Assembly (NCBI GenBank): GCA_017524805.1
Contig: JAFXUX010000023.1
Span: 1-64,000 of the forward strand
Direction: 5' to 3'
Length of the DNA: 64,000 nucleotides
Source: Candidatus Methanomethylophilaceae archaeon
GTDB taxonomy: Archaea > Thermoplasmatota > Thermoplasmata > Methanomassiliicoccales > Methanomethylophilaceae
The translations under genes were made by a program, and so were the position numbers. The stretch's first letter is position 1. The number at the start of each line of letters is the position of its first letter. Under the pieces are notes generated by a model, which was not told the DNA's origin, did no database searches, and saw only the letters and a list, made by a program, of their open reading frames with translations. Below, piece after piece: positions 1 through 64,000 of this stretch.

Positions 1-297
1 CTCGGACAATGCTGACGACGATCCGTAGCTCAGGCAGTTGATGGTGTTGAGGTATCCGATGGCCTGGCCTACGGACATCTCCCTTCTCCCCGATTCCCTT
101 ATCTCCGCACAGAGCTCGCATTTCAGGATGAGGGCCACGAATCTGATCAGCGAGCGCCCCATCATCGTGTGCTTGTCCGGGGTGCGATGCCTCCTGTCCT
201 CCGATTTGCTGAAGTCGAAAGCCTGCTCGGTCAGCCTCCTGGCGTCGTACGCAGTCATCATCGTGGCCGGAGCGATGTACGACGTCCGCGACGGCAT
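1..297 (-). pseudogene. Transposase C-terminal remnant (IS1634/IS4-like), runs off the left edge
   Basis: The reverse strand is open from an ATG at 297 to the window edge (99 codons seen). It contains YDARRLTEQAFDFSKSED, then RTPDKHTMMGRSLIRFVALIL. This matches the end of the DDE domain of IS1634-type transposases, with the catalytic glutamate region followed by a conserved GR-L-I-F-ALIL helix. The N-terminal two thirds, including the first catalytic aspartates, are absent: the in-frame sequence upstream hits a stop near 348, next to the methyltransferase stop. It is therefore a 5'-truncated remnant rather than an active element. Whether the C-terminus is complete cannot be seen. Confidence 0.6.
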
Positions 298-337
298 GGT
301 GGAGTTCCTGGAAGGGCGATCCCCCGTCGATCGATTG

Positions 338-1126
338 TCAGAGCCTCAGCCGGATCAGCTTCGCCCTGAAGTCCCTGTCCACGACCTTCATGGCTATCCT
401 GGTGTAGAACCCTGTCCTTTTCCTTAGCATCACCCTCGCATCGGTGAAGAACGGCCTGCATTCGAGATATTCCGTCCCCGTCTTTTCGCAGAACGCGTGG
501 GCGTCGTCCACCGCGAAATACATGGCCGCAGACTGGTTGCCCGTCTTCTTCACGTACTTGGCGGCATATCTCAGCCCGTCCGTGGTAGTCGCGTCGAATA
601 CGAGCTCCGCCCCTGGGAAGGCTTCCTTCATCCTCCCGATGACGTCCAGGATCTGCTCTTCATGGAAATACTGGAACACCCCCAGGACGAGGATCATCAC
701 CGGCAGGGACTTGTCGACCTCGTCGGCCCACTTCATGTCGAACAGGTCGCCAGCGATCAGGGTCTCCTTGTCCGACGGCGGCAGCAGCTCCCTCCTCAGC
801 CCTATGATCTCCGGGAGGTCCATGTCGTAGAAATGCGCATCCAAGTCAGACAACCTAAGGTAAGCAGTCTCCAATCCTGCGCCGAGATGCACGATGGCGC
901 TCCTTCCGTTCCTTCTGACGAAATCCCTCTCCATGGCATCAGTGTTGTAGTACCTGGCCACGGATGCCAGCAGGGCATACTCCGACGAGCCCTTGGTCAC
1001 CCCTTCGGGTATCCTGTCCTTCAGCTTCAGGGCGGCGTCGTCCCTGAAGTAATCCGGGAAGCGCTCCGTCGAGTAGATCCTCGCGGCCAGGGGGATGTAC
1101 AAGGTATCGGGCACGCCATCCGTCAT
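338..1126 (-). CDS. SAM-dependent methyltransferase, LCMT/PPM family (copy 1)
   Basis: 262 residues. The SAM-binding motif I is at about residues 78-84 (IVHLGAG), followed by the acidic strand FYDMDLPEI at 99-107 and VLGVFQYF at 147-154. This order, with D-P-E after strand 2, is typical of the leucine carboxyl methyltransferase/polyketide O-methyltransferase family (PF04072). It is the last gene of the operon and overlaps the preceding paralogue by 4 bp (ATGA), so the two are probably co-translated. The substrate is unknown. The context (importer, exporter-fold ABC pair, metal-type operator) suggests a small metal-binding or transported molecule, which is inference. Confidence 0.8.
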   Translation of the reverse strand: MTDGVPDTLYIPLAARIYSTERFPDYFRDDAALKLKDRIPEGVTKGSSEYALLASVARYYNTDAMERDFVRRNGRSAIVHLGAGLETAYLRLSDLDAHFYDMDLPEIIGLRRELLPPSDKETLIAGDLFDMKWADEVDKSLPVMILVLGVFQYFHEEQILDVIGRMKEAFPGAELVFDATTTDGLRYAAKYVKKTGNQSAAMYFAVDDAHAFCEKTGTEYLECRPFFTDARVMLRKRTGFYTRIAMKVVDRDFRAKLIRLRL

Positions 1127-1950
1127 TCGGTCGCCCCCTTGAATCTGACCTCTGCGAAGGTCATGGATTCTTTCCTAAGGCAGCGCTTGAAGAACCACTT
1201 GTAGAAGAACGGCAGCGCCTCGTATTCCGGGGGCATCTCGTTCATCACGTCCACCGATTCCACCGTATCCGAGAAGGCGGCGACCTCCTTCCTGGCGTCC
1301 TCCATGCTGAAGGGCATCCAGGCTCCCTTGTTTCCCGTCTTCACGACCGCCTTGTTCGACTTCGCCAGCATCCTGGCGTTCTCGTAGTCGAAGACCATGG
1401 TCGCCCCCGGGAAACGCCTGCCCATGGCGTCTACGAGCCTCTTCACGTCGTCCGGCTCGAAATAGAACAGGACGCCCAGGCTCATGACGAAAACCTTGTC
1501 CCCGGGATTGAATCCGATCTCGTCCATCCAGGTATGGTCGTTGGCATCCTTCCCGATATCGATCTCCCGGTCCTTCGGATCGAACAGCTTCCGCCTGAAC
1601 TCCATGACCTCGGGGAAGTCGATGTTGACCATCCTGCACTCCCCGTTGTCGATATGGTCGAATATGGTGTCCAAACCGCATCCGAGGTTGACGAGGATGC
1701 CCTTCGGATTCCGGGCCAGGAACTCCTTCGCCTTCCTTTCAGCCACGTCCTGCCTCATGCCGTACACGAACTGGGGCCCCTTCCCCATGTCCGACTGCTC
1801 TATGTCGTAGTCTATGCGGTCGATGATCTCCTTCGCCGTCGTGTCCTTGAACAGCTGCGGATACATCCGGTTCGCCTTGTACCTCCCGTACAGCGGGAGC
1901 ATCAGGGTCTCCTGGGGGGTCCCCCTCTTTATCGTCACCTTTTCCTTCAT
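1123..1950 (-). CDS. SAM-dependent methyltransferase, LCMT/PPM family (copy 2)
   Basis: 275 residues, a diverged paralogue of the gene at 338-1126. Motif I ILVNLGCGLDT is at 85-95, VNIDFPEVMEFRR at 108-120 and SLGVLFYF at 157-164. The ATG at 1950 overlaps the stop of the upstream ABC gene by 4 bp, and its own stop overlaps the next start by 4 bp. A pair of related but distinct enzymes suggests two methylations or a heterodimer, which the sequence cannot decide. The methyl acceptor is unknown. Confidence 0.8.
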   Translation of the reverse strand: MKEKVTIKRGTPQETLMLPLYGRYKANRMYPQLFKDTTAKEIIDRIDYDIEQSDMGKGPQFVYGMRQDVAERKAKEFLARNPKGILVNLGCGLDTIFDHIDNGECRMVNIDFPEVMEFRRKLFDPKDREIDIGKDANDHTWMDEIGFNPGDKVFVMSLGVLFYFEPDDVKRLVDAMGRRFPGATMVFDYENARMLAKSNKAVVKTGNKGAWMPFSMEDARKEVAAFSDTVESVDVMNEMPPEYEALPFFYKWFFKRCLRKESMTFAEVRFKGATE

Positions 1951-3704
1951 GCGCCTCTGCCTCCTATGTTCCAGTTTCCGGAACCTGACTGCAATCTGAC
2001 CATGTTGGCGAACGTCCCGTCCCGCTGACGCAGCTCCTCGGGGCTTCCCTGTTCCACGACGCTTCCCCCCTTCAACACGACGATCTTGTCAGCTTCCATG
2101 ACCGTTCTCATGCGGTGGGCGATGATGATCACGGTCTTATCGGAGATGAGCTCGGAAAGAGCCTGCTGCACCCTGCTCTCGGACTCGGTATCCAAGGACG
2201 CGGTGGCCTCATCCATGATTATTATGGGTGCATCCTTCAAGATGGCCCTGGCGATGGATATCCTCTGCCTCTCCCCTCCGGACAGCTTCCCTCCGTTCTC
2301 GCCTATCACGGTGCCATACCCTTCCGACAGCCTGGACACGAAATCGTCGCACTGAGCTTTCCTGGCGGCCTCCATGACCTCCTCGTCGGTGGCGCCTTTC
2401 CTTCCGATCCGGATGTTCTCCATCACGCTTGTGTTGAACAATACCACGTCCTGGAAGACGATTGAGAACTTCGACATCAGCGATTCCGGATCCACGGTGG
2501 AGATGTCGATGCCCCCGAGGGTTATCTTTCCTGAATCTATATCCCAGAATCTGGTGCATAGCCTGGCCACCGTAGATTTGCCCTCGCCCGAGGGTCCCAC
2601 GAGCGCCGTCACCTGACCCTGCTTCGCGGTGAAGGAGACGTCCTTCAGAACCTTGTGTCCCCCGACGTAGGAAAATCCAACATGGTCGAAAACTATGTCG
2701 TAGCCATCAGTGGAGAAGTCCGTGTTCCCACCCTGCAGAGGCATGTCGTTGATCTCCTGTATGCGCTCGCAGTTCACATGCGTGGACAGCGTGGCGGCCA
2801 GAAACATCAGCGAGGTGTCTATGGGGGCGTATATGCGGGAGACGATGACGACGGCGGCGATCAACATAATGAGCGGGAGCTCCCCGTTGATGAACAGGAT
2901 GGATCCGAGGACGGCGGTGGTCGCCATTCCGAGCTTCAGCAGCAGCTGTGCGGAGACCACGAACAGGGCGCAGATGTACTCGTACCTGAATTCCGCGCTT
3001 TCCACTCCGTCGAGCTCCTTGTTCAGACGCTTCATATAGGTCGCCTGGGCGTCGTTGGCCTTGAGGTCGTCGGAGCACTCCAGAGATTCCTGGATCATCT
3101 CGGTGACGGCCTCCATGCGTTCGAACTTTACCCTGTTGTACTTCTTCTGTATCCTTCCGGACATCACCACGATGGCGAAGGCTATCGGTATGGGCCATAC
3201 TATGGCGAGACCGATCAGAGGAGACCATATGAGAGTCATCAGCCCGATCACAGGCGTGAATATGAGCGAGGCGACAAGGGCCGGCACCCAGTGGGAGAGC
3301 ATCGACTCCTGCATCGCCACGTCGCCCATCACCCTCACGCTCAGGTCGGTAGGGTCCTTCTTGGAGAAGAACGACAGCGGAAGCTTCCTCATCCTCTCGG
3401 CCAGACCCAGGCGGACACGCGTGCTTTCCTGATAGGTGTCGAAGAAGCAGCGGTTGTACTCGTACCTGTACGCGATTCCCACGCACAGCAGGAGAAGCGC
3501 AAGCAGCCCCGCGTAGATCCACAGGTTCAGGTCGTAGTCGTATTCGTTGTCGCCTACGATGTCGGCTATGAACATGATCGTCAGCATCATCGGGATCATG
3601 AGCACGACATCCACTATCACGGACGCCCTTACCGCGCCTTTCAAATTCTTCCATCCGGTCTCCGAGAGCGCGTACCTCCTCTTGAGGGCCTGCGAAAGGG
3701 TCAT
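1947..3704 (-). CDS. ABC half-transporter, exporter fold (TMD-NBD), partner B
   Basis: 585 residues. About six membrane helices fill residues 25-300. A complete nucleotide-binding domain follows, with Walker A GPSGEGKST at about 370, signature LSGGERQR at about 474, Walker B IIIMDEATASLD near 495 and the switch histidine in IIAHR near 530. The start MTLSQALKR at 3704 is chosen because it overlaps the TGA of the partner gene by 4 bp; the frame is open further upstream but that part is antisense-like low-complexity sequence. The adjacent half-transporter indicates a heterodimer. Similar pairs (YbtP/YbtQ, IrtA/IrtB) import metal-siderophores despite the exporter fold. Import here is inferred from the FecBCD-type genes in the same operon. 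Confidence 0.85.
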   Translation of the reverse strand: MTLSQALKRRYALSETGWKNLKGAVRASVIVDVVLMIPMMLTIMFIADIVGDNEYDYDLNLWIYAGLLALLLLCVGIAYRYEYNRCFFDTYQESTRVRLGLAERMRKLPLSFFSKKDPTDLSVRVMGDVAMQESMLSHWVPALVASLIFTPVIGLMTLIWSPLIGLAIVWPIPIAFAIVVMSGRIQKKYNRVKFERMEAVTEMIQESLECSDDLKANDAQATYMKRLNKELDGVESAEFRYEYICALFVVSAQLLLKLGMATTAVLGSILFINGELPLIMLIAAVVIVSRIYAPIDTSLMFLAATLSTHVNCERIQEINDMPLQGGNTDFSTDGYDIVFDHVGFSYVGGHKVLKDVSFTAKQGQVTALVGPSGEGKSTVARLCTRFWDIDSGKITLGGIDISTVDPESLMSKFSIVFQDVVLFNTSVMENIRIGRKGATDEEVMEAARKAQCDDFVSRLSEGYGTVIGENGGKLSGGERQRISIARAILKDAPIIIMDEATASLDTESESRVQQALSELISDKTVIIIAHRMRTVMEADKIVVLKGGSVVEQGSPEELRQRDGTFANMVRLQSGSGNWNIGGRGA

Positions 3705-5485
3705 ACGGCAGCCCCCTTGACCTTCCAGGACAACGCCTTCTGATAATCGTCCCACATCGTCCTGTACCTTCCGTCCATGTCCATGAGATCGGAATGCCGA
3801 CCGGATTCGACGATGGAGCCGCCGTCCATGACGCATATCACGTCCGCGTTTATCACGGTGGTCAGACGGTGCGCTATGAGCAGCACGGTGCGTCCGCGGG
3901 CCAATTCCTCGAAGGCCTTCTGGATGAGGTGCTCGTTCTCGGGATCGGCGAAGGCGGTTGCCTCGTCCATGATGATTATAGGGGAGTCCCTGAGGATCGC
4001 CCTGGCGATGGCCACCCTCTGGACCTCTCCGCCCGAGAGATAGACGCCGCCCGGACCTATGAGGGTGTCCAGCCCGTCGGGGAGCTTCGCGATTATGTCT
4101 GAGCACTGCGCCGATTCCAAGGCCTTGCTCACCTCGTCGACGGACGCGTCAGGCCTGCCCAGTCTGACGTTGTCCATCAACGTGCCCTTTATCAGATGGT
4201 TGTGCTGGAACACGAAGCATTCCATTCCGCGCAAGGTCTTCGTGGAGATGTTCCTGAGGTCCTTGCCGCCCAGGGACACGGTCCCGCCCTGCGGGTCCCA
4301 GAATCTGGACGCCAGCCCGGCGACAGTGGATTTGCCGCTTCCGGACGCCCCTACGAGGGCCGTCACGGTGCCGTGCCTCATCTCAAGGGTGAAATCTTTC
4401 ACGGCAGGAGGCGCATCGGGGGAGTAGGAGAACGTGACGTGCTCGAACCTGAGGGTGCAGTCCTCGGGCTCTTCGGGGGCTGCGGCCTCGGGAAGAGGCT
4501 GCATCGCGAGCACTCCGTTTATCCTGGAGAGCGCGTCATCCACCCTGTACGTCTGGTCGGACGTGAACATGATCCTCATCATCAGCGTGGATATCAGGGG
4601 CGTGAAAATCACGTAGAACACAATGGCGGCGACGAGGGAGTTGTTGACGCTCCCGTTCTCCAGGAATTCGATGATCACGACGGCCGCCGCCACCACGAAC
4701 GTCATGCATCCGTTGATGAGCGTGAAGAACTCCGTCATTGGCCTGCGTGCCAACTCCGTGTAATTCTGGCAGTACTCCGCCCACCGGTCGACGGAATCCT
4801 TCAGGCTCTGGAATGACTCCACGGTCTGCTGGAAGATCTTGACGACGGATATGCCGCGGATATATTCCACGGTCTGGTTGCTCACGTCGGCCATCGAATT
4901 CTGCCACATGGCCATGCTCTCCTGCATGGCGCTCTTCCCCATCATGGACATGGAGACGTACGTTCCGAGGACGACGGGAATCATCGCCGCGATTCCCAGC
5001 CTCCAGTCGAACACGAGAAGCAGCGCGACGATGGCGAAAGGCAGCACCTTGGAGCCCGCCAGATCAGGCTGGTTGTGGGCTATGAACTCGTGGGTGGATT
5101 CGACGGAGTCCTGTATGACCCTGCGTATCCTGCCAGTGCCGTCCTCGTCTAAAGCCCCGGGCGGAAGGGTCAGCACATGGCCCACCAATGCCTTCTTCAT
5201 GTTCTTCGATATACGGAATGCGGCCAGATGCGAAACCATCAGCGCCGCGATGTATACCAGGACGGAGGCCACGGCGGTCCCCAGAGCCATCAGTCCGTTG
5301 AACACCATGATGTCGGTGGTGCCGTCCAGGGCGTCGCGAACCACGAGCCAGATGAAATAGAAAGGAATGACCGACAGAATCGCGCTGAGACCTGAAAGCA
5401 CAAGAGACGCGGTGATGAAGCCGTGCCGGCCCTCGGCGTATTTCTCGAATTCCGCTATGCGATTGGATTTATGTCTCTTTTTCAT
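3701..5485 (-). CDS. ABC half-transporter, exporter fold (TMD-NBD), partner A
   Basis: 594 residues with a basic N-terminus (MKKRHKSNR), six predicted membrane helices and a C-terminal ATPase. Walker A GASGSGKST is at about 379, signature LSGGEVQR (V for the usual R/K) near 483, Walker B IIIMDEATA near 503, and the position after Walker B reads FADPE rather than SLDTE as in the partner. This asymmetry is common in heterodimeric exporters with one degenerate site. It overlaps the partner gene by 4 bp and starts 16 bp after the importer ATPase stop, so it belongs to the same transcript. Confidence 0.85.
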   Translation of the reverse strand: MKKRHKSNRIAEFEKYAEGRHGFITASLVLSGLSAILSVIPFYFIWLVVRDALDGTTDIMVFNGLMALGTAVASVLVYIAALMVSHLAAFRISKNMKKALVGHVLTLPPGALDEDGTGRIRRVIQDSVESTHEFIAHNQPDLAGSKVLPFAIVALLLVFDWRLGIAAMIPVVLGTYVSMSMMGKSAMQESMAMWQNSMADVSNQTVEYIRGISVVKIFQQTVESFQSLKDSVDRWAEYCQNYTELARRPMTEFFTLINGCMTFVVAAAVVIIEFLENGSVNNSLVAAIVFYVIFTPLISTLMMRIMFTSDQTYRVDDALSRINGVLAMQPLPEAAAPEEPEDCTLRFEHVTFSYSPDAPPAVKDFTLEMRHGTVTALVGASGSGKSTVAGLASRFWDPQGGTVSLGGKDLRNISTKTLRGMECFVFQHNHLIKGTLMDNVRLGRPDASVDEVSKALESAQCSDIIAKLPDGLDTLIGPGGVYLSGGEVQRVAIARAILRDSPIIIMDEATAFADPENEHLIQKAFEELARGRTVLLIAHRLTTVINADVICVMDGGSIVESGRHSDLMDMDGRYRTMWDDYQKALSWKVKGAAV

Positions 5486-5501
5486 TGTTCCATCTCTGCT
5501 G

Positions 5502-6260
5502 TCATTTAGAGAACGGGGACACCGAACGTATGGGTTCGACGTTGGGAATGCCCCTCGAGTTGACCGATATCTCCGCCTCTACGCCGTAGACGACGCGAAG
5601 CATGTCCTCGGTGACCGTCACCGCCGGAGTGCCGGAGGAATACACCTCGCCCTGGTTCATAACGACGATACGGTCCGAGAATCTGGACGCGAAATTGAGA
5701 TCGTGAAGGATCATGACGCAGGTTATGCCCCTGTCGTCGCATTCCGCACGCATGATCTGGAAGATGTCCAGCTCGCGGCGGAGGTCGAGGTTGTTCGTGG
5801 GCTCGTCGAGGATGATGAAGTCGGGTTCAGACACGAGGCACTGGGCGATGGCCACCATCTGCCTCTGCCCACCCGACAGATTCCCCATGTCCTTCTCCGC
5901 CAGTTCGTCTATGCCCAGCTTCTCCAACGGCCTGTATGCGATGTCGATGTCCTCCCCCGTGACCTTGAGGCCGAGCTCGTCCGCCCTTCCCAGAAGCATG
6001 TATTCGAGAACCGATAGGTCCCTGATCGGAGGCGAGTCTTGGGCCAGATAGCTCATCGAGGGCTTTCCCTCCCCGCCGGCGAATCTGACGGTTCCGCCTG
6101 CGGGCTTGAGTACGCCGGCTATGCATTTGGCGAGAGTGGATTTGCCTGCCCCGTTGGGGCCTAGGATGCCGTTGATGCCAGGCATGAACTCTGCGTCTAT
6201 TCCCTTGAGGACCTCGAAGGAACCGTATGAGAAACGAAGCGAGGATACGGTCAGGCTCAT
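5502..6260 (-). CDS. FecE/BtuD-type ABC importer ATPase
   Basis: 252 residues. Walker A GPNGAGKST at 34-42, Q-loop SYLAQD near 70, signature LSGGQRQM at 128-135, Walker B FIILDEPTNNLD near 148-159 and a switch histidine in ILHDLNFA. The length and the LDEPTNNLD motif are typical of iron-chelate/cobalamin importer ATPases. The start at 6260 (MSLTVSSLRF) overlaps the permease stop by 4 bp; longer in-frame sequence upstream lies antisense to nothing recognisable and is discounted. It should couple with the permease at 6257-7309. Confidence 0.88.
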   Translation of the reverse strand: MSLTVSSLRFSYGSFEVLKGIDAEFMPGINGILGPNGAGKSTLAKCIAGVLKPAGGTVRFAGGEGKPSMSYLAQDSPPIRDLSVLEYMLLGRADELGLKVTGEDIDIAYRPLEKLGIDELAEKDMGNLSGGQRQMVAIAQCLVSEPDFIILDEPTNNLDLRRELDIFQIMRAECDDRGITCVMILHDLNFASRFSDRIVVMNQGEVYSSGTPAVTVTEDMLRVVYGVEAEISVNSRGIPNVEPIRSVSPFSK

Positions 6261-7309
6261 CCGATCACCGACCTCTTCCTCAAAATGAGGTATACGAAGA
6301 ACGGCACGCCAATGAGCGAAGTGACGACGCCGATGGGCAGGACGGAGGTGAATGGAAGGATCTTGCATATGATCGAGGCGCCTAGGACCATCGCCGCTCC
6401 GCATAGCGCCGACATCGGAAGGAAGAACCTCTGATCCTCTCCCACCAGCATCCTGGCTACATGCGGGCCTACAAGTCCGACGAAACCGATCGTCCCCGTG
6501 AAGCTGACGGCCGTGGCGGTAAGGACGGATACGCCCAGAATCACGTTGCGTCTCAAACGGGCAACGTTGATTCCCATGGAGCTTACTTTGGCGTCCCCGA
6601 GCTTGAGGGACGTGAGCTTCCAGATGTTTATTGCAAAGAATAACGTGCATATGACGATCACCGCTGCAAGGAGCAGTATGTCCTCGTAGCTGGAGTCCCG
6701 GCCTATGCTTCCGAACATCCAGAACATTATGCCTGTGGCCGCGTCCTTGCTGGTAAGGGCCTGCACGAGGCTGACAAGGGATTGGAAGAAGAACAGCATC
6801 GCGACCCCTATGAGTATAGTCGTAGTCGGGCCGGCGGACCTCCGACTAGCCACCGTGGAAACGACGAGGCATACCAGCATCGCGAACGCGAAGGCCAAAA
6901 CGATGGTGGAATAGCTTCCAAGAATCCCTGCGCCGATGCCATAGGCGATGGAAAGGGCTGCGCCGAAAGACGCCGCGGCGGATATCCCGAGGGTGTAAGG
7001 CTCGGACAGGGGATTGTTCAGGACCGTCTGCATCTCCGCCCCGGCCACTCCGAGCGCGATTCCCGCCAAGAGCCCGAAGCAGCTCTCAGGCAGACGGTAG
7101 TAATGCATTATGTTGTAGACGCTGCGAGGCACCGATTCAGAGTCGAAAAGCGCCCGGATGCCTACATCTGGGCCGGCAGAAAGATTTACAAGCATGTTGA
7201 CGAAGAAGACCGCGACCACGATGCCCAAGGATATGCCTAGGAACAGTGCCCTTCTCTTGTTCAGATGCCGGTACACGGCGCGTCCTGCGGCCTCCTCCGT
7301 CCGGATCAT
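6257..7309 (-). CDS. FecCD-family ABC importer permease
   Basis: 350 residues, hydrophobic throughout, with roughly nine to ten membrane helices. Family landmarks include GAEMQTVLNNPLSEPYTLG near 120, GFVGLVGPHVARMLVGEDQR near 280 and a C-terminal SLIGVPFFVYLILRKR. These are hallmarks of permeases for ferric siderophore, heme or cobalamin. The start at 7309 (MIRTEEAAG) is preferred over an upstream in-frame start because it overlaps the binding-protein TGA by 4 bp, matching the other junctions in the operon. Confidence 0.88.
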   Translation of the reverse strand: MIRTEEAAGRAVYRHLNKRRALFLGISLGIVVAVFFVNMLVNLSAGPDVGIRALFDSESVPRSVYNIMHYYRLPESCFGLLAGIALGVAGAEMQTVLNNPLSEPYTLGISAAASFGAALSIAYGIGAGILGSYSTIVLAFAFAMLVCLVVSTVASRRSAGPTTTILIGVAMLFFFQSLVSLVQALTSKDAATGIMFWMFGSIGRDSSYEDILLLAAVIVICTLFFAINIWKLTSLKLGDAKVSSMGINVARLRRNVILGVSVLTATAVSFTGTIGFVGLVGPHVARMLVGEDQRFFLPMSALCGAAMVLGASIICKILPFTSVLPIGVVTSLIGVPFFVYLILRKRSVIG

Positions 7310-8469
7310 GCCATCACATAGCCGAAGTATCCGCTGAACTTCCAAGGCAGGACCGTTCCCAGATCCGTCTCCAGCTGAGCCAGTTCCGCATCGGAGACGA
7401 GGCCCTTGTCGATTATGTTCGCCATCTGATATGCGGTGTAGAGGCTAGACACGCTGTGCCTGAGCTCCCCGTATACGAGAGCCACATGCTTGTCCTTGAC
7501 CGCGTCGAGATCGCTCCATCCGTCGCGGGAGGTGTACTGCGAAAGGGTGGAGGCGGCTTTGGAGTCGTCCTTCTTCGTGAAGAATCCCATGCACTGGTCG
7601 CCGGAATAATACGAGGTGTCGACTATGAAAATCCAGTCCGGATCGGCAATCGTCATCTTCTCGATGTTGTACTCCATGTCGACCGGCACGCCAGAAAGAA
7701 CGTTGGTTCCGAGAAGATCCACCTCGGGAACGCCCATGTTTATGACGCTTCCATATGCGGACGCGGTTACGCCGGGAATCTCGTAGTAGATTCTGACGCT
7801 CTTGTCATGAGACGCGAGCTTGGACTTGAGAACGGCAAGCTTCTCGTTATGGAAGGCGACGATGGCATTGCAGCGGGCGTCCTTCTGGAGGATCTTGCCC
7901 ATGGACCCGTAGTTGGGTTCTGCGACGATCTCCGTCAGGCCGTTGGTGTAGAACATCGTGTTGAACACCGGGACCCCCGAATTGGAGAACAGCTTGTAGA
8001 ATCCTTCCAGGCCGGTGATCCATGCCATGGTCGCACCGGGAAGAACCACCAAGTCCGGATCGGTATCGAGGATCTTCTCCGCCACAGCGTTGGGGTTCGA
8101 TCCCATGGAAGTGAACAAATCAGGGCATTTAGGCAGCTTGGAGAGGTTTGGCCAGGTATCATAGATGTATTTTCCGAGCGACGCGTCCCTGGAAGAGATA
8201 TCGCCGGGCATCATGCAGACGTGGTCGGCCCATCCTTCCCCCCAACAGGATGCGAAGAACTCGACAGTCGATATGTCTGTAAGCGCGACCTTATCGATCT
8301 TGTGCTTCACGGTCACGTCCGAACCAAGGGCGTCCTTCACCGTTATAGGCTGGTCGAGGGCCGTACGGTCGTCGTTATGGCTGGATCCGCCGGAGAATGC
8401 CAAGTAGATCCCTGCGCCGCATATTACGACTGCGATTGCCGCGATGACGGCTATTAGCTTAGTGTCTAT
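7306..8469 (-). CDS. FecB/TroA-type substrate-binding lipoprotein-like protein, apparent ATA start
   Basis: 387 residues if read from ATA at 8469. A bilobed periplasmic-binding fold is suggested by DVTVKHKIDKVALTD at the N-terminus and by the acidic, aromatic-rich body. The first in-frame near-cognate start downstream (TTG at 8403) would remove the membrane anchor. Reading upstream gives a short polar start (DTK), then LIAVIAAIAVVICGAGIYLAF, a clean membrane anchor like that of the second binding protein at 42504 (MDKKILIALAVV). No ATG, GTG or TTG lies between that anchor and the stop near 8503. GGTGG sits 4 bases before the ATA. It is the first gene of the operon and is preceded by two operators. 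Confidence 0.8.
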   Translation of the reverse strand: MDTKLIAVIAAIAVVICGAGIYLAFSGGSSHNDDRTALDQPITVKDALGSDVTVKHKIDKVALTDISTVEFFASCWGEGWADHVCMMPGDISSRDASLGKYIYDTWPNLSKLPKCPDLFTSMGSNPNAVAEKILDTDPDLVVLPGATMAWITGLEGFYKLFSNSGVPVFNTMFYTNGLTEIVAEPNYGSMGKILQKDARCNAIVAFHNEKLAVLKSKLASHDKSVRIYYEIPGVTASAYGSVINMGVPEVDLLGTNVLSGVPVDMEYNIEKMTIADPDWIFIVDTSYYSGDQCMGFFTKKDDSKAASTLSQYTSRDGWSDLDAVKDKHVALVYGELRHSVSSLYTAYQMANIIDKGLVSDAELAQLETDLGTVLPWKFSGYFGYVMA

Positions 8470-8480
8470 GGAACCACCAT

Positions 8481-8536
8481 GTTTAGGAATACCTAAACAT
8501 ATTTAATTGTTTAGGATTGCCTAAATATATTTAATA
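8481..8536 (-). promoter_or_regulatory. Tandem DtxR-like operators overlapping the importer promoter
   Basis: GTTTAGGAATACCTAAAC (8481-8498) is a perfect 7-bp inverted repeat around AATA. GTTTAGGATTGCCTAAAT (8509-8526) repeats TTTAGG-N4-CCTAAA exactly 28 bp away. Between and beside them on the minus strand are TATA-like TTAAATAT sequences. The half-site spacing resembles boxes bound by DtxR/IdeR/MntR-type metal repressors. The sites lie immediately upstream of the binding-protein gene, so metal-dependent repression of the whole operon is likely. The cognate regulator is not evident in the window. Confidence 0.75.
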
Positions 8537-8623
8537 ATGGCAAATTTTAAAATCAAAAATAAGCAAAGCGAGAGGTTCATAGAGTTCTCCAATGATATCA
8601 TCCTATCATCTTTGGGGGGCTGA
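8537..8623 (+). other. Small reading frame abutting the winged-helix gene (possible 5' remnant)
   Basis: ATG at 8537 opens 28 codons (MANFKIKNKQSERFIEFSN...) ending in a TGA at 8621-8623 that overlaps the ATG of the next gene (TGATG). The QSERFIEF stretch recalls the SE-x-x-EFK start of AlbA_2/Schlafen-like regulators, whose C-terminal winged helix is what the next gene encodes. The pair could be what is left after an internal deletion of one such gene. Too short to be certain that it is translated. Confidence 0.3.
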
Positions 8624-8838
8624 TGAATATGAAGGATCAGAAGATGGTGGCTTTGCTGTCAGCCATGGGCAAGGATGCCATGAGCGCCGATGACATCATG
8701 GATTCCATGGGCCTCAACAGCAGGTCATACTTCCTGAAGAACTACATTCGTCCGGCCTTGGAATCGGGATTGGTGACGATGACGGGTCCGGATCATCCTC
8801 GCAGCCGGAACCAAAAATATCGCAAGACTATAGTCTGA
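8623..8838 (+). CDS. Small winged-helix protein related to the C-terminus of RecG-like/Fic regulators
   Basis: 71 residues. MSADDIMDSMGLNSRSYF then YIRPALESGLVTMTGP and SRNQKYRKT match the winged helix at the end of AlbA_2-type ATP-dependent helicase-like regulators and some Fic proteins (x-x-M-x-x-R-x-x-F ... YLxPALxxGLI ... QKYRLT). Here it stands alone with no catalytic domain. It is divergent from the metal-uptake operon, with about 150 bp between the two starts, so it could regulate that operon or simply be a remnant. A TGATG overlap links it to the small frame at 8537. Confidence 0.6.
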   Translation: MNMKDQKMVALLSAMGKDAMSADDIMDSMGLNSRSYFLKNYIRPALESGLVTMTGPDHPRSRNQKYRKTIV

Positions 8839-9031
8839 TGTCTGGATCGGGCCCAGAATTCCGCTGCGGTTCCTGTCGCACAGCAGTATATCGCCGGAGG
8901 ATTGAGTGCGCTTTTCTAAGCGGGGCTGTAGCCATGTTTATATCGTCCGGAAACGGTTATCGCAGAAATGAGGGCATCAGCGCGCTTTAACGCATATCGT
9001 AGCTCTGACTACGTTGTTCGTCGTCAGATTA

Positions 9032-9041
9032 CATATAAATA
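9032..9041 (+). promoter_or_regulatory. TATA box for the malic enzyme gene
   Basis: CATATAAATA in the 274-bp gap upstream of 9113. A start of transcription about 25 bp downstream would give a leader of roughly 45-50 bases carrying the ribosome binding site AGGTGA at about 9100. I see nothing else recognisable between 8839 and 9031. Confidence 0.6.
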
Positions 9042-9112
9042 TGGAATTAGGCATGACTGATGATAAATTTCGAACCGTTTTTTACGGAATTCGTAGAGAT
9101 AGGTGAACCAAC

Positions 9113-10474
9113 ATGGCAGCAGAGAAGAAGGACTACAAGGATTTGACCCCCGAAGAGAGGCTGGAGAGAGCTCAGAAGCCCGGAAAGGACGCCCTGAAGA
9201 TGCATCCTTACTACGGCGGAAAGATCGAAGTGGTCCCCAAGGCATGCGTCAGGAATTTCGACGATTTCGCGATCTGGTATTCTCCCGGAGTGGCTGAGCC
9301 CTGCAAGGACATCGCCAAGAACCCCGATATGGTGTATGAGCACACTTGGAAGTGGAACACCGTAGCCGTGGTATCTGACGGAACCCGCGTTTTGGGTCTG
9401 GGCGACATCGGCCCCGAAGCCGCCATGCCCGTCATGGAAGGCAAGGGAATGCTGTTCAAGTACCTCGGAGGAGTCGATTGCGTCCCGATATGCCTGGACA
9501 CCAAGGATCCCGACAAGATCATCGAGACCGTGAGGCTCATCGCGCCTTCCTTCGGCGGAATAAACCTCGAGGACATCTCCAACCCCAAGTGCTTCGACAT
9601 TTTGGACGAGCTCAGGAGGGACTGCAAGATCCCCGTCTGGCACGATGACCAGCAGGGAACCGCCACCGTCGAGGTCGCCGGAGCGATCAACGCCATGAAG
9701 CTCGTCGGAAAGAAGCTCGAGGAGTCCCGCATCACCGTCATCGGAGCCGGAGCGGCCTCCATAGCCATCGCCAGGCTTATGCTTGCCACCGGATTCAAGC
9801 CCGAGAACATGTGCATGTGCGATTCCAAGGGAATTCTGAACCTCGAGAGGAAGGATGTCGAGGGCAGCTTCAGGCAGAAGTGGGAGATATGCAAGAAGAC
9901 CAACGGAGCCGGCAAGACCGGAGGCATGAAGGAAGCGTTCAAGGACGCCGATATCGTCATCGCCGCATCCAAGCCCGGGCCCGGGACGATCCCGCCGGAA
10001 TACGTCGATCTCATGGCCGATGACCCGATCATCTTCGCCACCGCCAACCCCGTGCCCGAGATCTGGCCTTGGGAGGCCAAGGAGCACGGATGCAAGGTGT
10101 TCGCCACCGGAAGGTCCGACTTCCCCAACCAGGTCAACAACTCCATGGGATTCCCCGCGATCTTCCGCGGTGTGCTCGACGTGAGGGCCAAGACCATCAC
10201 CGACGAGATGTGCATCGCCGCCGCCAAATCCCTGGCCAAGACCGCCGAGGAGAAGGGAATCTCCGAGGATTACATCGTGCCGACCATGTCCGAGACCAAC
10301 GCCTTCATCGAGGAAGCGGTTGCGGTCGGATTGAAGGCCCAGGAGCAGGGAGTCGCCAGGCTCAAGCTCTCCGCCCAGGAGCTCCGCGACAGGGCAGAGT
10401 TCATGATCACCAGATCCAGATCACTCACCGCCAAGATGATGGCCGACGGGTACATCAAGGAATACAAGGAGTGA
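9113..10474 (+). CDS. Malic enzyme (NAD(P)-dependent malate dehydrogenase, decarboxylating)
   Basis: 453 residues. It should convert malate to pyruvate and CO2 with reduction of NAD(P). The N-terminal malic domain has WYSPGVAEPCK (about 61-71), the catalytic tyrosine/lysine region SDGTRVLGLGDIGPEA and the metal-binding VWHDDQQGT near 180. The C-terminal Rossmann domain has VIGAGAASIA at about 209-218. The order and length fit the short bacterial/archaeal form without a phosphotransacetylase domain. A single ATG with AGGTGA upstream fixes the start. A strong hairpin follows the stop, so it is probably monocistronic. Confidence 0.93.
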   Translation: MAAEKKDYKDLTPEERLERAQKPGKDALKMHPYYGGKIEVVPKACVRNFDDFAIWYSPGVAEPCKDIAKNPDMVYEHTWKWNTVAVVSDGTRVLGLGDIGPEAAMPVMEGKGMLFKYLGGVDCVPICLDTKDPDKIIETVRLIAPSFGGINLEDISNPKCFDILDELRRDCKIPVWHDDQQGTATVEVAGAINAMKLVGKKLEESRITVIGAGAASIAIARLMLATGFKPENMCMCDSKGILNLERKDVEGSFRQKWEICKKTNGAGKTGGMKEAFKDADIVIAASKPGPGTIPPEYVDLMADDPIIFATANPVPEIWPWEAKEHGCKVFATGRSDFPNQVNNSMGFPAIFRGVLDVRAKTITDEMCIAAAKSLAKTAEEKGISEDYIVPTMSETNAFIEEAVAVGLKAQEQGVARLKLSAQELRDRAEFMITRSRSLTAKMMADGYIKEYKE

Positions 10475-10475
10475 T

Positions 10476-10499
10476 CCCGGGGCCATGCCCCTCCCCGGG
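10476..10499 (+). terminator. Hairpin after the malic enzyme gene
   Basis: CCCGGGG (10476-10482) pairs with CCCCGGG (10493-10499) around a 10-base loop, directly after the stop codon. A T-run occurs about 20 bp later (ACTTTTTGC). Confidence 0.55.
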
Positions 10500-10537
10500 T
10501 TTCCGGGGGCTGCAAACTTTTTGCTTATCCATCTTAT

Positions 10538-10550
10538 TGTTATATATCGG
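10538..10550 (+). promoter_or_regulatory. TATA box for the class V aminotransferase gene
   Basis: TGTTATATATCGG lies about 27-38 bp before the ATG at 10577, the spacing expected for a leaderless archaeal transcript. Confidence 0.6.
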
Positions 10551-10576
10551 ATAACCCATCACACGGACCGATTAAG

Positions 10577-11842
10577 ATGAGGCTTTTCACAGTCGGACCC
10601 GTAATGATGTACCCAGATATCCTTGAGGGATCGGGCAAGCAGCTTCCTTACTTCAGGACCAGCCAGTTCTCCGAGATCATGCTGGAATCCGAATCCATCC
10701 TGAAAGGGCTGCTCGGAGCCGGGGAAGGTTCGAGGGTCGCGTTCCTCACGGCATCCGGGACCGGGGCCATGGAAGCGTCCGTGGCAGGGTTCTTCGGGCG
10801 CACGGACCGCCTTCTGATAATCCGCGGGGGTGGGTTCGGAAAGCGCTTCTGCGAGATCTGCGACGCCCACGGCATACCTCACGACGACGTCGAACTTCCG
10901 TTCGGGAAAGCCTTGACCGAAAGCGATCTGGCTCGGTTCGCTGGGACGGAATATTCCGGAATGCTCGTCAACATGGATGAGACCTCGACCGGCCAGCTGT
11001 ACGACATAAAGATGCTGTCGGCATTCTGCAGGCGCAAAGGGATGTACCTGATCGTCGACGCCATAAGCGCATTCCTGGCCGATCCCATCGACATGGAGAA
11101 GGATGGAATCGATGCCATCATAATCAGCTCCCAGAAGGCCCTCTCCTTGGCTCCAGGCATATCCGCGGTGGTCATGAGGCGCGGCATTTACGAGGAGAAG
11201 CTTCTTCCCAGGGACTCCGGCCTTTATTATCTGGATCTCAAACGCCACATTCTGGATCAGGAGCGCGGCCAGACGCCCTTCACCCCCGCCGTCGGGATTC
11301 TCTTGGATCTCAACGCGATGCTCAGGAAGGTCGCCAAGGAAGGCTTGGAGGCTAAGATAAAGCGCACAGCCGATCTCGCGGCGTATTTCAGGAAGGGGGC
11401 ATCCGAGATGGGCATCCCGATGCCGGATTACCCGCTTTCCAATGCTGTGACTCCGATACTGTTCGACGGCAATGCGTACGATGTGTTTCTGAAGCTCAGG
11501 GACGAATACGACATCACCCTGACGCCCAGCGGCGGAGACCTCCGCGGGAAGATTCTGCGCGTGGGGCACATCGGGAATCTGTCGGAAGAGGACTATGACG
11601 TTCTGTTCGACGCTCTGAAGGAAGTTCTGGGCAAGCGAGGGTGCCTCGCCTCTTCCTCTCGCTTACGAAATCGATGTAGGCGCCGCAAGGGAAGCCTCCG
11701 GCGCCTTTGCGGCCCCCCTCCGGCGGCGGGGTCATGTAATCGCCGAACATGTGTTCCAGCATATGGTCCCACTCCTGCGGGAGCGGTATTTCGGTGTCTT
11801 CGAACGCGTGCATTACTGGCTTCCCGTAATCCTCTTTCTTGA
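10577..11842 (+). CDS. Class V PLP aminotransferase (alanine-glyoxylate/AEP transaminase-like), C-terminus overruns
   Basis: The first 355 or so residues are a fold-type I aminotransferase: TVGPVMMYPD at the N-terminus, FLTASGTGAMEAS near 58, the cofactor aspartate in YLIVDAISAF near 160 and the Schiff-base lysine in IIISSQKALSLAPG near 187. It resembles small-molecule transaminases such as alanine-glyoxylate and 2-aminoethylphosphonate aminotransferases. Family homology ends at about 11640 (LKEVLGKRG). The frame then stays open for about 65 arginine/proline-rich codons antisense to the convergent LicD gene. That tail is probably not a conserved part of the protein. The neighbouring LicD gene suggests a role in glycan modification (inference). 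Confidence 0.8.
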   Translation: MRLFTVGPVMMYPDILEGSGKQLPYFRTSQFSEIMLESESILKGLLGAGEGSRVAFLTASGTGAMEASVAGFFGRTDRLLIIRGGGFGKRFCEICDAHGIPHDDVELPFGKALTESDLARFAGTEYSGMLVNMDETSTGQLYDIKMLSAFCRRKGMYLIVDAISAFLADPIDMEKDGIDAIIISSQKALSLAPGISAVVMRRGIYEEKLLPRDSGLYYLDLKRHILDQERGQTPFTPAVGILLDLNAMLRKVAKEGLEAKIKRTADLAAYFRKGASEMGIPMPDYPLSNAVTPILFDGNAYDVFLKLRDEYDITLTPSGGDLRGKILRVGHIGNLSEEDYDVLFDALKEVLGKRGCLASSSRLRNRCRRRKGSLRRLCGPPPAAGSCNRRTCVPAYGPTPAGAVFRCLRTRALLASRNPLS

Positions 11843-12389
11843 AGATGTAATCCTTGAATTCGGTAGAATGGATCGTGGTGAGCCCGCACTTTTCGCCGGC
11901 GGTCATCCGCGCCAGCTTCGAGAAAGATTCGTGGGTCCATCTCAGGCGCCTATGGATTGCCGGAGATTTCACGCGGTCCAATGCGTATATCGAAATGTTA
12001 TCCCCCCAGATCATGGCGTCGGTCAGAATCCGCCTGGCCTTCCCTGATGGGTAATACGATATAGGGAAGATGTCTATGAACGGCGCATCCCTGTTTATCA
12101 GGCCTTCTTCTCCTTTCTCAAGCGAGATCACGTGCGGATGGTTGTCCGCGGAGGGGATGTGGTAGTAATAATCAGAGGGATCCAAACCCTCGGACAGAGC
12201 GCGATTGACCTCTGGAATATCCTTCTCCCATACGACCAGATCTATATCGTCGTCCCATGGGATGAAGCCGCTGTGCCTCACAGCCCCCAGCGCCGTCCCG
12301 AAATGGCAGTAGAACTCTATACCGTTCCGCTCCAGAACTCTCTTGACGTCTTTGTACATCGAAAGGAGAGCGGCTTGGGTCTCGTTCAT
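11514..12389 (-). CDS. LicD-family phosphotransferase, C-terminus overruns the convergent gene
   Basis: LicD proteins transfer phosphocholine or related phosphodiesters to surface glycans. Seen here: FYCHFGTALGAVRHSGFIPWDDDID (nucleotidyltransferase-fold core with the DDDID metal ligands), FIDIFPISYYPSG, and near the end MLEHMFGDYMTPPP, all typical of the family. I chose ATG 12389 because GGAGG lies 7 bases upstream; ATG 12395 would be too close to it. Homology ends near 11665. The remaining 50 codons to 11514 are antisense to the aminotransferase and look non-natural. The gene is convergent with that aminotransferase. Confidence 0.78.
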   Translation of the reverse strand: MNETQAALLSMYKDVKRVLERNGIEFYCHFGTALGAVRHSGFIPWDDDIDLVVWEKDIPEVNRALSEGLDPSDYYYHIPSADNHPHVISLEKGEEGLINRDAPFIDIFPISYYPSGKARRILTDAMIWGDNISIYALDRVKSPAIHRRLRWTHESFSKLARMTAGEKCGLTTIHSTEFKDYIFKKEDYGKPVMHAFEDTEIPLPQEWDHMLEHMFGDYMTPPPEGGRKGAGGFPCGAYIDFVSERKRRGTLACPELPSERRTERHSPLPTDSRCAPRAESSRGGLRRWASG

Positions 12390-12660
12390 CAGCATTCCTC
12401 CGGGGTCCGACAACGATCTCTTGGTTTAGTATTGTTCCGTCGGTTCCGATCGCATCGCACAATTCCCGGCCAGGAACGTCGTAAGGATTTGATGCAAATG
12501 ATACATTATTGTCGCCTTCTAATCTGTTCCCGATGGCACCGGCACAATCATAAAGGATGCGGCGAAGATGCTGAACAGGAACTGCCCAAAGACGATAACT
12601 GCCTTCAAATAATCCAAAAGGAGTAAAACTCACGCAATCCATTCGTTTCACAGGAAATTC
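12390..12660 (-). other. Leader region with an open, protein-like frame upstream of licD-like gene
   Basis: The minus strand is open from ATG 12651 through this stretch (MKRMDCVSFTPFGLFEG..., then SNPYDVPGRELCDAIGTDG) and runs on out of frame into the LicD-like gene. The residue composition looks more protein-like than a typical shadow frame. I recognise no family and see no clear ribosome binding site, so it may be a remnant or non-coding leader. Confidence 0.25.
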
Positions 12661-12664
12661 AGCC

Positions 12665-12767
12665 TTTGCAAGAAGAGGCGTCGATTATGCCGCTCCAATG
12701 CAGATTCGACAGGCCAGACGATATTCTTGAGGACGAGGAGCAGAACATGTATGCATATGCGATGTGA
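12665..12767 (+). pseudogene. Fragment duplicating the 5' end of the island gene at 58053-58850
   Basis: From ATG 12687 this reads MPLQCRFDRPDDILEDEEQN then MYAYAM and stops (TGA 12765-12767). The gene starting at 58850 on the minus strand begins MVIMPLQCRFDRPDYILEDE, EQNMYAYAM and continues. The two DNA stretches are about 80 percent identical over roughly 100 bp, including the untranslated bases just upstream. This is therefore a truncated copy of a plasmid-type gene, opposite in orientation and 46 kb away. Confidence 0.75.
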
Positions 12768-13003
12768 TAATGGCCTGTGTGCAGATTTTGCGCCTTTGAT
12801 TTCGCTAATTGCACCTCCTTATCGATGGCAAATGCTTCACACACGTTTTGGGTTGGAACCGTTAATTGCGAAAAAACTATTTTCTGCAAATAACGAAAAT
12901 CATAATTGCGTAAATTCAATTTTTCGCAATTAAGAAGAAGGCAGACTCATTCGAAAGAAATGATAAAAATCGTAATCATTCGAGTCATTCCATCATATGG
13001 CTG
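12768..13003. other. AT-rich intergenic stretch
   Basis: No gene recognised. It is markedly more AT-rich than its neighbours and holds the inverted repeat listed separately. It follows the stop of the flippase gene, which ends at 13004 on the minus strand. Confidence 0.5.
12862..12933. repeat. 14-bp perfect inverted repeat 44 bp apart
   Basis: TTAATTGCGAAAAA (12862-12875) is repeated as its exact reverse complement TTTTTCGCAATTAA (12920-12933). AATTGCG also recurs in the interval. It could be a long hairpin ending the flippase transcript, or termini of a small non-autonomous element. Confidence 0.55.
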
Positions 13004-14548
13004 TCAGCCCATGACCTTGGCGGCTATTTTCCTGAGGCCATCCGGCATTATCGAAAGGAGGATTTTTTTGTCCTCTTCCTTGGAGAAGCGGAGGACAGCG
13101 AATGCGTAGGCCAAGAATACGGCGGCGAAGAGAGGGATTATTGCGGTCCACGTTCCAGGGATCGAGACTGCCTGGGAGAGTGCCCACAATCCTCCCATGC
13201 AAAGGGCCATGACGCAATACCCTTCGGCAATCGGCGCCAGATAGAGCCTCAGCGGAGCCCCCATCATCCTGGCGGCGAGAGGTATTGCCGAGAAAGTGAA
13301 TCCCAGAGTGCATACCAGCCATATCGTTATCACTCCGTCGATCCCCATGCCGGTGAAGCTCAGTAGGGCCGCCGTAACGGCGATGTTCAGGAAGCCGAAG
13401 GCGAACGTCGGCAGGGTCAGCTCTTTCACCTTGAGATATATCACGGGCACGTCCTGGAGCACGGTGTAAGCGCATACCGCTATGTCCCCGGCCAAAGATA
13501 TGGCGACCGCCGCCGACAGATATCCGAACTCATCCCCGACCCAAGCGTGCAGCACCTGCGGGGCGAAAACGATGATGAGCGCCAGCGGCATTGCCATCAT
13601 CAGCGAGACGAATTTCATCGAGACTGATGTCAGTCTTTTCAGCCCGTCGATGTCTCCGTCGGAGTAGCACGCATAAACCAGCGGCTCCAAAGAGGCGGTT
13701 ATCGAGTAGCAGGCGGTGTGGATCATGGATACCAACGAAGCTATTATCGCCACGCCGGCGTCTGCCTCCGATCCCAGATATACGTTCGTCAGGATCAGCG
13801 ACGCTTCTATGTACAACAGGTTGCCGACGCGGTTTATTATCGCCCACGCGCCGAGGTTGCCCATGGTCCTGAACAGCTTCCTGTCGTAGAGCTCCGGCGA
13901 GAGCTTCATCTTCGGGTATTGGCGTTTGGCGGTGACGTACACCAGAAGGAGCAGCAGCAGCGAGGAGCCGATGTATGATGCTCCGACATGGGCCAGGGAC
14001 GGCTCGAAGAATCCGAACATGAACAGGATCAAGGCGACCTGGGAGACAGTGTAGATGAGCCTGGCACCGTACCACACGTACAGGGTGTTGAATGCGGAGT
14101 ACACGCCGAAGAATACGGAGGGGATCGCAGATATTAGCGAGGCGGCCAGCACCATCACGAACAGGGCTTGGACATCCCGGACCGTGCTCCCGCTTATGTC
14201 TATGGCGTAAGGCACTGCGACAGATATCAGGATGATCACAGGGAGCAGGATCAGGCATATCCTCAGGATTCCGAACAGGGCCGTGGATATGGATTTCGAG
14301 GCGTCATCCGTCTTCCTGATGGCGAGCGTTATGTAGCGGGAATTGGCAGTCCCCAGCGAGTCGGTCAGTATCATCACGTAAGAGGTCACGGTGGTGGCGA
14401 CGGGGATTATCCCGTAGGCGGCCACTCCCAGCGAATCCACGTAGAACGGTATGAGCCAGATTCCCACCAGAGCCATGACCGCGGTGCGGATGACGTTGGT
14501 GACCATGTTCAAAGGGGTCTTTTCCAGTGAGAATCCGTTGAAAGCCAT
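13004..14548 (-). CDS. Polysaccharide flippase (Wzx/MOP superfamily)
   Basis: 514 residues with about 14 hydrophobic segments, a single ATG and a basic loop before the last helix. The N-terminal TPLNMVTNVIRTAVMALVGI, which places a conserved asparagine-rich first helix before LIPFYVDSLGVAAYGI, is characteristic of the polysaccharide transporter branch. It should move lipid-linked glycans across the membrane. It is followed on the transcript-upstream side by the CDP-alcohol phosphotransferase (13-bp gap), so the two are probably in one operon with the glycosyltransferase at 15343. Confidence 0.85.
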   Translation of the reverse strand: MAFNGFSLEKTPLNMVTNVIRTAVMALVGIWLIPFYVDSLGVAAYGIIPVATTVTSYVMILTDSLGTANSRYITLAIRKTDDASKSISTALFGILRICLILLPVIILISVAVPYAIDISGSTVRDVQALFVMVLAASLISAIPSVFFGVYSAFNTLYVWYGARLIYTVSQVALILFMFGFFEPSLAHVGASYIGSSLLLLLLVYVTAKRQYPKMKLSPELYDRKLFRTMGNLGAWAIINRVGNLLYIEASLILTNVYLGSEADAGVAIIASLVSMIHTACYSITASLEPLVYACYSDGDIDGLKRLTSVSMKFVSLMMAMPLALIIVFAPQVLHAWVGDEFGYLSAAVAISLAGDIAVCAYTVLQDVPVIYLKVKELTLPTFAFGFLNIAVTAALLSFTGMGIDGVITIWLVCTLGFTFSAIPLAARMMGAPLRLYLAPIAEGYCVMALCMGGLWALSQAVSIPGTWTAIIPLFAAVFLAYAFAVLRFSKEEDKKILLSIMPDGLRKIAAKVMG

Positions 14549-14561
14549 CGATCCACCAGTT

Positions 14562-15308
14562 TCACATCGGCTTCGGCAGCTTTCTCAGGTATATCGCGTA
14601 TCTGACCATGGCTCCCAAGGGATACATGATGCCATAGAAGATTATGAAAATGTCAAGGCGGTCCAAGGCGGCGAAGATCGGTATCAGAACGATCATGTTG
14701 GTGAACGCCACCGGATTCAGCATGAAAAGCGCGGCGACGCCTTTCCTGCCGGCGAACCTTTTCCCTTCCACTCCGAGGGACCCCTCGTTCCCGTCTATGG
14801 TTTCTTCCGGCATCAGGCGGTTGTAGATGTTGGTCAGATCGATGATCAGGACCATGCAGATCCCGGCGGCGACGCCCAAGATCAGATACGCCACGGGATC
14901 GAATCCGAACCCCAATATCGGCTTGCATCCGGCGGCATACGCGGAATGTCCGATGAAGAACATCAGCAGCGGATACGATACGCGGTGGTTGACCCCGTCC
15001 AGGTAGTCTCCGCGGGGTGATTTGAGGCCGGTATATCTTGCCACAGGCCCGTCGGTGCAGTCCAAGGCGTATGCGATGACCCACGCGATTCCGCAGAGGA
15101 TGTTCAGGATGTAATCCCCGAAATAGAACCCAATGGAAGCGACGATCATCAGGAGGCCCCAGAAGGCGGTTATGGCGTTCGGGGTGGCGCGGATTTTGAG
15201 GCATATCCCTCCGAGCGGAACGGCCAGAGGATTGTATACGTACTTCTCGGACGCGTTGAGGTTCTCGTGGTCCAAACACTCGATATAACGGCGCCAATCG
15301 ATGCTCAT
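14562..15308 (-). CDS. CDP-alcohol phosphatidyltransferase family protein with altered motif
   Basis: 248 residues, six or so membrane helices. The family signature D-x2-DG-x2-AR-x8-G-x3-D-x3-D appears as DCTDGPVARYTGLKSPRGDY, followed by LDGVNH. The first three aspartates are present, but the final one, proposed as catalytic base, is histidine here. Members transfer a phospho-alcohol from CDP to a second alcohol, making phospholipids or phosphodiester-linked glycans. The start at 15308 (MSIDWRRY) is preferred; an upstream in-frame start would overlap the next gene by about 30 bp. The link to surface glycan assembly is inferred from neighbours. Confidence 0.78.
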   Translation of the reverse strand: MSIDWRRYIECLDHENLNASEKYVYNPLAVPLGGICLKIRATPNAITAFWGLLMIVASIGFYFGDYILNILCGIAWVIAYALDCTDGPVARYTGLKSPRGDYLDGVNHRVSYPLLMFFIGHSAYAAGCKPILGFGFDPVAYLILGVAAGICMVLIIDLTNIYNRLMPEETIDGNEGSLGVEGKRFAGRKGVAALFMLNPVAFTNMIVLIPIFAALDRLDIFIIFYGIMYPLGAMVRYAIYLRKLPKPM

Positions 15309-15342
15309 CTTAACGTAACCTTCTTGCAGTTGTCCTTCGCCA

Positions 15343-16716
15343 TTATATAACGGTATCTTCGCTTGCCGCATCCCCAGGGGAGGCTTTCCTGGTCCCCAGC
15401 CTGTCCCGGATGTAGATTATGGCGATGGACGCGATCCCGATGTACTGGACGACGAAGCCGAGCACGTACACGAGGTTAAGGTACTTGCCTCCGCTGCTGT
15501 CCAAAAACGCGAACATGTCAGATATCCACTCCAACGAAGGCCATCCGGTCGCCAAGGACAGCGGCAGAAGGTTGGTAGGCGTCGTAGACGCGAAGATTAT
15601 CGCGGAGCTGATCCAGATTATTATCCATGGCACGAGGAACCTCCTGTCTTTGGCCGCGATCTGGATCGCCAGCAGGGGTATCAGCGACACCACGTATTGC
15701 GGCGCGGGAGGATACAGCATGCAGAGCGTCATGCAAATGAAAGAGCCGGTGAACAGCCTCTCCTTCAGGTCTTTCTCATCTCCTTTGTACACCCACAGGC
15801 CGACGAACAGGGTGGCAACTACAACAGCGCCGTAGCATATCACGCGCGTGAAGCCCTCGATCTGGGATGTCACAGATGTTGCTTTTGACCCGGTCGAGAA
15901 TCCGGTGCGGTCGGTGATGAATCTGAAGCACTCGGATATGTCTCCCGTCATCAGCTGAGGCAGGAAGATAGCCGCCAGTATCCCCAATCCGCCCGCTGCC
16001 GCTATGAGGAAATGGGGGACGGCTTTTTCCGTCCCTCTCTCAGACGCGAAGAAGTAGAATACCATCGGCAGGAACAGGAACACGGGGAACAATTTCGTCG
16101 TCGCGGCGATCGCAAAGCACATGCCCATCAGCAAATACTTCTTGTGGAGGAGGAAGAACAGCGACAAGACCATGAAAGCCGCCCCTATTGAATCCGGCAT
16201 CCCGATGATTCCCGAGGATCCCATCACGGTCAGGCTGAGCCACACCAGCGAGAACGCGGCTATCGAGCGGAAGCGGTCTCCGGTGAGTTCCTTCGCCAGC
16301 CTGCCGGCGACCAGCGATGCGACGAGGTCGAACAGTATCAGCGGGGCTTTGGAGCAGTAGTTGAACACGACAGACGTCACGATGGATATGGTGTGGTTCG
16401 GGCTCTGCTCGAAGAGCGCTATCTCCGGCACTTTGACTCCCATCTCGCCGATATCCAGGAAGGCGTTCGATAAGCCGTTGACCAGCCCCAGGATGTAGCC
16501 GCAGACCGGCGTGTAATAGTATCCTTCGATGTCGTACAGGCCTCCGCCGGCGTTGATGTTGCGGATGATTATCGCCCAATAGTTCGAGTCGAATATCAGC
16601 GCGAACGCCATGATAATCAGGCGCGCGATCAGCCCTATCGCGAATACCGTGAGGAGAGGATGCTTCGACCTCTCGGTCCAGGCGCGCACGGATCCTGCGA
16701 ACCCATCAAGGCGCAT
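15343..16716 (-). CDS. Multispanning glycosyltransferase (GT87/GT39-like, GT-C fold)
   Basis: About 457 residues with ten or more membrane helices. After the first helix there is a loop with DSNYWAIIIRN and GGGLYDIEGYYYTPVCG, giving acidic and aromatic residues in the position used by GT-C lipid-phosphosugar transferases. LLMGMCFAIAATTKLFPVFL and YPPAPQYVVSLIPLL are typical of archaeal and bacterial DUF2029/GT87 proteins. The start at 16716 (MRLDGFAG) overlaps the upstream gene by 11 bp. The likely donor is a polyprenyl-phosphate sugar (family knowledge). Confidence 0.72.
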   Translation of the reverse strand: MRLDGFAGSVRAWTERSKHPLLTVFAIGLIARLIIMAFALIFDSNYWAIIIRNINAGGGLYDIEGYYYTPVCGYILGLVNGLSNAFLDIGEMGVKVPEIALFEQSPNHTISIVTSVVFNYCSKAPLILFDLVASLVAGRLAKELTGDRFRSIAAFSLVWLSLTVMGSSGIIGMPDSIGAAFMVLSLFFLLHKKYLLMGMCFAIAATTKLFPVFLFLPMVFYFFASERGTEKAVPHFLIAAAGGLGILAAIFLPQLMTGDISECFRFITDRTGFSTGSKATSVTSQIEGFTRVICYGAVVVATLFVGLWVYKGDEKDLKERLFTGSFICMTLCMLYPPAPQYVVSLIPLLAIQIAAKDRRFLVPWIIIWISSAIIFASTTPTNLLPLSLATGWPSLEWISDMFAFLDSSGGKYLNLVYVLGFVVQYIGIASIAIIYIRDRLGTRKASPGDAASEDTVI

Positions 16717-17728
16717 AGAACGTCCTCCCCCAATCAGTGTACGTCCCTCCCATGTACACATACAGATGGCATTCCCCGTCGAAATCCATCGACCCATGGG
16801 CGGTCCCTCTGGTCACTTTCCCTTCGGCGCAATCCAGCACAGAGCTGTCGCAGCCTATCCCGGCCGCAATGGTCTGCCCTATGTCATCGAACTGCTCCAG
16901 ATCGGGGCCTCCCGCGAAGACGGTTATGCAGCCGCTTCCGAAAGGCGCCGCGGCGATGGTAGAATATCCTTCGCGGACGTAGCCCAACTGCAATCCTTTG
17001 CTGAGGCCGAATAGCGTGGTGCTGCCTTTGAGCGAGAGGGCATCCGTGAACCCGTTCTCTATGACATCCCCGGTTATGTACGAAGAGATGTCTTTGCTGG
17101 AGGCGTCGATTGCGTCGTCGCTCCCGAAGAGCAGTTCCCTGTTTTCCTCGACCAAATATATGGCATCCCCGTCGGAATGGAATCTGCCCGCTTCGGATCC
17201 CAGCCAATACAGCCTGCCTCCATCGCGGACCCAACTCAGAAGCGGGTCGTCGGCATTCCCTGAATACACCGAGGACGGCAGCGCGAAAGATACGGACAGT
17301 ATTCCCGTATTGCCGGGGTCGTCGGTGGTCTCCGCGATGGCTTCCTCCAGCCCGGCGCGGTCCACCGTCTCGACTGAAGTGAACCCTCTGAAGCGGAGCA
17401 TCTGGGTTATCTGCTCGGCGGCATATCCCCAGTCGAACGCCAGAGGTCCCATGCCATCCGCGACCATGCCGCTGGCCTCGCTGTGGAGGTCTCCGGCGCG
17501 CTCGTCAACGTATATGTACAGCTTGCCCAGAGGCTCCCCGCCGCCGATGAGGACGGCCGAATACACGTCAGACCCGCTGCATTCCACGGAGAAATCGACG
17601 CGGCCGTCCGACCATTCCGCGGACGCATCGCGGTCGATCCCGGGGTTATACGTCAGATAGCCTCCAACCAGAATCAGCGCGACGAGAGCAATCGTCAGGA
17701 TGGCGTAATGGGTGGTGCCGAATTCCAT
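16706..17728 (-). CDS. Membrane-anchored exported protein of unknown function
   Basis: 340 residues. One N-terminal helix (THYAILTIALVALILVGGY) is followed by an acidic, glycine-rich extracytoplasmic domain with no family I recognise. GGGRL-like stretches such as WVRDGGRLYWLG and GCITVFAGGP recall ThuA/GATase-like domains that strip short-lived sugar or peptide groups, but no catalytic residue can be assigned. A TATA box (TTTTATATGG, about 17752-17761) lies about 28 bp before ATG 17728, suggesting a leaderless start. It heads the operon 17728 to 13004. Confidence 0.6.
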   Translation of the reverse strand: MEFGTTHYAILTIALVALILVGGYLTYNPGIDRDASAEWSDGRVDFSVECSGSDVYSAVLIGGGEPLGKLYIYVDERAGDLHSEASGMVADGMGPLAFDWGYAAEQITQMLRFRGFTSVETVDRAGLEEAIAETTDDPGNTGILSVSFALPSSVYSGNADDPLLSWVRDGGRLYWLGSEAGRFHSDGDAIYLVEENRELLFGSDDAIDASSKDISSYITGDVIENGFTDALSLKGSTTLFGLSKGLQLGYVREGYSTIAAAPFGSGCITVFAGGPDLEQFDDIGQTIAAGIGCDSSVLDCAEGKVTRGTAHGSMDFDGECHLYVYMGGTYTDWGRTFYAP

Positions 17729-17809
17729 GTTCCGTCGCCCATCCATGTGTCCATATAAAACCTGATTAGATAGATGGATCGCAGGGATGCCAAAGAAAAC
17801 GGAAGAATC

Positions 17810-17823
17810 GGGGGAGTTCCCCC
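17810..17823 (-). terminator. Short hairpin after the aEF-1-beta gene
   Basis: GGGGGA and TTCCCCC face each other over a tight turn between the convergently spaced gene ends, just downstream of the aEF-1-beta stop at 17832. Confidence 0.4.
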
Positions 17824-17831
17824 TTTAAGTT

Positions 17832-18101
17832 TCAAAGAACCGTGGAATCGACGCAGGAAATCTCTCCGACGCCTTCCATCTCGCTGATGGCGGCTTCGAG
17901 CTTTCCTCCGACTCCCTCGTCGGAATCGTCGATGATGAATTCGGCGGTGAGCTTCATCATACCGAAGAAAGCCTCTTCGAGACCGGTTTTCTGGAGTTTG
18001 ACTCCAGCGGGAAGTACGGAGGGGAGTTTCTCGAGGACCTTTTTCATATCGACATCGGGGTTCTCGGGCATGATTTCGTATTTGGCGAACAACTCTCCCA
18101 T
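17832..18101 (-). CDS. ef1b: Elongation factor 1-beta (archaeal EF-1B guanine exchange factor)
   Basis: 89 residues, the usual archaeal length. It starts MGELFAKYEIMPENPDVDM and ends with the conserved GVGEISCVDSTVL strand; the middle AFGL-like segment reads EEAFFGMMKLTAEFIIDD. It exchanges GDP for GTP on aEF-1-alpha. It sits 9 bp behind a zinc-ribbon gene, a pairing seen widely in euryarchaea, so the two share a transcript. Confidence 0.92.
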   Translation of the reverse strand: MGELFAKYEIMPENPDVDMKKVLEKLPSVLPAGVKLQKTGLEEAFFGMMKLTAEFIIDDSDEGVGGKLEAAISEMEGVGEISCVDSTVL

Positions 18102-18110
18102 ATGAGCACC

Positions 18111-18278
18111 TCAAGGTCCAATGAATCCGCATTTCTTGCATTCGTAGGGGACGCCCTGGTCGCGGCACTGATCGCACCTTCCGATCTCATACTCCCCGCA
18201 TTTGGGGCACTTGAAGAAGGTGTTGCCGTGGCCGATGAGCCTCTTGCCGCATGAAGAGCATATTTTATCGGCTGCCAT
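18111..18278 (-). CDS. Small zinc-ribbon protein (DUF1610-type)
   Basis: 55 residues with eight cysteines in CxxC pairs: CSSCGKR, CPKCGEY, CDQCRDQG, CKKCGF. This is the archaeal HVO_2753-like/DUF1610 two-zinc-finger family, thought to bind RNA. ATG 18278 is the sensible start; the longer open frame upstream crosses the promoter. TATA-like CTTAAATAGG lies about 30 bp upstream, suggesting a leaderless or near-leaderless mRNA. Confidence 0.85.
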   Translation of the reverse strand: MAADKICSSCGKRLIGHGNTFFKCPKCGEYEIGRCDQCRDQGVPYECKKCGFIGP

Positions 18279-18462
18279 GATGCGTCCGATATTGCTACAC
18301 CTATTTAAGAGGATAGCCCGATTCTTTTCTTTAATAAGATTGGGACGGCTTTTTTTGAGGAGGTTCGGACCGCCGGCGCTCAGGCATCCGCTTCCCATAT
18401 CTTAAGCGATTTTCGGCATTGTTTGATAAGGCCATACGACTATTCTCCCGCAGGTGTAATAG

Positions 18463-19356
18463 ATGAAGATACAGGCTGATTGCATCCCATGCCTCATGAA
18501 ACGCGCTCTTTTCCAGTGCAGGCTGGACGACCGCGTAGACGACTATTCTGCCATGGAAGCCTGCGCGAAAGCCATGGCCAAGGCGTTAGGGCCGGACAAG
18601 ACGACATCCGAAGTCGGGACTGCCGTCCACGAGGCCTCCTATGCCAAGATGCTTACCGAGGACCCTTACAAAAAGATAAAAGTCAGCGCCGACAACATCG
18701 CCGACGGCCTTGCCATGCGCGCCCAGAGCCTCGTCGACAACTCCGAAAACAAGTTCGGGATGGCGCTTCTGATCGCCGCCGTGGGGAACATCCTCGATTT
18801 CGGCATCGACGCCAGGACCGTGGACAGCCCGGAGGATTTCGGCGAAAGATTCGACGCTTTCATGGCGGAGGGATTGGGCCTCTATGACGAGGAGCTGATC
18901 AACTCTCTGCTTCTGGGCGCAAGGAGGATCACTTACGTGTTCGACAACTGCGGCGAGTCCCAGCTTGACAGGATCCTGATCAGGGAGCTCCGCAAGAACG
19001 GCAAGCATGTGATAGGCGTGGTCCGCGGGAAGCCCATCTTCAACGACGTGACCAAGTATGACGCCGAGAGATCCGGATTGGCCATGGATCTGGATGAGAT
19101 CTACGACACAGGCAAGTTCTATGTCGGGGTCGACTGGGAAAATATACCTGAAGATACCAAGAACGCTGTCTTAAGCTCCGATCTCATCATAATGAAGGGG
19201 ATGGCGAACTATGAGAGCGCCTCGGAGAAAACTCTCTCAGTGCCAGTGATCCACATCCTCCGCGCCAAGTGCGTCCCGGTCGCCAAATCTGTAGGGGTGC
19301 CGCAGGGAACCAACGCGGTGTTCGCCGTCCTCAACGGGAGGAGAATGGACAGATGA
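18463..19356 (+). CDS. DUF89/ARMT1-family damage-control phosphatase
   Basis: 297 residues. It starts MKIQADCIPCLMKRALFQC, the cysteine-rich opening of archaeal DUF89 proteins. It has YVFDNCGESQLDR, the metal-binding DN-x-GE motif, near 163, and IIMKGMANYE near 243, which forms the KG-x-x-N-YE site. The family removes phosphate from harmful sugar phosphates and related metabolites. AGGTGTAATAG precedes the ATG. It overlaps the next gene, a sugar nucleotidyltransferase, by 4 bp (ATGA), so clean-up of a sugar phosphate in that pathway is plausible (inference). Confidence 0.85.
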   Translation: MKIQADCIPCLMKRALFQCRLDDRVDDYSAMEACAKAMAKALGPDKTTSEVGTAVHEASYAKMLTEDPYKKIKVSADNIADGLAMRAQSLVDNSENKFGMALLIAAVGNILDFGIDARTVDSPEDFGERFDAFMAEGLGLYDEELINSLLLGARRITYVFDNCGESQLDRILIRELRKNGKHVIGVVRGKPIFNDVTKYDAERSGLAMDLDEIYDTGKFYVGVDWENIPEDTKNAVLSSDLIIMKGMANYESASEKTLSVPVIHILRAKCVPVAKSVGVPQGTNAVFAVLNGRRMDR

Positions 19357-21137
19357 GGGTCCGGCAGGCCGTGATAATGGTGGGGGGTCAGGGCACAAGG
19401 CTCCGCCCCCTCACCGAGAGCTGCCCCAAACCCATCCTCCCGGTTGCAGGGAGGCCTTGCATATGGTATCTCATGAGGTCCATGGCCAGGGCGGGCATAG
19501 AGGAGATAATCCTCGCCTGCGGCTACCGCCCCGAGATGATGGAGGGGGCTCTCGGAGACGGCTCTGATTTGGGGATAAAGATATCGTATTCGTACGAGAG
19601 CGAGCCGATGGGCACCGGAGGCGCTCTCAAGCTCGTGGAAGACAGGCTGGACCCAGTCTTTCTGGCGTCCAACGGCGACGTGTTCGCTGACATCGATCTG
19701 AGGGCGGAGATCGATCGCCATCTCGATTCCGGAGCGGAAGTGACGGTCGCCCTCGCCTCGGTTCCCAACCCATGGGAGTTCGGGGTTGCCCGCGTCGCGG
19801 ATGACGGCTCGATACTCGAGTTCCGCGAAGGCATGAAGGAGGGCGAGACGTTCTCCGACCAGATAAACGCGGGTGTCTATGTGGCGGATAAGAACGTCTT
19901 GGAAAGGATCCCGGCGGGAAGGTTCTGCGATTTCTCTAAGGAGATATTCCCCGAGATCATATCCTCCGGCGGGAAGCTGATGGGATACCCGTTAGACGGC
20001 ATTTGGATGGATGTCGGCCGCCCCTCTGACTATGTCAAAGCAAACCTGTGCATGGCATCCAGAGAGCCCGGGGATTCGAGCTCGCGCATATCCGGGGGCT
20101 CGTCGGAAGGCCCCGTTTTTGTAGGGGAGGGAGCTTTCGCAAAGGATTCGGACATCAATTCCGCCGTCCTGATGGGAGGGGCGGAGGTCGTCGGATCTCG
20201 CCTCAGGCGCGCCGTGGTCCTGAGCGGCAGCAGGATAGAAGGGGCCGACGTAGAAGACAGCATAATCGGCAGGGGCTGCAGAGTGTGCGCCGGCGCCGTT
20301 GTCAGGAATTCAGTCCTTGCCGATGGGGACGTCGTCGGTCCCGGCGAGAAAAGGGATGACGGCAGGAAAGTCCGATCGGACCTTTTTCGTCGTTTCGACC
20401 GGGTCCCAGACGTTCACGTCGCAGTTCCCGGATTCGATGTATTTCTTCGCGTCCGAGCGCGCTTTCATCTCCAAGCGCCCGGCATAAAGCATTTTCACGG
20501 GGTGGAAGCCGAGGTCGCGGATCATTCCCAGCGCGGCTTTGAGGACGTATTTCCTGTTCCACGACGGGATGTCGTAGTCGAACTTCTTCTTCATGTTGCA
20601 TTCGCCTATGTTAACGCGGGTCCTCTGCTTGAGGAAATCCTCTTCCGTCTCCGGGCCTCTGTTATAGACGATCGCATCGGGGGCATAGGCGCATTTGTAC
20701 CCCGCTTTCTCGAGATTCATCCTGATGATGTCCTCGTCCGACTGCTGGTCCAGCGCGAGGCGCGTCCCAATGTCGCGGAAAGCTACCAATTCCCCGATCT
20801 TCGGATAGATCATGGCGAGGTTGTGGTGCATGCTCCACAGCACATGGACGGCGAACCCGACTCTGTCCTCTTTGCTGTTGGTAGGCATCGGGTGGCCTCC
20901 GACCATGCCCATCTTCTCGTCTTCGAAAGGCTCCACGAGATGGAGGAGGGATTCGTCGGTCCCGAGGATGTTGTCTGCGTTCAGCATGACGACCAATCCG
21001 CACGTTTTCGCGTCAAGATAAGCGTTTATGGCGGAATTCTTCCCTTCCCTTCTGTTCTGGACTATGAGATTGATGTCTTCATGCTTTTTCTGGAGCTTGC
21101 GGACGATGTCGTCGGTCCCATCCGTGCTTCCGCTTGA
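19353..21137 (+). CDS. Sugar-1-phosphate nucleotidyltransferase (HddC/GCD1-like), C-terminus overruns
   Basis: Residues 1-235 are a nucleotidyltransferase with IMVGGQGTRLRPLTESCPKP (about 8-27), the GD metal-binding pair in LASNGDVFAD near 108 and a GIWMDVGRPSDY lid. Residues 250-330 form a short left-handed beta-helix (FVGEGAFAKDSDI, DSIIGRGCRVCAG). Homology ends near 20350. The frame then stays open about 260 codons more, entirely antisense to the GT2 gene, and that tail is very probably meaningless or due to a lost stop. It could activate a heptose- or mannose-1-phosphate; the HddA/GmhA/GmhB genes nearby favour heptose (inference). Confidence 0.75.
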   Translation: MRVRQAVIMVGGQGTRLRPLTESCPKPILPVAGRPCIWYLMRSMARAGIEEIILACGYRPEMMEGALGDGSDLGIKISYSYESEPMGTGGALKLVEDRLDPVFLASNGDVFADIDLRAEIDRHLDSGAEVTVALASVPNPWEFGVARVADDGSILEFREGMKEGETFSDQINAGVYVADKNVLERIPAGRFCDFSKEIFPEIISSGGKLMGYPLDGIWMDVGRPSDYVKANLCMASREPGDSSSRISGGSSEGPVFVGEGAFAKDSDINSAVLMGGAEVVGSRLRRAVVLSGSRIEGADVEDSIIGRGCRVCAGAVVRNSVLADGDVVGPGEKRDDGRKVRSDLFRRFDRVPDVHVAVPGFDVFLRVRARFHLQAPGIKHFHGVEAEVADHSQRGFEDVFPVPRRDVVVELLLHVAFAYVNAGPLLEEILFRLRASVIDDRIGGIGAFVPRFLEIHPDDVLVRLLVQREARPNVAESYQFPDLRIDHGEVVVHAPQHMDGEPDSVLFAVGRHRVASDHAHLLVFERLHEMEEGFVGPEDVVCVQHDDQSARFRVKISVYGGILPFPSVLDYEIDVFMLFLELADDVVGPIRASA

Positions 21138-21260
21138 CACTATTATGACCTCTTTGACGTGGAATCCCGGCGTCTTCTGGGAATAAATCGAGCTCACGCA
21201 ACGCTCTATGTTCTGCGCTTCGTTGTACGCGCATATCCCAATGGTTATGTCTGGAAGCAT
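20310..21260 (-). CDS. GT2-family glycosyltransferase
   Basis: 316 residues. ITIGICAYNEAQNIERCVSS at the N-terminus, VIIVSSGSTDGTDDIV around 42-57, the metal-binding MLNADN near 92 (ADN in place of DxD) and DQQSDEDIIRMNLEKAGYK later are all GT2 landmarks. It lacks membrane helices, so it acts on the inner face. ATG 21260 is chosen for the strand that follows. It is convergent with the nucleotidyltransferase gene, whose formal frame runs across most of it. Confidence 0.85.
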   Translation of the reverse strand: MLPDITIGICAYNEAQNIERCVSSIYSQKTPGFHVKEVIIVSSGSTDGTDDIVRKLQKKHEDINLIVQNRREGKNSAINAYLDAKTCGLVVMLNADNILGTDESLLHLVEPFEDEKMGMVGGHPMPTNSKEDRVGFAVHVLWSMHHNLAMIYPKIGELVAFRDIGTRLALDQQSDEDIIRMNLEKAGYKCAYAPDAIVYNRGPETEEDFLKQRTRVNIGECNMKKKFDYDIPSWNRKYVLKAALGMIRDLGFHPVKMLYAGRLEMKARSDAKKYIESGNCDVNVWDPVETTKKVRSDFPAVIPFLAGTDDVPIGKD

Positions 21261-21327
21261 GGCCGCCGGTCGCACTATATTTTCCTATCATAAAACCAAT
21301 GCGGTTTTTAGGGTCCGATCTTATCTG

Positions 21328-21831
21328 TCATCTCGGTTTCCCGGAAGCCTTCTTTTCGGACAATTCCCTCAGCAGATCCGACAGGAACGCCTCAAGGTCG
21401 CGATTGCGTTGGTACGGCGGGATTTCAAGCTTTTCGGCCGCTTTGATGGCGACCTCCAAATCCTTCAGATCCCTCAGGACGACCGCTCTGCCCATGGCTT
21501 CGACCTTGGCCGCCACCTCTTCCTGCCCATCCGGAGTCCCGTCGGTGCTCCTGACGACCACGGTGCGCGGGACCAGAACCATGGGTATCCTCCTCTCCAA
21601 GCAGTTGAGGATGGTCCCGATCCCGGCGTGGCACACCACGAGGTCCGCTTTCCCGTACAGCTCAGACATCCCGTCGTCGGGAAGGAAATCGAAGCATCTG
21701 CTGTGGGATCCATTGAACCCGGTTCCGGCCACCTGCTGGACTACTTCTTTCCCGCTGCGTTCCGCGTATGCGTCCATGCGCTCGAAAAGCGGGCCGAAGG
21801 GGTAATCGTTCATCCCGATGGTGACGAGTAT
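21328..21831 (-). CDS. Alg13/EpsE-like glycosyltransferase subunit, apparent ATA start
   Basis: 167 residues read from ATA at 21831: (M)LVTIGMNDYPFGPLFERMD, matching the conserved start M-I-V-T-V-G-x-x-x-x-P-F of Alg13/GT28 C-terminal proteins. ADLVVCHAGIGTIL and PMVLVPRT form the UDP-sugar site. No ATG, GTG or TTG precedes the first strand in frame. The ATA overlaps the TGA of the Alg14-like gene as TGATA, exactly where TGATG overlaps occur elsewhere in the window. The next ATG (MNDYPFG) would delete the first beta strand. It should form a heteromeric transferase with its upstream neighbour. Confidence 0.8.
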   Translation of the reverse strand: MLVTIGMNDYPFGPLFERMDAYAERSGKEVVQQVAGTGFNGSHSRCFDFLPDDGMSELYGKADLVVCHAGIGTILNCLERRIPMVLVPRTVVVRSTDGTPDGQEEVAAKVEAMGRAVVLRDLKDLEVAIKAAEKLEIPPYQRNRDLEAFLSDLLRELSEKKASGKPR

Positions 21832-22271
21832 CAGAATATCCCCCCATGATATTCGGCGCCGATCTGTTCCGCGAGGCTCTCCCATCTGACTATGAAGCGG
21901 TCGCAGAAGCGGCGTATGAAAGAGGCCGAACCGGACAGCTCGGTGACGTTCGCTCCCGATTCTATGTAAATGGTGTACGCGCCCAGGAACTTGCAGAGCG
22001 GGAACAGGAAAATGTCGGCATGCCCCATCCCGGTGCTGATCAGGACGTCCGGCTTGTCGAAGAGGACCTTCGGAAGCAATCTGGCCAGAGATAGGATGAA
22101 GCGGAATCTGCTTTTCCAAGGGGGGATCAGCAGAAATTTGGGCTCTTCCAGATCGTCAGTGCGCACGCTTTCATAGGTGATGAATCTGCAGTTGTAGGCT
22201 TCCCATGCGCCTTTGAGCTCCATCATCTCTTGCAGATGCCCGCCCCAGCTGCACAGAAGATCCACGCGCAT
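21831..22271 (-). CDS. Alg14/EpsD-like glycosyltransferase membrane subunit
   Basis: 146 residues. MRVDLLCSWGGHLQEMMEL is the Alg14 signature (S-x-GGH-x-x-E), and KPDVLISTGMGHADIFLFPL plus YIESGANVTELSGSA follow as in PssD/EpsD. Alg14-type proteins anchor the Alg13 catalytic partner and bind the lipid acceptor. The start at 22271 is fixed by this motif; the longer open frame upstream is arginine-rich and unlike protein. It is the first gene of a two-gene unit. Confidence 0.85.
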   Translation of the reverse strand: MRVDLLCSWGGHLQEMMELKGAWEAYNCRFITYESVRTDDLEEPKFLLIPPWKSRFRFILSLARLLPKVLFDKPDVLISTGMGHADIFLFPLCKFLGAYTIYIESGANVTELSGSASFIRRFCDRFIVRWESLAEQIGAEYHGGIF

Positions 22272-22624
22272 GAGAATCCAACCGAGCGCTGGTATATGCT
22301 TTTGGCGGTCGGCTTTTTCTCGCCCATCGGTTTCCTCCCGCCAATATTCTTTTTCTCGCAGGCGGAATCGACATCTGCGTCCGAAAGCGGCGCGGCGAGA
22401 TAGAAAGAATGCCGAGTGAACGGGCAATTTCTTCAGGTTTGGGCGTCGGACTTGCCGTTTGCCGCCAATCGGAATAGCTGTTTTAGAGGTTAAGATAATT
22501 CTTATTGGAATATAGGGTATGTACTTATATATACAGGAAGCACGTAAGCAACACGGTCAGTTCTCACGGGATATGTCGGTTTTTCGTTTGAACCGGTTCG
22601 GAAGCCGACGCAGAAGGTGAATCG
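22272..22624. promoter_or_regulatory. Divergent promoter region with TATA box for the heptose kinase operon
   Basis: No gene seen in 353 bp. TTATATATA (22525-22533) is a good TATA box for the plus-strand operon, placing transcription near 22556 and leaving a leader of about 70 bases with GAAGGTGAATCG before ATG 22625. The minus-strand promoter for the Alg14-like gene is less obvious. Confidence 0.5.
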
Positions 22625-23647
22625 ATGGATGGGATACATTACAGTGCCAGAGCCCCATTAAGAATAGGTTTGGCGGGAGGAGGAACGGACGTTGACCCCT
22701 ATGCTACCGAAAAAGGCGGCGTAGTCTTCAACGCTACGATTAATAAGTACACCTATTGCACGCTTATTCCTAGGGCCGATGGCAAGAGGACTGCCAGATC
22801 ATCATTTTACGGCAATTTCAGAGCCGATCTGGCGAATGGCCCATTCGTTCTCGATGGGAACCTTGACATAGTGAACGTGGTTGCCGATCATTTCGGCATA
22901 GACAGCGGATTCGACGCCATAATGCAATCGGAAGTGCCGCCCGGATCTGGCCTCGGGGGATCTTCCACCGTCATGGTATCCATAATCTCCGCTTTCTCCG
23001 AATGGACCGGCCACAGGATCTCCGCAAAGGACATGGCAAAGCTGGCGTTCGATCTCGAGAGGAAGAAGCTCGGGTTAAAAGGCGGCCGCCAGGATCAATA
23101 CGCTGCCGTCTTCGGCGGATTCAATCTGATGAAATTCAACGGCGACAACGCTGAAATAGAGAGCGTGCGCGTCGGCAAGGACGTGGTGGACGAGCTCCAA
23201 GCCCGCACCCTTCTCTGCTACACCGGGGCGACCCGCAGTTCCGGAGACATAATCGATTCCCAGATGAAAGCGTTCGTCAAAGGGGACAACGAAAAGGCTC
23301 TGGACGAATCCAAAAGGATCGCATCTGAGATGGCCAATGCCATCGGCAGGGGAGAAATCACCCTCGCAGGAAAGCTTCTCCGCGAGTCATGGCAGTTCAA
23401 GAAGCAGTTCTCCAACAAAATCTCTAACAGCACGATCGATTCCATGTACGAATCGGCCCTGAAAGCGGGCGCCATAGGCGGCAAAGTCTCCGGCGCGGGC
23501 GGAGGGGGATTCATGTTCTTCATATGCGATTACGACCGCAAGTATAAGGTCGCAGAAGCCCTGCAGGATGCTAACGAGAAGGCCATCGTCACGGATTTCA
23601 TGTTCGAGCCGCACGGTGCGACTTCTTGGAGGTATCCGAATGAGTGA
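22625..23647 (+). CDS. hddA: GHMP kinase, D-glycero-D-manno-heptose 7-phosphate kinase-like
   Basis: 340 residues. It opens with SARAPLRIGLAGGGTDVDPY, the HddA/fucokinase-like N-terminus. The ATP loop VPPGSGLGGSSTVMVS is near 104-119, GLKGGRQDQYAAVFGGFN near 153-170 and the third GHMP motif KVSGAGGGGFMFF near 294. It should phosphorylate C1 of heptose 7-phosphate. It overlaps by 8 bp a gene encoding the isomerase and phosphatase steps of the same pathway, which supports this substrate over other GHMP options. Confidence 0.82.
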   Translation: MDGIHYSARAPLRIGLAGGGTDVDPYATEKGGVVFNATINKYTYCTLIPRADGKRTARSSFYGNFRADLANGPFVLDGNLDIVNVVADHFGIDSGFDAIMQSEVPPGSGLGGSSTVMVSIISAFSEWTGHRISAKDMAKLAFDLERKKLGLKGGRQDQYAAVFGGFNLMKFNGDNAEIESVRVGKDVVDELQARTLLCYTGATRSSGDIIDSQMKAFVKGDNEKALDESKRIASEMANAIGRGEITLAGKLLRESWQFKKQFSNKISNSTIDSMYESALKAGAIGGKVSGAGGGGFMFFICDYDRKYKVAEALQDANEKAIVTDFMFEPHGATSWRYPNE

Positions 23648-24677
23648 TTCCATATCCGAGCAGTTGGCGACCAGTTCCAGCGTAATATCCTGCATAGATC
23701 CAACGCAGATTCGCGCCGCGGCGGATGTGCTGGCCGAAGCTTTCAAAAACGGCAGGCAGGCCTATTTCATGGGGAACGGAGGGTCCTCCGCCGATGCCGC
23801 GCACATTGCGGCCGAATTTTCAGGCAGATATCTGATGGAGCGCCCGGCGCTTCCCGGAATCGCGCTATCCAACATAGTCCCGGTGACGGCCATCGGGAAC
23901 GATTATTCGTTCTCCATCGTTTTCAAGAGGCAGATCGAGGCCATGTGCCGCGCAGGAGATGTGGCTGTCTGCTATTCGACATCAGGGAACTCCGAGAACG
24001 TCATTCTGGCGGCCGAGGAGGCACATGCCCGCGGGGCCAAGGTCATATCCTTCACCGGGGACTGCGGCAAGCTCAGGGAGATCGCCGATGTCCCGGTCGT
24101 GATCCCTTCCAAAGAGACCCCCCGCATCCAGGAAGGCTATCTGTGCGCTTCCCACATCATCTGCAGCATCGTCGAGAAGGAGCTGTTCGGCAGCCGAGCC
24201 GTCTTCATCGACAGAGACGACACTCTCGCCCCCAATGTTCCGTATTGCTCCGATCCGGATCTTTTCGTTCCCTATGACGATGTGCCGGAAGGTATCGCGA
24301 AGCTCAACGCGGCCGGATTCAAAGTGATTCTGATCACCAATCAGTCGGGGCTGAACCGCGGTTACTTCGGGTTGGAGCAGCTGGAGGCCATACACTCCAA
24401 GCTTTTGCGCGTAGTGGAGTCGGGAGGGGGTAGTATTGACGGGATTTTCTTCTGCCCGCACAGGCCGGATGAGAAGTGCGGCTGCCGCAAGCCGCGCATA
24501 GGCATGGGTCTGGATGCCATCCGCAAGCATTGCGTGAACCCTCTGAAGTCGTACATGGTCGGGGATTCGGACTCGGACATGGAATTCGGAAGGCGTTTGG
24601 GATGCAAGACGTTCAGAGTCGGGAACGGGGTTCCGTTCTCTGACGCGGTAGAATTCATACTGAAAGACGCTGGATGA
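23640..24677 (+). CDS. GmhA-GmhB fusion: sedoheptulose-7-phosphate isomerase plus heptose bisphosphate phosphatase
   Basis: 345 residues in two parts. Residues 1-190 are a SIS-fold isomerase: FMGNGGSSADAAHIAAEFSG, then AIGNDYSFSIVFKRQ and CYSTSGNSENVILAA, as in GmhA. Residues 195-345 are a HAD phosphatase: VFIDRDDTL, ILITNQSGLNRGYF, the zinc site CPHRPDEKCGCRKP and MVGDSDSDMEFG, as in GmhB. The nucleophile motif reads DRDDT where DxDGT is usual. Fusing the first and third pathway steps next to the HddA-like kinase gives a nearly complete route to a heptose 1-phosphate. The ATG at 23640 overlaps the kinase stop. Confidence 0.85.
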   Translation: MSDSISEQLATSSSVISCIDPTQIRAAADVLAEAFKNGRQAYFMGNGGSSADAAHIAAEFSGRYLMERPALPGIALSNIVPVTAIGNDYSFSIVFKRQIEAMCRAGDVAVCYSTSGNSENVILAAEEAHARGAKVISFTGDCGKLREIADVPVVIPSKETPRIQEGYLCASHIICSIVEKELFGSRAVFIDRDDTLAPNVPYCSDPDLFVPYDDVPEGIAKLNAAGFKVILITNQSGLNRGYFGLEQLEAIHSKLLRVVESGGGSIDGIFFCPHRPDEKCGCRKPRIGMGLDAIRKHCVNPLKSYMVGDSDSDMEFGRRLGCKTFRVGNGVPFSDAVEFILKDAG

Positions 24678-24748
24678 CGCCGTTTTTTCTTTTTCTCTTA
24701 ACATATAAGTATCTGTGCAGAGGTTACACGGCCAACGAAGGTGCAACC

Positions 24749-25111
24749 GTGTACGTCATCTCGCTGATCGTCAAGAACGAGTTCGGAGTCATGCAGAGGG
24801 TCATGGGAGAGTTCACTCGCAATAAGATCAACGTCGAGACGATAGTCGTCGGCAAGTGCGAGCGCCCCGGGAAATCCCGCATAGTTCTGTCGGTCGTCGA
24901 CAGAGCGGTCGCCGAGATGGCGATCGGCAGGCTCCAGAAGCTCCAGGACGTCTACGATACCGAACTGGTTCCGGAGTCCGGGCAGTCGGCATACGCGCTC
25001 CTCTCCACTTCCAGCGGGAACGTGGGAGTCGTCGGAGGATCGGATCAGGTTGAAGAGCTCATCGAGCGCAGCAAGCCTGAGAGATACGTCAAGGCACTGA
25101 ACGCACTTTAA
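24749..25111 (+). CDS. ilvN: ACT-domain protein, acetolactate synthase small-subunit-like
   Basis: 120 residues from GTG 24749, with GAAGGTG upstream. The ACT domain begins VYVISLIVKNEFGVMQRV, the usual start of IlvN/IlvH regulatory subunits, followed by RNKINVETIVVGKCE. The protein is shorter than the usual 160 residues, and the second half of IlvN is reduced. It is 19 bp before a branched-chain aminotransferase gene, which supports a role in valine/isoleucine synthesis. The catalytic large subunit is not in the window. Confidence 0.72.
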   Translation: MYVISLIVKNEFGVMQRVMGEFTRNKINVETIVVGKCERPGKSRIVLSVVDRAVAEMAIGRLQKLQDVYDTELVPESGQSAYALLSTSSGNVGVVGGSDQVEELIERSKPERYVKALNAL

Positions 25112-25130
25112 GCTCCAATAAGGTGGATCA

Positions 25131-26060
25131 ATGGATAAGACAGAGAAGATTTGGCTCAACGGAAAGCTCGTCGACTGGGCGGACGCCAAGGTCCATGTCC
25201 TTGCGCATGCCCTCAATTACGGCACCGGCGTCTTCGAAGGCATCAGAGTCTATCAGACTCCCAAGGGGCCCGCAGTGTTCAGGCTTAAGGACCACGTCAG
25301 GAGGCTGGTCGACGGGTGCAAGATGATGGGCTTCAAGCTCGAGTTCGACGGCAAGGAATACGATGAGGCGGCCATCTGCAAGGCCATCAAAGATGTCGTC
25401 AGAGCCAACGGCGAAGCGGTCGATTACATCAAGCCATGCGTCTTCCTCAGCGGCGAGGAGACCGGGCTGAACCCCGTGAAGGTTCCCGTCTCTTTCGCTA
25501 TCACCTGCGTCCATATGGGCAACTACCTGGGCAAGGACGCCGACGCTGGCGCCAAGCTCATAACGTCCTCCTGGCAGAGGCCTGACAACCTGTGCGGGCC
25601 TGCCGGGGCAAAAGTCAACGGCGCTTACGTCACTTCCACGCTCGCCAAGAGGGAGGCGGTTTCTCAGGGAGCAAACGAAGCGGTCATGCTCAACTCCGTC
25701 GGGCATGTGGCCGAGTGCACCGGTGAGAACATCTTCATGTACCGCCACGGAAAGATCCTCACCCCCCAGGCCGCGGAATCCATACTCGAAGGGATAACCA
25801 GGGATTCCGTCATCAAGATCGCCAGGGAGATGGGGTACGAAGTCCTCGAGACCCAGATCTCCAGGTTCGAGCTCGTATCTTCGGACGAGGTTTGGATGAC
25901 CGGCACTGCGGCGGAGATCGCGCCTGTCACCAGCATCGACGGAAGGCCCATCGGCGGCGGCAAGATCGGCGACGTCTCCAAGAGAATCCATGCCAGATTC
26001 CATGACATCGCGACCGGCAAGGTTCCCGAGTACGAATCCTGGCTGGATTACGTCAACTGA
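25131..26060 (+). CDS. ilvE: Branched-chain amino acid aminotransferase
   Basis: 309 residues, fold-type IV PLP enzyme. Seen: KIWLNGKLVDWADAKVHVL at the start, HALNYGTGVFEGIRVY (substrate loop), the lysine-bearing segment CGPAGAKVNGAYVTSTLAKR near 158, AVMLNSVGHVAECTGENIF and VWMTGTAAEIAPVTSIDGR. It transfers the amino group from glutamate to branched-chain 2-oxoacids. GGTGGATCA before ATG is a good ribosome binding site. It is co-transcribed with the ACT-domain gene. Confidence 0.93.
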   Translation: MDKTEKIWLNGKLVDWADAKVHVLAHALNYGTGVFEGIRVYQTPKGPAVFRLKDHVRRLVDGCKMMGFKLEFDGKEYDEAAICKAIKDVVRANGEAVDYIKPCVFLSGEETGLNPVKVPVSFAITCVHMGNYLGKDADAGAKLITSSWQRPDNLCGPAGAKVNGAYVTSTLAKREAVSQGANEAVMLNSVGHVAECTGENIFMYRHGKILTPQAAESILEGITRDSVIKIAREMGYEVLETQISRFELVSSDEVWMTGTAAEIAPVTSIDGRPIGGGKIGDVSKRIHARFHDIATGKVPEYESWLDYVN

Positions 26061-26070
26061 AAATCATTTC

Positions 26071-26092
26071 CCGCCCTCCGGGGCGGTTTTTC
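26071..26092 (+). terminator. Intrinsic-type terminator after ilvE
   Basis: CCGCCC (26071-26076) pairs with GGGCGG (26081-26086), followed by TTTTTCTC. It lies between the convergent ilvE and GT4 genes and could serve both. Confidence 0.7.
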
Positions 26093-27202
26093 TCATTCCG
26101 GAAGGTCAGGTTCTACCGGCTTTCCGGATGCGATGTCTTCCAAGATTCTCTCGTATTTCGGGATGAATCTCTCGTAGGAATACGATTTGGCATGTTCCAG
26201 CGCCAGCTTTCCCATGCTCTCCCTCAGATCGCCATCGGAAAGCAGCCTGTTCATGGCTTCCGCCAGGGCCTTGGGATCTTTCGGGGGCACGGTTATCCCG
26301 CCTTTCCCGACGGTATCCGGCAATCCGTTGACGTCCGTGCAGACTATCGGCCTTCCGCGGGACATGAGCTCGATGGCGGCCAGGCCGAACGATTCGAACA
26401 GGGACGGCATCACGAACAGTTTGCAGCCGTCCATGAGGCGTTCCTTCTCGTCTTCCTCTACGAAACCGCGCATTTCAATCTTGTCTTGGAGCCCGAGGCG
26501 GGATATCTGCCTCTTCAAATTTTTGGTTTCAGGCCCTTTTCCGCATATTATGAGCTTGGAGTCGACGTCCTGCATGGCTTCGACCATGTACTTCAGGCCT
26601 TTCGTCTTCACCACGCGCCCTAGCGACAGGATATAATCCCCTTCGGGGGCGCAATTTGGTTCGGGGTCTTCCGAGAGGCAGCACGGGACGAAAGACGTCT
26701 TTTCCGCAGGCCATCCCCGCTCTATCGTCGCCGTCTGGACATGTCTGCTGACGCATACGACATGGCTGAACGAGGGCAGAACTTTCTTCATGAAGCGGCG
26801 GTCGTTGATTTCGGACGCTTTGGCAGCCATTCCGATCCCTTCCCCCCACATGTTATGGCAGGTGAACAGTTTCGGGCCGGAATATCTGCTCAGAGCTTTG
26901 TTCCAGGATGGGGCCCAGCGGTAGTTGTAGTTCACCACGTCGGCATCCAGGGATTCCAAGGCTTCCAAAACGCCCGGAGTGGAGACGAAAGGGGGGTTGT
27001 AGATGTTCAGATATGACGATTTCAAGCGCACGATGCGGTATCCGGAGGGATCAGTCTCCTCTTCTTCTGTGTCCGGGAGCCTGGACGTCAGTATGGTCAC
27101 GTCGTGTCCCATTTCCGCGAGGCGTTTTGCGATGTCGTCCATTCTGCGCTCTATCCCGCCTTTGTAGGGGAAGAAAAAAGGGTTCACATCAACGAATCTC
27201 AT
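26093..27202 (-). CDS. GT4-family glycosyltransferase
   Basis: 369 residues. The N-terminal FFFPYKGGIERRMDDIAKRL is the acceptor-side GG-x-E/x-R motif. LSLGRVVKTKGLKYMVEAM, IICGKGPE and the EX7E motif in FVMPSLFESFGLAAIELMSRG are donor-site hallmarks of GT4. ATG 27202 overlaps the upstream membrane-protein stop by 4 bp (ATGA). Its likely role is adding a sugar to a cell-surface lipid or glycan; donor unknown. Confidence 0.87.
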   Translation of the reverse strand: MRFVDVNPFFFPYKGGIERRMDDIAKRLAEMGHDVTILTSRLPDTEEEETDPSGYRIVRLKSSYLNIYNPPFVSTPGVLEALESLDADVVNYNYRWAPSWNKALSRYSGPKLFTCHNMWGEGIGMAAKASEINDRRFMKKVLPSFSHVVCVSRHVQTATIERGWPAEKTSFVPCCLSEDPEPNCAPEGDYILSLGRVVKTKGLKYMVEAMQDVDSKLIICGKGPETKNLKRQISRLGLQDKIEMRGFVEEDEKERLMDGCKLFVMPSLFESFGLAAIELMSRGRPIVCTDVNGLPDTVGKGGITVPPKDPKALAEAMNRLLSDGDLRESMGKLALEHAKSYSYERFIPKYERILEDIASGKPVEPDLPE

Positions 27203-27786
27203 GAAGCATCCCACCCGCTCTTTTTCTTGCGTACGTACGAAGCGATCAGGCTCAGTATTATCACGGCTATGATAAAGACGAGCGTCACTTTGAAGGCCAT
27301 CGGCCCGCTGAAATACGCGTAGAAGTAGCTTGTCGCCAATAGTATCGCGCCGTATTTGATTATGCACCCGATGACAATGTAGAAGGCGCATTTTTTGGGG
27401 TCCCACGAATCTATCATGGCGATGAACGCCCCGGCGAAGGGGATCATCGGCGCGATCCTATTGACCAGCAGCATCTTTTCGTCGCTGACCACCAAGAAAC
27501 CCACGTATTTGTCGACCGCCGATTTGATTTTCTTGGGGACGCGGATGCGTTTGACGATGAAATACAGCGAGAAAACACCTGCCAGCTCGGCGGCTATGGC
27601 CATGGCTATCAGCAGCACCCCATATAACGGGGTCGGATTGTAGTCGTAGCCGACGATGAAGAACAATTCGGGGAGGGCGGGGAATATCAACGCGTCTATG
27701 AGGAAAATCAGGAACACGCAGATCAGCAAGCCCGCGTCGCCGTAATCGCCGAACAGCCCATAGATGAAATCGGATACCACGCCCAT
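27199..27786 (-). CDS. Small VTT/DedA-like membrane protein
   Basis: 195 residues, about five helices. LFFIVGYDYNPTP and VNRIAPMIPFAGAFIAMID are reminiscent of the SNARE-associated/DedA fold, where a re-entrant loop carries a conserved arginine followed by prolines and glycines. DedA-type proteins are implicated in polyprenyl-phosphate or phospholipid flipping, which would suit a glycan locus. CCGGAGGAAACGAG precedes ATG 27786. The upstream GT4 frame formally runs 329 bp into this gene. Confidence 0.65.
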   Translation of the reverse strand: MGVVSDFIYGLFGDYGDAGLLICVFLIFLIDALIFPALPELFFIVGYDYNPTPLYGVLLIAMAIAAELAGVFSLYFIVKRIRVPKKIKSAVDKYVGFLVVSDEKMLLVNRIAPMIPFAGAFIAMIDSWDPKKCAFYIVIGCIIKYGAILLATSYFYAYFSGPMAFKVTLVFIIAVIILSLIASYVRKKKSGWDAS

Positions 27787-28909
27787 CTCGTTTCCTCCGG
27801 GCTTCTATGAGTTCAGAATAGAGTTTTTCCAGGCGCTCAGCGGTTTTGTCTTCGGAATTGTCCAGCGCGGTCGCCAAGGAATTGCGTCTCACTTCTTCGG
27901 ATGCGTCCAGGCATCTCTTTATGGCGTCGGCGCAGTCCTCTTCCCCGCTGAAAAGGAATCCGTTCTCTCCGTCGCGGATTATATCGTGGAATGCTCTGGC
28001 ATCGCAGCACGCCACGGGAAGCCCCGAAGCCATAGCTTCCAGCACCGAGAGCCCTTGGGTCTCGAATCTTGAAGCCGAAACCAGCATGTCGGATGCGGCA
28101 TAGGCATAGACGACGTTCTGGTTCTCTATGTAACCGGTGAAAACGACTTTGTCTTCCATGCCCAATTCTTTCGACAGATTCTTCAGATCCGGGCCGGCCG
28201 GGCCGTCGCCGACGATGAGAAGCATGGCGTCGACGTCTTTCATGGCCCTTATCACCATGTCGATGTTCTTTTCGTAGGAAAGACGGCCAACGGAAGCGAC
28301 TACCTTCCCCTCCAAACCGTGCTCCTTCCTGAATGCGGAGCCATCCACGCCGGGATGGAATCTTCCCACGTCGGTTCCGGTGGGGATGATCTCGGTCCTT
28401 TTCGGGGATGTCAGCGAAAGCAGCTCCTTCTCTATGCTGGGGCTGGGCACGATCAGCGCGTCGGTCCTTTTCACTATGGCGCGGATGTATTTCCAGGCGC
28501 ATTTCTTCACGAAACCTATGTCCAGTTTGACCGGGCAATAGAAATCCAGGACATCTCCGACCATGGTATGGAATGTCATCACGGAGGGTATGCCCAGCTG
28601 GCGGCTGTAAAGCAGCCCTCTGAGGGCCATGACAGCCACCCCGTGTATGTGAATGATGTCTATGCGCAGTTTTTCGAGCTTTCTGAGGGCTCTGGAAGGC
28701 ATTATCGGTATGAAATACCCGTCGTACGACTTGAATCTGATGGATTTAATGTAGATGACGCCTTCCAAGCGATCTTTCTCCCCCGGGTCCGGAGCCACTA
28801 TGAACACTTCGTGGCCCCTCTTCTCAAGGGTTCTCTTGGCGATGGAGACAGATGTGACTACCCCGTCCTTCGTCGGATAGTAGCTGTCCGTAATCATCGC
28901 TATGCGCAT
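27458..28909 (-). CDS. GT4-family glycosyltransferase, C-terminus overruns the next gene
   Basis: Starts MRIAMITDSYYPTKDGVVTS at 28909; the extra upstream codons are ignored because this is the canonical first strand. Later motifs include DIIHIHGVAV, IPTGTDVGRFHPG, VGRLSYEKNIDMVIRAMKDV, LLIVGDGP and SASRFETQGLSVLEAMASG (EX7E). It resembles diacylglycerol or mannosyl transferases of the PimB/MgtA kind. Homology ends about 27775 (SELIEARRKR). The frame then runs on out of phase through the VTT-like gene to a TAG at 27458, and that 105-codon tail is not protein-like. Confidence 0.82.
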   Translation of the reverse strand: MRIAMITDSYYPTKDGVVTSVSIAKRTLEKRGHEVFIVAPDPGEKDRLEGVIYIKSIRFKSYDGYFIPIMPSRALRKLEKLRIDIIHIHGVAVMALRGLLYSRQLGIPSVMTFHTMVGDVLDFYCPVKLDIGFVKKCAWKYIRAIVKRTDALIVPSPSIEKELLSLTSPKRTEIIPTGTDVGRFHPGVDGSAFRKEHGLEGKVVASVGRLSYEKNIDMVIRAMKDVDAMLLIVGDGPAGPDLKNLSKELGMEDKVVFTGYIENQNVVYAYAASDMLVSASRFETQGLSVLEAMASGLPVACCDARAFHDIIRDGENGFLFSGEEDCADAIKRCLDASEEVRRNSLATALDNSEDKTAERLEKLYSELIEARRKRDGRGIRFHLWAVRRLRRRGLADLRVPDFPHRRVDIPRPPRIVLHRRLRLQSDPVIWGAADSHGHSRRAGRCFLAVFHRQTHPRPQENQIGGRQIRGFLGGQRRKDAAGQ

Positions 28910-29022
28910 GCGCTCTGGATGCTGTGGTTTGATATAATGTTTCACCGCCCGCCCGCAGATGGTTGGGCCGATGGCAGGAGGCCAATCGATACGGTTTTAA
29001 TCTGATTCATTCTGTCTTGGGC

Positions 29023-29664
29023 ATGGTAAAACGGAACGCGGTGGCTGCGGTTTCATGCGCTCTTTCGGTGGCGGTGGCTGCGGTTTCATGCGCCAGAGGC
29101 GAATGGTTTTGGCTTGCGGTATCCGCTTTTTCCATATTCGCTCTGTTCTGCCATAAGGCATTCAGATCCGATAGGGGGCTTCGCGCCGGCCTATTGGCAT
29201 GGACTATAGTCCCGTCCGTCCTTCAGCTGGCGTTCATAGCCGCTGACGAGTGGTTTCTCCCGCTTTCGGATGGCACCATGGTTCTGTCAGGAATACCGTT
29301 GTTCGAGTATCTGTCGTCTCTGTCGATGTCCATCCAGAGCTTCGCGTCCGGATTCGCCGTCCTTGTGGCTGCCGATGCGGCCGGGCGTTTCACGATCGGG
29401 AAGGCATGGATGCTGGTGCTCTCGATGATGATTACGCTCGCTGTCTCTGCCGCGTTCATGTTCTATGAATACGGGTGGATGTACTTCCACGGATATCCGC
29501 TGGAAGGCTATCAGCTTCCGACCCGCGAGATCACGCATTGGGCGAACGGCCTCATAATGACCTTCTCCCTCGTCGCCGCAATATCCGGATTCCTGATGTT
29601 CGCGGCCGGATACTTCTATTTCAAAGGCGTTCCCAAAGAGTCTCTCACGGAGGAGGCGTTATGA
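29023..29664 (+). CDS. Multispanning membrane protein of unknown function
   Basis: 213 residues, about six helices, no family recognised. The first helix contains an 11-residue tandem repeat (AVAAVSCA twice). GFLMFAAGYFYFKG closes the last helix. Its stop overlaps the following membrane-protein start by 4 bp, so the two are co-translated and may form a complex. It is divergent from the GT4 gene at 28909, with about 110 bp between starts. Confidence 0.6.
   Translation: MVKRNAVAAVSCALSVAVAAVSCARGEWFWLAVSAFSIFALFCHKAFRSDRGLRAGLLAWTIVPSVLQLAFIAADEWFLPLSDGTMVLSGIPLFEYLSSLSMSIQSFASGFAVLVAADAAGRFTIGKAWMLVLSMMITLAVSAAFMFYEYGWMYFHGYPLEGYQLPTREITHWANGLIMTFSLVAAISGFLMFAAGYFYFKGVPKESLTEEAL
29038..29093 (+). 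repeat. 33-bp in-frame tandem duplication
   Basis: A 23-base unit (positions 29038-29060) recurs identically at 29071-29093, a period of 33 bases or 11 codons. It duplicates AVAAVSCA within the first membrane helix of the protein starting at 29023. Confidence 0.8.
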
Positions 29665-30296
29665 GGAAGGTCCCATACGATGAGCTGGCATGCGTTGCCG
29701 TGTTCGTCGCTATGCTGGTGCTCTGCCTTCACGCGTATCTCAACGGTTTCTGCCATGATTACGAGAGGAACACGGGGGTATTCTGCAGTTTCATATGCTT
29801 GCTTCCCGTGGCTTTCAAGCGCCTTGGGCTCCTAACTTTGCCTGCCCCGTTCACGATTCTGATACTCATAGCGATTGCCCTCCATGCCTTCGGGGTGCTG
29901 TACTTCTCCTATGATGAGCTGTATTTCTACGACAACATCACGCATTCCCTGTCTTCGGCCGTCGTCACCGCCTGCGTTTTCCTGACTATGCTGTGCTACC
30001 ACGTGATGAGCTCGAAGGTTGATTTCGCCGGGAGATCGCTGGCGATTTCCGTGGCGCTGATAATGGTCGGATTCAGCGTTTACTGGGAGCTCTTGGAGTA
30101 TGCCGTGGACACGATAACTGGCATCAATATGCAGTACAGCCCGATGGACACCATGCGCGACATGATCTGCAACACATTGGCATCGTTGGTCGCGTCCGTG
30201 CTGCTGCATCGCTATGCCGAGCATCATACGCCCGAGGCGGTGGTCCAGTCTCTGAATCTCCATCCAGCCCTCCGCAGATTCATTTCCAACCGCTGA
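29661..30296 (+). CDS. DUF2238/YjdF-like membrane protein
   Basis: 211 residues, six or so helices. DELYFYDNITHSLSS near 90, then YWELLEYAVDTITG and SPMDTMRDMICNTLAS, match the spacing of the conserved yD-x-x-x-H, E-x-x-E and D-T-x-x-D-M residues of YjdF-type proteins. The conserved acidic residues and histidine in the membrane suggest metal binding or a membrane hydrolase, but the biochemical role of the family is unknown to me. It overlaps the preceding gene by 4 bp. Confidence 0.6.
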   Translation: MRKVPYDELACVAVFVAMLVLCLHAYLNGFCHDYERNTGVFCSFICLLPVAFKRLGLLTLPAPFTILILIAIALHAFGVLYFSYDELYFYDNITHSLSSAVVTACVFLTMLCYHVMSSKVDFAGRSLAISVALIMVGFSVYWELLEYAVDTITGINMQYSPMDTMRDMICNTLASLVASVLLHRYAEHHTPEAVVQSLNLHPALRRFISNR

Positions 30297-30399
30297 GGCC
30301 TCTGCGCGGTTGTTAAATAGTATCAGCAAATTGGGGCATTGCTTTACGAGGCCCGATGAATAATGACGGTGCGTTGAGCGCCAGAATGAGGTAGTAATC

Positions 30400-30765
30400 A
30401 TGTCTATATACGTTAAATTTGACACGCCAAAGGAGCTTTCTGACAAAGCCTACACCCTCGCGGAGTCCGCGAAGGACAGCGGAAAGGTCAAGAAAGGGAC
30501 CAACGAAGTCACTAAGGTCGTCGAGCGCGGAGCCGCGTCCATGGTCATCATGGCCACCGACGTCGAGCCCCCGGAAATCCTCGCCCACATCCCCGCTCTG
30601 TGCGAGGAGAGGAACGTCCCCTACGTCTACGTCCCCAGCAAGGCCGAGCTCGGAAAGGCCATCGGACTCAACAAGCCTGCCGCATCCGTCGCCATCATGG
30701 ACGTCGGAAAGGGAAAGGCAATCTGCGAAGAGATCGCCCAGGCAGTGAAAGCCCTCAAGAACTGA
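30400..30765 (+). CDS. rpl7ae: Ribosomal protein L7Ae (K-turn binding)
   Basis: 121 residues. It has KVKKGTNEVTKVVERGAA, the RNA-binding loop conserved in L7Ae, and VPYVYVPSKAELGKAIGL. It binds kink-turns in 23S rRNA and in box C/D and H/ACA guide RNAs and RNase P. TATA-like GTTAAATAG lies near 30311. It leads the conserved archaeal cluster L7Ae, S28e, L24e, Ndk, aIF5B. Confidence 0.96.
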   Translation: MSIYVKFDTPKELSDKAYTLAESAKDSGKVKKGTNEVTKVVERGAASMVIMATDVEPPEILAHIPALCEERNVPYVYVPSKAELGKAIGLNKPAASVAIMDVGKGKAICEEIAQAVKALKN

Positions 30766-30775
30766 GGTGAGCTGA

Positions 30776-30988
30776 ATGGTCGACACTGACAGCATCCCTT
30801 CCGAGGTCGTAGAGATCATCGGCAGGACCGGGATGACCGGAGAGGCCACCCAGGTCAAAGTCCGTGTCCTCGACGGCCGCGACAAAGGAAGGATCATCAC
30901 CAGGAATATTATGGGCCCCGTCAGAATGGGAGACATCCTCATGCTCAGAGAGACTTCCAGAGAGGCCAGAAAGCTTGGAATGAGGTGA
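30776..30988 (+). CDS. rps28e: Ribosomal protein S28e
   Basis: 70 residues, full length. [20 protein letters not shown] and [20 protein letters not shown] are the family core, and the end is REARKLGMR. It is 10 bp behind L7Ae with GAGGTGAGCTGA as ribosome binding site. Confidence 0.96.
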
Positions 30989-30993
30989 TTCCA

Positions 30994-31215
30994 ATGGTAG
31001 ACACGTCCAAAGTCTGCTCCTTCTGCGGAGCCTACATCGAGCCCGGAACCGGTAAGATGTACGTCAAAAAAGACGGAACCGTCCTTCTCTTCGACAAAAA
31101 CAAGTGCTACAAGAACATGATCCAGCTCAAGAGGGTCGCCAGGACCACCGAGTGGACCAAGAAGGCCGCCGAAGAGAAAGCCGCGAGGCTCAGATCCGCC
31201 GAGAAGAAGGAGTGA
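30994..31215 (+). CDS. rpl24e: Ribosomal protein L24e
   Basis: 73 residues. The zinc finger [20 protein letters not shown], with the second cysteine pair reduced (a C in KNKCYKN), and [10 protein letters not shown] mark L24e. ATG 30994 is preceded by GAGGTGATTCC; an earlier in-frame ATG at 30988 would overlap the S28e stop and lacks a proper site. Confidence 0.95.
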
Positions 31216-31219
31216 TCCC

Positions 31220-31675
31220 ATGGCCATGGAACAGACTTATCTCATGGTCAAGCCCGACGGAGTCCAGCGCGGGCTCTGCGGGGAGATCCTCTCCCGCTTC
31301 GAGAAGAAAGGCCTCAAAATCGTCGCCGTGAAGCTCATGGTCATCTCCAAGGAGACCGCCGAGAAGCACTACGCCGAGCACAAAGGCAAGCCCTTCTTCC
31401 CCTCGCTCATCAACTACATCACCTCCGGGCCCGTATTCGCTATGGTCCTCGAGGGTGAGGACGCCGTCGCGATCTGCAGGAACCTCATGGGCAAGACCAA
31501 GCCCAGCGAGTCTGCTCCCGGAACCATCCGCGGCGACTACGCCATGGTCACCGGATGCAACATCATCCACGGATCGGATTCCACCGACTCCGCCAAGAGG
31601 GAGATCTCCATCTTCTTCAAGCCTGAGGAGCTCGTCTCCTACGACAGGACCATGGACAAGTGGATCTACGAGTGA
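31220..31675 (+). CDS. ndk: Nucleoside diphosphate kinase
   Basis: 151 residues. [18 protein letters not shown] at the start, the catalytic histidine in [21 protein letters not shown] near 115-125 and [10 protein letters not shown] close to the end. It balances NTP pools. The gap to L24e is 4 bp. A second ATG six bases later is an alternative start. Confidence 0.96.
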
Positions 31676-31823
31676 GATCCCTTCCCACAAACGTTTATCT
31701 TACTCCGGGGAGAAATCCCCGGTATTTCCGGTAACTTCTGCGGCCAGCCATACTCTTGCCGCATGGAGAGGCCAAAAAATACTATCAATCTAAACTGCCA
31801 TCCAGTGGCATCCAGGTGATCTA

Positions 31824-33572
31824 ATGGCTATAAGGCAACCCGTCGTCAGCGTTCTCGGCCATGTTGACCATGGCAAAACCAAACTTCTCGACCGCATCAG
31901 AGGGACGTCCGTCCAGGCGAGGGAGGCGGGAGCCATAACGCAGCACATCGGGGCCACCGAGGTGCCTATAGACCACATTTACAAGGTATGCGGGAAGCTC
32001 ATAGGGAACAAGAAGTTCAACGTCCCCGGGCTCCTTTTCATCGATACGCCCGGGCACCATTCCTTCGTCACCCTCCGCGCCAGAGGCGGTTCCCTGGCGG
32101 ATCTTGCCGTCCTGGTCATAGACATCAGGGAAGGAATAATGCCCCAGACCATCGAGTCTATACGCATTCTGAAGCAGTACAAGACGCCGTTCGTCATCGC
32201 CTTGAACAAAGTCGACACGATCCAGGGCTGGACCAGCGAGGATGGCAGGCCGTTCGTCCTTTCGGAGAGGGCACAGCAGGAGCATACCCTCGAGATGTTC
32301 AACGAGAAGCTGTACAACGTCATCGCCCAGCTCGCCGAGAACGGGATCTCAGCCGACAGATACGACAGGATAGAGGATTTCACCAAGGCCGTCGCTCTCG
32401 TGCCCATAAGCGCGAAGGAAGGGGAAGGGGTGCCGGATCTGCTCCTGGTTCTGATCGGACTGGCCCAGCGCTTCCTGGAAAGCCAGCTGGAGAAAGGAGA
32501 AGGCCCTGGCAGAGGCACCATATTGGAGATCAAAGAGGAGCGCGGGCTCGGCAAGACCCTCGATCTGATCCTTTATTCCGGGACCCTGAAGAAAGGTGAC
32601 ACTGTCGCCATCGGAACGCACGGCGAGCCTTTGGTGACCAAGATCAGGGCAATCCTGAAGCCCAAGCCCTTGGATGAGATACGCGATCCCCGCGACAGGT
32701 TCGATTCCGTGAAGGAGCTCCACGCCGCCGCGGGAGTCAAAATATCCTGCCAGAGCTGCGAGGGAGTGATCGCCGGCGCGCCGATATTGGTGGTCAAGAA
32801 CGCCAACGACCCGGCCATAAGCGGCATCAAAGAAGAGCTCAGCATGAAGATCGAGACTCAGGAAAGCGGCATAATGATCAAAGCCGACGCCATTGGTTCT
32901 TTGGAGGCCCTCGCATTCGAGGCTAAGGCCAACGGCATCCCGATCAGGAAATACGGGGTGGGCGAGATCACCCGCAGGGACATCGTCGAGACTGCGTACG
33001 GCGACAAGAAGAACAGCGTCATCCTGGGTTTCAACGTCTCTGTCTCCAAGGATGCCGAATCCGAGATCCTGAACCATCCGGAAGTCGAGGTCAAGACCAA
33101 CCAGATCATCTACCAGCTCATAGACGATTATCTGGAGTGGGTCGAGGACAGCAAGAAGAAGAGCGAGACCGACAAGAGGTCCGAGTTCTCGTTCCCCGCC
33201 AAGATCCTGCTCCTTCCGAACTGCACCTTCCGCGCCAGCAAACCCGCCATAGTCGGGGTCAGAGTGCTGGCCGGCAAGATCAGGCCCGGAGAGAATCTGA
33301 TAGGCGCCGACGGCCGCGACGCAGGGAAGATCAAGAGCATACATTCCGGCGAGGACACGCTCAAAGAGGCGTCCCAGGGCGAGGAGATTGCGCTGGGCAT
33401 AGAAGGCGTGGTCGCCGGCAGGCAGATCAACGAAGGCGACATACTTTACATCGATCTTTTGGAGTCGGGATACAAGCAGTTCCCGAGCATAGACCTCAAC
33501 GAAGATGAGAAGATTGCCCTTGAGGAGACGGTCGCCATCAAGAGGAAGACCGACAATTTCTGGGGAATGTGA
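31824..33572 (+). CDS. infB: Translation initiation factor aIF5B (IF-2-like GTPase)
   Basis: 582 residues. G1 [12 protein letters not shown] at about 12, switch II DTPGHHSF near 76, G4 NKVD near 130, and the four-domain architecture of aIF5B, ending SGYKQFPSIDLNEDEKIALEE and VAIKRKTDNFWGM. It promotes subunit joining with initiator tRNA. GTGATCTA before ATG is the usual ribosome binding site. Nearly 150 bp separate it from ndk, including ATAC-rich sequence that may hold its own promoter. Confidence 0.97.
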   Translation: MAIRQPVVSVLGHVDHGKTKLLDRIRGTSVQAREAGAITQHIGATEVPIDHIYKVCGKLIGNKKFNVPGLLFIDTPGHHSFVTLRARGGSLADLAVLVIDIREGIMPQTIESIRILKQYKTPFVIALNKVDTIQGWTSEDGRPFVLSERAQQEHTLEMFNEKLYNVIAQLAENGISADRYDRIEDFTKAVALVPISAKEGEGVPDLLLVLIGLAQRFLESQLEKGEGPGRGTILEIKEERGLGKTLDLILYSGTLKKGDTVAIGTHGEPLVTKIRAILKPKPLDEIRDPRDRFDSVKELHAAAGVKISCQSCEGVIAGAPILVVKNANDPAISGIKEELSMKIETQESGIMIKADAIGSLEALAFEAKANGIPIRKYGVGEITRRDIVETAYGDKKNSVILGFNVSVSKDAESEILNHPEVEVKTNQIIYQLIDDYLEWVEDSKKKSETDKRSEFSFPAKILLLPNCTFRASKPAIVGVRVLAGKIRPGENLIGADGRDAGKIKSIHSGEDTLKEASQGEEIALGIEGVVAGRQINEGDILYIDLLESGYKQFPSIDLNEDEKIALEETVAIKRKTDNFWGM

Positions 33573-33595
33573 TCCCCAGACCTTACTATGGGCGC

Positions 33596-34372
33596 TCAAT
33601 ATCTCGATCGGCGCTTCTCACCGGGATACAATCCGTAATAATCTATGCCTTTGACTTTGGCGTAGAATTTCGCCATGAACTTGCCGAATCCCCACATCTG
33701 GTGGAACGTCCTGATGACTACGTTCTCGTCCAGATGGCTGTCGCCTTCATCCCTGGATTCGAATGTGTATTCCACCTTCGCGATCTTGAGCTTGCGGTCG
33801 CTGTATTTCAGCAGATCCGCCAGGACCTTCCAGCCTTTCAGCTCCATCTCGTCCCAATGATCCTCGATTTCGGGCTTGAAGACGTCAGTGCGCCCTCCGA
33901 TGAGGCCGCTCATAAGATCCGTGGTGGTCTGCTTCCCATGGAATTTCAGCGTGAGGGAGTACCAAATGTTGAATATCCATGATCCCAAGCCGCGTTTGAA
34001 GCCCATGATCATGCGGTTGGTCCTCGTTCCGACAACCAGATCGCACCCTGATTCCAGTTTTTCGTAGATCGGGCCGACAGTCGATATGGGGTGCTGGAAG
34101 TCGCAGTCCATGTTTATGAAGTAATCCGTGCCGCAGATGAGAATCCCCTGCATGACGGCCGCGGCCAATCCGCGCTCGTTAGGGTCCCTGACGAAGAATC
34201 TGACCATGGGGTCGCCCATACTCTTTATGAGCTCCCTGCTGTCGTCCTTGGAGTTGTCGTCCATGAAGAGGATGCGGAAATCCGGATAGGATTCGCGGAG
34301 AGCTTTGGCCATCTTAACGATGTTTTTCTCCTCATCGTATGTGGGTATAACTATCGTGCAGGTGCCAGGCAT
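33596..34372 (-). CDS. GT2 glycosyltransferase, dolichyl-phosphate mannose synthase-like
   Basis: 258 residues, no C-terminal membrane domain. TIVIPTYDEEKNIVKMAKAL, LFMDDNSKDDS, NERGLAAAVMQGI and NMDCDFQHP (the D-x-D site) are DPM1/GT2 motifs. It should charge a polyprenyl phosphate with a sugar for surface glycosylation. TATA-like AATTTATATTCC near 34407-34417 gives a leader of about 10 bases. It lies between, but opposite to, translation genes. Confidence 0.85.
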   Translation of the reverse strand: MPGTCTIVIPTYDEEKNIVKMAKALRESYPDFRILFMDDNSKDDSRELIKSMGDPMVRFFVRDPNERGLAAAVMQGILICGTDYFINMDCDFQHPISTVGPIYEKLESGCDLVVGTRTNRMIMGFKRGLGSWIFNIWYSLTLKFHGKQTTTDLMSGLIGGRTDVFKPEIEDHWDEMELKGWKVLADLLKYSDRKLKIAKVEYTFESRDEGDSHLDENVVIRTFHQMWGFGKFMAKFYAKVKGIDYYGLYPGEKRRSRY

Positions 34373-34549
34373 CCGTTCATCTCTTTGTCGGCGGTTAGGT
34401 AGAGGGAATATAAATTAGGTTCTCGCTCAACCGCCGGCGAAAAGTCTGTCCGAGGTCAGAAAACATTTGTTTCAAGGGGTTTCGATGCCGTCAATCCAAG
34501 CCAATATTTATTAATGACATGCCATTAACTCCGCTTCACAGGTGTTCAA

Positions 34550-34945
34550 ATGGTTGATTACAAAGTAGTCGTCAACGATGTGAAGACTGGGAAGTCTTAC
34601 AATGTTGCTGTCACCGGAAACCACGCGGCATCTCTGACTCGCATGAGCCTGGGAGATGTTATCGACGGCGTTTTCGTTGGGCTCCCCGGTTACAAGCTCA
34701 AAATCACCGGCGGTTCCGACAAGACCGGAACCCCTATGAGGTCCGACCTCCCTGGGAACAGGAAAGTCAAGCTCCTCATTTCCGACAGTCTCGGCTTCCA
34801 TGAGAGATATCACGGAGAGAGGAAGAGAACCGCGATCTGCGGCCGCGTCATCTCCGAGAGCATATCCCAGATCAACATGAAAGTCACCGAGTACGGGGAG
34901 AAGTCCATAGAGGAATGCCTCGCGCAGCCTCCGGCGGAGAGCTGA
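34550..34945 (+). CDS. rps6e: Ribosomal protein S6e
   Basis: 131 residues. [38 protein letters not shown] and the conserved [16 protein letters not shown] identify S6e. CAGGTGTTCAA precedes the ATG, with TATA-like AATATTTATTAA near 34503-34514. Its TGA overlaps the aIF2-gamma ATG (TGATG), the usual archaeal neighbour. Confidence 0.96.
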
Positions 34946-36183
34946 TGAAGGTACCTAGCCAGCCCGAGATAAACATCGGGATGATCGGCCACGTCGACCA
35001 CGGGAAGACCACCCTCACCAGGGCCCTTTCCGGCGTGTGGACCGACCGGCATTCCGAGGAGCTCAAGAGAGGCATCTCGATCCGTCTCGGGTATGCGGAT
35101 GTTGCGTTCTATAGGTGCCCCGAATGCCAGGGGCCTGCCGCATACGGAACCAGCAAGAAATGCAAGAATTGCGGCGCCGACGCCGAGTTCCTCAGGTCAG
35201 TATCTTTCGTGGACGCTCCCGGGCACGAGACCCTGATGGCTACGATGCTCTCAGGGGCGGCCCTCATGGATGGAGCCCTCCTTCTGGTCGCGGCCAACGA
35301 GAAATGCCCCCAGCCTCAGACGAAAGAGCATCTCATGGCGCTCTCGATCATCGGGATCGATAAGATAATCATCGTCCAGAACAAGATCGATATCGTCACC
35401 AGGGAGCAGGCGGTCGAGAACTACAAGCAGATAAAGGAGTTCGTTAAGGGGACCATCGCGGAGAACGCTCCGATCATTCCCTTATCCGCCAACCGCGGCG
35501 TCAACATCGACATTCTCATCGAAGCGATCGAGAAGCATATCGTCTCCAAGGTCAAGAGGGACCAAGACGCGCCCGCGCTCATGCATGTGGCCCGTTCCTT
35601 CGACATCAACGCCCCCGGAACCAAGCCGGAAGACCTCAAAGGAGGTGTCCTCGGCGGAACTCTGATCCAAGGGACTCTGAAGATCGGGGACGACATAGAG
35701 ATTCTGCCCGGAAGGAAGACCGAAGTCGCCGGGAAAGCCGTGTACGAGAGGATGACCGCGAAGGTCATGTCACTCGAAGCCGGCGGCAAGAGCGTGGACA
35801 AGGTCCTCCCCGGAGGTCTCATAGCGATCGGGACCGGATTGGACGCTTCCCTCACGAAGTCCGACGGCCTCACAGGAAGGGTCGTCGCCGTACCCGGGAA
35901 TCTTCCGGATGTCAGGCACGACTTCACCATGAAGACTACTCTTCTGGACCGCGTCGTCGGGTCCATGGCCGAGCTTTCCGTCGAGGACATCAAGAGCAAC
36001 GAGCCTCTGATGCTCAGCGTCGGAACCGCCACCACCGTCGGCGTCGTGAAGAGCGCCAGGAACGGCTCCGCCGAAGTAGCCCTCAAGATTCCGGTGTGCG
36101 TTCTGCCCGGGCAGAGGGTGGCGATCTCGAGAAGGATCTCCAACAAGTGGAGACTCATCGGCTACGGGATCGTCGATCAGTGA
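34945..36183 (+). CDS. eif2g: Translation initiation factor aIF2 subunit gamma
   Basis: 412 residues. [20 protein letters not shown] (G1), the zinc knuckle [20 protein letters not shown], switch [12 protein letters not shown] and G4 VQNKIDIV. It carries methionyl initiator tRNA to the small subunit. ATG 34945 ([10 protein letters not shown]) is selected because of the TGATG overlap with S6e and good homology; an upstream in-frame ATG lies inside S6e. Confidence 0.97.
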
Positions 36184-36187
36184 GACC

Positions 36188-36559
36188 ATGCAATCCGTGG
36201 TCCTGGACACAAACGCTTTGCTAATGCCTTTCGAAGTCAGGATAAACCTGGATCTCGCCCTCAGAGACCTTTTGGGCGAGGCCAGGATCCTGGTTCCCGG
36301 CCCTCTCATAGGGGAGCTGAAACATCTGAAGCACAGGTATGCCAGAGCCGCTCTGATGCTGGCCCGCAGATACGAGATCATCCCCACCGAAGCGTCCGGA
36401 GACGATTCCGTCATCGAGCTGGCTTTGAAGGAAGGAGCATACGTCGTCACCAATGACAAGGAGCTTCGCAGAAGGCTCAGAAAGGAATCGGTGCCGATAA
36501 TATTCCTCCGTTCGGGAAGGCATCTGGTTCTGGACGACTATCTCGGCCAGCAGTCCTGA
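36188..36559 (+). CDS. PIN-domain protein (Fcf1-like, archaeal)
   Basis: 123 residues. VVLDTNALLMPFE at the start, VPGPLIGELKHL, and VVTNDKELRRRLR with the acidic metal ligands of PIN nucleases. A PIN protein directly after aIF2-gamma is a conserved archaeal arrangement and is thought to act in rRNA processing or decay. No antitoxin gene is adjacent, so a toxin role is unlikely. Confidence 0.88.
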   Translation: MQSVVLDTNALLMPFEVRINLDLALRDLLGEARILVPGPLIGELKHLKHRYARAALMLARRYEIIPTEASGDDSVIELALKEGAYVVTNDKELRRRLRKESVPIIFLRSGRHLVLDDYLGQQS

Positions 36560-36599
36560 TGCGCTTCCCGGGAGGGAAGAAAGGGTTTTTGGGATGGAA

Positions 36600-37082
36600 T
36601 CAGTCGTCGCGGACTTCCATCCTCTCGATTACGACGTCCCTGATGGGCTTGTCGTTGAAGTCGGTCTTCACCTTGCTGATGGCGTCGGCGACCTCCATTC
36701 CGGATATGACGGTTCCGAACACAGGGTGTGCGGAGGGGGTTCTCGGGTCTTCCTTGTCGAGGTACGTGTTGTCCACGACGTTGATGAAGAACTGGCTGCC
36801 GCCGCTGTTCGGGCGCCCGGTGTTGGCCATTGAGATGGTTCCTCTGACGTTCGAGTGGCCGTGCCCGAATTCGTCCTCGATCGTGTATCCGGGGCCTCCC
36901 ATTCCGGTTCCGTCCGGGTCCCCGCCCTGGATCATGAAATCTTCGATGACTCTGTGGAAGATAACGCCGTCATAGAATCCATCGTTGGATAGTTTGACGA
37001 AGTTTCCGGTCGTTATGGGCATGTCGTCGTGCAGCTTTATGACGATGTTCCCCATCGAAGTATGCATTATGACGGTAGTCAT
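36600..37082 (-). CDS. Peptidyl-prolyl cis-trans isomerase, cyclophilin type
   Basis: 160 residues. GNIVIKLHDDMPITTGNFV, YDGVIFHRVIEDFMIQGGDP (catalytic arginine and FMIQGGD), GTISMANTGRPNSGGSQFF and AHPVFGTVISGMEVAD are all present, so the active site is complete. It is cytoplasmic. ATG 37082 gives the normal N-terminus; a further in-frame ATG lies 15 codons upstream. It ends convergent with the PIN gene. Confidence 0.94.
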   Translation of the reverse strand: MTTVIMHTSMGNIVIKLHDDMPITTGNFVKLSNDGFYDGVIFHRVIEDFMIQGGDPDGTGMGGPGYTIEDEFGHGHSNVRGTISMANTGRPNSGGSQFFINVVDNTYLDKEDPRTPSAHPVFGTVISGMEVADAISKVKTDFNDKPIRDVVIERMEVRDD

Positions 37083-37105
37083 GTTTGCGAGAATGCTGTG
37101 AGCCG

Positions 37106-37459
37106 TCATATATTTTCGTCTTCGTTTCTCGGGAAAACGTACTCTACGCTGTTCTTCCCGCACTTTCTGGCCAGTGATTCGGTGGCCATTCCGAGTTCCA
37201 GGAAGGCCGCGCTGTAGACCGCGTTAGGCACCAGGCAGGTGGGCGTAAGCTGCCCGCGGATGTCGTCGCGGTTGATTTTGCTGTCCTGGAATCCGTAAAC
37301 GTCCTCCGGCGATACGGTCCTCAGTCTGGACGCGTATCCCATGACCACTTCGCAGTCGGATTCCATTTCTACGTCGAGGTCGCCGTCATCCCTGGCGGAT
37401 ACCGTCACCTTGGCTTTGCGGCCGCACATCCTCATGTCAACCTCTACCGTGGATGCCAT
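37106..37459 (-). CDS. Conserved archaeal protein of unknown function (possibly DUF6951)
   Basis: 117 residues, acidic, no membrane segments. Cysteines occur at MRMCGRK, SDCEVV, TCLVPN and RKCGKN, in the order seen in the small methanogen family I associate with DUF6951 (SDCE followed by a C-x-VP motif). These could ligate metal or a cluster. Its stop at 37106 is 24 bp upstream of the cyclophilin start, so the two are probably co-transcribed. Confidence 0.55.
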   Translation of the reverse strand: MASTVEVDMRMCGRKAKVTVSARDDGDLDVEMESDCEVVMGYASRLRTVSPEDVYGFQDSKINRDDIRGQLTPTCLVPNAVYSAAFLELGMATESLARKCGKNSVEYVFPRNEDENI

Positions 37460-37541
37460 AGGACGGAATCCCCGTCCCCATGCATAATTGTAACCGCCGA
37501 ATCTCGAAGCGGTTTAATCCCATGGATGTAATCTCCACCGC

Positions 37542-38348
37542 ATGATGCCTATGTCCAAGAAAGCTATATTGGTAGTGAGTTTCGGCACCAGCTACAACGA
37601 CAACTGCGAGAAGACCATCGGAGCCACCGAGAGCCTCATCTCGAAGAGCTTTCCCCAATGGGCGGTTCTGAGGGCCTTCACCAGCAAAATGATCATTAAG
37701 AAGCTCAAGGAACGCGACGGGAACGTCGTCTATTACATCGACGAGGCCCTTCAGAGGCTCGTGGATGACGGCTTCGACACGGTCATCGTGCAGCCGACGC
37801 ACATCATGAACGGGACCGAATACGATTTCGTGGCGCATTTCGTCGAGAAATTCAGGGACAAATTCAGATGCATAAGGATCGGGAAGCCTCTCCTGACGTC
37901 CGGCGAGGATTATGAGAAGGTCGTGGAAGCCATCTCCGCAGGGATAATCATCCCAGCGAAGGAGATGGCCGGGCCCGACGCGGGAATCGTGCTGATGGGC
38001 CACGGCTCGGAGCACTTCGCCAATTCCGCCTACAGCCAGCTTCAGCTTTGCCTTTGGCTCTCCGGATATGAGGACGTCTACGTGACCACGGTGGAAGGTT
38101 TCCCGGATTTCGTCGACACGATGGCTCTGATGAAAGGCATGGGGATAAGGAACGTCGTCATCCAGCCGCTGATGCTCGTTGCCGGCGACCATGCCAACAA
38201 CGACATGGCCGGGGATGAGCCGGATTCCCTCAAGTCGGTCCTTGAGCACAACGGATACAAGGTATTCCCAATGGTCAAAGGCCTCGGAGAGATCCCAGAG
38301 TTCCGCCAGCTTTTCGTGGATCACATCTCCGACTTAATGAAGGAATGA
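37542..38348 (+). CDS. cbiK: Anaerobic cobalt chelatase, sirohydrochlorin type
   Basis: 268 residues. ILVVSFGTSYNDNCEKTIG at the start, IVLMGHGSEHFANSAYSQL with a metal-binding histidine near 150 and VIQPLMLVAGDHANNDMAGD with the second histidine near 210, as in CbiK. It inserts Co(II) into sirohydrochlorin early in cobalamin synthesis, which methylotrophic methanogens need for their corrinoid methyltransferases. TATA-like GGTTTAATCC lies about 28 bp upstream, consistent with a leaderless start at 37542; ATG 37551 is an alternative. Confidence 0.92.
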   Translation: MMPMSKKAILVVSFGTSYNDNCEKTIGATESLISKSFPQWAVLRAFTSKMIIKKLKERDGNVVYYIDEALQRLVDDGFDTVIVQPTHIMNGTEYDFVAHFVEKFRDKFRCIRIGKPLLTSGEDYEKVVEAISAGIIIPAKEMAGPDAGIVLMGHGSEHFANSAYSQLQLCLWLSGYEDVYVTTVEGFPDFVDTMALMKGMGIRNVVIQPLMLVAGDHANNDMAGDEPDSLKSVLEHNGYKVFPMVKGLGEIPEFRQLFVDHISDLMKE

Positions 38349-38356
38349 TTTTATCG

Positions 38357-38376
38357 GGGCTTCGGCCCCCATTTTT
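38357..38376 (+). terminator. Intrinsic-type terminator after cbiK
   Basis: GGGGC (38357-38361), loop TTCG, GCCCC (38366-38370), then CATTTTTG. Confidence 0.75.
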
Positions 38377-38614
38377 GTCATGAAAATTCTGCCGAGAACC
38401 TGCGTGTACCAAGCGGTCTCGGCGCCCGCTCCGCATTGTCTTGGGAAAGTCATAAGCACGGATTCTTTCGCATCCAGACGTCAGGGAACCTCTGGCCAGC
38501 ATAATGTTGTGTGCAAAATTACGTTTGATTATTATACTTATCAGGGCGATTTCAGTCCAGAGCGTCCTGGCATGCGAAAAGCATCCTGGGCCCTTCTGAA
38601 TCAGAGGCATTCAC
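38377..38614 (+). promoter_or_regulatory. Promoter region of the leucine-rich-repeat surface protein
   Basis: Non-coding. TATA-like TTATTATACTTATC at about 38528-38541 places a start near 38566 and a leader of about 50 bases. No clear GGTGA site precedes the ATG at 38615. Confidence 0.4.
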
Positions 38615-40591
38615 ATGCATGATAAATGCGGCATCTCAGAACGGGGCGGAAGTTTCTACCTCAGAAAAGAGACGGTCATCGCTTTCCTGGTAGTCGCCAT
38701 CTCTCTGGCCGCGGTCATCTCCTTTGCGGGGGATTCCGACGCAACCAGCGGCAACTGCGGGAAGAACGGAGACAACATGACTTGGAGTCTGGACGGCACC
38801 AAGCTGACCATATCCGGCGTAGACGACATGGAAGACTACGACAGCAAGGCGACGCCTTGGGGGACTTCTGTAACCGAAGTTGTCTTCCTTGGCAACCCAT
38901 ACAGCATCGGGAAGAACGCATTCACCAACTGCTCATCCCTCTCATCCATAGATTTCGGCAATGTGAGGCAGATAAGCGAGGGCGCATTCTCCGGCTGCGT
39001 CTCCCTCAAATCTGTGGCCATCTCCGATAAAATGATATCCATAATGGGCGACGCTTTCAAAGGAGATTCGTCCCTGACCGAAGTGACCATCGGCAGCAAG
39101 GTCAACAGCATTGGCAAGGGCGCATTCTCCGGCTGCGTCTCCCTCAAGTCCATCACCATCGGAAACTCTGTCGTGGACATAGAATCCGATGCGTTCAAGG
39201 GAGATTCCTCTCTCAGCAGCGTAACCTTCGGAAGCTCAGTGAAGAACATCGAAAGCGGAGCGTTCTCAGGCTGTCCTTCGCTGACCTCGCTAACCTTCCC
39301 CGACTCCGTGAGGACCATCAAGAGCAACGCGTTCAACGGAGCGTCCCATCTGAGCACCGTAACCTTCGGGACCGGCCTGCAGATGCTCGGAAACGATGCG
39401 TTCTCCGTGGAATTCCAGAATAAGAGCGGCAGCAAGGTAACCAATCCCATCGATCTCGCGGGACACACTTACAGATCCGTCAGCGACGGAGTTCTCCGCG
39501 AGGCATCGGACGAGCCCCAGAAGTGCGGGGACAATCTAACCTGGGTCCTCAACGGAACCAAACTGACCATCTCTGGTACCGGCCCCATGTACAGCGATTT
39601 CCACAAAGCTCCCTGGGGAACAGACGTCACCGAAGTCGTCTTTGTCGGCACTCCGACCAGCATCGGAGACAGCGCATTCAGGGAATGCAATATCAAGTCC
39701 ATCACAATCCCCGATTCTGTCACGACGATCGAAGATGACGCGTTCAGTTATTCCGCGCTCGAGTCCATAGACTTCGGCAACTCTCTGACGTACCTCGGCA
39801 GCTATGCTTTCAATGGCTGCGAGAAGCTCGTTTCCGTGAAGATACCAAGCACTCTGAGGACCATCCATTCCTGTGCGTTCTACAGCTGTTCCAGCCTCAG
39901 CGAATTGGATCTCGGCTCCGTCACCTACATCGAGGGCAGTGCGTTTGCAGGATGCTCCGCACTCAAATCCGTAACGATACCCAATTCGGTGAAGACCATC
40001 GAATACGGTGCGTTCCAGTATGACAGGAACCTCAATTACGTCTCCTTCGGGAACGATCTGGTCGAACTCGGCAAAGACGCGTTCTCCGTCCAGTTCCAGG
40101 ACAAGAGCGGGAAGACTGTCACCGCTCTGTCCGATCTCCGCGGCCACGCATTCGAAGGCAGCGACGGCGTCCTCCGCGAGACCGGAGACGTCCCAGCTCC
40201 CATCCACGTCACCGGAGTAAGTCTGGATAAGACCAAAGCTTCTTTGGATGTCGGCAAGAGCCTGAAGCTGAATGCGACGGTATCCCCCGACAATGCTACG
40301 GATAAGTCGGTGCACTGGGAGTCCAGCAACGATCTGATCGCTACTGTAGACGGTGACGGGAATGTGAAGGCAGTGTCCGCAGGACAGGCCACGATAACGG
40401 TCTCTACCAATGACGGGTACAAGAGCGCTTATTGCTTGGTGACGGTCAATGCCGAGCCATCGCCCACGCCGACTCCTACCCCAACTCCGTCCGGATCGGA
40501 CAACACCCTGCTCTATGTCGGCATCGCTGCGGTCATCGTGATCCTGGCCCTTCTGGCTTTCTTCTTCCTGAGATCCCGCGGAAAGGTCTGA
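38615..40591 (+). CDS. BspA-type leucine-rich-repeat surface protein with Big_2 domain and C-terminal anchor
   Basis: 658 residues. Signal segment at about 19-40 (TVIAFLVVAISLAAVISFAG). Two blocks of LRR_5 repeats (about 75-270 and 320-480), each repeat like FSGCVSLKSITIGNSV; both blocks start with a similar CGDNLTWVLNGTKLTISG module. A Big_2 Ig-like domain covers about 525-610 (VTGVSLDKTKASLDVGKSLK). Then PTPTPTPTPS, one membrane helix and a basic end (RSRGKV), so the bulk faces outside. BspA-like proteins act in adhesion to hosts or bacteria. Such proteins are typical of gut-dwelling species, suggesting a host-associated lifestyle (inference). Confidence 0.88.
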   Translation: MHDKCGISERGGSFYLRKETVIAFLVVAISLAAVISFAGDSDATSGNCGKNGDNMTWSLDGTKLTISGVDDMEDYDSKATPWGTSVTEVVFLGNPYSIGKNAFTNCSSLSSIDFGNVRQISEGAFSGCVSLKSVAISDKMISIMGDAFKGDSSLTEVTIGSKVNSIGKGAFSGCVSLKSITIGNSVVDIESDAFKGDSSLSSVTFGSSVKNIESGAFSGCPSLTSLTFPDSVRTIKSNAFNGASHLSTVTFGTGLQMLGNDAFSVEFQNKSGSKVTNPIDLAGHTYRSVSDGVLREASDEPQKCGDNLTWVLNGTKLTISGTGPMYSDFHKAPWGTDVTEVVFVGTPTSIGDSAFRECNIKSITIPDSVTTIEDDAFSYSALESIDFGNSLTYLGSYAFNGCEKLVSVKIPSTLRTIHSCAFYSCSSLSELDLGSVTYIEGSAFAGCSALKSVTIPNSVKTIEYGAFQYDRNLNYVSFGNDLVELGKDAFSVQFQDKSGKTVTALSDLRGHAFEGSDGVLRETGDVPAPIHVTGVSLDKTKASLDVGKSLKLNATVSPDNATDKSVHWESSNDLIATVDGDGNVKAVSAGQATITVSTNDGYKSAYCLVTVNAEPSPTPTPTPTPSGSDNTLLYVGIAAVIVILALLAFFFLRSRGKV

Positions 40592-40601
40592 TCCCATAAT
40601 G

Positions 40602-40626
40602 GGCGGCGCCCTTCGGGGCCCGTCCA
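40602..40626 (+). terminator. GC-rich hairpin after the surface protein gene
   Basis: GGGCGGCGCCC / GGGGCCCGTCC around TTC, then AAAACATTTTATT. Stem pairing is imperfect. Confidence 0.45.
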
Positions 40627-40714
40627 AAACATTTTATTGAGTTTTGATAAAGTCTGAGAACGATGAGATCAACGGTATGTCAGCGTCGCGGTCAGCTGGG
40701 CGATACACTTCCGT

Positions 40715-42079
40715 TCATACCACTTCTGAAGGCTGTACCGATTTTTCCGTCGAGCGGAGGGCGCGCGAGTACAGGAAATAGTTGATTCCTATGCCTAGAT
40801 AGCTCACGAAGGTCAGAGCGTAGATTATCGCTTCGAATCCATGCTGGCATACCACTCCGTAGAGGGCGAGCTTGATGAACGACCACAGAAGATTGGCGTG
40901 CATGGCATCCTTGGAATGCTTCATGGATTGCAGAGCCGATGCCAGGAACGCGCGGACGCAGCTGGCCGGTATGAAAAGAGCGAACCATCTGAGGGTCCAC
41001 ACCAGCTGCGGGCGGATCTCCATCATGGTCTCCTCGTAAGTGAATGCCATCGCGAAGATATCCGCGAAGATGAACAGCATCGCGGACAGGATCAAAGACA
41101 TCAGCAGCGACCATTTGAAAGTGTATCCGAAGCCGTCCTTCATCTTATCCAGTCTGCGGGCTCCGAGGGCCGCCGCGCAGACGGGTATCATCGCTGTAGC
41201 CAAAGCGGCGGATGGGAGGTTTATGAGGGACACGTATCTCCAGGGGAGGTTATAGAGCATGATCGCAACGGTTCCGCCGGCGATTACGAGGAATATCCTT
41301 TGGATGATGTCCGTGACGGCGGTGATCAGCTGCTCCCCGGTCTTGGGCCCGGCAATCTCAAAGAGCTCCTTGCGGTAGCTCATGTCGCTTTCAGAGCGTC
41401 TGAAGGAGAGTTTGACCGCTGTGGACCCATTCAGATACCACCTGAAACCAATGGCCATGGATACGGCGTAGGATATGCAGGTTGCCAGAGCCGCGCCTGT
41501 GAGCCCCAATCCCAGGCCGTAAATGAGCACCGGATCCAATGCCATGTTGAGGAATGCAGCGGATATCTGGATCACCGTGGATCTCTTGGCGGCGCCCTCT
41601 CCTCTGAGCATTCCTCCAAGAGATTGGAATACGATTATCGTGGGAGACAGGACGATGAAGGGGAGAAGATATTCCCAGCAGTAGCTGCGGACATCGCCCG
41701 CTCCCATGATGTCTATTGCAGCGTCGGCGGAAGCCAGAACTATGATCGATGCAACGGCCGACAGTATCAGCGACCATTTCACGGTCAATGAGGCGATCCT
41801 TCCGGCGGATTCGCGGTCGCCCTTCCCCAGACGGAATGCGATGGTGGTGGTGGCCCCCACGCTCATCCCTATCCCTATGTAAATGAATGCGTCGTAGATC
41901 GGGATGATCGTAGATAGGCCAGAGCTGGAAGCGATTCCGAGACCGCTGGTGAAGAAAGTGTCCACAAAGGAATTCAGTTGTCCCACGACTAAAGCCGCAA
42001 GCAGAGGTATGAACATAGACGCAATGGCCTTGCGAGGGTCGCCCAGCATTTTTTCCAGTTCTTTCTCCGAAGCCGCCAT
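40715..42079 (-). CDS. MATE-family multidrug/metabolite efflux protein
   Basis: 454 residues, twelve helices. The N-terminus KAIASMFIPLLAALVVGQLNSFVDTFF and the mirrored second half beginning ELFEIAGPKTGEQLITAVTD are the two MATE bundles. YDAFIYIGIGMSVGATTTIAF carries the family's conserved glycine-rich helix. It exchanges cations for drugs or metabolites. ATG 42079 is used; upstream in-frame starts would add a polar tail. TATA-like TTTTTATATCC at about 42218-42228 gives a leader of roughly 110 bases. Confidence 0.88.
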   Translation of the reverse strand: MAASEKELEKMLGDPRKAIASMFIPLLAALVVGQLNSFVDTFFTSGLGIASSSGLSTIIPIYDAFIYIGIGMSVGATTTIAFRLGKGDRESAGRIASLTVKWSLILSAVASIIVLASADAAIDIMGAGDVRSYCWEYLLPFIVLSPTIIVFQSLGGMLRGEGAAKRSTVIQISAAFLNMALDPVLIYGLGLGLTGAALATCISYAVSMAIGFRWYLNGSTAVKLSFRRSESDMSYRKELFEIAGPKTGEQLITAVTDIIQRIFLVIAGGTVAIMLYNLPWRYVSLINLPSAALATAMIPVCAAALGARRLDKMKDGFGYTFKWSLLMSLILSAMLFIFADIFAMAFTYEETMMEIRPQLVWTLRWFALFIPASCVRAFLASALQSMKHSKDAMHANLLWSFIKLALYGVVCQHGFEAIIYALTFVSYLGIGINYFLYSRALRSTEKSVQPSEVV

Positions 42080-42503
42080 GTTCGTCCTTTGGTCCGTCCG
42101 TGGTTTGCTGCTGCAAGCAAAGCTCTCAGCGTGTTTATCAGCTGGACGCAAGCGCGGAATGGCTCTCATCGTTCCGCAAACTTGCGTTCCACCCATCGAT
42201 TCGTATATGCTAGGGATATAAAAATGTTCACAATTCAGCGATATATTGCCGAATATTCTGTATGATCAAGCCGGTCAAAAAATTCGTTTGCAACAATTAT
42301 TGGAGCATTATATCTGTTATTGCATAATCAATTCATTATCATAGTGTGTTTAATAACACTAATTTTTTTATTAGTATGTATATAAATACCAATAATATAT
42401 AATTCGTATGCATAACATGATATAGTAGGATTGTAATGCCAACTCATTGATGGATGGTTCTTTGTCATTCGAAAAGGGCCGAGCATCATGATTTGGTGAT
42501 CAA
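42080..42503. promoter_or_regulatory. AT-rich divergent control region with two inverted repeats upstream of the tandem binding protein
   Basis: No gene in the stretch. ATTAGTATGTATATAAATAC plus CAAT (42370-42393) is a 24-bp imperfect palindrome, 20 of 24 positions symmetric, centred on a TATA box (TATATAAATA). Just upstream, TAGTGTGTTTAATAACACTA (42342-42361) has perfect 6-bp outer arms. Both are well placed to be operators for the plus-strand importer operon. The 9-mer ATTAGTATG and the 6-mer CCAATA recur in the promoter at 51205-51235. Confidence 0.6.
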
Positions 42504-44804
42504 ATGGACAAGAAGATTCTGATTGCCTTGGCAGTGGTCGCAGTGGTGGCCGTCGCGGCGATCGCGGCTTTCTGTCTGACTCAGGGGAACGGAAACAATG
42601 GCAGCAACGATTCCCCCGATGCAGATAAGAAAGCTGTGAACGTGAAATGCGACCCCTATACCATCACCAATTCGCTGGGCAACACCTACACATTCGACCA
42701 TACATTCGGCGCCGTTGCCGTTCAATGGAGCATATCCGGAGGGCCTTTCGTGACGATGGCGGCCCTTTTGGGCGATGATCTGCCGAAATATCTCGTCGGA
42801 ATAGACAGCACGCCGTCATTGTACCGTATGGACTCATGGGAAGCGTACTGCAAATCCATGCCTGAGCTGAAGAGTTTGCCGGTAATAGGCGATATAGGAA
42901 CCGACTGGGACAACACCAAGGTTCTGTCTCTGAAGCCGACGGCGCTGATTCTCCCCGAGAGGGTCAAGACAGATGCGGTGAACGGCAACGTCATTGAGAC
43001 GTTCGAAAAAGCCAACATCCCGATCATCTACGTGGATTTCCACAGAGAAGACATAGACACCATTAAGAGCACCATCATCAACCTCGGGAAGATGTTCGGC
43101 AAAGAGGCGAAGGCCCAGGAGCTGGCGGATCTTTACGAATCCAAGACCAAGCCCATCTATGAGAAGGCGGCCAGACTCATAGACAGCAACGGTTACATCG
43201 ATGTATATAACGAGACCGGGCAGCTGGGACCCTCGGCCACCGGGCAGTCCAGAGACAACACTCAGGATTGGGGCAAGCTGATCTACGAGTGCGGAGGCAA
43301 CAGCATCGCCGAGAAGACAGGCAAGCTTGACATGAGCTACGTCCTCACCAAGGACCCTGACAGAATCTTCTTCGCAGGATCATATTGGCCCAACCAGCCC
43401 GATGCCATACGCATGGGATTCGGAGTGACTGAAGCGCAGGCCAAGAAGACCGTGGACAAATACTTCGATGAGAGGGCAGGATGGAAGAGCCTCCAGGCTT
43501 ACGAGAACAACGAGGTCTATATCATCGCCCACTGCCTTGGCAGAGACATATACGACTTCTGTTCGCTCGAGTTTATCGCCAACATGATCTGGCCCGACGA
43601 GTTCAATTACAACCCGACCGCGGATCTCAAAGCGTTCTACGACAAGTATCTGCCTTTCGACTTCAGCGGAACTTGGTTCTTGAAGTATGATACCGGACAG
43701 ACTCCGGAGCCTACCACTGAAAAGGCTACGAACAAATCCTGTGCTCCCTACACCGTGACCGATCTTGCCGGCCAGACCTTCACCTTCGACCACACCTTCG
43801 GTGCAGTCGCCACCCAGACCACCGGCAGCGGCGGCCCCTTCTTCGGAATCGCCGCGCTCGTAGGCGACGACCTGCCCAAATACCTCGTCGGTTTGGACGG
43901 AGGGTTCAAGAACCGCATGGATCTGTACAACGCATACCTGGAAGGAATGCCTGAGCTGAAAGAGCTTCCAAACATCGGTGCCATAGGGACCGATTGGGAC
44001 AATTCAAGGGTGCTTCTTCTCGGATCCAATGCGCTTGTGGTGAACTTGGGCAGCAAATCCGCCATCGAGAGCAACGGCGTGAAGTCCGCTTTCGACAAGG
44101 CCGGAATCCCCATAATTTACATGAACTACCACACGGAGTCCATCGAAGACATCACCAAATCCATCAGGATCTTGGGGATGATGTTCGGACAGCAGGAACG
44201 CGCGGAGCAGCTCGCAACCCTGTATGAGACGAAAGCCGGCCAGGTGTACGACAGGGTCGCCCAGATCCTCGCCACCGGAAAGGAAAGGCCTACGATCTTC
44301 ATAGAATGCGCCAACGGAGGCCCGGACAAGATTGGAAACAGCTATCCGGACAACAACATGTGGGGCGCCATAGCCAGCAACCTCGGCGCTAATGTCGTAT
44401 ACAACAAGAGCGAGAGCTACGCGCCTTTGGATGAGCCTTTCATCCTGAGCAGCAACCCTGATCGCATACTGTTCACCGGGTCTTTCTGGGACACGTCGGT
44501 GAAAGACTACATAGCGATGGGATTCACCGCCACTTCGGATCTCACCAACGAGCGTGTCGACGGATACTTCGACAAGAGAGCCGGATGGAAGAGTTTGGAT
44601 GCGTACAAGAACGACCAGGTATACGTGATATACCACGGGCTGTCCAGAGACGTCTGGGATTACACCGCCATAGAGTTCGTGGCAAAGGTCATCTGGCCGG
44701 ACGAGTTCGCCGATTTGGATCCTGCCAAAGACCTTGCGGAATTCTACGAGGAGTATATGCCTTTCGATCTCTACGGCAACTGGTTCCATCACTATACCAA
44801 ATGA
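42504..44804 (+). CDS. Tandem-duplicated FecB/BtuF-type substrate-binding protein
   Basis: 766 residues. N-terminal anchor ILIALAVVAVVAVAAIAAFC, then two full binding domains, about residues 48-405 and 412-766. They align closely: CDPYTITNSLGNTYTFDHTF versus CAPYTVTDLAGQTFTFDHTF; IGDIGTDWDN versus IGAIGTDWDN; YFDERAGWKSLQAYENNEVY versus YFDKRAGWKSLDAYKNDQVY. Each domain alone has the size of a normal binding protein. A hinge TPEPTTEKATN joins them. This is the only binding-protein gene beside the permease at 45129. The ligand is unknown; the locus suggests a metal complex. Confidence 0.88.
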   Translation: MDKKILIALAVVAVVAVAAIAAFCLTQGNGNNGSNDSPDADKKAVNVKCDPYTITNSLGNTYTFDHTFGAVAVQWSISGGPFVTMAALLGDDLPKYLVGIDSTPSLYRMDSWEAYCKSMPELKSLPVIGDIGTDWDNTKVLSLKPTALILPERVKTDAVNGNVIETFEKANIPIIYVDFHREDIDTIKSTIINLGKMFGKEAKAQELADLYESKTKPIYEKAARLIDSNGYIDVYNETGQLGPSATGQSRDNTQDWGKLIYECGGNSIAEKTGKLDMSYVLTKDPDRIFFAGSYWPNQPDAIRMGFGVTEAQAKKTVDKYFDERAGWKSLQAYENNEVYIIAHCLGRDIYDFCSLEFIANMIWPDEFNYNPTADLKAFYDKYLPFDFSGTWFLKYDTGQTPEPTTEKATNKSCAPYTVTDLAGQTFTFDHTFGAVATQTTGSGGPFFGIAALVGDDLPKYLVGLDGGFKNRMDLYNAYLEGMPELKELPNIGAIGTDWDNSRVLLLGSNALVVNLGSKSAIESNGVKSAFDKAGIPIIYMNYHTESIEDITKSIRILGMMFGQQERAEQLATLYETKAGQVYDRVAQILATGKERPTIFIECANGGPDKIGNSYPDNNMWGAIASNLGANVVYNKSESYAPLDEPFILSSNPDRILFTGSFWDTSVKDYIAMGFTATSDLTNERVDGYFDKRAGWKSLDAYKNDQVYVIYHGLSRDVWDYTAIEFVAKVIWPDEFADLDPAKDLAEFYEEYMPFDLYGNWFHHYTK

Positions 44805-44810
44805 AAACGA

Positions 44811-44827
44811 GGGGGCCCATAGCCCCC
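44811..44827 (+). terminator. Hairpin between the binding-protein gene and the permease gene
   Basis: GGGGGC (44811-44816) pairs with GCCCCC (44822-44827). No strong T-run follows, so it may attenuate rather than end transcription; a separate promoter lies upstream of the permease. Confidence 0.5.
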
Positions 44828-45128
44828 GATTTCATGATTGATCGAAGCAAAAATGAGCGGAAGGGGAAATCCACAGCCGTGCGGAGAAGATGCAATGCCA
44901 ATCGCCAAACGTTTGAGGGAGGCCGTCTCCGACGCGTAGGTTCTTTGCAAAGACAATCATATTGGCAATATATTCCATAAATCCTGTTCGGTTAGAACGT
45001 ATCAAAGGAATGTTATTTATTGTATGTTGGATGATATAAACAACTGCTCTCATTGCCGGCGGCAATATGCATAAATGGTTGCTGCCACGCTGCCGTCGGC
45101 TGAGAGCGCCCTTAATTCCGGAGTTTCC
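44828..45128 (+). promoter_or_regulatory. Promoter and palindrome upstream of the second importer permease
   Basis: No gene. GATGATATAAACA (about 45030-45042) is a TATA box. ATTGCCG-G-CGGCAAT (45052-45066) is a perfect 7+1+7 palindrome at the expected start of transcription, a good operator candidate. Leader to ATG 45129 is about 65 bases. Confidence 0.5.
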
Positions 45129-46205
45129 ATGAGCGACAAAGAAAAGAAGAAACTCGTAAACGATGCCATAGGATCTCAGAATTTCAACTACACCCAGTAC
45201 TCTGCGAAGAAATACATGATCATAGCCATAGGCATTGTCCTGTGCGTCGTGTTCTTCTTCCTGGATGTCGTTTTCAGCTCGACGTATATCGATCCGGCGG
45301 TGATCATAGACAATCTGCTGCACCCCGGCAGAGACGACATAATGCACATCATCGTCTTCGACATCAAGATCCCGGTCGGTTTGATGGCCCTGATCTGCGG
45401 GGCTTCATTCGGTTTCGCCGGTGCGATCATGCAGACCATGCTCAACAATCCCTTGGCCAGCCCTTACACCCTCGGAATATCCGCGGGAGCCGGGTTCGGA
45501 GCCGCTCTGGCGATGGTCACCGGTTTAGGAGGCATGGCAGTTCTGGGCGAATACCTGATTCCCGGAAGCGCATTCCTGTTCGCCCTTCTCGCTTGCGGAG
45601 GCATATTCCTCGTCGCGAAAGTCAAAGGGTTCTCGGCCGACATAATGGTGCTGGCCGGTATCGGTCTGGTGTTCTTCTTCCAGGCCTTGCAAGCTCTGAT
45701 GCAGTATCTGGCTTCTCCGGAGGCTCTCCAGGGCATAGTGTTCTGGACGTTCGGAAGCCTGACCGGTTCCGACTGGGAGAACATCCCGATAGTCCTGGCC
45801 ATGTTCGTGATCATCTTCATACTGATCTACCGCAAGGCTTGGTTCCTGACTGCCATGAAGCTCGGGGACAGCAAGGCCGCCGCCCTCGGAATAGACACCA
45901 ACAACATCAGGAAGTGGATGTTCGTGGCGATCTCTCTTCTGACCGCGACCTGCGTCGCGTTCGTCGGTTGCATCGGATTCATAGGCATAGTCGGTCCCCA
46001 CGTGGCCCGCATGATCCTCGGCGAGGACCAGCGTTTCCTCATCCCGATGTCCTGCGTGTGCGGTGCCGCTATATTGACCATGGCGGACGTCGCGAGCAAA
46101 GTCATAGGCAACGGTGTGATATTCCCCATCGGTATCCTGACTTCCTTGGTTGGAGTGCCATTCTTCTTCTACCTGCTCCTCAAGAAAAAGAAGGCGGTAG
46201 CATGA
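45129..46205 (+). CDS. FecCD-family ABC importer permease (second system)
   Basis: 358 residues, ten or so helices after a polar 27-residue N-terminus. AGAIMQTMLNNPLASPYTLG near 105 and GCIGFIGIVGPHVARMILGEDQR near 285 are the family landmarks; SLVGVPFFFYLLLKKKK is the C-terminus. It should pair with the tandem binding protein and the ATPase, whose ATG overlaps its stop by 4 bp. Confidence 0.9.
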   Translation: MSDKEKKKLVNDAIGSQNFNYTQYSAKKYMIIAIGIVLCVVFFFLDVVFSSTYIDPAVIIDNLLHPGRDDIMHIIVFDIKIPVGLMALICGASFGFAGAIMQTMLNNPLASPYTLGISAGAGFGAALAMVTGLGGMAVLGEYLIPGSAFLFALLACGGIFLVAKVKGFSADIMVLAGIGLVFFFQALQALMQYLASPEALQGIVFWTFGSLTGSDWENIPIVLAMFVIIFILIYRKAWFLTAMKLGDSKAAALGIDTNNIRKWMFVAISLLTATCVAFVGCIGFIGIVGPHVARMILGEDQRFLIPMSCVCGAAILTMADVASKVIGNGVIFPIGILTSLVGVPFFFYLLLKKKKAVA

Positions 46206-47008
46206 AGGTCCGCGTGGATAACGTCGGATTCTCATACGGCGACACCCCGGTTCTCAGGGATGTGTGCTTCGAGGCGCTCCCCGGGGAGATCACGACGATA
46301 ATCGGCGCCAACGGCGCTGGAAAGACCACCCTGCTGAAATGCATCGCCGACCTCCATAAGCACAAGGGGGACGTGTATTTCGACGATTAGGTCGTCACCC
46401 GCAAAGACATGCCCAGCATCATGAGCTACATGGAGCAGAATACGGACTGCGAAGCCGAGCTGAACGTCTTCGAGATAGTCCTTCTGGGAATGGTGCAGTC
46501 GCTGTCCTTCTACGTGTCCGAGCAGGACGTCGAGAAGGTCACGGGCGTCCTGAGGCTTCTGGGAATCGAGAAGTATGCCGGACGCAAGATCGGCGAGCTC
46601 AGCGGCGGCCAGAGGCAATTGGTCTTCATAGCCCAGGCATTGGTGAAGGACCCCAAGGTCCTCGTTCTGGACGAGCCCACAAGCGCATTGGACCTGTACC
46701 ACCAGTTCAAGCTGATAAAATTCATAAGGAAGGTCACCAAAGAGCGCGGCTGCGTCACGATAATGACCCTCCACCACCTCGATGTCGCTCTGAAATATTC
46801 CGACAGGGTCGTCGTCATATCGGAGAACACCGTATATGGCGAAGGGTCCGCTGAGGAGATGTTCACCGAGAAGATGCTGGCGGAAGTCTACCGCGTCAAA
46901 GCCGACATCATCAGGGACGCCAAAGGGAACAAGCACATCCAGGTCCTGGAGCCTCTTGACGAGGAGTATGAGGACGATGCCGAAGTGGCCTTCCCCTCAG
47001 AGGAATGA
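46202..47008 (+). CDS. FecE-type ABC importer ATPase with in-frame TAG at codon 63
   Basis: 268 residues if TAG (46388-46390) is read through. Before it: Walker A GANGAGKTT at 35-43 and KGDVYFDD. After it, in the same frame: VVTRKDMPSIMSYMEQ (Q-loop), LNVFEIVLLGM, signature LSGGQRQ, Walker B VLVLDEPTSALD and the switch histidine in MTLHHLDVALK. Termination at TAG would leave a 62-residue piece without signature or Walker B, and an internal start at 46409 would lack Walker A. A complete, undamaged ATPase in a busy operon argues for decoding, probably as pyrrolysine; a point nonsense mutation of a sense codon such as GAG is the alternative. Confidence 0.85.
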
Positions 47009-47030
47009 CCGCCGACGGAGTTGCAGCGAT

Positions 47031-47792
47031 ATGGGCGAAGAATTGAAATCCACCATAAGAAAAGGTTGGGACGCGTCCGCCAAAGGCTACACCAACGTCG
47101 TGTCAGACGATTTCCATGAGCCTATAAGCAAGGAATGGACGGATCTGATACTCTCCTTCGCTCCTGCGGAGGGAAGGATGAGGATACTGGACGTCGGCAC
47201 CGGGCCGGGGGTGTTCGCCACCCTGATGTCCAAAGCCGGGCACGACGCAGTCGGGATAGATATCTCCGACAGCATGCTGGAAGAGGCAAGAAACAATTCC
47301 AGGCTGGCAGGCGCATCGCCCGAGTTCGTCAGGATGGATTCGGACCGCCTCGAGTTTCCGGACAATTCCTTTGACATGATCATCAACAGGAACGTCCTGT
47401 GGATCATGCCGGATCCCGTAGCCGTCTACAAAGAGTGGCTCAGAGTGCTGAAGCCTGGAGGGAGGCTCCTCTATTTCGATGGGGTACATCCCGCCAGGGA
47501 GAAGGACTACGACTTCAAGGCCCACGACCTCAAGAGCATCGGAAGGATAGAGGGCGGGAAACCGGTCAAGACTTCCGTGACCAAAGAGAACTACGACGTC
47601 ACCAGAGGATGGAAGAAGGAGCTTCCGCTGTCCTTCGTGGAGCGTCCGAAATGGGATCTGGAGAATGCCGCGAAGGTAGGTTTCGTCGGCATAGAATGCG
47701 CCGATTTCCTCGGCGTCGAATCGGATCCCAGATACAAGGATCCTAACAGAGAGTATCGGATGTTCCGGCTCTCCGCATCGAAACCACAATGA
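47031..47792 (+). CDS. Class I SAM-dependent methyltransferase (UbiE-like), copy A
   Basis: 253 residues. MRILDVGTGPGVFATLMSKA (motif I), GIDISDSMLEEA (motif post-I), NRNVLWIMPDPVAVYKEWLR and VLKPGGRLLYFDG (motif III). The C-terminal third (KKELPLSFVERPKWDLENAA) is shared with the next gene and looks like a substrate-binding cap specific to this pair. It starts 22 bp after the ATPase stop with a weak GGAG site, so it belongs to the importer operon. The methyl acceptor is unknown; the imported ligand is a candidate. Confidence 0.85.
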   Translation: MGEELKSTIRKGWDASAKGYTNVVSDDFHEPISKEWTDLILSFAPAEGRMRILDVGTGPGVFATLMSKAGHDAVGIDISDSMLEEARNNSRLAGASPEFVRMDSDRLEFPDNSFDMIINRNVLWIMPDPVAVYKEWLRVLKPGGRLLYFDGVHPAREKDYDFKAHDLKSIGRIEGGKPVKTSVTKENYDVTRGWKKELPLSFVERPKWDLENAAKVGFVGIECADFLGVESDPRYKDPNREYRMFRLSASKPQ

Positions 47793-47796
47793 TCAA

Positions 47797-47822
47797 GGCC
47801 CCTTCGGGGGCTATCTTTTACC
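47797..47822 (+). terminator. Hairpin between the two methyltransferase genes
   Basis: GCCCC-TTC-GGGGGC (about 47799-47812) followed by TATCTTTTA. It may reduce transcription of copy B relative to copy A. Confidence 0.55.
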
Positions 47823-47901
47823 ATGCTCAGTTTTGCTCGCAATGCTGATGATGGGCACACACCCGATGGGTTCGTTCTTCCAAGGTCAAGGTGAAGAAAT
47901 T

Positions 47902-48675
47902 ATGGACGGGGAAAACAGCGATCTGAAAAGGAGGATAAGGGAAGGCTGGGATCTGTCGGCCCCAGGGTTCACCGGCGTGGTCGTACCGGTGGACCTTGCA
48001 GAGCCGAGGAGAAGCAGATGGGCGGATCTGATACAGTCGAAGTCGCCGTCCGGCCGCTTGAAGGTGCTGGACGTCGGCTGCGGGCCCGGAGTGTTCTCGA
48101 TAATCATGGCTCAGGCCGGACACGATGTCACCGGGATAGACGTCTCAGAGAAGATGAGAGAGGAAGCCGCCAAGAACTCCGCAAAGTTCGGGGTGTCTCC
48201 CACGTTTTTAGTCATGGATTCCGACGGCATGTCTTTCGAAGACGGCGCGTTCGATCTTGTAATCAGCAGGGATGTCATGTGGGTCATGCCCGATCCCGAC
48301 AAGACCATGAGGGAATGGTTCCGCGTCCTCAGAAGCGGCGGATCATTGGTCTATTTCGACGGGGCGCATCCTGCCAGGGGGAAGGATTTCGATATCAGGA
48401 GCGAATACTCCGGTCAGAGGAACGAATACGAGAGGGAAAACGGGAAGTCTCCGCCCTGCTCATACAAGCCCGAAGATTTCGAGAAGGCCCGCGGGTTCAA
48501 ACGCGATCTCCCGCTGACTTACGTCGAGCGCCCCGCTTGGGACGTCGCCGCGGCCGCTAGAGCAGGGTTCGCAGAGATAAGATGCGAGGGCATTACCGAA
48601 GATCTTGACGTCCTTTCGGAGGCCGGGAACGCCGGGGGATTCAACAGATTCAGGCTGTCTGCCGTCAGACCCTGA
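47902..48675 (+). CDS. Class I SAM-dependent methyltransferase (UbiE-like), copy B
   Basis: 257 residues, a paralogue of the gene at 47031. LKVLDVGCGPGVFSIIMAQA, GIDVSEKMREEA, SRDVMWVMPDPDKTMREWFR and the cap KRDLPLTYVERPAWDVAAAA align throughout. AAGGTGAAGAAATT before ATG 47902 is a proper ribosome binding site, which excludes the upstream in-frame ATG. The pair mirrors the two LCMT-type enzymes at 338-1950 in the other importer locus. Confidence 0.85.
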   Translation: MDGENSDLKRRIREGWDLSAPGFTGVVVPVDLAEPRRSRWADLIQSKSPSGRLKVLDVGCGPGVFSIIMAQAGHDVTGIDVSEKMREEAAKNSAKFGVSPTFLVMDSDGMSFEDGAFDLVISRDVMWVMPDPDKTMREWFRVLRSGGSLVYFDGAHPARGKDFDIRSEYSGQRNEYERENGKSPPCSYKPEDFEKARGFKRDLPLTYVERPAWDVAAAARAGFAEIRCEGITEDLDVLSEAGNAGGFNRFRLSAVRP

Positions 48676-49410
48676 GCCAAGCCGTCGCCAGTCTTCTGGG
48701 ACTTTGCTGTCCAGGATCTCCTTGAATGCATTGAGATGGGAGATCGGATCGGCGATCCTGGTTTCGGCTCCCGCATTCTTCAGGGCCTCTGCGCATCTTA
48801 CGGCAGACGGCCCGTCGAAGGATACGAACATAGGGATGGCCGTTATTCTCTTGGCTCCATCCGATATCAGTTTCTTTATCGCGGTTTCCGCATCCGGCTC
48901 GCCTATCCTGGAGTAGCGGACCGCCGCCGGCCACCCTTTGTCTTCCAAGAATTCGGAGTAGGATTCCATATCCTTTCTGCAATGGGACATCTTGGATCCG
49001 TGGGCGATGAGAAGCGCGGCATCGCCTTCGCGCGGTTCTCCCAGGGATTCGCGTATCGCTTCCGCCATGCGCGGGTCGAAGCCTAAGGCGGTGGAGAATC
49101 TGGTGGCGATCTCCGTCCCATCGAGGATCGTCCAGGATCCGGCGTTGTCCGGCAGCGACAGCCTCTTGGGCATGTCCCATACGGTCGTCTGCCCCTCCGA
49201 TATGGCCAGAGGAAGGATGGAGAACGTTTTGATGCCTTCTTTGTGGCACATCTCCGAGATGACGTCAGAAGAGTTTGGAGAGCCTTTGTGATACGCTATG
49301 CGGACGTTCTTGCGGCCGCGGGATATCAGGTATTCCGCGCATTCTTCGGCCATCAGCTTTCCGCCAGGAGAATCCGAGTTCTGGCCCAGAACGATGATGC
49401 CAGTTCTCAT
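48460..49410 (-). CDS. CbiX/SirB-like chelatase, two-domain, C-terminus overruns
   Basis: Homology covers about residues 1-245. The second half has ALLIAHGSKMSHCRKDMESY, with the metal-binding histidine of sirohydrochlorin chelatases, and KRITAIPMFVSFDGPSAVRC. The first half has the same fold, but its corresponding motif reads IIVLGQNSD, without the histidine. Relatives insert cobalt or nickel into tetrapyrroles; the adjacent CooC/CooT-like genes would suit nickel or cobalt. ATG 49410 is fixed by homology. After about 48670 the frame runs on antisense to the methyltransferase and is not protein-like. Confidence 0.72.
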   Translation of the reverse strand: MRTGIIVLGQNSDSPGGKLMAEECAEYLISRGRKNVRIAYHKGSPNSSDVISEMCHKEGIKTFSILPLAISEGQTTVWDMPKRLSLPDNAGSWTILDGTEIATRFSTALGFDPRMAEAIRESLGEPREGDAALLIAHGSKMSHCRKDMESYSEFLEDKGWPAAVRYSRIGEPDAETAIKKLISDGAKRITAIPMFVSFDGPSAVRCAEALKNAGAETRIADPISHLNAFKEILDSKVPEDWRRLGSGSDGRQPESVESPGVPGLRKDVKIFGNALASYLCEPCSSGRGDVPSGALDVSQREIAFEPAGLLEIFGLV

Positions 49411-49480
49411 GGGAGCGCCTTCCAGAGGTGATGGGACGGGCCAGCTTGGTCCGCCCCCGGAATATGTTTTCCAGTCAGAG

Positions 49481-49678
49481 TCATCGCTGCACGGAAGCGA
49501 GCCACAGCTCTGCCATGATCGTGTCCACTTTGGTGATGGCCGCTTTGGGGACTTTGATGACATTCCCTTCTACGTTCATGAGGGCTACATACTCGGGCTT
49601 CACTGTCGCTTTGATGACCTTGTCGGCTACGATGTTGCCGTCTTCGTGCCCGTCCAGATATACTGTGAATTCGCACAT
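49481..49678 (-). CDS. CooT-like small nickel-binding protein
   Basis: 65 residues. It starts MCEFTVYLDG; CooT proteins are 60-70-residue dimers that bind Ni(II) through the cysteine at position 2 of an MCE-x-x-V-Y-L start. The strand pattern KATVKPEYVALMNVEGNVIKV also fits. It begins 1 base after the CooC-like gene stop (TGAGATG), so the two are translationally coupled. Confidence 0.8.
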   Translation of the reverse strand: MCEFTVYLDGHEDGNIVADKVIKATVKPEYVALMNVEGNVIKVPKAAITKVDTIMAELWLASVQR

Positions 49679-49679
49679 C

Positions 49680-50453
49680 TCACATCCCTATGATCTGCTC
49701 TATCTTTTTCTTGACCGCTGTCAGGTCTTTCACCGCGTCCGATTCCGGATACGCATCCATGAGTGTCTCGCCATTTCTGTCGGCCTGTATCACTGAGCGG
49801 TCGTATCTGATGCGGACGGCTTCGTCCGGTCTCAGTCCGACCAACGACGACATCCTCTTTATGTCCTCTTCGCTCTCGGATTTGTTGATTATCAGGAGGT
49901 TGTTTTTGACCTCCAGATCCTTGGCCATCTTCACGACCTGCCTGGAGACTTCGGCGGACTTGGGGGTAGGCTCGGTCAGGACAGCGTTGCAGTCGAACTC
50001 TCTGGCAAGCCCTCTTCCGAGGATCTCCGGCCCGGCTTGGGAGTCCACGAAAGCTATGTCGTACTTCTCTTCGCATCTGTCCGAGCCCAGATAGTTCAGG
50101 AGCATCTTGACGAGGTTTATCGGGGCGCAGAGGCACCCCCCGCCGCCGTGCTCTATTGCGCCCATGACCACTACGCGTATGCCGTCGGCGTTGACTTTAG
50201 AGTGCTCTTCAATGACCTTCCGGCCGATCTCGGAGATTCCGTCCTCCTCAAGCTCCCTTCCGATCTCATCCCTTTCGTCGGCGATGGTGGGGACTTCCAT
50301 GAACGGTATCCCCAAAGTCATCGCCAGGTTCATGCTGGGGTCGGTGTCGAAGACGACGACCTTCCGGCCTTCGCGCGCCATCATGGTCGCGACGGACGAT
50401 ATGGTGGTGGTCTTTCCGACTCCTCCTTTTCCTGTCGAGATTACGGTCTTCAT
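49680..50453 (-). CDS. CooC/MinD-type ATPase, probable nickel-insertion chaperone
   Basis: 257 residues. P-loop STGKGGVGKTTT at 6-17 with the deviant Walker lysine, VVVFDTDPSMNLAMTLG, and GGGGCLCAP near 103-111, giving the CxC pair that binds nickel at the CooC dimer interface. FVDSQAGPEILGRG is switch II. CooC loads nickel into CO dehydrogenase; in a hydrogenotrophic methyl-reducing methanogen other nickel enzymes are possible clients. ATG 50453 overlaps the upstream TGA by 4 bp. Confidence 0.85.
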   Translation of the reverse strand: MKTVISTGKGGVGKTTTISSVATMMAREGRKVVVFDTDPSMNLAMTLGIPFMEVPTIADERDEIGRELEEDGISEIGRKVIEEHSKVNADGIRVVVMGAIEHGGGGCLCAPINLVKMLLNYLGSDRCEEKYDIAFVDSQAGPEILGRGLAREFDCNAVLTEPTPKSAEVSRQVVKMAKDLEVKNNLLIINKSESEEDIKRMSSLVGLRPDEAVRIRYDRSVIQADRNGETLMDAYPESDAVKDLTAVKKKIEQIIGM

Positions 50454-51190
50454 TCCGCACACTCGAACGTCTGGGACATCACGTTCATGACTTCGTCATA
50501 TTCGTCCTCAACGGCTTTGCTGGCATCGGCGTATCTTACAACGACCAGATATTCCCCGACGGATTTGGCTTCGAAGGAGATCTTTCCGTTCTCGTCTGTG
50601 ACATAGTTCTGGGTGTCCTCCGCGGCCTTGTCGAAAACCGCGACCTTGACGTTCTTGAGGGGTTTGCCTTCGTAGATGATCTGAGCCGACACGGTCTATC
50701 CTTTCTTGGGCTTCACGCAGCTCAGCTGCATGTCTATGATGGAATTCATTATGGTCCCGGGGGTGCCGGTCTTGGAGATGACCTTCTTCGAGATGACCTG
50801 ATAAGCTGCGGAGCGGTTCACGTTCTTGAAATCTTTCTTGAGGCCGTTGAACCATCCTTCGTCTGTTATGACCCAGATGATGCTGCTTTCGCATCCGAAA
50901 TAGACCGTGTAGATGTCGTCGTCGGTATCGTCGAATGTGAGTTTGCTGTTTTTTTCGGTCGTCTCCAGCTTGTATTCGACATCAAGGGGGCCTTTCTCGT
51001 TGAAGATGGCTATCTTGGAGTACGAAGCGGGTATTGGCCCGTCGGACACCATGCGGTGGCCGTATCCGCCCATGACGGTGACTTTCCCGTCTTTGATCTC
51101 CGCGCCGTAAAGCCAGTTCTCGTGCCCATAAACCATTCTGTTCAGCCTGCGGAGATCTTCGGGGCTATTATTATTACAAACCATGATCAT
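50450..51190 (-). CDS. DUF4198-like protein with in-frame TAG at codon 165
   Basis: 246 residues if TAG (50698-50696) is read through. The part before it has VYGHENWLYGAEIKDG and GGYGHRMVSDG, like the N-terminal strand region of DUF4198 proteins, which are linked to nickel/cobalt transport. The part after it, in the same frame, is IIYEGKPLKNVKVAVFD then VTDENGKISFEAKSVGEYLV, the Ig-like second half of that family. Together they have the normal family length. A GTG two codons after the TAG with AGGAT upstream could initiate the second half separately. No signal peptide is seen. TATA-like AATATATT at 51211-51218 suggests a leaderless start at ATG 51190. Confidence 0.75.
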
Positions 51191-51424
51191 CGTAATACTG
51201 TTTTCGTTGAAATATATTGGCATACTAATTTAGAATTCGTAATAACATTGGGATGAATCAGCCACCGCCCGGTTTTGAAAGCGGATGCCCATGCATTTGC
51301 CATAAAAACCGGCGATTCCTGCTGTATCGGGGCTGTCAGGAAGTATATGGTGGTTCAGGCCGTATTTGCTGAGGTTTATGGATGTCTGCGAGCAAACGAT
51401 GCTGTTCTGCGGCCTCAGAAGTAA
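51191..51424. promoter_or_regulatory. Promoter of the CooC/CooT operon with shared operator half-site
   Basis: On the minus strand AATTAGTATGCCAATATATT (about 51213-51232) contains the TATA box and the same ATTAGTATG and CCAATA words found at 42370-42393. No gene is seen in the rest of the stretch. Confidence 0.5.
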
Positions 51425-51447
51425 AGGCGGGGCTTTTCGCCCCTTTA
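51425..51447 (-). terminator. Terminator hairpin of the S41 peptidase gene
   Basis: GGGGC (51429-51433) pairs with GCCCC (51439-51443) around TTTTC; on the minus strand GCCTTTACTT follows. Confidence 0.6.
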
Positions 51448-51463
51448 TTGTCCTGAAATCCGG

Positions 51464-53335
51464 TCAGAGACCGTTCATTTTTTCGTAGCTGGCCAGGATT
51501 TCGGAGGTTTTGTCCACATCATATATGTTGAACTGCGTCGGTACGTTGGGATCCACTCCGGCTTCCGCGCCGGTGAATTCGCCGGTGGTCTCGTTGTACA
51601 GCCCTATATGATTCGACGACGAGTGTAACATGGTTTGTCCGAAGGGGAAAGCGACGGTGTCGACAGTGCACTCCCCTCCTCCCGATCTGGATCCTGTCGT
51701 CATGGCGAACCCGTTTTTCTGCGCATAGAAAGGCATTGCGTTGCCGCAGGAGAACGAATAGGGGCTGGTGATTATGTAGAACTTGAAGTGCTGGCCGTAG
51801 CAGTCCTCGGCGTCGTATACGCCGTCGCCGTTGGTGTCCACGCGGAAGGAGTACTTTGTCACGGCGCCGCTGTTGTCGTTCTTCAGGTAGAGGCTGGCAT
51901 TGTTGTCCTTGGACATGAGCGCCAGGAGCTTTCCCAGGACCAGCACGTATCCGCCGCCGTTCAGGCTGTCGTCGATGACTACCCTCTCCACGCCGCCTTT
52001 GTTCTTGATGTCCTTCAGATTCTTCAGGAAGGCATGGTAGGTGTCCCTGTAAAAGTCGCTTTCGGTGGGGGTTTCCTTGTAGTAGTGGGCGATCATGAAC
52101 TCGTCGAACGAGAAGTATGCGGTCTTTCCGTCGGAGCTGTATCTGACGTCCTCCTTTTCCATTGTTTCCCCTGCCTTGGCTATCTCGGCCTCCCTTATAG
52201 GATTCAGCAGGCGGTTCAACGCTGAGCGGTCGTTGAGCAGGGTCTGCGGGTAGCTGGTGGGCGCCAATACGCTGCCTTCCCTCAGATAAAAGGAGTTGCC
52301 GAATGAGGTATGCCCGTCGTTGAGCAGGGATACCAGGACCGAATAGGCCGAAGAGCGGGTTCTGTCGTCTTCAGAGAGGAGCGAGTCCTTGTAGACGGTA
52401 TTGTCCACGTAGTCGCTCATGTCTTTGTATCCCAGGACTTCTCTGAGGCCGTAGTAGTTGTCGATTATCCAGGTGAACAGTTTCTTCGTGTGCTCCAGCA
52501 TGTAGGCGGGAGGCACGATGGTGCTTTTTTCCCCCTCGCCCTGCTCATACTGGGCCATAGAGCCGGACATTATCTTGTCTATGCTCGCGAACTCTCCGTA
52601 AGGTTCGTAGGAGAACGACGATTTCTTCTGCTCGGCGTCAGCGTATTCCAGCAGCATGCTGTCCTTGGAGGAGTAGAGGAACGCGCGTTCGATGTCGTGC
52701 TGGGTATGCATGGACAGAAGCCCGATGGGCAGGTATGCCTTCCCTTCATGCATGATGGGATCCAGACCGTAGCCCTTGAAGGAGTAGACGGATTCCTTTC
52801 CGGCGTTCTTGATTTCGGTGACCTGGAAGCTCAGGCCGTCCATGAGGGTGTTCTTGCCGTCATGGCGCTTGATCGCCTGGAAGGTATCGCCGTGGCTTCT
52901 GAATTCCTGTCTGTCCGCATCCACGGTGAGGTGGTAGATCTCTTTTCCGTCCTTGTCTTTGATGGTCCAGGTGGCGGCGTTCCCTGCGCTGGTCACGGAG
53001 CCGGAATAGCCGTCTGCGTAGTCGTTCTTGTAAAGGCTGACGTAGTTGTCGAAAGTGGTGTACAGAACCTCTTTCTCCCCTTTGATGGTCATGAACTGAT
53101 AGTCGCCGGTCTTGTATTCGGAGGCCGGCTTCGGATCATCGTAGTAGCGGGGGTCGTTGGGGTCGTAGGGGAGATACGATACGTTGTATGCCCCTACGGT
53201 CACCGGCACCAGCTCGGGTTTTTCGACATGATCGTCTTTGTCCTGTTTATCGCCCTGTGTGATGAACAGGCAGGCCAGTATGGCCAGCACTGCCACTGCG
53301 CAGACGATCAGGAGCGCCATGTTCTCTTTTTTCAT
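51464..53335 (-). CDS. S41-family peptidase, membrane-anchored
   Basis: 623 residues. It begins MKKENMALLIVCAVAVLAIL, a signal-anchor followed by a charged linker, so the enzyme is outside. A large N-terminal region of unknown fold precedes the peptidase domain: LLNDGHTSFGN near 345, RVVIDDSLNGGGYVLVLGK near 480 and ITSPYSFSCGNAMPFYAQKN near 555, with the catalytic serine in SFSCGN and the oxyanion glycine, as in C-terminal processing peptidases. No PDZ domain is evident. ATG 53335 is chosen for the signal; the open frame upstream is not protein-like. Confidence 0.83.
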   Translation of the reverse strand: MKKENMALLIVCAVAVLAILACLFITQGDKQDKDDHVEKPELVPVTVGAYNVSYLPYDPNDPRYYDDPKPASEYKTGDYQFMTIKGEKEVLYTTFDNYVSLYKNDYADGYSGSVTSAGNAATWTIKDKDGKEIYHLTVDADRQEFRSHGDTFQAIKRHDGKNTLMDGLSFQVTEIKNAGKESVYSFKGYGLDPIMHEGKAYLPIGLLSMHTQHDIERAFLYSSKDSMLLEYADAEQKKSSFSYEPYGEFASIDKIMSGSMAQYEQGEGEKSTIVPPAYMLEHTKKLFTWIIDNYYGLREVLGYKDMSDYVDNTVYKDSLLSEDDRTRSSAYSVLVSLLNDGHTSFGNSFYLREGSVLAPTSYPQTLLNDRSALNRLLNPIREAEIAKAGETMEKEDVRYSSDGKTAYFSFDEFMIAHYYKETPTESDFYRDTYHAFLKNLKDIKNKGGVERVVIDDSLNGGGYVLVLGKLLALMSKDNNASLYLKNDNSGAVTKYSFRVDTNGDGVYDAEDCYGQHFKFYIITSPYSFSCGNAMPFYAQKNGFAMTTGSRSGGGECTVDTVAFPFGQTMLHSSSNHIGLYNETTGEFTGAEAGVDPNVPTQFNIYDVDKTSEILASYEKMNGL

Positions 53336-54192
53336 AGTAAAACCTCGGCAACAAGTCCGATGGCCAGAGCATCCGCCGCTGCAAATCGGCTTGTTGTTCC
53401 GTCTGAAAGGAAACATCAGCCCCGTGATAAATGTTGATGCTGGCAACGGCGCCGAACGGTCCCCTCGGGCCGTCCAGCAATCGATTTTGCCGTAGTCAGG
53501 ATGCCGATTTGACGGCCATAGGCGAGCCCGGATTCCCGGATCCGGAAGGCAGCGATGCGGTCTGGCTATCCATATTTCGCTATCCCCTCGGTATTTTGCC
53601 CGGATTGTCGGTATAGGGGCCGGCGCCCAGGCGAACGCGTGGCCGTGCCGGTCCCGAAGACAGGATACGGCGGCTGTCGCGCGTATGATATCACGGCGGA
53701 CGGCTGGGCCCATATTCTGTCCCCTGTGGAGGACGGGAATATGACACTGTTCCACGCGGTCAACGGCCTTCCTGTGGATATGGCCGGACGTTACGTCCTC
53801 GGAGAGGAGGGCGAAATGTATCTCGAGACGCATTTGCCGCCATACCCGGTCTATTACCTTTCAGAGAAGATGCCGGGGAAGGAGCCGACGTCAAATCTGC
53901 CCCTGATATGCCTGGTGGCTTCGCAGTTGCGGTCATCGTCCATCTTTCAAAGATAATCCGTAAGGCGGGGCATCCACGGCATTTTTACGGCCGTGACATA
54001 GCAAGCCGGAGAGAGGACGCGCTACGCTGTGCTATGGGGCTTCCGTCCAGGACTATGGGCGGCAATGCCATTGGGATGGATGGCTGCCGGTATCCTCTGA
54101 AAGACAATGCGATCCGATAGGCCATCATTATATGTGCTCCCCGGAGATGTTTTTGCCCTCAAGGTTATCTGCATGTCAGGCTATCGGCACCC
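53336..54192. other. Long stretch without a confident gene
   Basis: About 850 bp. Only one frame looks partly protein-like (53555-53956, described separately). No tRNA, repeat or strong promoter is recognised, apart from a possible start region for the DoxX-like gene. Confidence 0.4.
53555..53956 (+). pseudogene. Possible gene remnant
   Basis: The frame includes YGGCRAYDITADGWAHILSP, FHAVNGLPVDMAGRYVLGEE and LETHLPPYPVYYLSEKMPG, whose composition resembles a real globular protein. Its beginning (arginine/cysteine-rich) and end (SQLRSSSIFQR) do not. I recognise no family, and no ribosome binding site is evident. It may be a degraded gene. Confidence 0.3.
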
Positions 54193-54684
54193 ATGCATGA
54201 AAAGGCAGCAGGCCTGTACATATTGGCGGCGTTCCGCACGCTCACGGGATGGATCATGCTATGGCCGTTCTTCGACAAGATGTTCGGGCTCGGGTTCCAG
54301 ACCCCTCACGGAGGCGGATGGATCGACGGCGTATCTCCATCGTCGTATGTTGTCTATTTGGCCGACGGCGTGTTCAAGGATTTATATGTGTTTTTGGCAG
54401 GCAATTTGGCAATAGACATTGTGATGATGGCCTCCCTGCTGGTGCTCGGAGTCTCGCTCATTCTGGGGGTGGCGTCCAAGCTTACAACGTTCGGCATGTG
54501 CGCGTTCCTGCTGGTAATGTATTCCATTCACGTGCCGCCGTCAGACAATCCCGTTGTCGACTACCATATATTGCTCGTTCTAGGGATTTTGGCGGTGTAT
54601 GCCCTGGGCGGATACGAGAAACTGTCCCTGCATCCCAGATGGAGAGAGACCAAGATGGTCAGAAGGTTCCCGATCCTGGAATGA
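54193..54684 (+). CDS. DoxX/DoxD-like membrane protein
   Basis: 163 residues, four helices. AAGLYILAAFRTLTGWIMLWPFFDKMFGLGF at the start and LAIDIVMMASLLVLGVSLILG resemble the DoxX/TQO small-subunit fold; VDYHILLVLGILAVYALGGY supplies the last helix with a conserved acidic-aromatic pair. The family is linked to quinone- or thiol-dependent redox chemistry, but its role here is unknown. It stands alone. Confidence 0.72.
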   Translation: MHEKAAGLYILAAFRTLTGWIMLWPFFDKMFGLGFQTPHGGGWIDGVSPSSYVVYLADGVFKDLYVFLAGNLAIDIVMMASLLVLGVSLILGVASKLTTFGMCAFLLVMYSIHVPPSDNPVVDYHILLVLGILAVYALGGYEKLSLHPRWRETKMVRRFPILE

Positions 54685-55369
54685 GGCGCGCAAAGGCGGC
54701 GGAGACTGTCTGCACTGGGATCATTCCCGCCAAAATGTGTCGATATATGGATTTCCGAGCAGATGCGAAAATGCGGCATGAAACCTTCCAGCATCCCATA
54801 TTCATCGCGATATAGACAGGTATCCTAAACCTGTTTTTAAGGATCTTTTGAAAGCTGGTATGGGCCCGACGGGGATATGCATCTGCCACCTATCCTACCG
54901 GCAGGTATGCTCCGGGGCAGATACCTCGGTCGCGATTTCAAATCGGGCTTAAGCATTCGGCGAAGGATGCCGATGATGTTTAGATTATGTTTGGGATCTG
55001 AATCAGAACAGCCTCTGAATGGCATAATGTCACGCGGCCCAAATATCAGTCTTTTATGATGTCAACAAGCAACGCAATCTGTTCACGTCGCTCAAAACCG
55101 ATGTGCCGGCGGCCAAGTCCGTGCGCTCCTTGTTTTTCGCATTCATCCATGCGAACGGGCGCCTCACAGTGCCTCGCAATCCGGCACAGCCGTTTCCTGC
55201 TCCGTTTTTCCTGTCGTTTCGATGAGGCCGCTTCCGATCTGCATCTGCAGTTCTCATATGGCTGGATCAGTCTCGGCGCCGGCGCGAATCGCCCGGAAGT
55301 CATTTCTCTGCCGGCGATTTCCGTCGGACGGGGGTTAAGCTAATAGTTTGAATCGGCACGGGGCATGTC
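54685..55369. other. Intergenic stretch of 685 bp
   Basis: No gene supported. Contains a short inverted element (GGTATCCTAAACC near 54820) and a region between 55060 and 55300 that is open in several frames without protein-like sequence. TTAAGCTAATAG near 55334 may be part of the promoter of the next gene. Confidence 0.4.
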
Positions 55370-56562
55370 ATGAAACCCAGGTCCTACGCATTATTGGCCG
55401 CTGTGCTGGTGATAGCGGTATTCGGGAGCATATTCGCGTCATGCTTCTGGCCTTCGGATTCACCGGAGGAGGAGTACTCCGTAACTGGCGTAGTGACGGG
55501 GCTGAGCCCCTACAACCAGCCCAAGCTCGACGTGAGAGCCGATGACATCTTCGAACAGGGGATAACTTTGGGCGCGCTGTTCGATATTCAGGCAGGAGAC
55601 AGGGTATTCGAGGATGCTATACTGCTGGGCAATTATCTGGGTACGTTCATGTTCGATAAATTCGTCAACGTGGAGTCAGACGGGTACTTATCAATAGGAT
55701 GCGTTGGGAAGCTGATATCGGTTCCTGAAGGCTCTGAGGTGACGCTTACTTACTCCGGGGATCCGAGAGATATCAGAAGACGCCTCTATACAATGCCGGT
55801 TCCACCGATGTCAGAGCGGATTATGCTTCGGACGAGGAGTTCGCCAATTTCTACGAGGTCACGGGAGGGGATTTGAAGCCTGGCATGCTGTATAGGTCGT
55901 TCAGTCCTCTGTATCCCCCCGACAAACAGACGAGGTCGGCTTACGTGGACGGATTGGCCGAGAAGGCTGAGATACAGTACCTCATATCGCTCTCCTACAG
56001 CGACGATTCGGTGAAGAAAGCCGTTGAAGACCTCGGAGGTTACTGCGTTGCGCTTTGCAGGGAAGGGGATTACGTCGCGCCGTCCATGGGATACCTGTAT
56101 TTCCAGGAGAAGGAGAAGACGGTGTCCGTGCTCAAGGGCATAATGGACAATGATGGCCCCTACCTCGTCCATTGCAATGTAGGCAGGGACAGGACCGGGT
56201 TCGTTGTCCTGTTGTTGCAGTCGCTGTGCGGCTGTTCCGCGGACGAGATGAGGGAATGCGAATCCAAGGCGTTCTGTAATCTGTACCATATCGAGACAGG
56301 TTCTCCGGAGTACGAGGCCGTCAAGAGCTGCACCTACGACAGGAACATGTTTCTCATCGCCGATCCCAGCAGGATACCTGACATGTTCGACATTGCCTGG
56401 GACAGCATAGATGTAAGTTCGGTGGATCCTTATTCCGCGGCGTATTCTTATTGCACTGAGTATCTGGGATTCACGGACGACGAGGTTCAGAAAATCAGGG
56501 GAAGCTGTGCTCCTGAACGTCCATGTCTATCCTGGACGATCGCATCTGCCACAGTCTCCTGA
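55370..56562 (+). pseudogene. Membrane-anchored tyrosine phosphatase-like protein, frameshifted
   Basis: Two frames together make one protein. The first (from ATG 55370) has a lipoprotein-like start (LLAAVLVIAVFGSIFASC), then ITLGALFDIQAGDRVFED and VPEGSEVTLTYSGDPRDIRR. At about 55790 the reading continues one frame over: NAGSTDVRADYASDEEFANF, LKPGMLYRSFSP and the catalytic loop VHCNVGRDRTGF (HC-x5-R). Restoring one A in TATACAATGCC repairs the frame. A second likely slip lies near 56497. The domain order matches secreted bacterial tyrosine/lipid phosphatases. Sequencing error cannot be excluded. Confidence 0.72.
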
Positions 56563-56638
56563 AGGAGCCACGAACAGGTCGCGAGAGGGCCGGTCATGGG
56601 GTACTCCTCGGCGGCGAGCATCCGGGGAGCGCTGCGGC

Positions 56639-56735
56639 ATGGGCCTGAACGAGGCGCTGAGGATATGGAAAGTCCTTAGCAACAGAATACTTTCGGAATA
56701 ACCGGACAGAGAAGTGGCGGGCCTGAAGGGGTACG
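56639..56735 (+). repeat. Dispersed repeat copy A (gene-end remnant)
   Basis: Encodes NEALRIWKVLSNRILSE then a stop, and further on VAGLKG. The DNA is about 75 percent identical to 61866-61964, which reads NEAPRVWKILNNRIFSE and KKVAGLRE. Both are on the plus strand and flank the plasmid-like island. The parent gene is not identified. Confidence 0.65.
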
Positions 56736-56845
56736 TCACTTGTATGGGCCAGCGATGCCCTCATGAATTCTATTGGCCCCTTTTTCGGGGTCGAATAGGA
56801 CGTTTCGAGTCCCCGGCGAAAACTTATTTGATATCGATTCCAGGA

Positions 56846-58035
56846 ATGTCTGTAACCTCGGTTCAGGGGCATCCATCTGCTGTCCCGAGGGTCCCGCTGT
56901 CGGATGTGCTGAAGGCCCTTTCCGAGATCAAGCGCCGCACCGACAAGTCGGGGTGCTGGCCGTTCGAGACGGAGGAGCTGATCAAGCGGCTGGTCAGTGG
57001 AGACATGTCGATCAGCGACCCATCCCTGCAGGCGATTCTTCTTGACTGGATGGAGAGCGAGGACTACAACGAGTTCGTCAACCTCGATACGGGGACGTTA
57101 TCTACTCCCAGTCGGCCAAGAGGGGGAACCTCATCTATGCCACCAGGAAGACGAAGAAGAGGGATGCGCTGAAAAGCGCCCTCGAGGGGAAGGTCTTCGA
57201 CGAGCCGGTCGCCGGGTTCAGAAACAGGAGAAGGACGAGGCTGCTCTTGTGTACAGTCAACTTCGACAGGACCAAGTTCACCGCCGAACAGGCGTGGGCG
57301 TCCCTGCGTTCCACGCCCATAGAGGGGTTTGACTGCACCTACAACGTCATCAACAAGCTCAACGCCAATATCAGCAAGATCTTCGGCAAGCACGGGACTT
57401 TAACTTCGAAGGAAGCCCAGTCATCGGGCTATCCGGCCCCTCACATGATCTTCATCCTCGACGAGCCGGTGACGGTCGAGCGCCATGTCGGCAAGGGCGG
57501 GAACGTGTCCTGGAGGCTGTGCGACCCCAGGATTCTGGACAGGACCGGCAAGGGGCCGCTCATGAGGAAGCTCTGCAGGACCGATTACCGCAAGGCAATC
57601 GACATGAACCCCATTTGGAAGCACGTGTTCATAGACTTCGAGGGCATCGTCAGCGAGCAGGGCTCCAAATCTGGGAGGGATGCGGTGACCTATCCGTTCA
57701 AGTACCTCGTGAAATGTCTTACTCAGGACGGCCGCGATTCGATCAAAGGCCTTCCTGACATTAATTCGGTGAGGGACAAGGGCAAGCGCACCATGCTCTT
57801 CACCCATCTCGGAAACAAGTGCTTCAGGACGAGGGACGTGTCGTTCGGGAAGGGGTTCAAGGACCGCATCGGGATGCTGCCGGAGGAGAAGTCCGAGGGT
57901 ACCGTCTTGTGGAAGCGTATCAGGACGGTACCAGGTTACGAGTACAATCTTGTTGAAACCTATGATAGCCTGTTGGCAATTACGGCTCTCAAGCAGGCGA
58001 CTGCTTCTAGCGGGGCGCCTTCCAGTATCCCTTGA
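56846..58035 (+). pseudogene. HUH-type replication initiator (Rep)-like gene with a frameshift
   Basis: Begins MSVTSVQGHPSAVPRVPLSD with TATA-like CTTATTTG about 25 bp upstream. The first frame ends at 57172, but protein-like sequence passes to the neighbouring frame at the GGGG run 57091-57094 (NLDTG then DVIYSQSAKRGNLIYA); one extra G would restore it. The second part has RLLLCTVNFD (motif 1), GYPAPHMIFIL (motif 2, one histidine) and FKYLVKCL (motif 3, Y-x-x-K), the order seen in rolling-circle Rep proteins. Together about 396 codons. It anchors the interpretation of this region as an integrated plasmid. Confidence 0.6.
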
Positions 58036-58052
58036 TCCGAAAGGTCGTATTC

Positions 58053-58850
58053 TCACCGTTGTTCCGTTGCAACATCCGACGTATGCAGGTCATGTATTTC
58101 TTCGGACCAGGGAGGGTACAGCGGGCCATGGCCGAAAAAGACCTCGCGCCTCTCCATGGCCTCCTCGACTTTCTCCCTGATGAGCTTCTCCGATTCTTTG
58201 ACCTTGTCCAGGGGGAGGCCGAACTCTTTGGAGATGCTTTCCAGAGTTTCCGGCCTCTCGTGATGGAGGAATATTCTGGCCTGGACGAACGTGAGCGGCA
58301 CCCTCTCCTGCAGCAGCCACGAGCGGGTCGCGTAGCGGACCTCCCGGAACTCCTCGTCGGTGAGTTTTCCGCCGACGACCCAGCGGCGGAGCTTCGTCTT
58401 ACCTTTTCTCATTGCATTCGCCTCTGTCTCTATCTCTTTCTGACGGGTCTCGGGGAAGCGATCCGGCTCGAATTCAGGAATGTGGTCGCAGTCGCATTCG
58501 AACTCGCTTCCGTCCCATGGGAGCTCCCTGAATCTCCTCATCTGGATATTCGTACGGCGGAGGTCCTCTACTTTGGACCTTTCATCAGATCTTGCGAGTA
58601 CTTGGCACTATTCTTCGAACTCTCTCTTTTCATCTATGCTGAGGCCTTCGTATTCTGGAAGGAATTCTATGGTTCTCGCCAGACCCCAATTACGGGGGAA
58701 TCCGGCATAAATCTCGGATTTCCAGAGGGGAAGGCGGAGTTCGCGCTGGATAATCCAGATCTGCATCGCATAGGCGTACATGTTCTGCTCTTCGTCTTCA
58801 AGGATGTAGTCGGGCCTGTCGAATCTGCATTGCAACGGCATTATCACCAT
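58053..58850 (-). CDS. Plasmid-type protein with sigma-like HTH and in-frame TAG
   Basis: 265 residues if the TAG at 58610-58608 is read through. The first 80 residues (MVIMPLQCRFDRPDYILEDE, then PEYEGLSIDEKREFEE) run straight into CQVLARSDERSKVEDLRR after the TAG in the same frame, and then into the C-terminal half. That half has VPLTFVQARIFLHH, ETLESISKEFGLPLDKVKES, a helix-turn-helix like sigma region 4. The later ATG at 58541 has no ribosome binding site. Its start overlaps the upstream gene by 7 bp. A truncated copy of its 5' end lies at 12665-12767. Confidence 0.65.
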
Positions 58851-59185
58851 TTCCTCCTTTTGCGAAGGTTGAATATCCTGTTGAACGAATAGATTGCAGG
58901 GATTGCGGTGTCTTTGGTTGTTCTGAATGCTATGATAGTCCTCGGATAATTGTTGTTAAGCATCTTAATCGCATCCTTTCCGATAATGCCAGTGCCGTCT
59001 GGCACGGATCCATTTTTTGTTCTTCTCAGAGTTTTGCGATCCTTTTCACGAATTTCATTTCCGTTCACTGTGTGCTCATCCACCGCCCAATATCCAGAAA
59101 TGTCCTCAGACGGTTGCTTTGTGCGGATTTCCACTTCTGCCACCGTGGCCGATTCTTCGGCATTGCTGACATCTTTCTTAGGCAT
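58844..59185 (-). CDS. Hypothetical island protein
   Basis: 113 residues, basic C-terminus (FNLRKRRKW), no family recognised. ATG 59185 forms a TGATG overlap with the upstream gene; the stop overlaps the next gene. EIRTKQPSEDISGYWAVDEH and AIKMLNNNYPRTIIAFRTT are the ordered-looking parts. Confidence 0.6.
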   Translation of the reverse strand: MPKKDVSNAEESATVAEVEIRTKQPSEDISGYWAVDEHTVNGNEIREKDRKTLRRTKNGSVPDGTGIIGKDAIKMLNNNYPRTIIAFRTTKDTAIPAIYSFNRIFNLRKRRKW

Positions 59186-59460
59186 CACATTGTCAAGTTT
59201 TCGAATCTGCTGATACCGCTTTTTGTAACGGAATACGCTGTTTTGGAGTATCCGCGTCTGGTGGCATCTACAGTCCTGAGGTGATGGAGAATTTCATGCA
59301 CGATAGTGTCATCTCCTGATTCGTCCATGAATCTGAACTCCGGAACAGCATCCGGGTCCCTGTCATACACTCTTCCATATGCACCTTTCTTGTTCTTGGG
59401 CAACGATCCGCTCCACACAACAGGTTTTCCAAGATGGCTAATCATTCTAATCTCTTCCAT
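59185..59460 (-). CDS. Small island protein with HExxH metal-binding motif
   Basis: 91 residues. DTIVHEILHHLRTVD carries HEILH, the zincin signature, preceded by FRFMDESGDD. The protein is too short for a known peptidase family I can name; small phage or plasmid proteins of the ImmA or M78 kind also hold a bare HExxH. ATG 59460 is preferred to the earlier in-frame start. It overlaps the upstream gene by 19 bp and the downstream gene by 1 base, so it is in the four-gene minus-strand operon. Confidence 0.6.
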   Translation of the reverse strand: MEEIRMISHLGKPVVWSGSLPKNKKGAYGRVYDRDPDAVPEFRFMDESGDDTIVHEILHHLRTVDATRRGYSKTAYSVTKSGISRFENLTM

Positions 59461-59759
59461 GTGAAGTTTGTCGCGACCGCCGAAATCACCTTGTCCCGGA
59501 CAGCGTTGCTGCATCTGAACTCGAATACTTTTGTGACAGCGACCATCTTGGGGGTGTAGCCGGCTTTTGTCTTTTTGGTGGTTGCCGTAGTTTTATTGTC
59601 AGGGCGATTTTTACTGGACTTCTGGGATTCGAATCCTTTGGCGAACGTCCCGTCGGGGTTTCTTTTCTGCTTGTGTGCCCTTTGGGATCTTTTCCGAGCG
59701 TCGCGGTCTGTTGGCGCCTTCTTTCTCAGTGTTTTGGCCTTAGAGCAATTCTTTGCCAT
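59442..59759 (-). CDS. Basic hypothetical protein, first gene of the island operon
   Basis: 105 residues, very lysine/arginine-rich in its first half (KAKTLRKKAPTDRDARKRSQ, RAHKQKRNPDGTFAKGF), suggesting nucleic-acid binding. A TATA sequence (TATATAAGCC on the minus strand, near 59780) lies about 25 bp before ATG 59759, so the mRNA is probably leaderless; an ATG at 59792 lies within that TATA box and is rejected. Confidence 0.6.
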   Translation of the reverse strand: MAKNCSKAKTLRKKAPTDRDARKRSQRAHKQKRNPDGTFAKGFESQKSSKNRPDNKTTATTKKTKAGYTPKMVAVTKVFEFRCSNAVRDKVISAVATNFTWKRLE

Positions 59760-59774
59760 GGGCCTGTATGGGTT

Positions 59775-59790
59775 CTGTTGGCTTATATAC
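59775..59790. promoter_or_regulatory. Shared TATA region between the divergent island operons
   Basis: CTTATATACATC is TATA-like on both strands. It can serve the minus-strand operon (start near 59759) and the plus-strand ribbon-helix-helix gene (start near 59810). The encoded ribbon-helix-helix protein is a natural candidate autoregulator. Confidence 0.5.
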
Positions 59791-59838
59791 ATCGAAAAAG
59801 ATACGTAATGGTATCAAATCACCGTCACATTGAATAAT

Positions 59839-60525
59839 ATGTTAGAGTCACATACCAAAAAAGAGCAGTTCTCAGTCAGAATCCCGGAAATAGTTATGGA
59901 AAAGGTAGACGAACTTGTGGGCGAGGGGTTCTATAGTTCCAGGTCGGAATTCGTATCGTCTGCGATAAGGCATACGCTGGTATTCTATTCGGAGCTGAGG
60001 GGCATGTCTTCGGATGTCGCCAGTCTGTACCTTCGCCGCTGCGGAGTCGAATACCTTCCGAAGCCGATCCAAAATCCCACCGATGCCCCGAAGTCTGAGC
60101 CATTCGATACTGGGTTCACGTCTTTGCCCGAGGATAGGATCGCCGACATGTATCGTGCGGTTACCCGTACCTTTTTCGAGTTATTCAAGGGGTTCAAGGG
60201 ACAAAGCGAATCCGAGACGCAGGTTAGCTATAGGTGCGGAGAAGGTGTCTAGAAGAGAGTGGATGTTTTCCTCCGTACCGGGTACGGGTTCAGGAAGAGA
60301 ACGGATTTTGTTAAGGTCTCGATTGTCTGTCTGTTTCTCAAGATGTCCAATATGGATGGGCTTTTGGACGACACTGATAGGTACCTATCGGAATCGAAAA
60401 GTATCATCCTTCAGATCTTTTTGAGCATGATTGGCGATGTTCTTTTTGGGGGCAATCTGGATGACGTAATATCGGGAAAAATCAATGACGTCCTTAATGC
60501 GGATTCTGAAGAAGATGACGTTTGA
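59839..60525 (+). CDS. Ribbon-helix-helix regulator with in-frame TAG at 60250
   Basis: 228 residues if TAG (60250-60252) is read through. The N-terminus EQFSVRIPEIVMEKVDELVG then YSSRSEFVSSAIRHTL is a classic CopG/NikR-type RHH domain. Without readthrough the protein ends at GEGV (137 residues). The same frame continues for 90 codons, KRVDVFLRTGYGFRKRTDF to SEEDDV, ending in TGA. A GTG at 60259 with GGTGT upstream could start the second part independently. Start ATG 59839; a TTG nine bases earlier is possible. Confidence 0.65.
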
Positions 60526-60811
60526 TCTATCTACTGTATGATGAATGATTTGTTCATGTGACTTTTCTATTTAGTGCAGGCCACGCGGGCGCGGCCCGTC
60601 GGCCTTTGGCCAGGGGCGCGTCAGCGTGGGCGGCGCGTTTATGCTGCATATAGACGGATGGTGAGCATACGACACGAGCGAGCGAAGCGAGCGAGGGGCG
60701 GGCGCCGACTCGATAAAGATGGCTTGAGTTAAAACCTACTGGCGACACCAAGGCCCATTTGAAGGTAGCAGCCGTCAATGATATCGCATTCTTTCAGGAG
60801 TAGATAATGAA
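60526..60811. other. GC-rich, hairpin-prone non-coding segment of the island
   Basis: About 60570-60720 is sharply more GC-rich than the flanks, with GGCC-TTT-GGCC and overlapping GCGC-rich arms near 60590-60640. GAGCGAGCGAAGCGAGCGAG (60676-60695) reads identically backwards (mirror repeat). Together with the nearby Rep-like gene this is a candidate plasmid origin. No gene seen. Confidence 0.4.
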
Positions 60812-61768
60812 TCAGCGGAGGCACCCATTATTTTCGAGATCAACGAACACCGTCAGTTCCATCTTGCAATCCGGTTCGCATCCGTGCAGTGACATCGTCC
60901 CTCCTTTCGAACGACGGTTGACCGTGGTCGTGCCTGTCAAGGCGTAGTATTTCACCGGGCAGCAATCGTATTTCGAGGAGTCGTGGATGATTGGGGCCCT
61001 CGGCGGATTGGGATCGTCCCATTCGTAGCCGTGCAGGAACAGCACTTCGATGGGGTCGAGGAGAACCTTTTCTTTCTCGCTGAAACGGGATAAAGAGTGG
61101 ATGTTCACATCGTAGACGAAGTTCCCGAACAGATCCAGCAATCCATCGAAAGTCAGGCCTTCTGTCTCCTCGTACCACCCCTGGAAGTACCTGTCTTTCG
61201 CCATTTTGTCCAGGGCCCTGGATGTATCGTAGTCTGGTCCGAGCCGTCCGGAGGAATGGAACAGATAGAGCACGTCGGGGCGGGGTTCGAGCCTGATAGG
61301 GCACATTCCTTTCTTTCTTTCACTGATATCTATGGATGCGACAGGTGTGTCCTTTTCTACGAAACCGAATTCGCTGGAATATATGCCTATGAAGCCGCTG
61401 TATCTGACCAGGTACCAATATGCGAACAGGATAGAAACGAACGGACGGAGACGGGATCCGCCGTATCCGCTGTCGTGCTGGTTGACGTAGCAGTTCCAGT
61501 CCAGGTCCAGGCCAGTGGAGGCTTTCAAGGACCAGACGAATCCGTCATTGGTGTAATTAACCAGCTCGACAGCACCTTGGCGGAGTATTGGCCTGCAACT
61601 AGGTGGTATGCCCCATGCTGGAAGTGCCCATTGTTTCTTACCGTCCGGCCTCGGGGGTAGATTTGACAGCCAATCTTCCAGATCGTATATAGGGGGAAGA
61701 TTCTCACCAACTATCTTGGAAAACCAATCCCTTAGCTCGCATAAGGGAGGACGGACGTCCTCAATCAT
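60812..61768 (-). CDS. Hypothetical island protein, possible longer start across a TAG
   Basis: 318 residues from ATG 61768. Rich in tryptophan and tyrosine, with no family recognised; SKYDCCPVKYYALTGTTTVN, then CEPDCKM, give a cysteine cluster near the C-terminus. Immediately before the ATG is a TAG, and the frame continues upstream to ATG 61804 (MLFIITDRSLE). A TATA box (TTATAT, 61829-61834) is 27 bp before 61804, which would suit a leaderless start there; the weaker AGGTCAC site before 61768 supports the shorter form. Confidence 0.55.
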   Translation of the reverse strand: MIEDVRPPLCELRDWFSKIVGENLPPIYDLEDWLSNLPPRPDGKKQWALPAWGIPPSCRPILRQGAVELVNYTNDGFVWSLKASTGLDLDWNCYVNQHDSGYGGSRLRPFVSILFAYWYLVRYSGFIGIYSSEFGFVEKDTPVASIDISERKKGMCPIRLEPRPDVLYLFHSSGRLGPDYDTSRALDKMAKDRYFQGWYEETEGLTFDGLLDLFGNFVYDVNIHSLSRFSEKEKVLLDPIEVLFLHGYEWDDPNPPRAPIIHDSSKYDCCPVKYYALTGTTTVNRRSKGGTMSLHGCEPDCKMELTVFVDLENNGCLR

Positions 61769-61865
61769 CTATTCAAGTGACCTATCGGTTATTATGAACA
61801 GCATGTCAGAATCTGTATATTTTCCATCATATAAGCCATGAATAGGATACGGGCGCGATCGGACT

Positions 61866-61964
61866 CGGAACGAGGCGCCGAGGGTATGGAAAATCCTGAA
61901 CAATAGAATTTTTTCAGAAGATCTGGCTAAGAAGGTGGCGGGCCTGAGGGAACCCGCACGGTAG
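61866..61964 (+). repeat. Dispersed repeat copy B (gene-end remnant)
   Basis: Reads NEAPRVWKILNNRIFSE, DLAKKVAGLREPAR and ends in TAG. Partner of the copy at 56639-56735 in direct orientation, 5.2 kb apart, bounding the island on the right. Confidence 0.65.
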
Positions 61965-62021
61965 ACTTATCGATTTTCCAGGAGTTTCTAAGTTCGGATT
62001 ATTCTAACTATTCTAACTATT

Positions 62022-62333
62022 TCAACAGCCAGACGGTCCGTTAGAATAGATTAATCCCTCAGTAATGTATTCCGGGATACAATCAAGGCAAAAGGGAGGG
62101 ATGATGTGAAACAGGAAGAGCTCGGAGCAATTGTTCTGACTATCGTGTTTGCTTGTTACGGCATCAAGTCTGTCGTAGAGATTTTCTCCGGCATCTGACC
62201 AATTCAAAGATGACGGATCGTAAGAGAGCTGATAGCTGTTAGCCATGGTGATCGGGCGCTTGATAGCTCCAGTTTCCTTGTCTACGGCATTCCCTGCATG
62301 TACTGCACGCGTGGTGAAACGGTATCCTTTCAT
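62022..62333 (-). pseudogene. N-terminal fragment of a Cys/Met-metabolism PLP enzyme
   Basis: From ATG 62333: MKGYRFTTRAVHAGNAVDKE, TGAIKRPITMANSYQL and GENLYDR. This is the start of O-acetylhomoserine sulfhydrylase/cystathionine gamma-synthase-like enzymes (T-x-A-VH-x-G ... I). After about residue 60 homology ends and the frame continues into unrelated sequence. The catalytic lysine domain is missing, so it is a remnant. A TATA-like ATGATATACATC lies upstream. Confidence 0.65.
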
Positions 62334-62517
62334 TGTTCCTCTTGACATCATATTCCAAGATGTATATCATTATTTCCTATAGGAATATATAGAAATTACT
62401 CTGAGATGCGTATATCCAGATTATTTTGTAAAACAATATTTTAAATATTAGATAGATTTTATGTTTTTACTACAGGAAAATAGGTGAATATCTGAGTGAA
62501 ACAATAGGGATAATGAA

Positions 62518-62772
62518 ATGAGCACGAAGGAAGAGTTGATTGGAAGCTTGGAACAGGCTGTAAGTTCGTATAAAAGGGAAGAAGCTGTGGAATTTGCGAA
62601 GCAAGAAGCTGAGTCAATGGTCCGTAAAGGTGTGGAAAATGCTGGAGCGATTGACGCCATCGTGGATATCGAAGTGAACAGAAGAGAATTCGGGTCGTCA
62701 GAGGGTGGCCACAACATTCTTTTGGAAGCAATCGTCCACGCAGTAGCTACAGGAAAACCGTCAATTGCATGA
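62518..62772 (+). CDS. Small protein of unknown function upstream of marker protein 11
   Basis: 84 residues, helical, acidic. KEELIGSLEQAVSSYKREEA with EAESMVRKGVENAGAIDAIV is weakly like the helical cap of corrinoid-binding proteins (B12-binding_2), but the conserved later part is absent. It lies 23 bp before the marker-11 gene with TAGGGATAATGAA upstream of ATG, so it is probably co-transcribed. Function unassigned. Confidence 0.55.
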   Translation: MSTKEELIGSLEQAVSSYKREEAVEFAKQEAESMVRKGVENAGAIDAIVDIEVNRREFGSSEGGHNILLEAIVHAVATGKPSIA

Positions 62773-62795
62773 TAATAAAAATTGGTGGTGATTAA

Positions 62796-63749
62796 ATGGT
62801 TACGATATTGACGCCGGAAGAGGTCCAGAATAAGTCTGGAAGGATGTTTTGCAAACGCTTCATCACCATGGTGGATGAGAAGAACGGGAGGGTGCAGTTC
62901 GTAGAGAACTGTTCATCCGTAGGTCCTGCCGAATGGGACGCAGTGAACAGGCGCCGCAGCGGAGGTGTGATAAGATCTGTCAAGCTCAAGTCCACGATGC
63001 TCATAACCGATGCAGTGATCGGGGAAGAGGAGCTCAAGTTCGGTCCTGTGTCTCAGCAGCTCGGATCTATGGGTATCAAATCGATAAGGATCGAGGGGGA
63101 CGAGGTGCGTTCCAGCTGGTACGGCATAGCAGGTGCCAGTGTAGGCATAGGGGCATGCATGCCTGCATGCCCGGACATCATCCGTACGGAATATCCGGAT
63201 GATTTCAAGATGGGCGGCGCCCATATTGCACACGTGGATATAATTACCCCGAAGATGGTGCGTGTGATAATCGGTATCGATGACACCGATAACAAGGATA
63301 AGGGGGCCACATGGGTCACTGGACTCAAGCTCGGAACACAGTGCCCAATAGGGAAGTTCATCGAACACAAGATAGTCCAGCTCAACCCCGATGCCCCCAA
63401 CAAGACTACTAACTGCTGCGGAACGGCAGTATCATTTGCTGTTAAGGAGGAGGACATTCCGGCACTTATCGAGTATGCAGCGGATTTTATCAAGAAGAAT
63501 TCATTCTCGGAGGATGCGGTCATGACCGTGTTTCAGGGGATTGAGATCCCTGCGAAACTTTAGGATTTCGGATGGAGCTGCAAATCAATATTGTACAAGC
63601 CTGAGGATGCCATCAAGGTGGCAGAGGAAACAGGTATCCAGATAATCTCCCTCTTCGGTAACAACAAAGGTGTGATCGGTGCGGTAGCGGCCATAGGCTG
63701 CTTCGACCTCGGCGAGAAAGCTGCGGGAGTACCCTCGGATTTTGAGTAA
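62796..63749 (+). CDS. Methanogenesis marker protein 11 with in-frame TAG at codon 256
   Basis: 317 residues if TAG (63561-63563) is read through. Core motifs: RVIIGIDDTDNKDKGATWVT, VQLNPDAPNKTTNC and CGTAVSFAVKEED, as in the methanogen marker family related to the TiaS/DUF1743 fold. At the TAG the protein would stop after GIEIPAKL. In the same frame the DNA continues DFGWSCKSILYKPEDAIKVA, then IISLFGNNKGVIGAVAAIGC and FDLGEKAAGVPSDFE with a TAA, which is the family's conserved C-terminus. No initiation site lies after the TAG. GGTGGTGATTAA precedes ATG. Confidence 0.88.
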
Positions 63750-63753
63750 TCAT

Positions 63754-63990
63754 CTGACCATATTGAGGACGCGTATGCATTCGTTCTGAAGATATTAGGC
63801 TGGAATCGTACACAACCGAGGGTATTACCCGCCGCGATGTCTATGAAATGCTGCCCAAAGCGATAAGGGAAATCATTACCAATGCGGCATTACATTGCAG
63901 TTACCAATCTACCAACCCCATTTACGTCGCATTGTACGAAGACCGTCTGAAGTGATCTCTCCGGATATCTTTGGGTGGTAGATCTCCTCC
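63754..63990 (+). pseudogene. Fragment of an AlbA_2/RecG-like regulator with frameshifts
   Basis: Three frames pieced together read DHIEDAYAFVLK, IRLESYTTEGITRRDVYEML, PKAIREIITNAALHCSYQST, NPIYVALYEDRLK and EVISPDIFG. This is the ATPase-like middle of helicase-related transcription regulators (normally aiREa-x-NA-x-HRdY ... DRiEI-SPG). Slips near 63793 and 63951 and the missing ends make it a remnant. The winged helix of the same family stands alone at 8623. Confidence 0.6.
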
Positions 63991-64000
63991 TTCATAATTG

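Follow-up and report, generated by a model that had tools for sequence, protein, structure and literature searches.

Does the production of a conserved methanogen protein depend on the supply of pyrrolysine? This question is raised by a gene for methanogenesis marker protein 11 that carries an in-frame TAG in the genome of a gut methanogen (Candidatus Methanomethylophilaceae archaeon, assembly GCA_017524805.1). The gene lies near the right end of the window, by which we mean the whole stretch of 64,000 nucleotides analysed here, positions 1 to 64,000 of contig JAFXUX010000023.1 (C23). An earlier note on this DNA had proposed that marker 11 is complete only if the TAG is decoded, and that its production is thereby tied to pyrrolysine. 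The first claim holds for the copy in the window, in a genome that can plausibly decode TAG; dependence of the host does not follow, as a TAG-free copy is encoded on another contig, C4.

The marker-11 frame described in that note is confirmed (Table 1): the TAG is its sole internal stop, the terminal stop is TAA, and orthologues at the conserved locus of the genus align with it over their full length (66-93%). If the TAG is read through, the gene matches TIGR03280 over profile positions 3-290 of 292 (E 1.5e-64). The score, which rises by 51 bits from 166.5 without the tail to 218 bits with it, stays below the curated cut-off of 255.8, and the gene further differs from the family by its internal TAG. 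Codon 256 itself is a variable position, occupied by R, K, E, S, A or Q among relatives, and the alignment with their marker 11, which the earlier note had suggested as a check, reveals sense codons at this site, GAG in the genome G010 and AGG in most others. No Rfam match indicative of an RNA element was found in the 56-64 kb region around the gene.

Table 1. Marker-11 gene with internal TAG and adjoining features (window coordinates)
Feature	Position	Strand	Remarks
Methanogenesis marker protein 11 gene, extra (apparently xenologous) copy with internal TAG	62796..63749	+	317 codons + TAA; 93% protein identity to G010
In-frame TAG, codon 256	63561..63563	+	GAG in G010 sister gene; AGG in native copy and most relatives
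Conserved 61-residue tail, end of TiaS-like domain	63564..63746	+	
Shine-Dalgarno-like sequence GGTGGTGAT directly 5' of ATG	62784..62792	+	Partly common to G010
84-aa ORF resembling hydantoinase/oxoprolinase C-terminus; probably detached gene remnant	62518..62772	+	
Cys/Met-metabolism PLP enzyme fragment	62022..62351	-	157 bp DNA match at 71%; weak Pfam match, E 0.017, below cut-off

Judged from the sequence, chance cannot account for the tail behind the TAG. The other 29 marker-11 copies of the genus have 115 invariant columns, of which 25 lie 3' of the TAG site, and the 4 nonsynonymous and 30 synonymous differences to G010 in this part mark it as homologous, constrained in-frame sequence. 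Inclusion of the tail also extends a TiaS-like match to residue 302. The claim that this copy is incomplete unless its TAG is decoded is thus borne out. In a structure model with K placed at the TAG (mean pLDDT 84), residue 256 is part of a helix spanning residues 253-261, and truncation at this point would delete the greater part of this helix together with three more helices and one strand. A 255-residue product is therefore unlikely to work. The modelled protein has a C-terminal domain similar in sequence and fold to TiaS, the tRNA(Ile2) agmatinylcytidine synthetase, but the two have only about 155 residues in common at 22-28% identity, and the window protein is not a TiaS.

That the host reads TAG as pyrrolysine is plausible from its gene content: contig C25 carries tRNA-Pyl directly 5' of pylS, followed by PylD. 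The use of TAG across the genome points in the same direction. Among 732 predicted genes in the 921 kb surveyed, 33 end in TAG, and 21 of these frames continue as coding sequence, defined as at least 40 in-frame codons with coding-like composition past the stop, versus 57 of 699 frames ending in TGA or TAA (Fisher p 3.5e-14). The latter cases (TGA 47/615, TAA 10/84) probably include downstream genes that share the frame by chance. In eight other TAG-interrupted genes, a Pfam domain spans the TAG; these encode MtbB, MttB, an ABC ATPase, a DUF4198 protein, an M20 peptidase, a methyltransferase, a ParA-like and a CobT-like protein. TAG thus often appears to be a sense codon in this genome, in agreement with published findings for Ca. 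M. alvus and ISO4-H5 (PMC4153887, PMC5011839); a search for full TAG reassignment in archaea found no paper in the literature collection covered. Within the window, an ABC transporter ATPase gene (46202-47005, +) has an in-frame TAG after codon 62, where the syntenic gene of genome G012 has CAG, consistent with a single base change. A DUF4198 protein gene (50453-51223, -) has its TAG inside the Pfam match, and further TAG-interrupted open frames are located at 59830-60525 (+), starting with a ribbon-helix-helix domain, and at 58053-58850 (-).

The earlier note had named a second intact, TAG-free marker-11 gene as the finding that would speak against it, and the assembly (a MAG of 1.95 Mb in 47 contigs, 98% complete, estimated contamination 1.54%) contains such a gene at C4:20375-21319. 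It is 67% identical to the TAG copy and has AGG (Arg) at the equivalent position. The surrounding region of C4 is collinear with three other genomes: G012 (15 kb, 85% DNA identity), G008 and, at greater distance, G010. This locus is the one conserved across the genus; we therefore regard the C4 copy as the native gene. Given this assembly, marker-11 production in the host is not tied to pyrrolysine supply. The TAG copy has a different affinity. Its match to G010 (82% DNA identity over 964 bp) comprises the gene only, with no shared flanks, and the tree groups the two as sisters (support 100/94), whereas the native copy has G012 as its sister (100/99); the TAG copy does not group with the nearest relative of its host. 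Horizontal acquisition from a lineage near G010 is apparently the simplest reading of these sequence data. Marker 11 was found in 97 of 102 genomes of the family, with an internal stop only in the window copy, and a search of viral contigs for marker 11 found none. Two genomes of another genus of the family, G038 and G039, each have two full, intact marker-11 copies (L115, L116, L117, L118), a state that represents an independent duplication or transfer.

On balance we hold it somewhat probable that the window gene is a redundant marker-11 copy gained by horizontal transfer, in which the TAG is near-neutral, tolerated and most likely decoded as pyrrolysine. The donor would have been a lineage of the same genus near G010 (MAG SIG3), and the transferred copy would have landed in a non-conserved stretch of C23 as an ectopic second gene. 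Codon 256 would have become TAG after the split from G010, by one base change if the ancestor had GAG. In the case of expression, pyrrolysine is the most likely reading of the TAG, since the host encodes tRNA-Pyl, PylS and PylD and uses TAG mostly as sense. The insertion would fall at a variable, tolerant position, yielding full-length protein, perhaps in lower amounts, and some 255-residue fragment. The C4 copy would provide marker 11 in any case, which is why we interpret the TAG as tolerated and not as a control device. A selected, conditional second marker 11, full length only when pyrrolysine is available and thus responsive to methylamines beside a constitutive native protein, would also be compatible with the intact frame and the pyrrolysine genes of the host. 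We think this very improbable, however, as the TAG occurs in this gene only among the matches in 97 genomes, its position is variable, and constraint on the copy appears relaxed, not tightened.

The relaxation of constraint bears on a further explanation, according to which the copy was redundant on arrival and free of selection, so that the TAG was among its first disabling mutations and readthrough is irrelevant. Such an early pseudogene is a serious possibility, although we rate it as less probable than a tolerated TAG. Divergence from G010 is mainly synonymous both 5' and 3' of the TAG (dN/dS about 0.03), the search for further disabling changes found no frameshift and no second internal stop, a Shine-Dalgarno-like site is retained, and the departures of the TAG copy from otherwise invariant columns (5 of 115) are all conservative, which speaks against decay. 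On the other hand, the branch of the TAG copy is accelerated, with a length of 0.072 versus 0.012 for its sister. Since the split, 24 nonsynonymous and 61 synonymous changes fall on this branch and 3 and 36 on that of G010 (p 0.01), as polarised by parsimony with outgroups; with synonymous sites close to saturation (pS 0.65), these counts are rough. If the nonsynonymous excess reflects a neutral spell, it corresponds to about 26 substitutions, from which 0.88 nonsense codons would be expected, 0.62 of these being TAG. The adjoining ORFs, too, resemble gene fragments. The TAG copy thus evolves faster than its sister, with signs of a partial relaxation of constraint, and may already be decaying. 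A single TAG without other damage is predicted by decoding and by decay alike; 73 of the 106 single-base nonsense changes possible in the sister gene (69%) yield TAG. These data are compatible with an early pseudogene as well as with a translated, redundant pyrrolysine-containing paralogue; we favour the still-readable gene, with the pseudogene close behind.

In-frame TAG codons in non-methyltransferase genes of this order are already known. Ca. M. alvus has 16 predicted in-frame amber genes, MtxX included (Borrel 2014, PMC4153887), and ISO4-H5 has 46, including the methanogenesis marker gene mmp8 (PMC5011839). Like the amber genes of Methanomassiliicoccales beyond MtmB, MtbB and MttB, the window gene has an ordinary function and carries a TAG that its homologues in relatives lack; unlike them, it is a redundant, apparently horizontally acquired copy alongside an intact native one. 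New are only this particular gene and its redundancy, which make it a minor example. As a tolerated TAG in a redundant gene of an amber-decoding genome it is a tidy case, and it corrects an attractive claim, because this locus gives no grounds for inferring that a core methanogenesis protein depends on pyrrolysine. A note of caution follows as well, as a TAG in a transferred copy alone does not separate decoding from decay.

Two marker-11 copies in one assembly could also result from a false join or from misbinning, with the right end of C23 and the TAG copy, perhaps as the only marker 11 of its genome, belonging to a species near G009 or G010. In the left part of C23, at 9-20 kb and 36-51 kb, identity to G012 is mostly 78-88%, and this closeness over long stretches assigns it to the same lineage as C4. 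We therefore rejected contamination as the most likely cause of the two copies, and retain it for the right end of C23. There, the region at 64.6-70.6 kb (L050 4636-10586) is 92% identical in DNA to G009, whose long matches average 73%, which points to recent sharing of an island or to a false join; the 13 kb at 51.2-64.6 kb, with the TAG gene inside, lack long synteny. Yet the TAG gene is only 77% identical to G009 DNA, its match to G010 begins and ends at the gene ends, marker 11 occupies one conserved locus in both clades with the TAG copy located elsewhere, and estimated contamination is low, as given above. We accordingly consider a chimeric origin improbable. The 64.6-70.6 kb region contains a sulfur/cysteine and PdxS/PdxT-like gene cluster, and an intact homologue of the PLP enzyme fragment is present at about 73.2-74.5 kb of C23. 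An ATP-binding gene remnant suspected by eye 3' of the TAG gene was dropped, as it had no Pfam support. Finally, a 107-bp stretch of the window at 61844-61950 recurs in G008 and G012 at 96-97% identity and in partial form elsewhere, and represents a short dispersed repeat.
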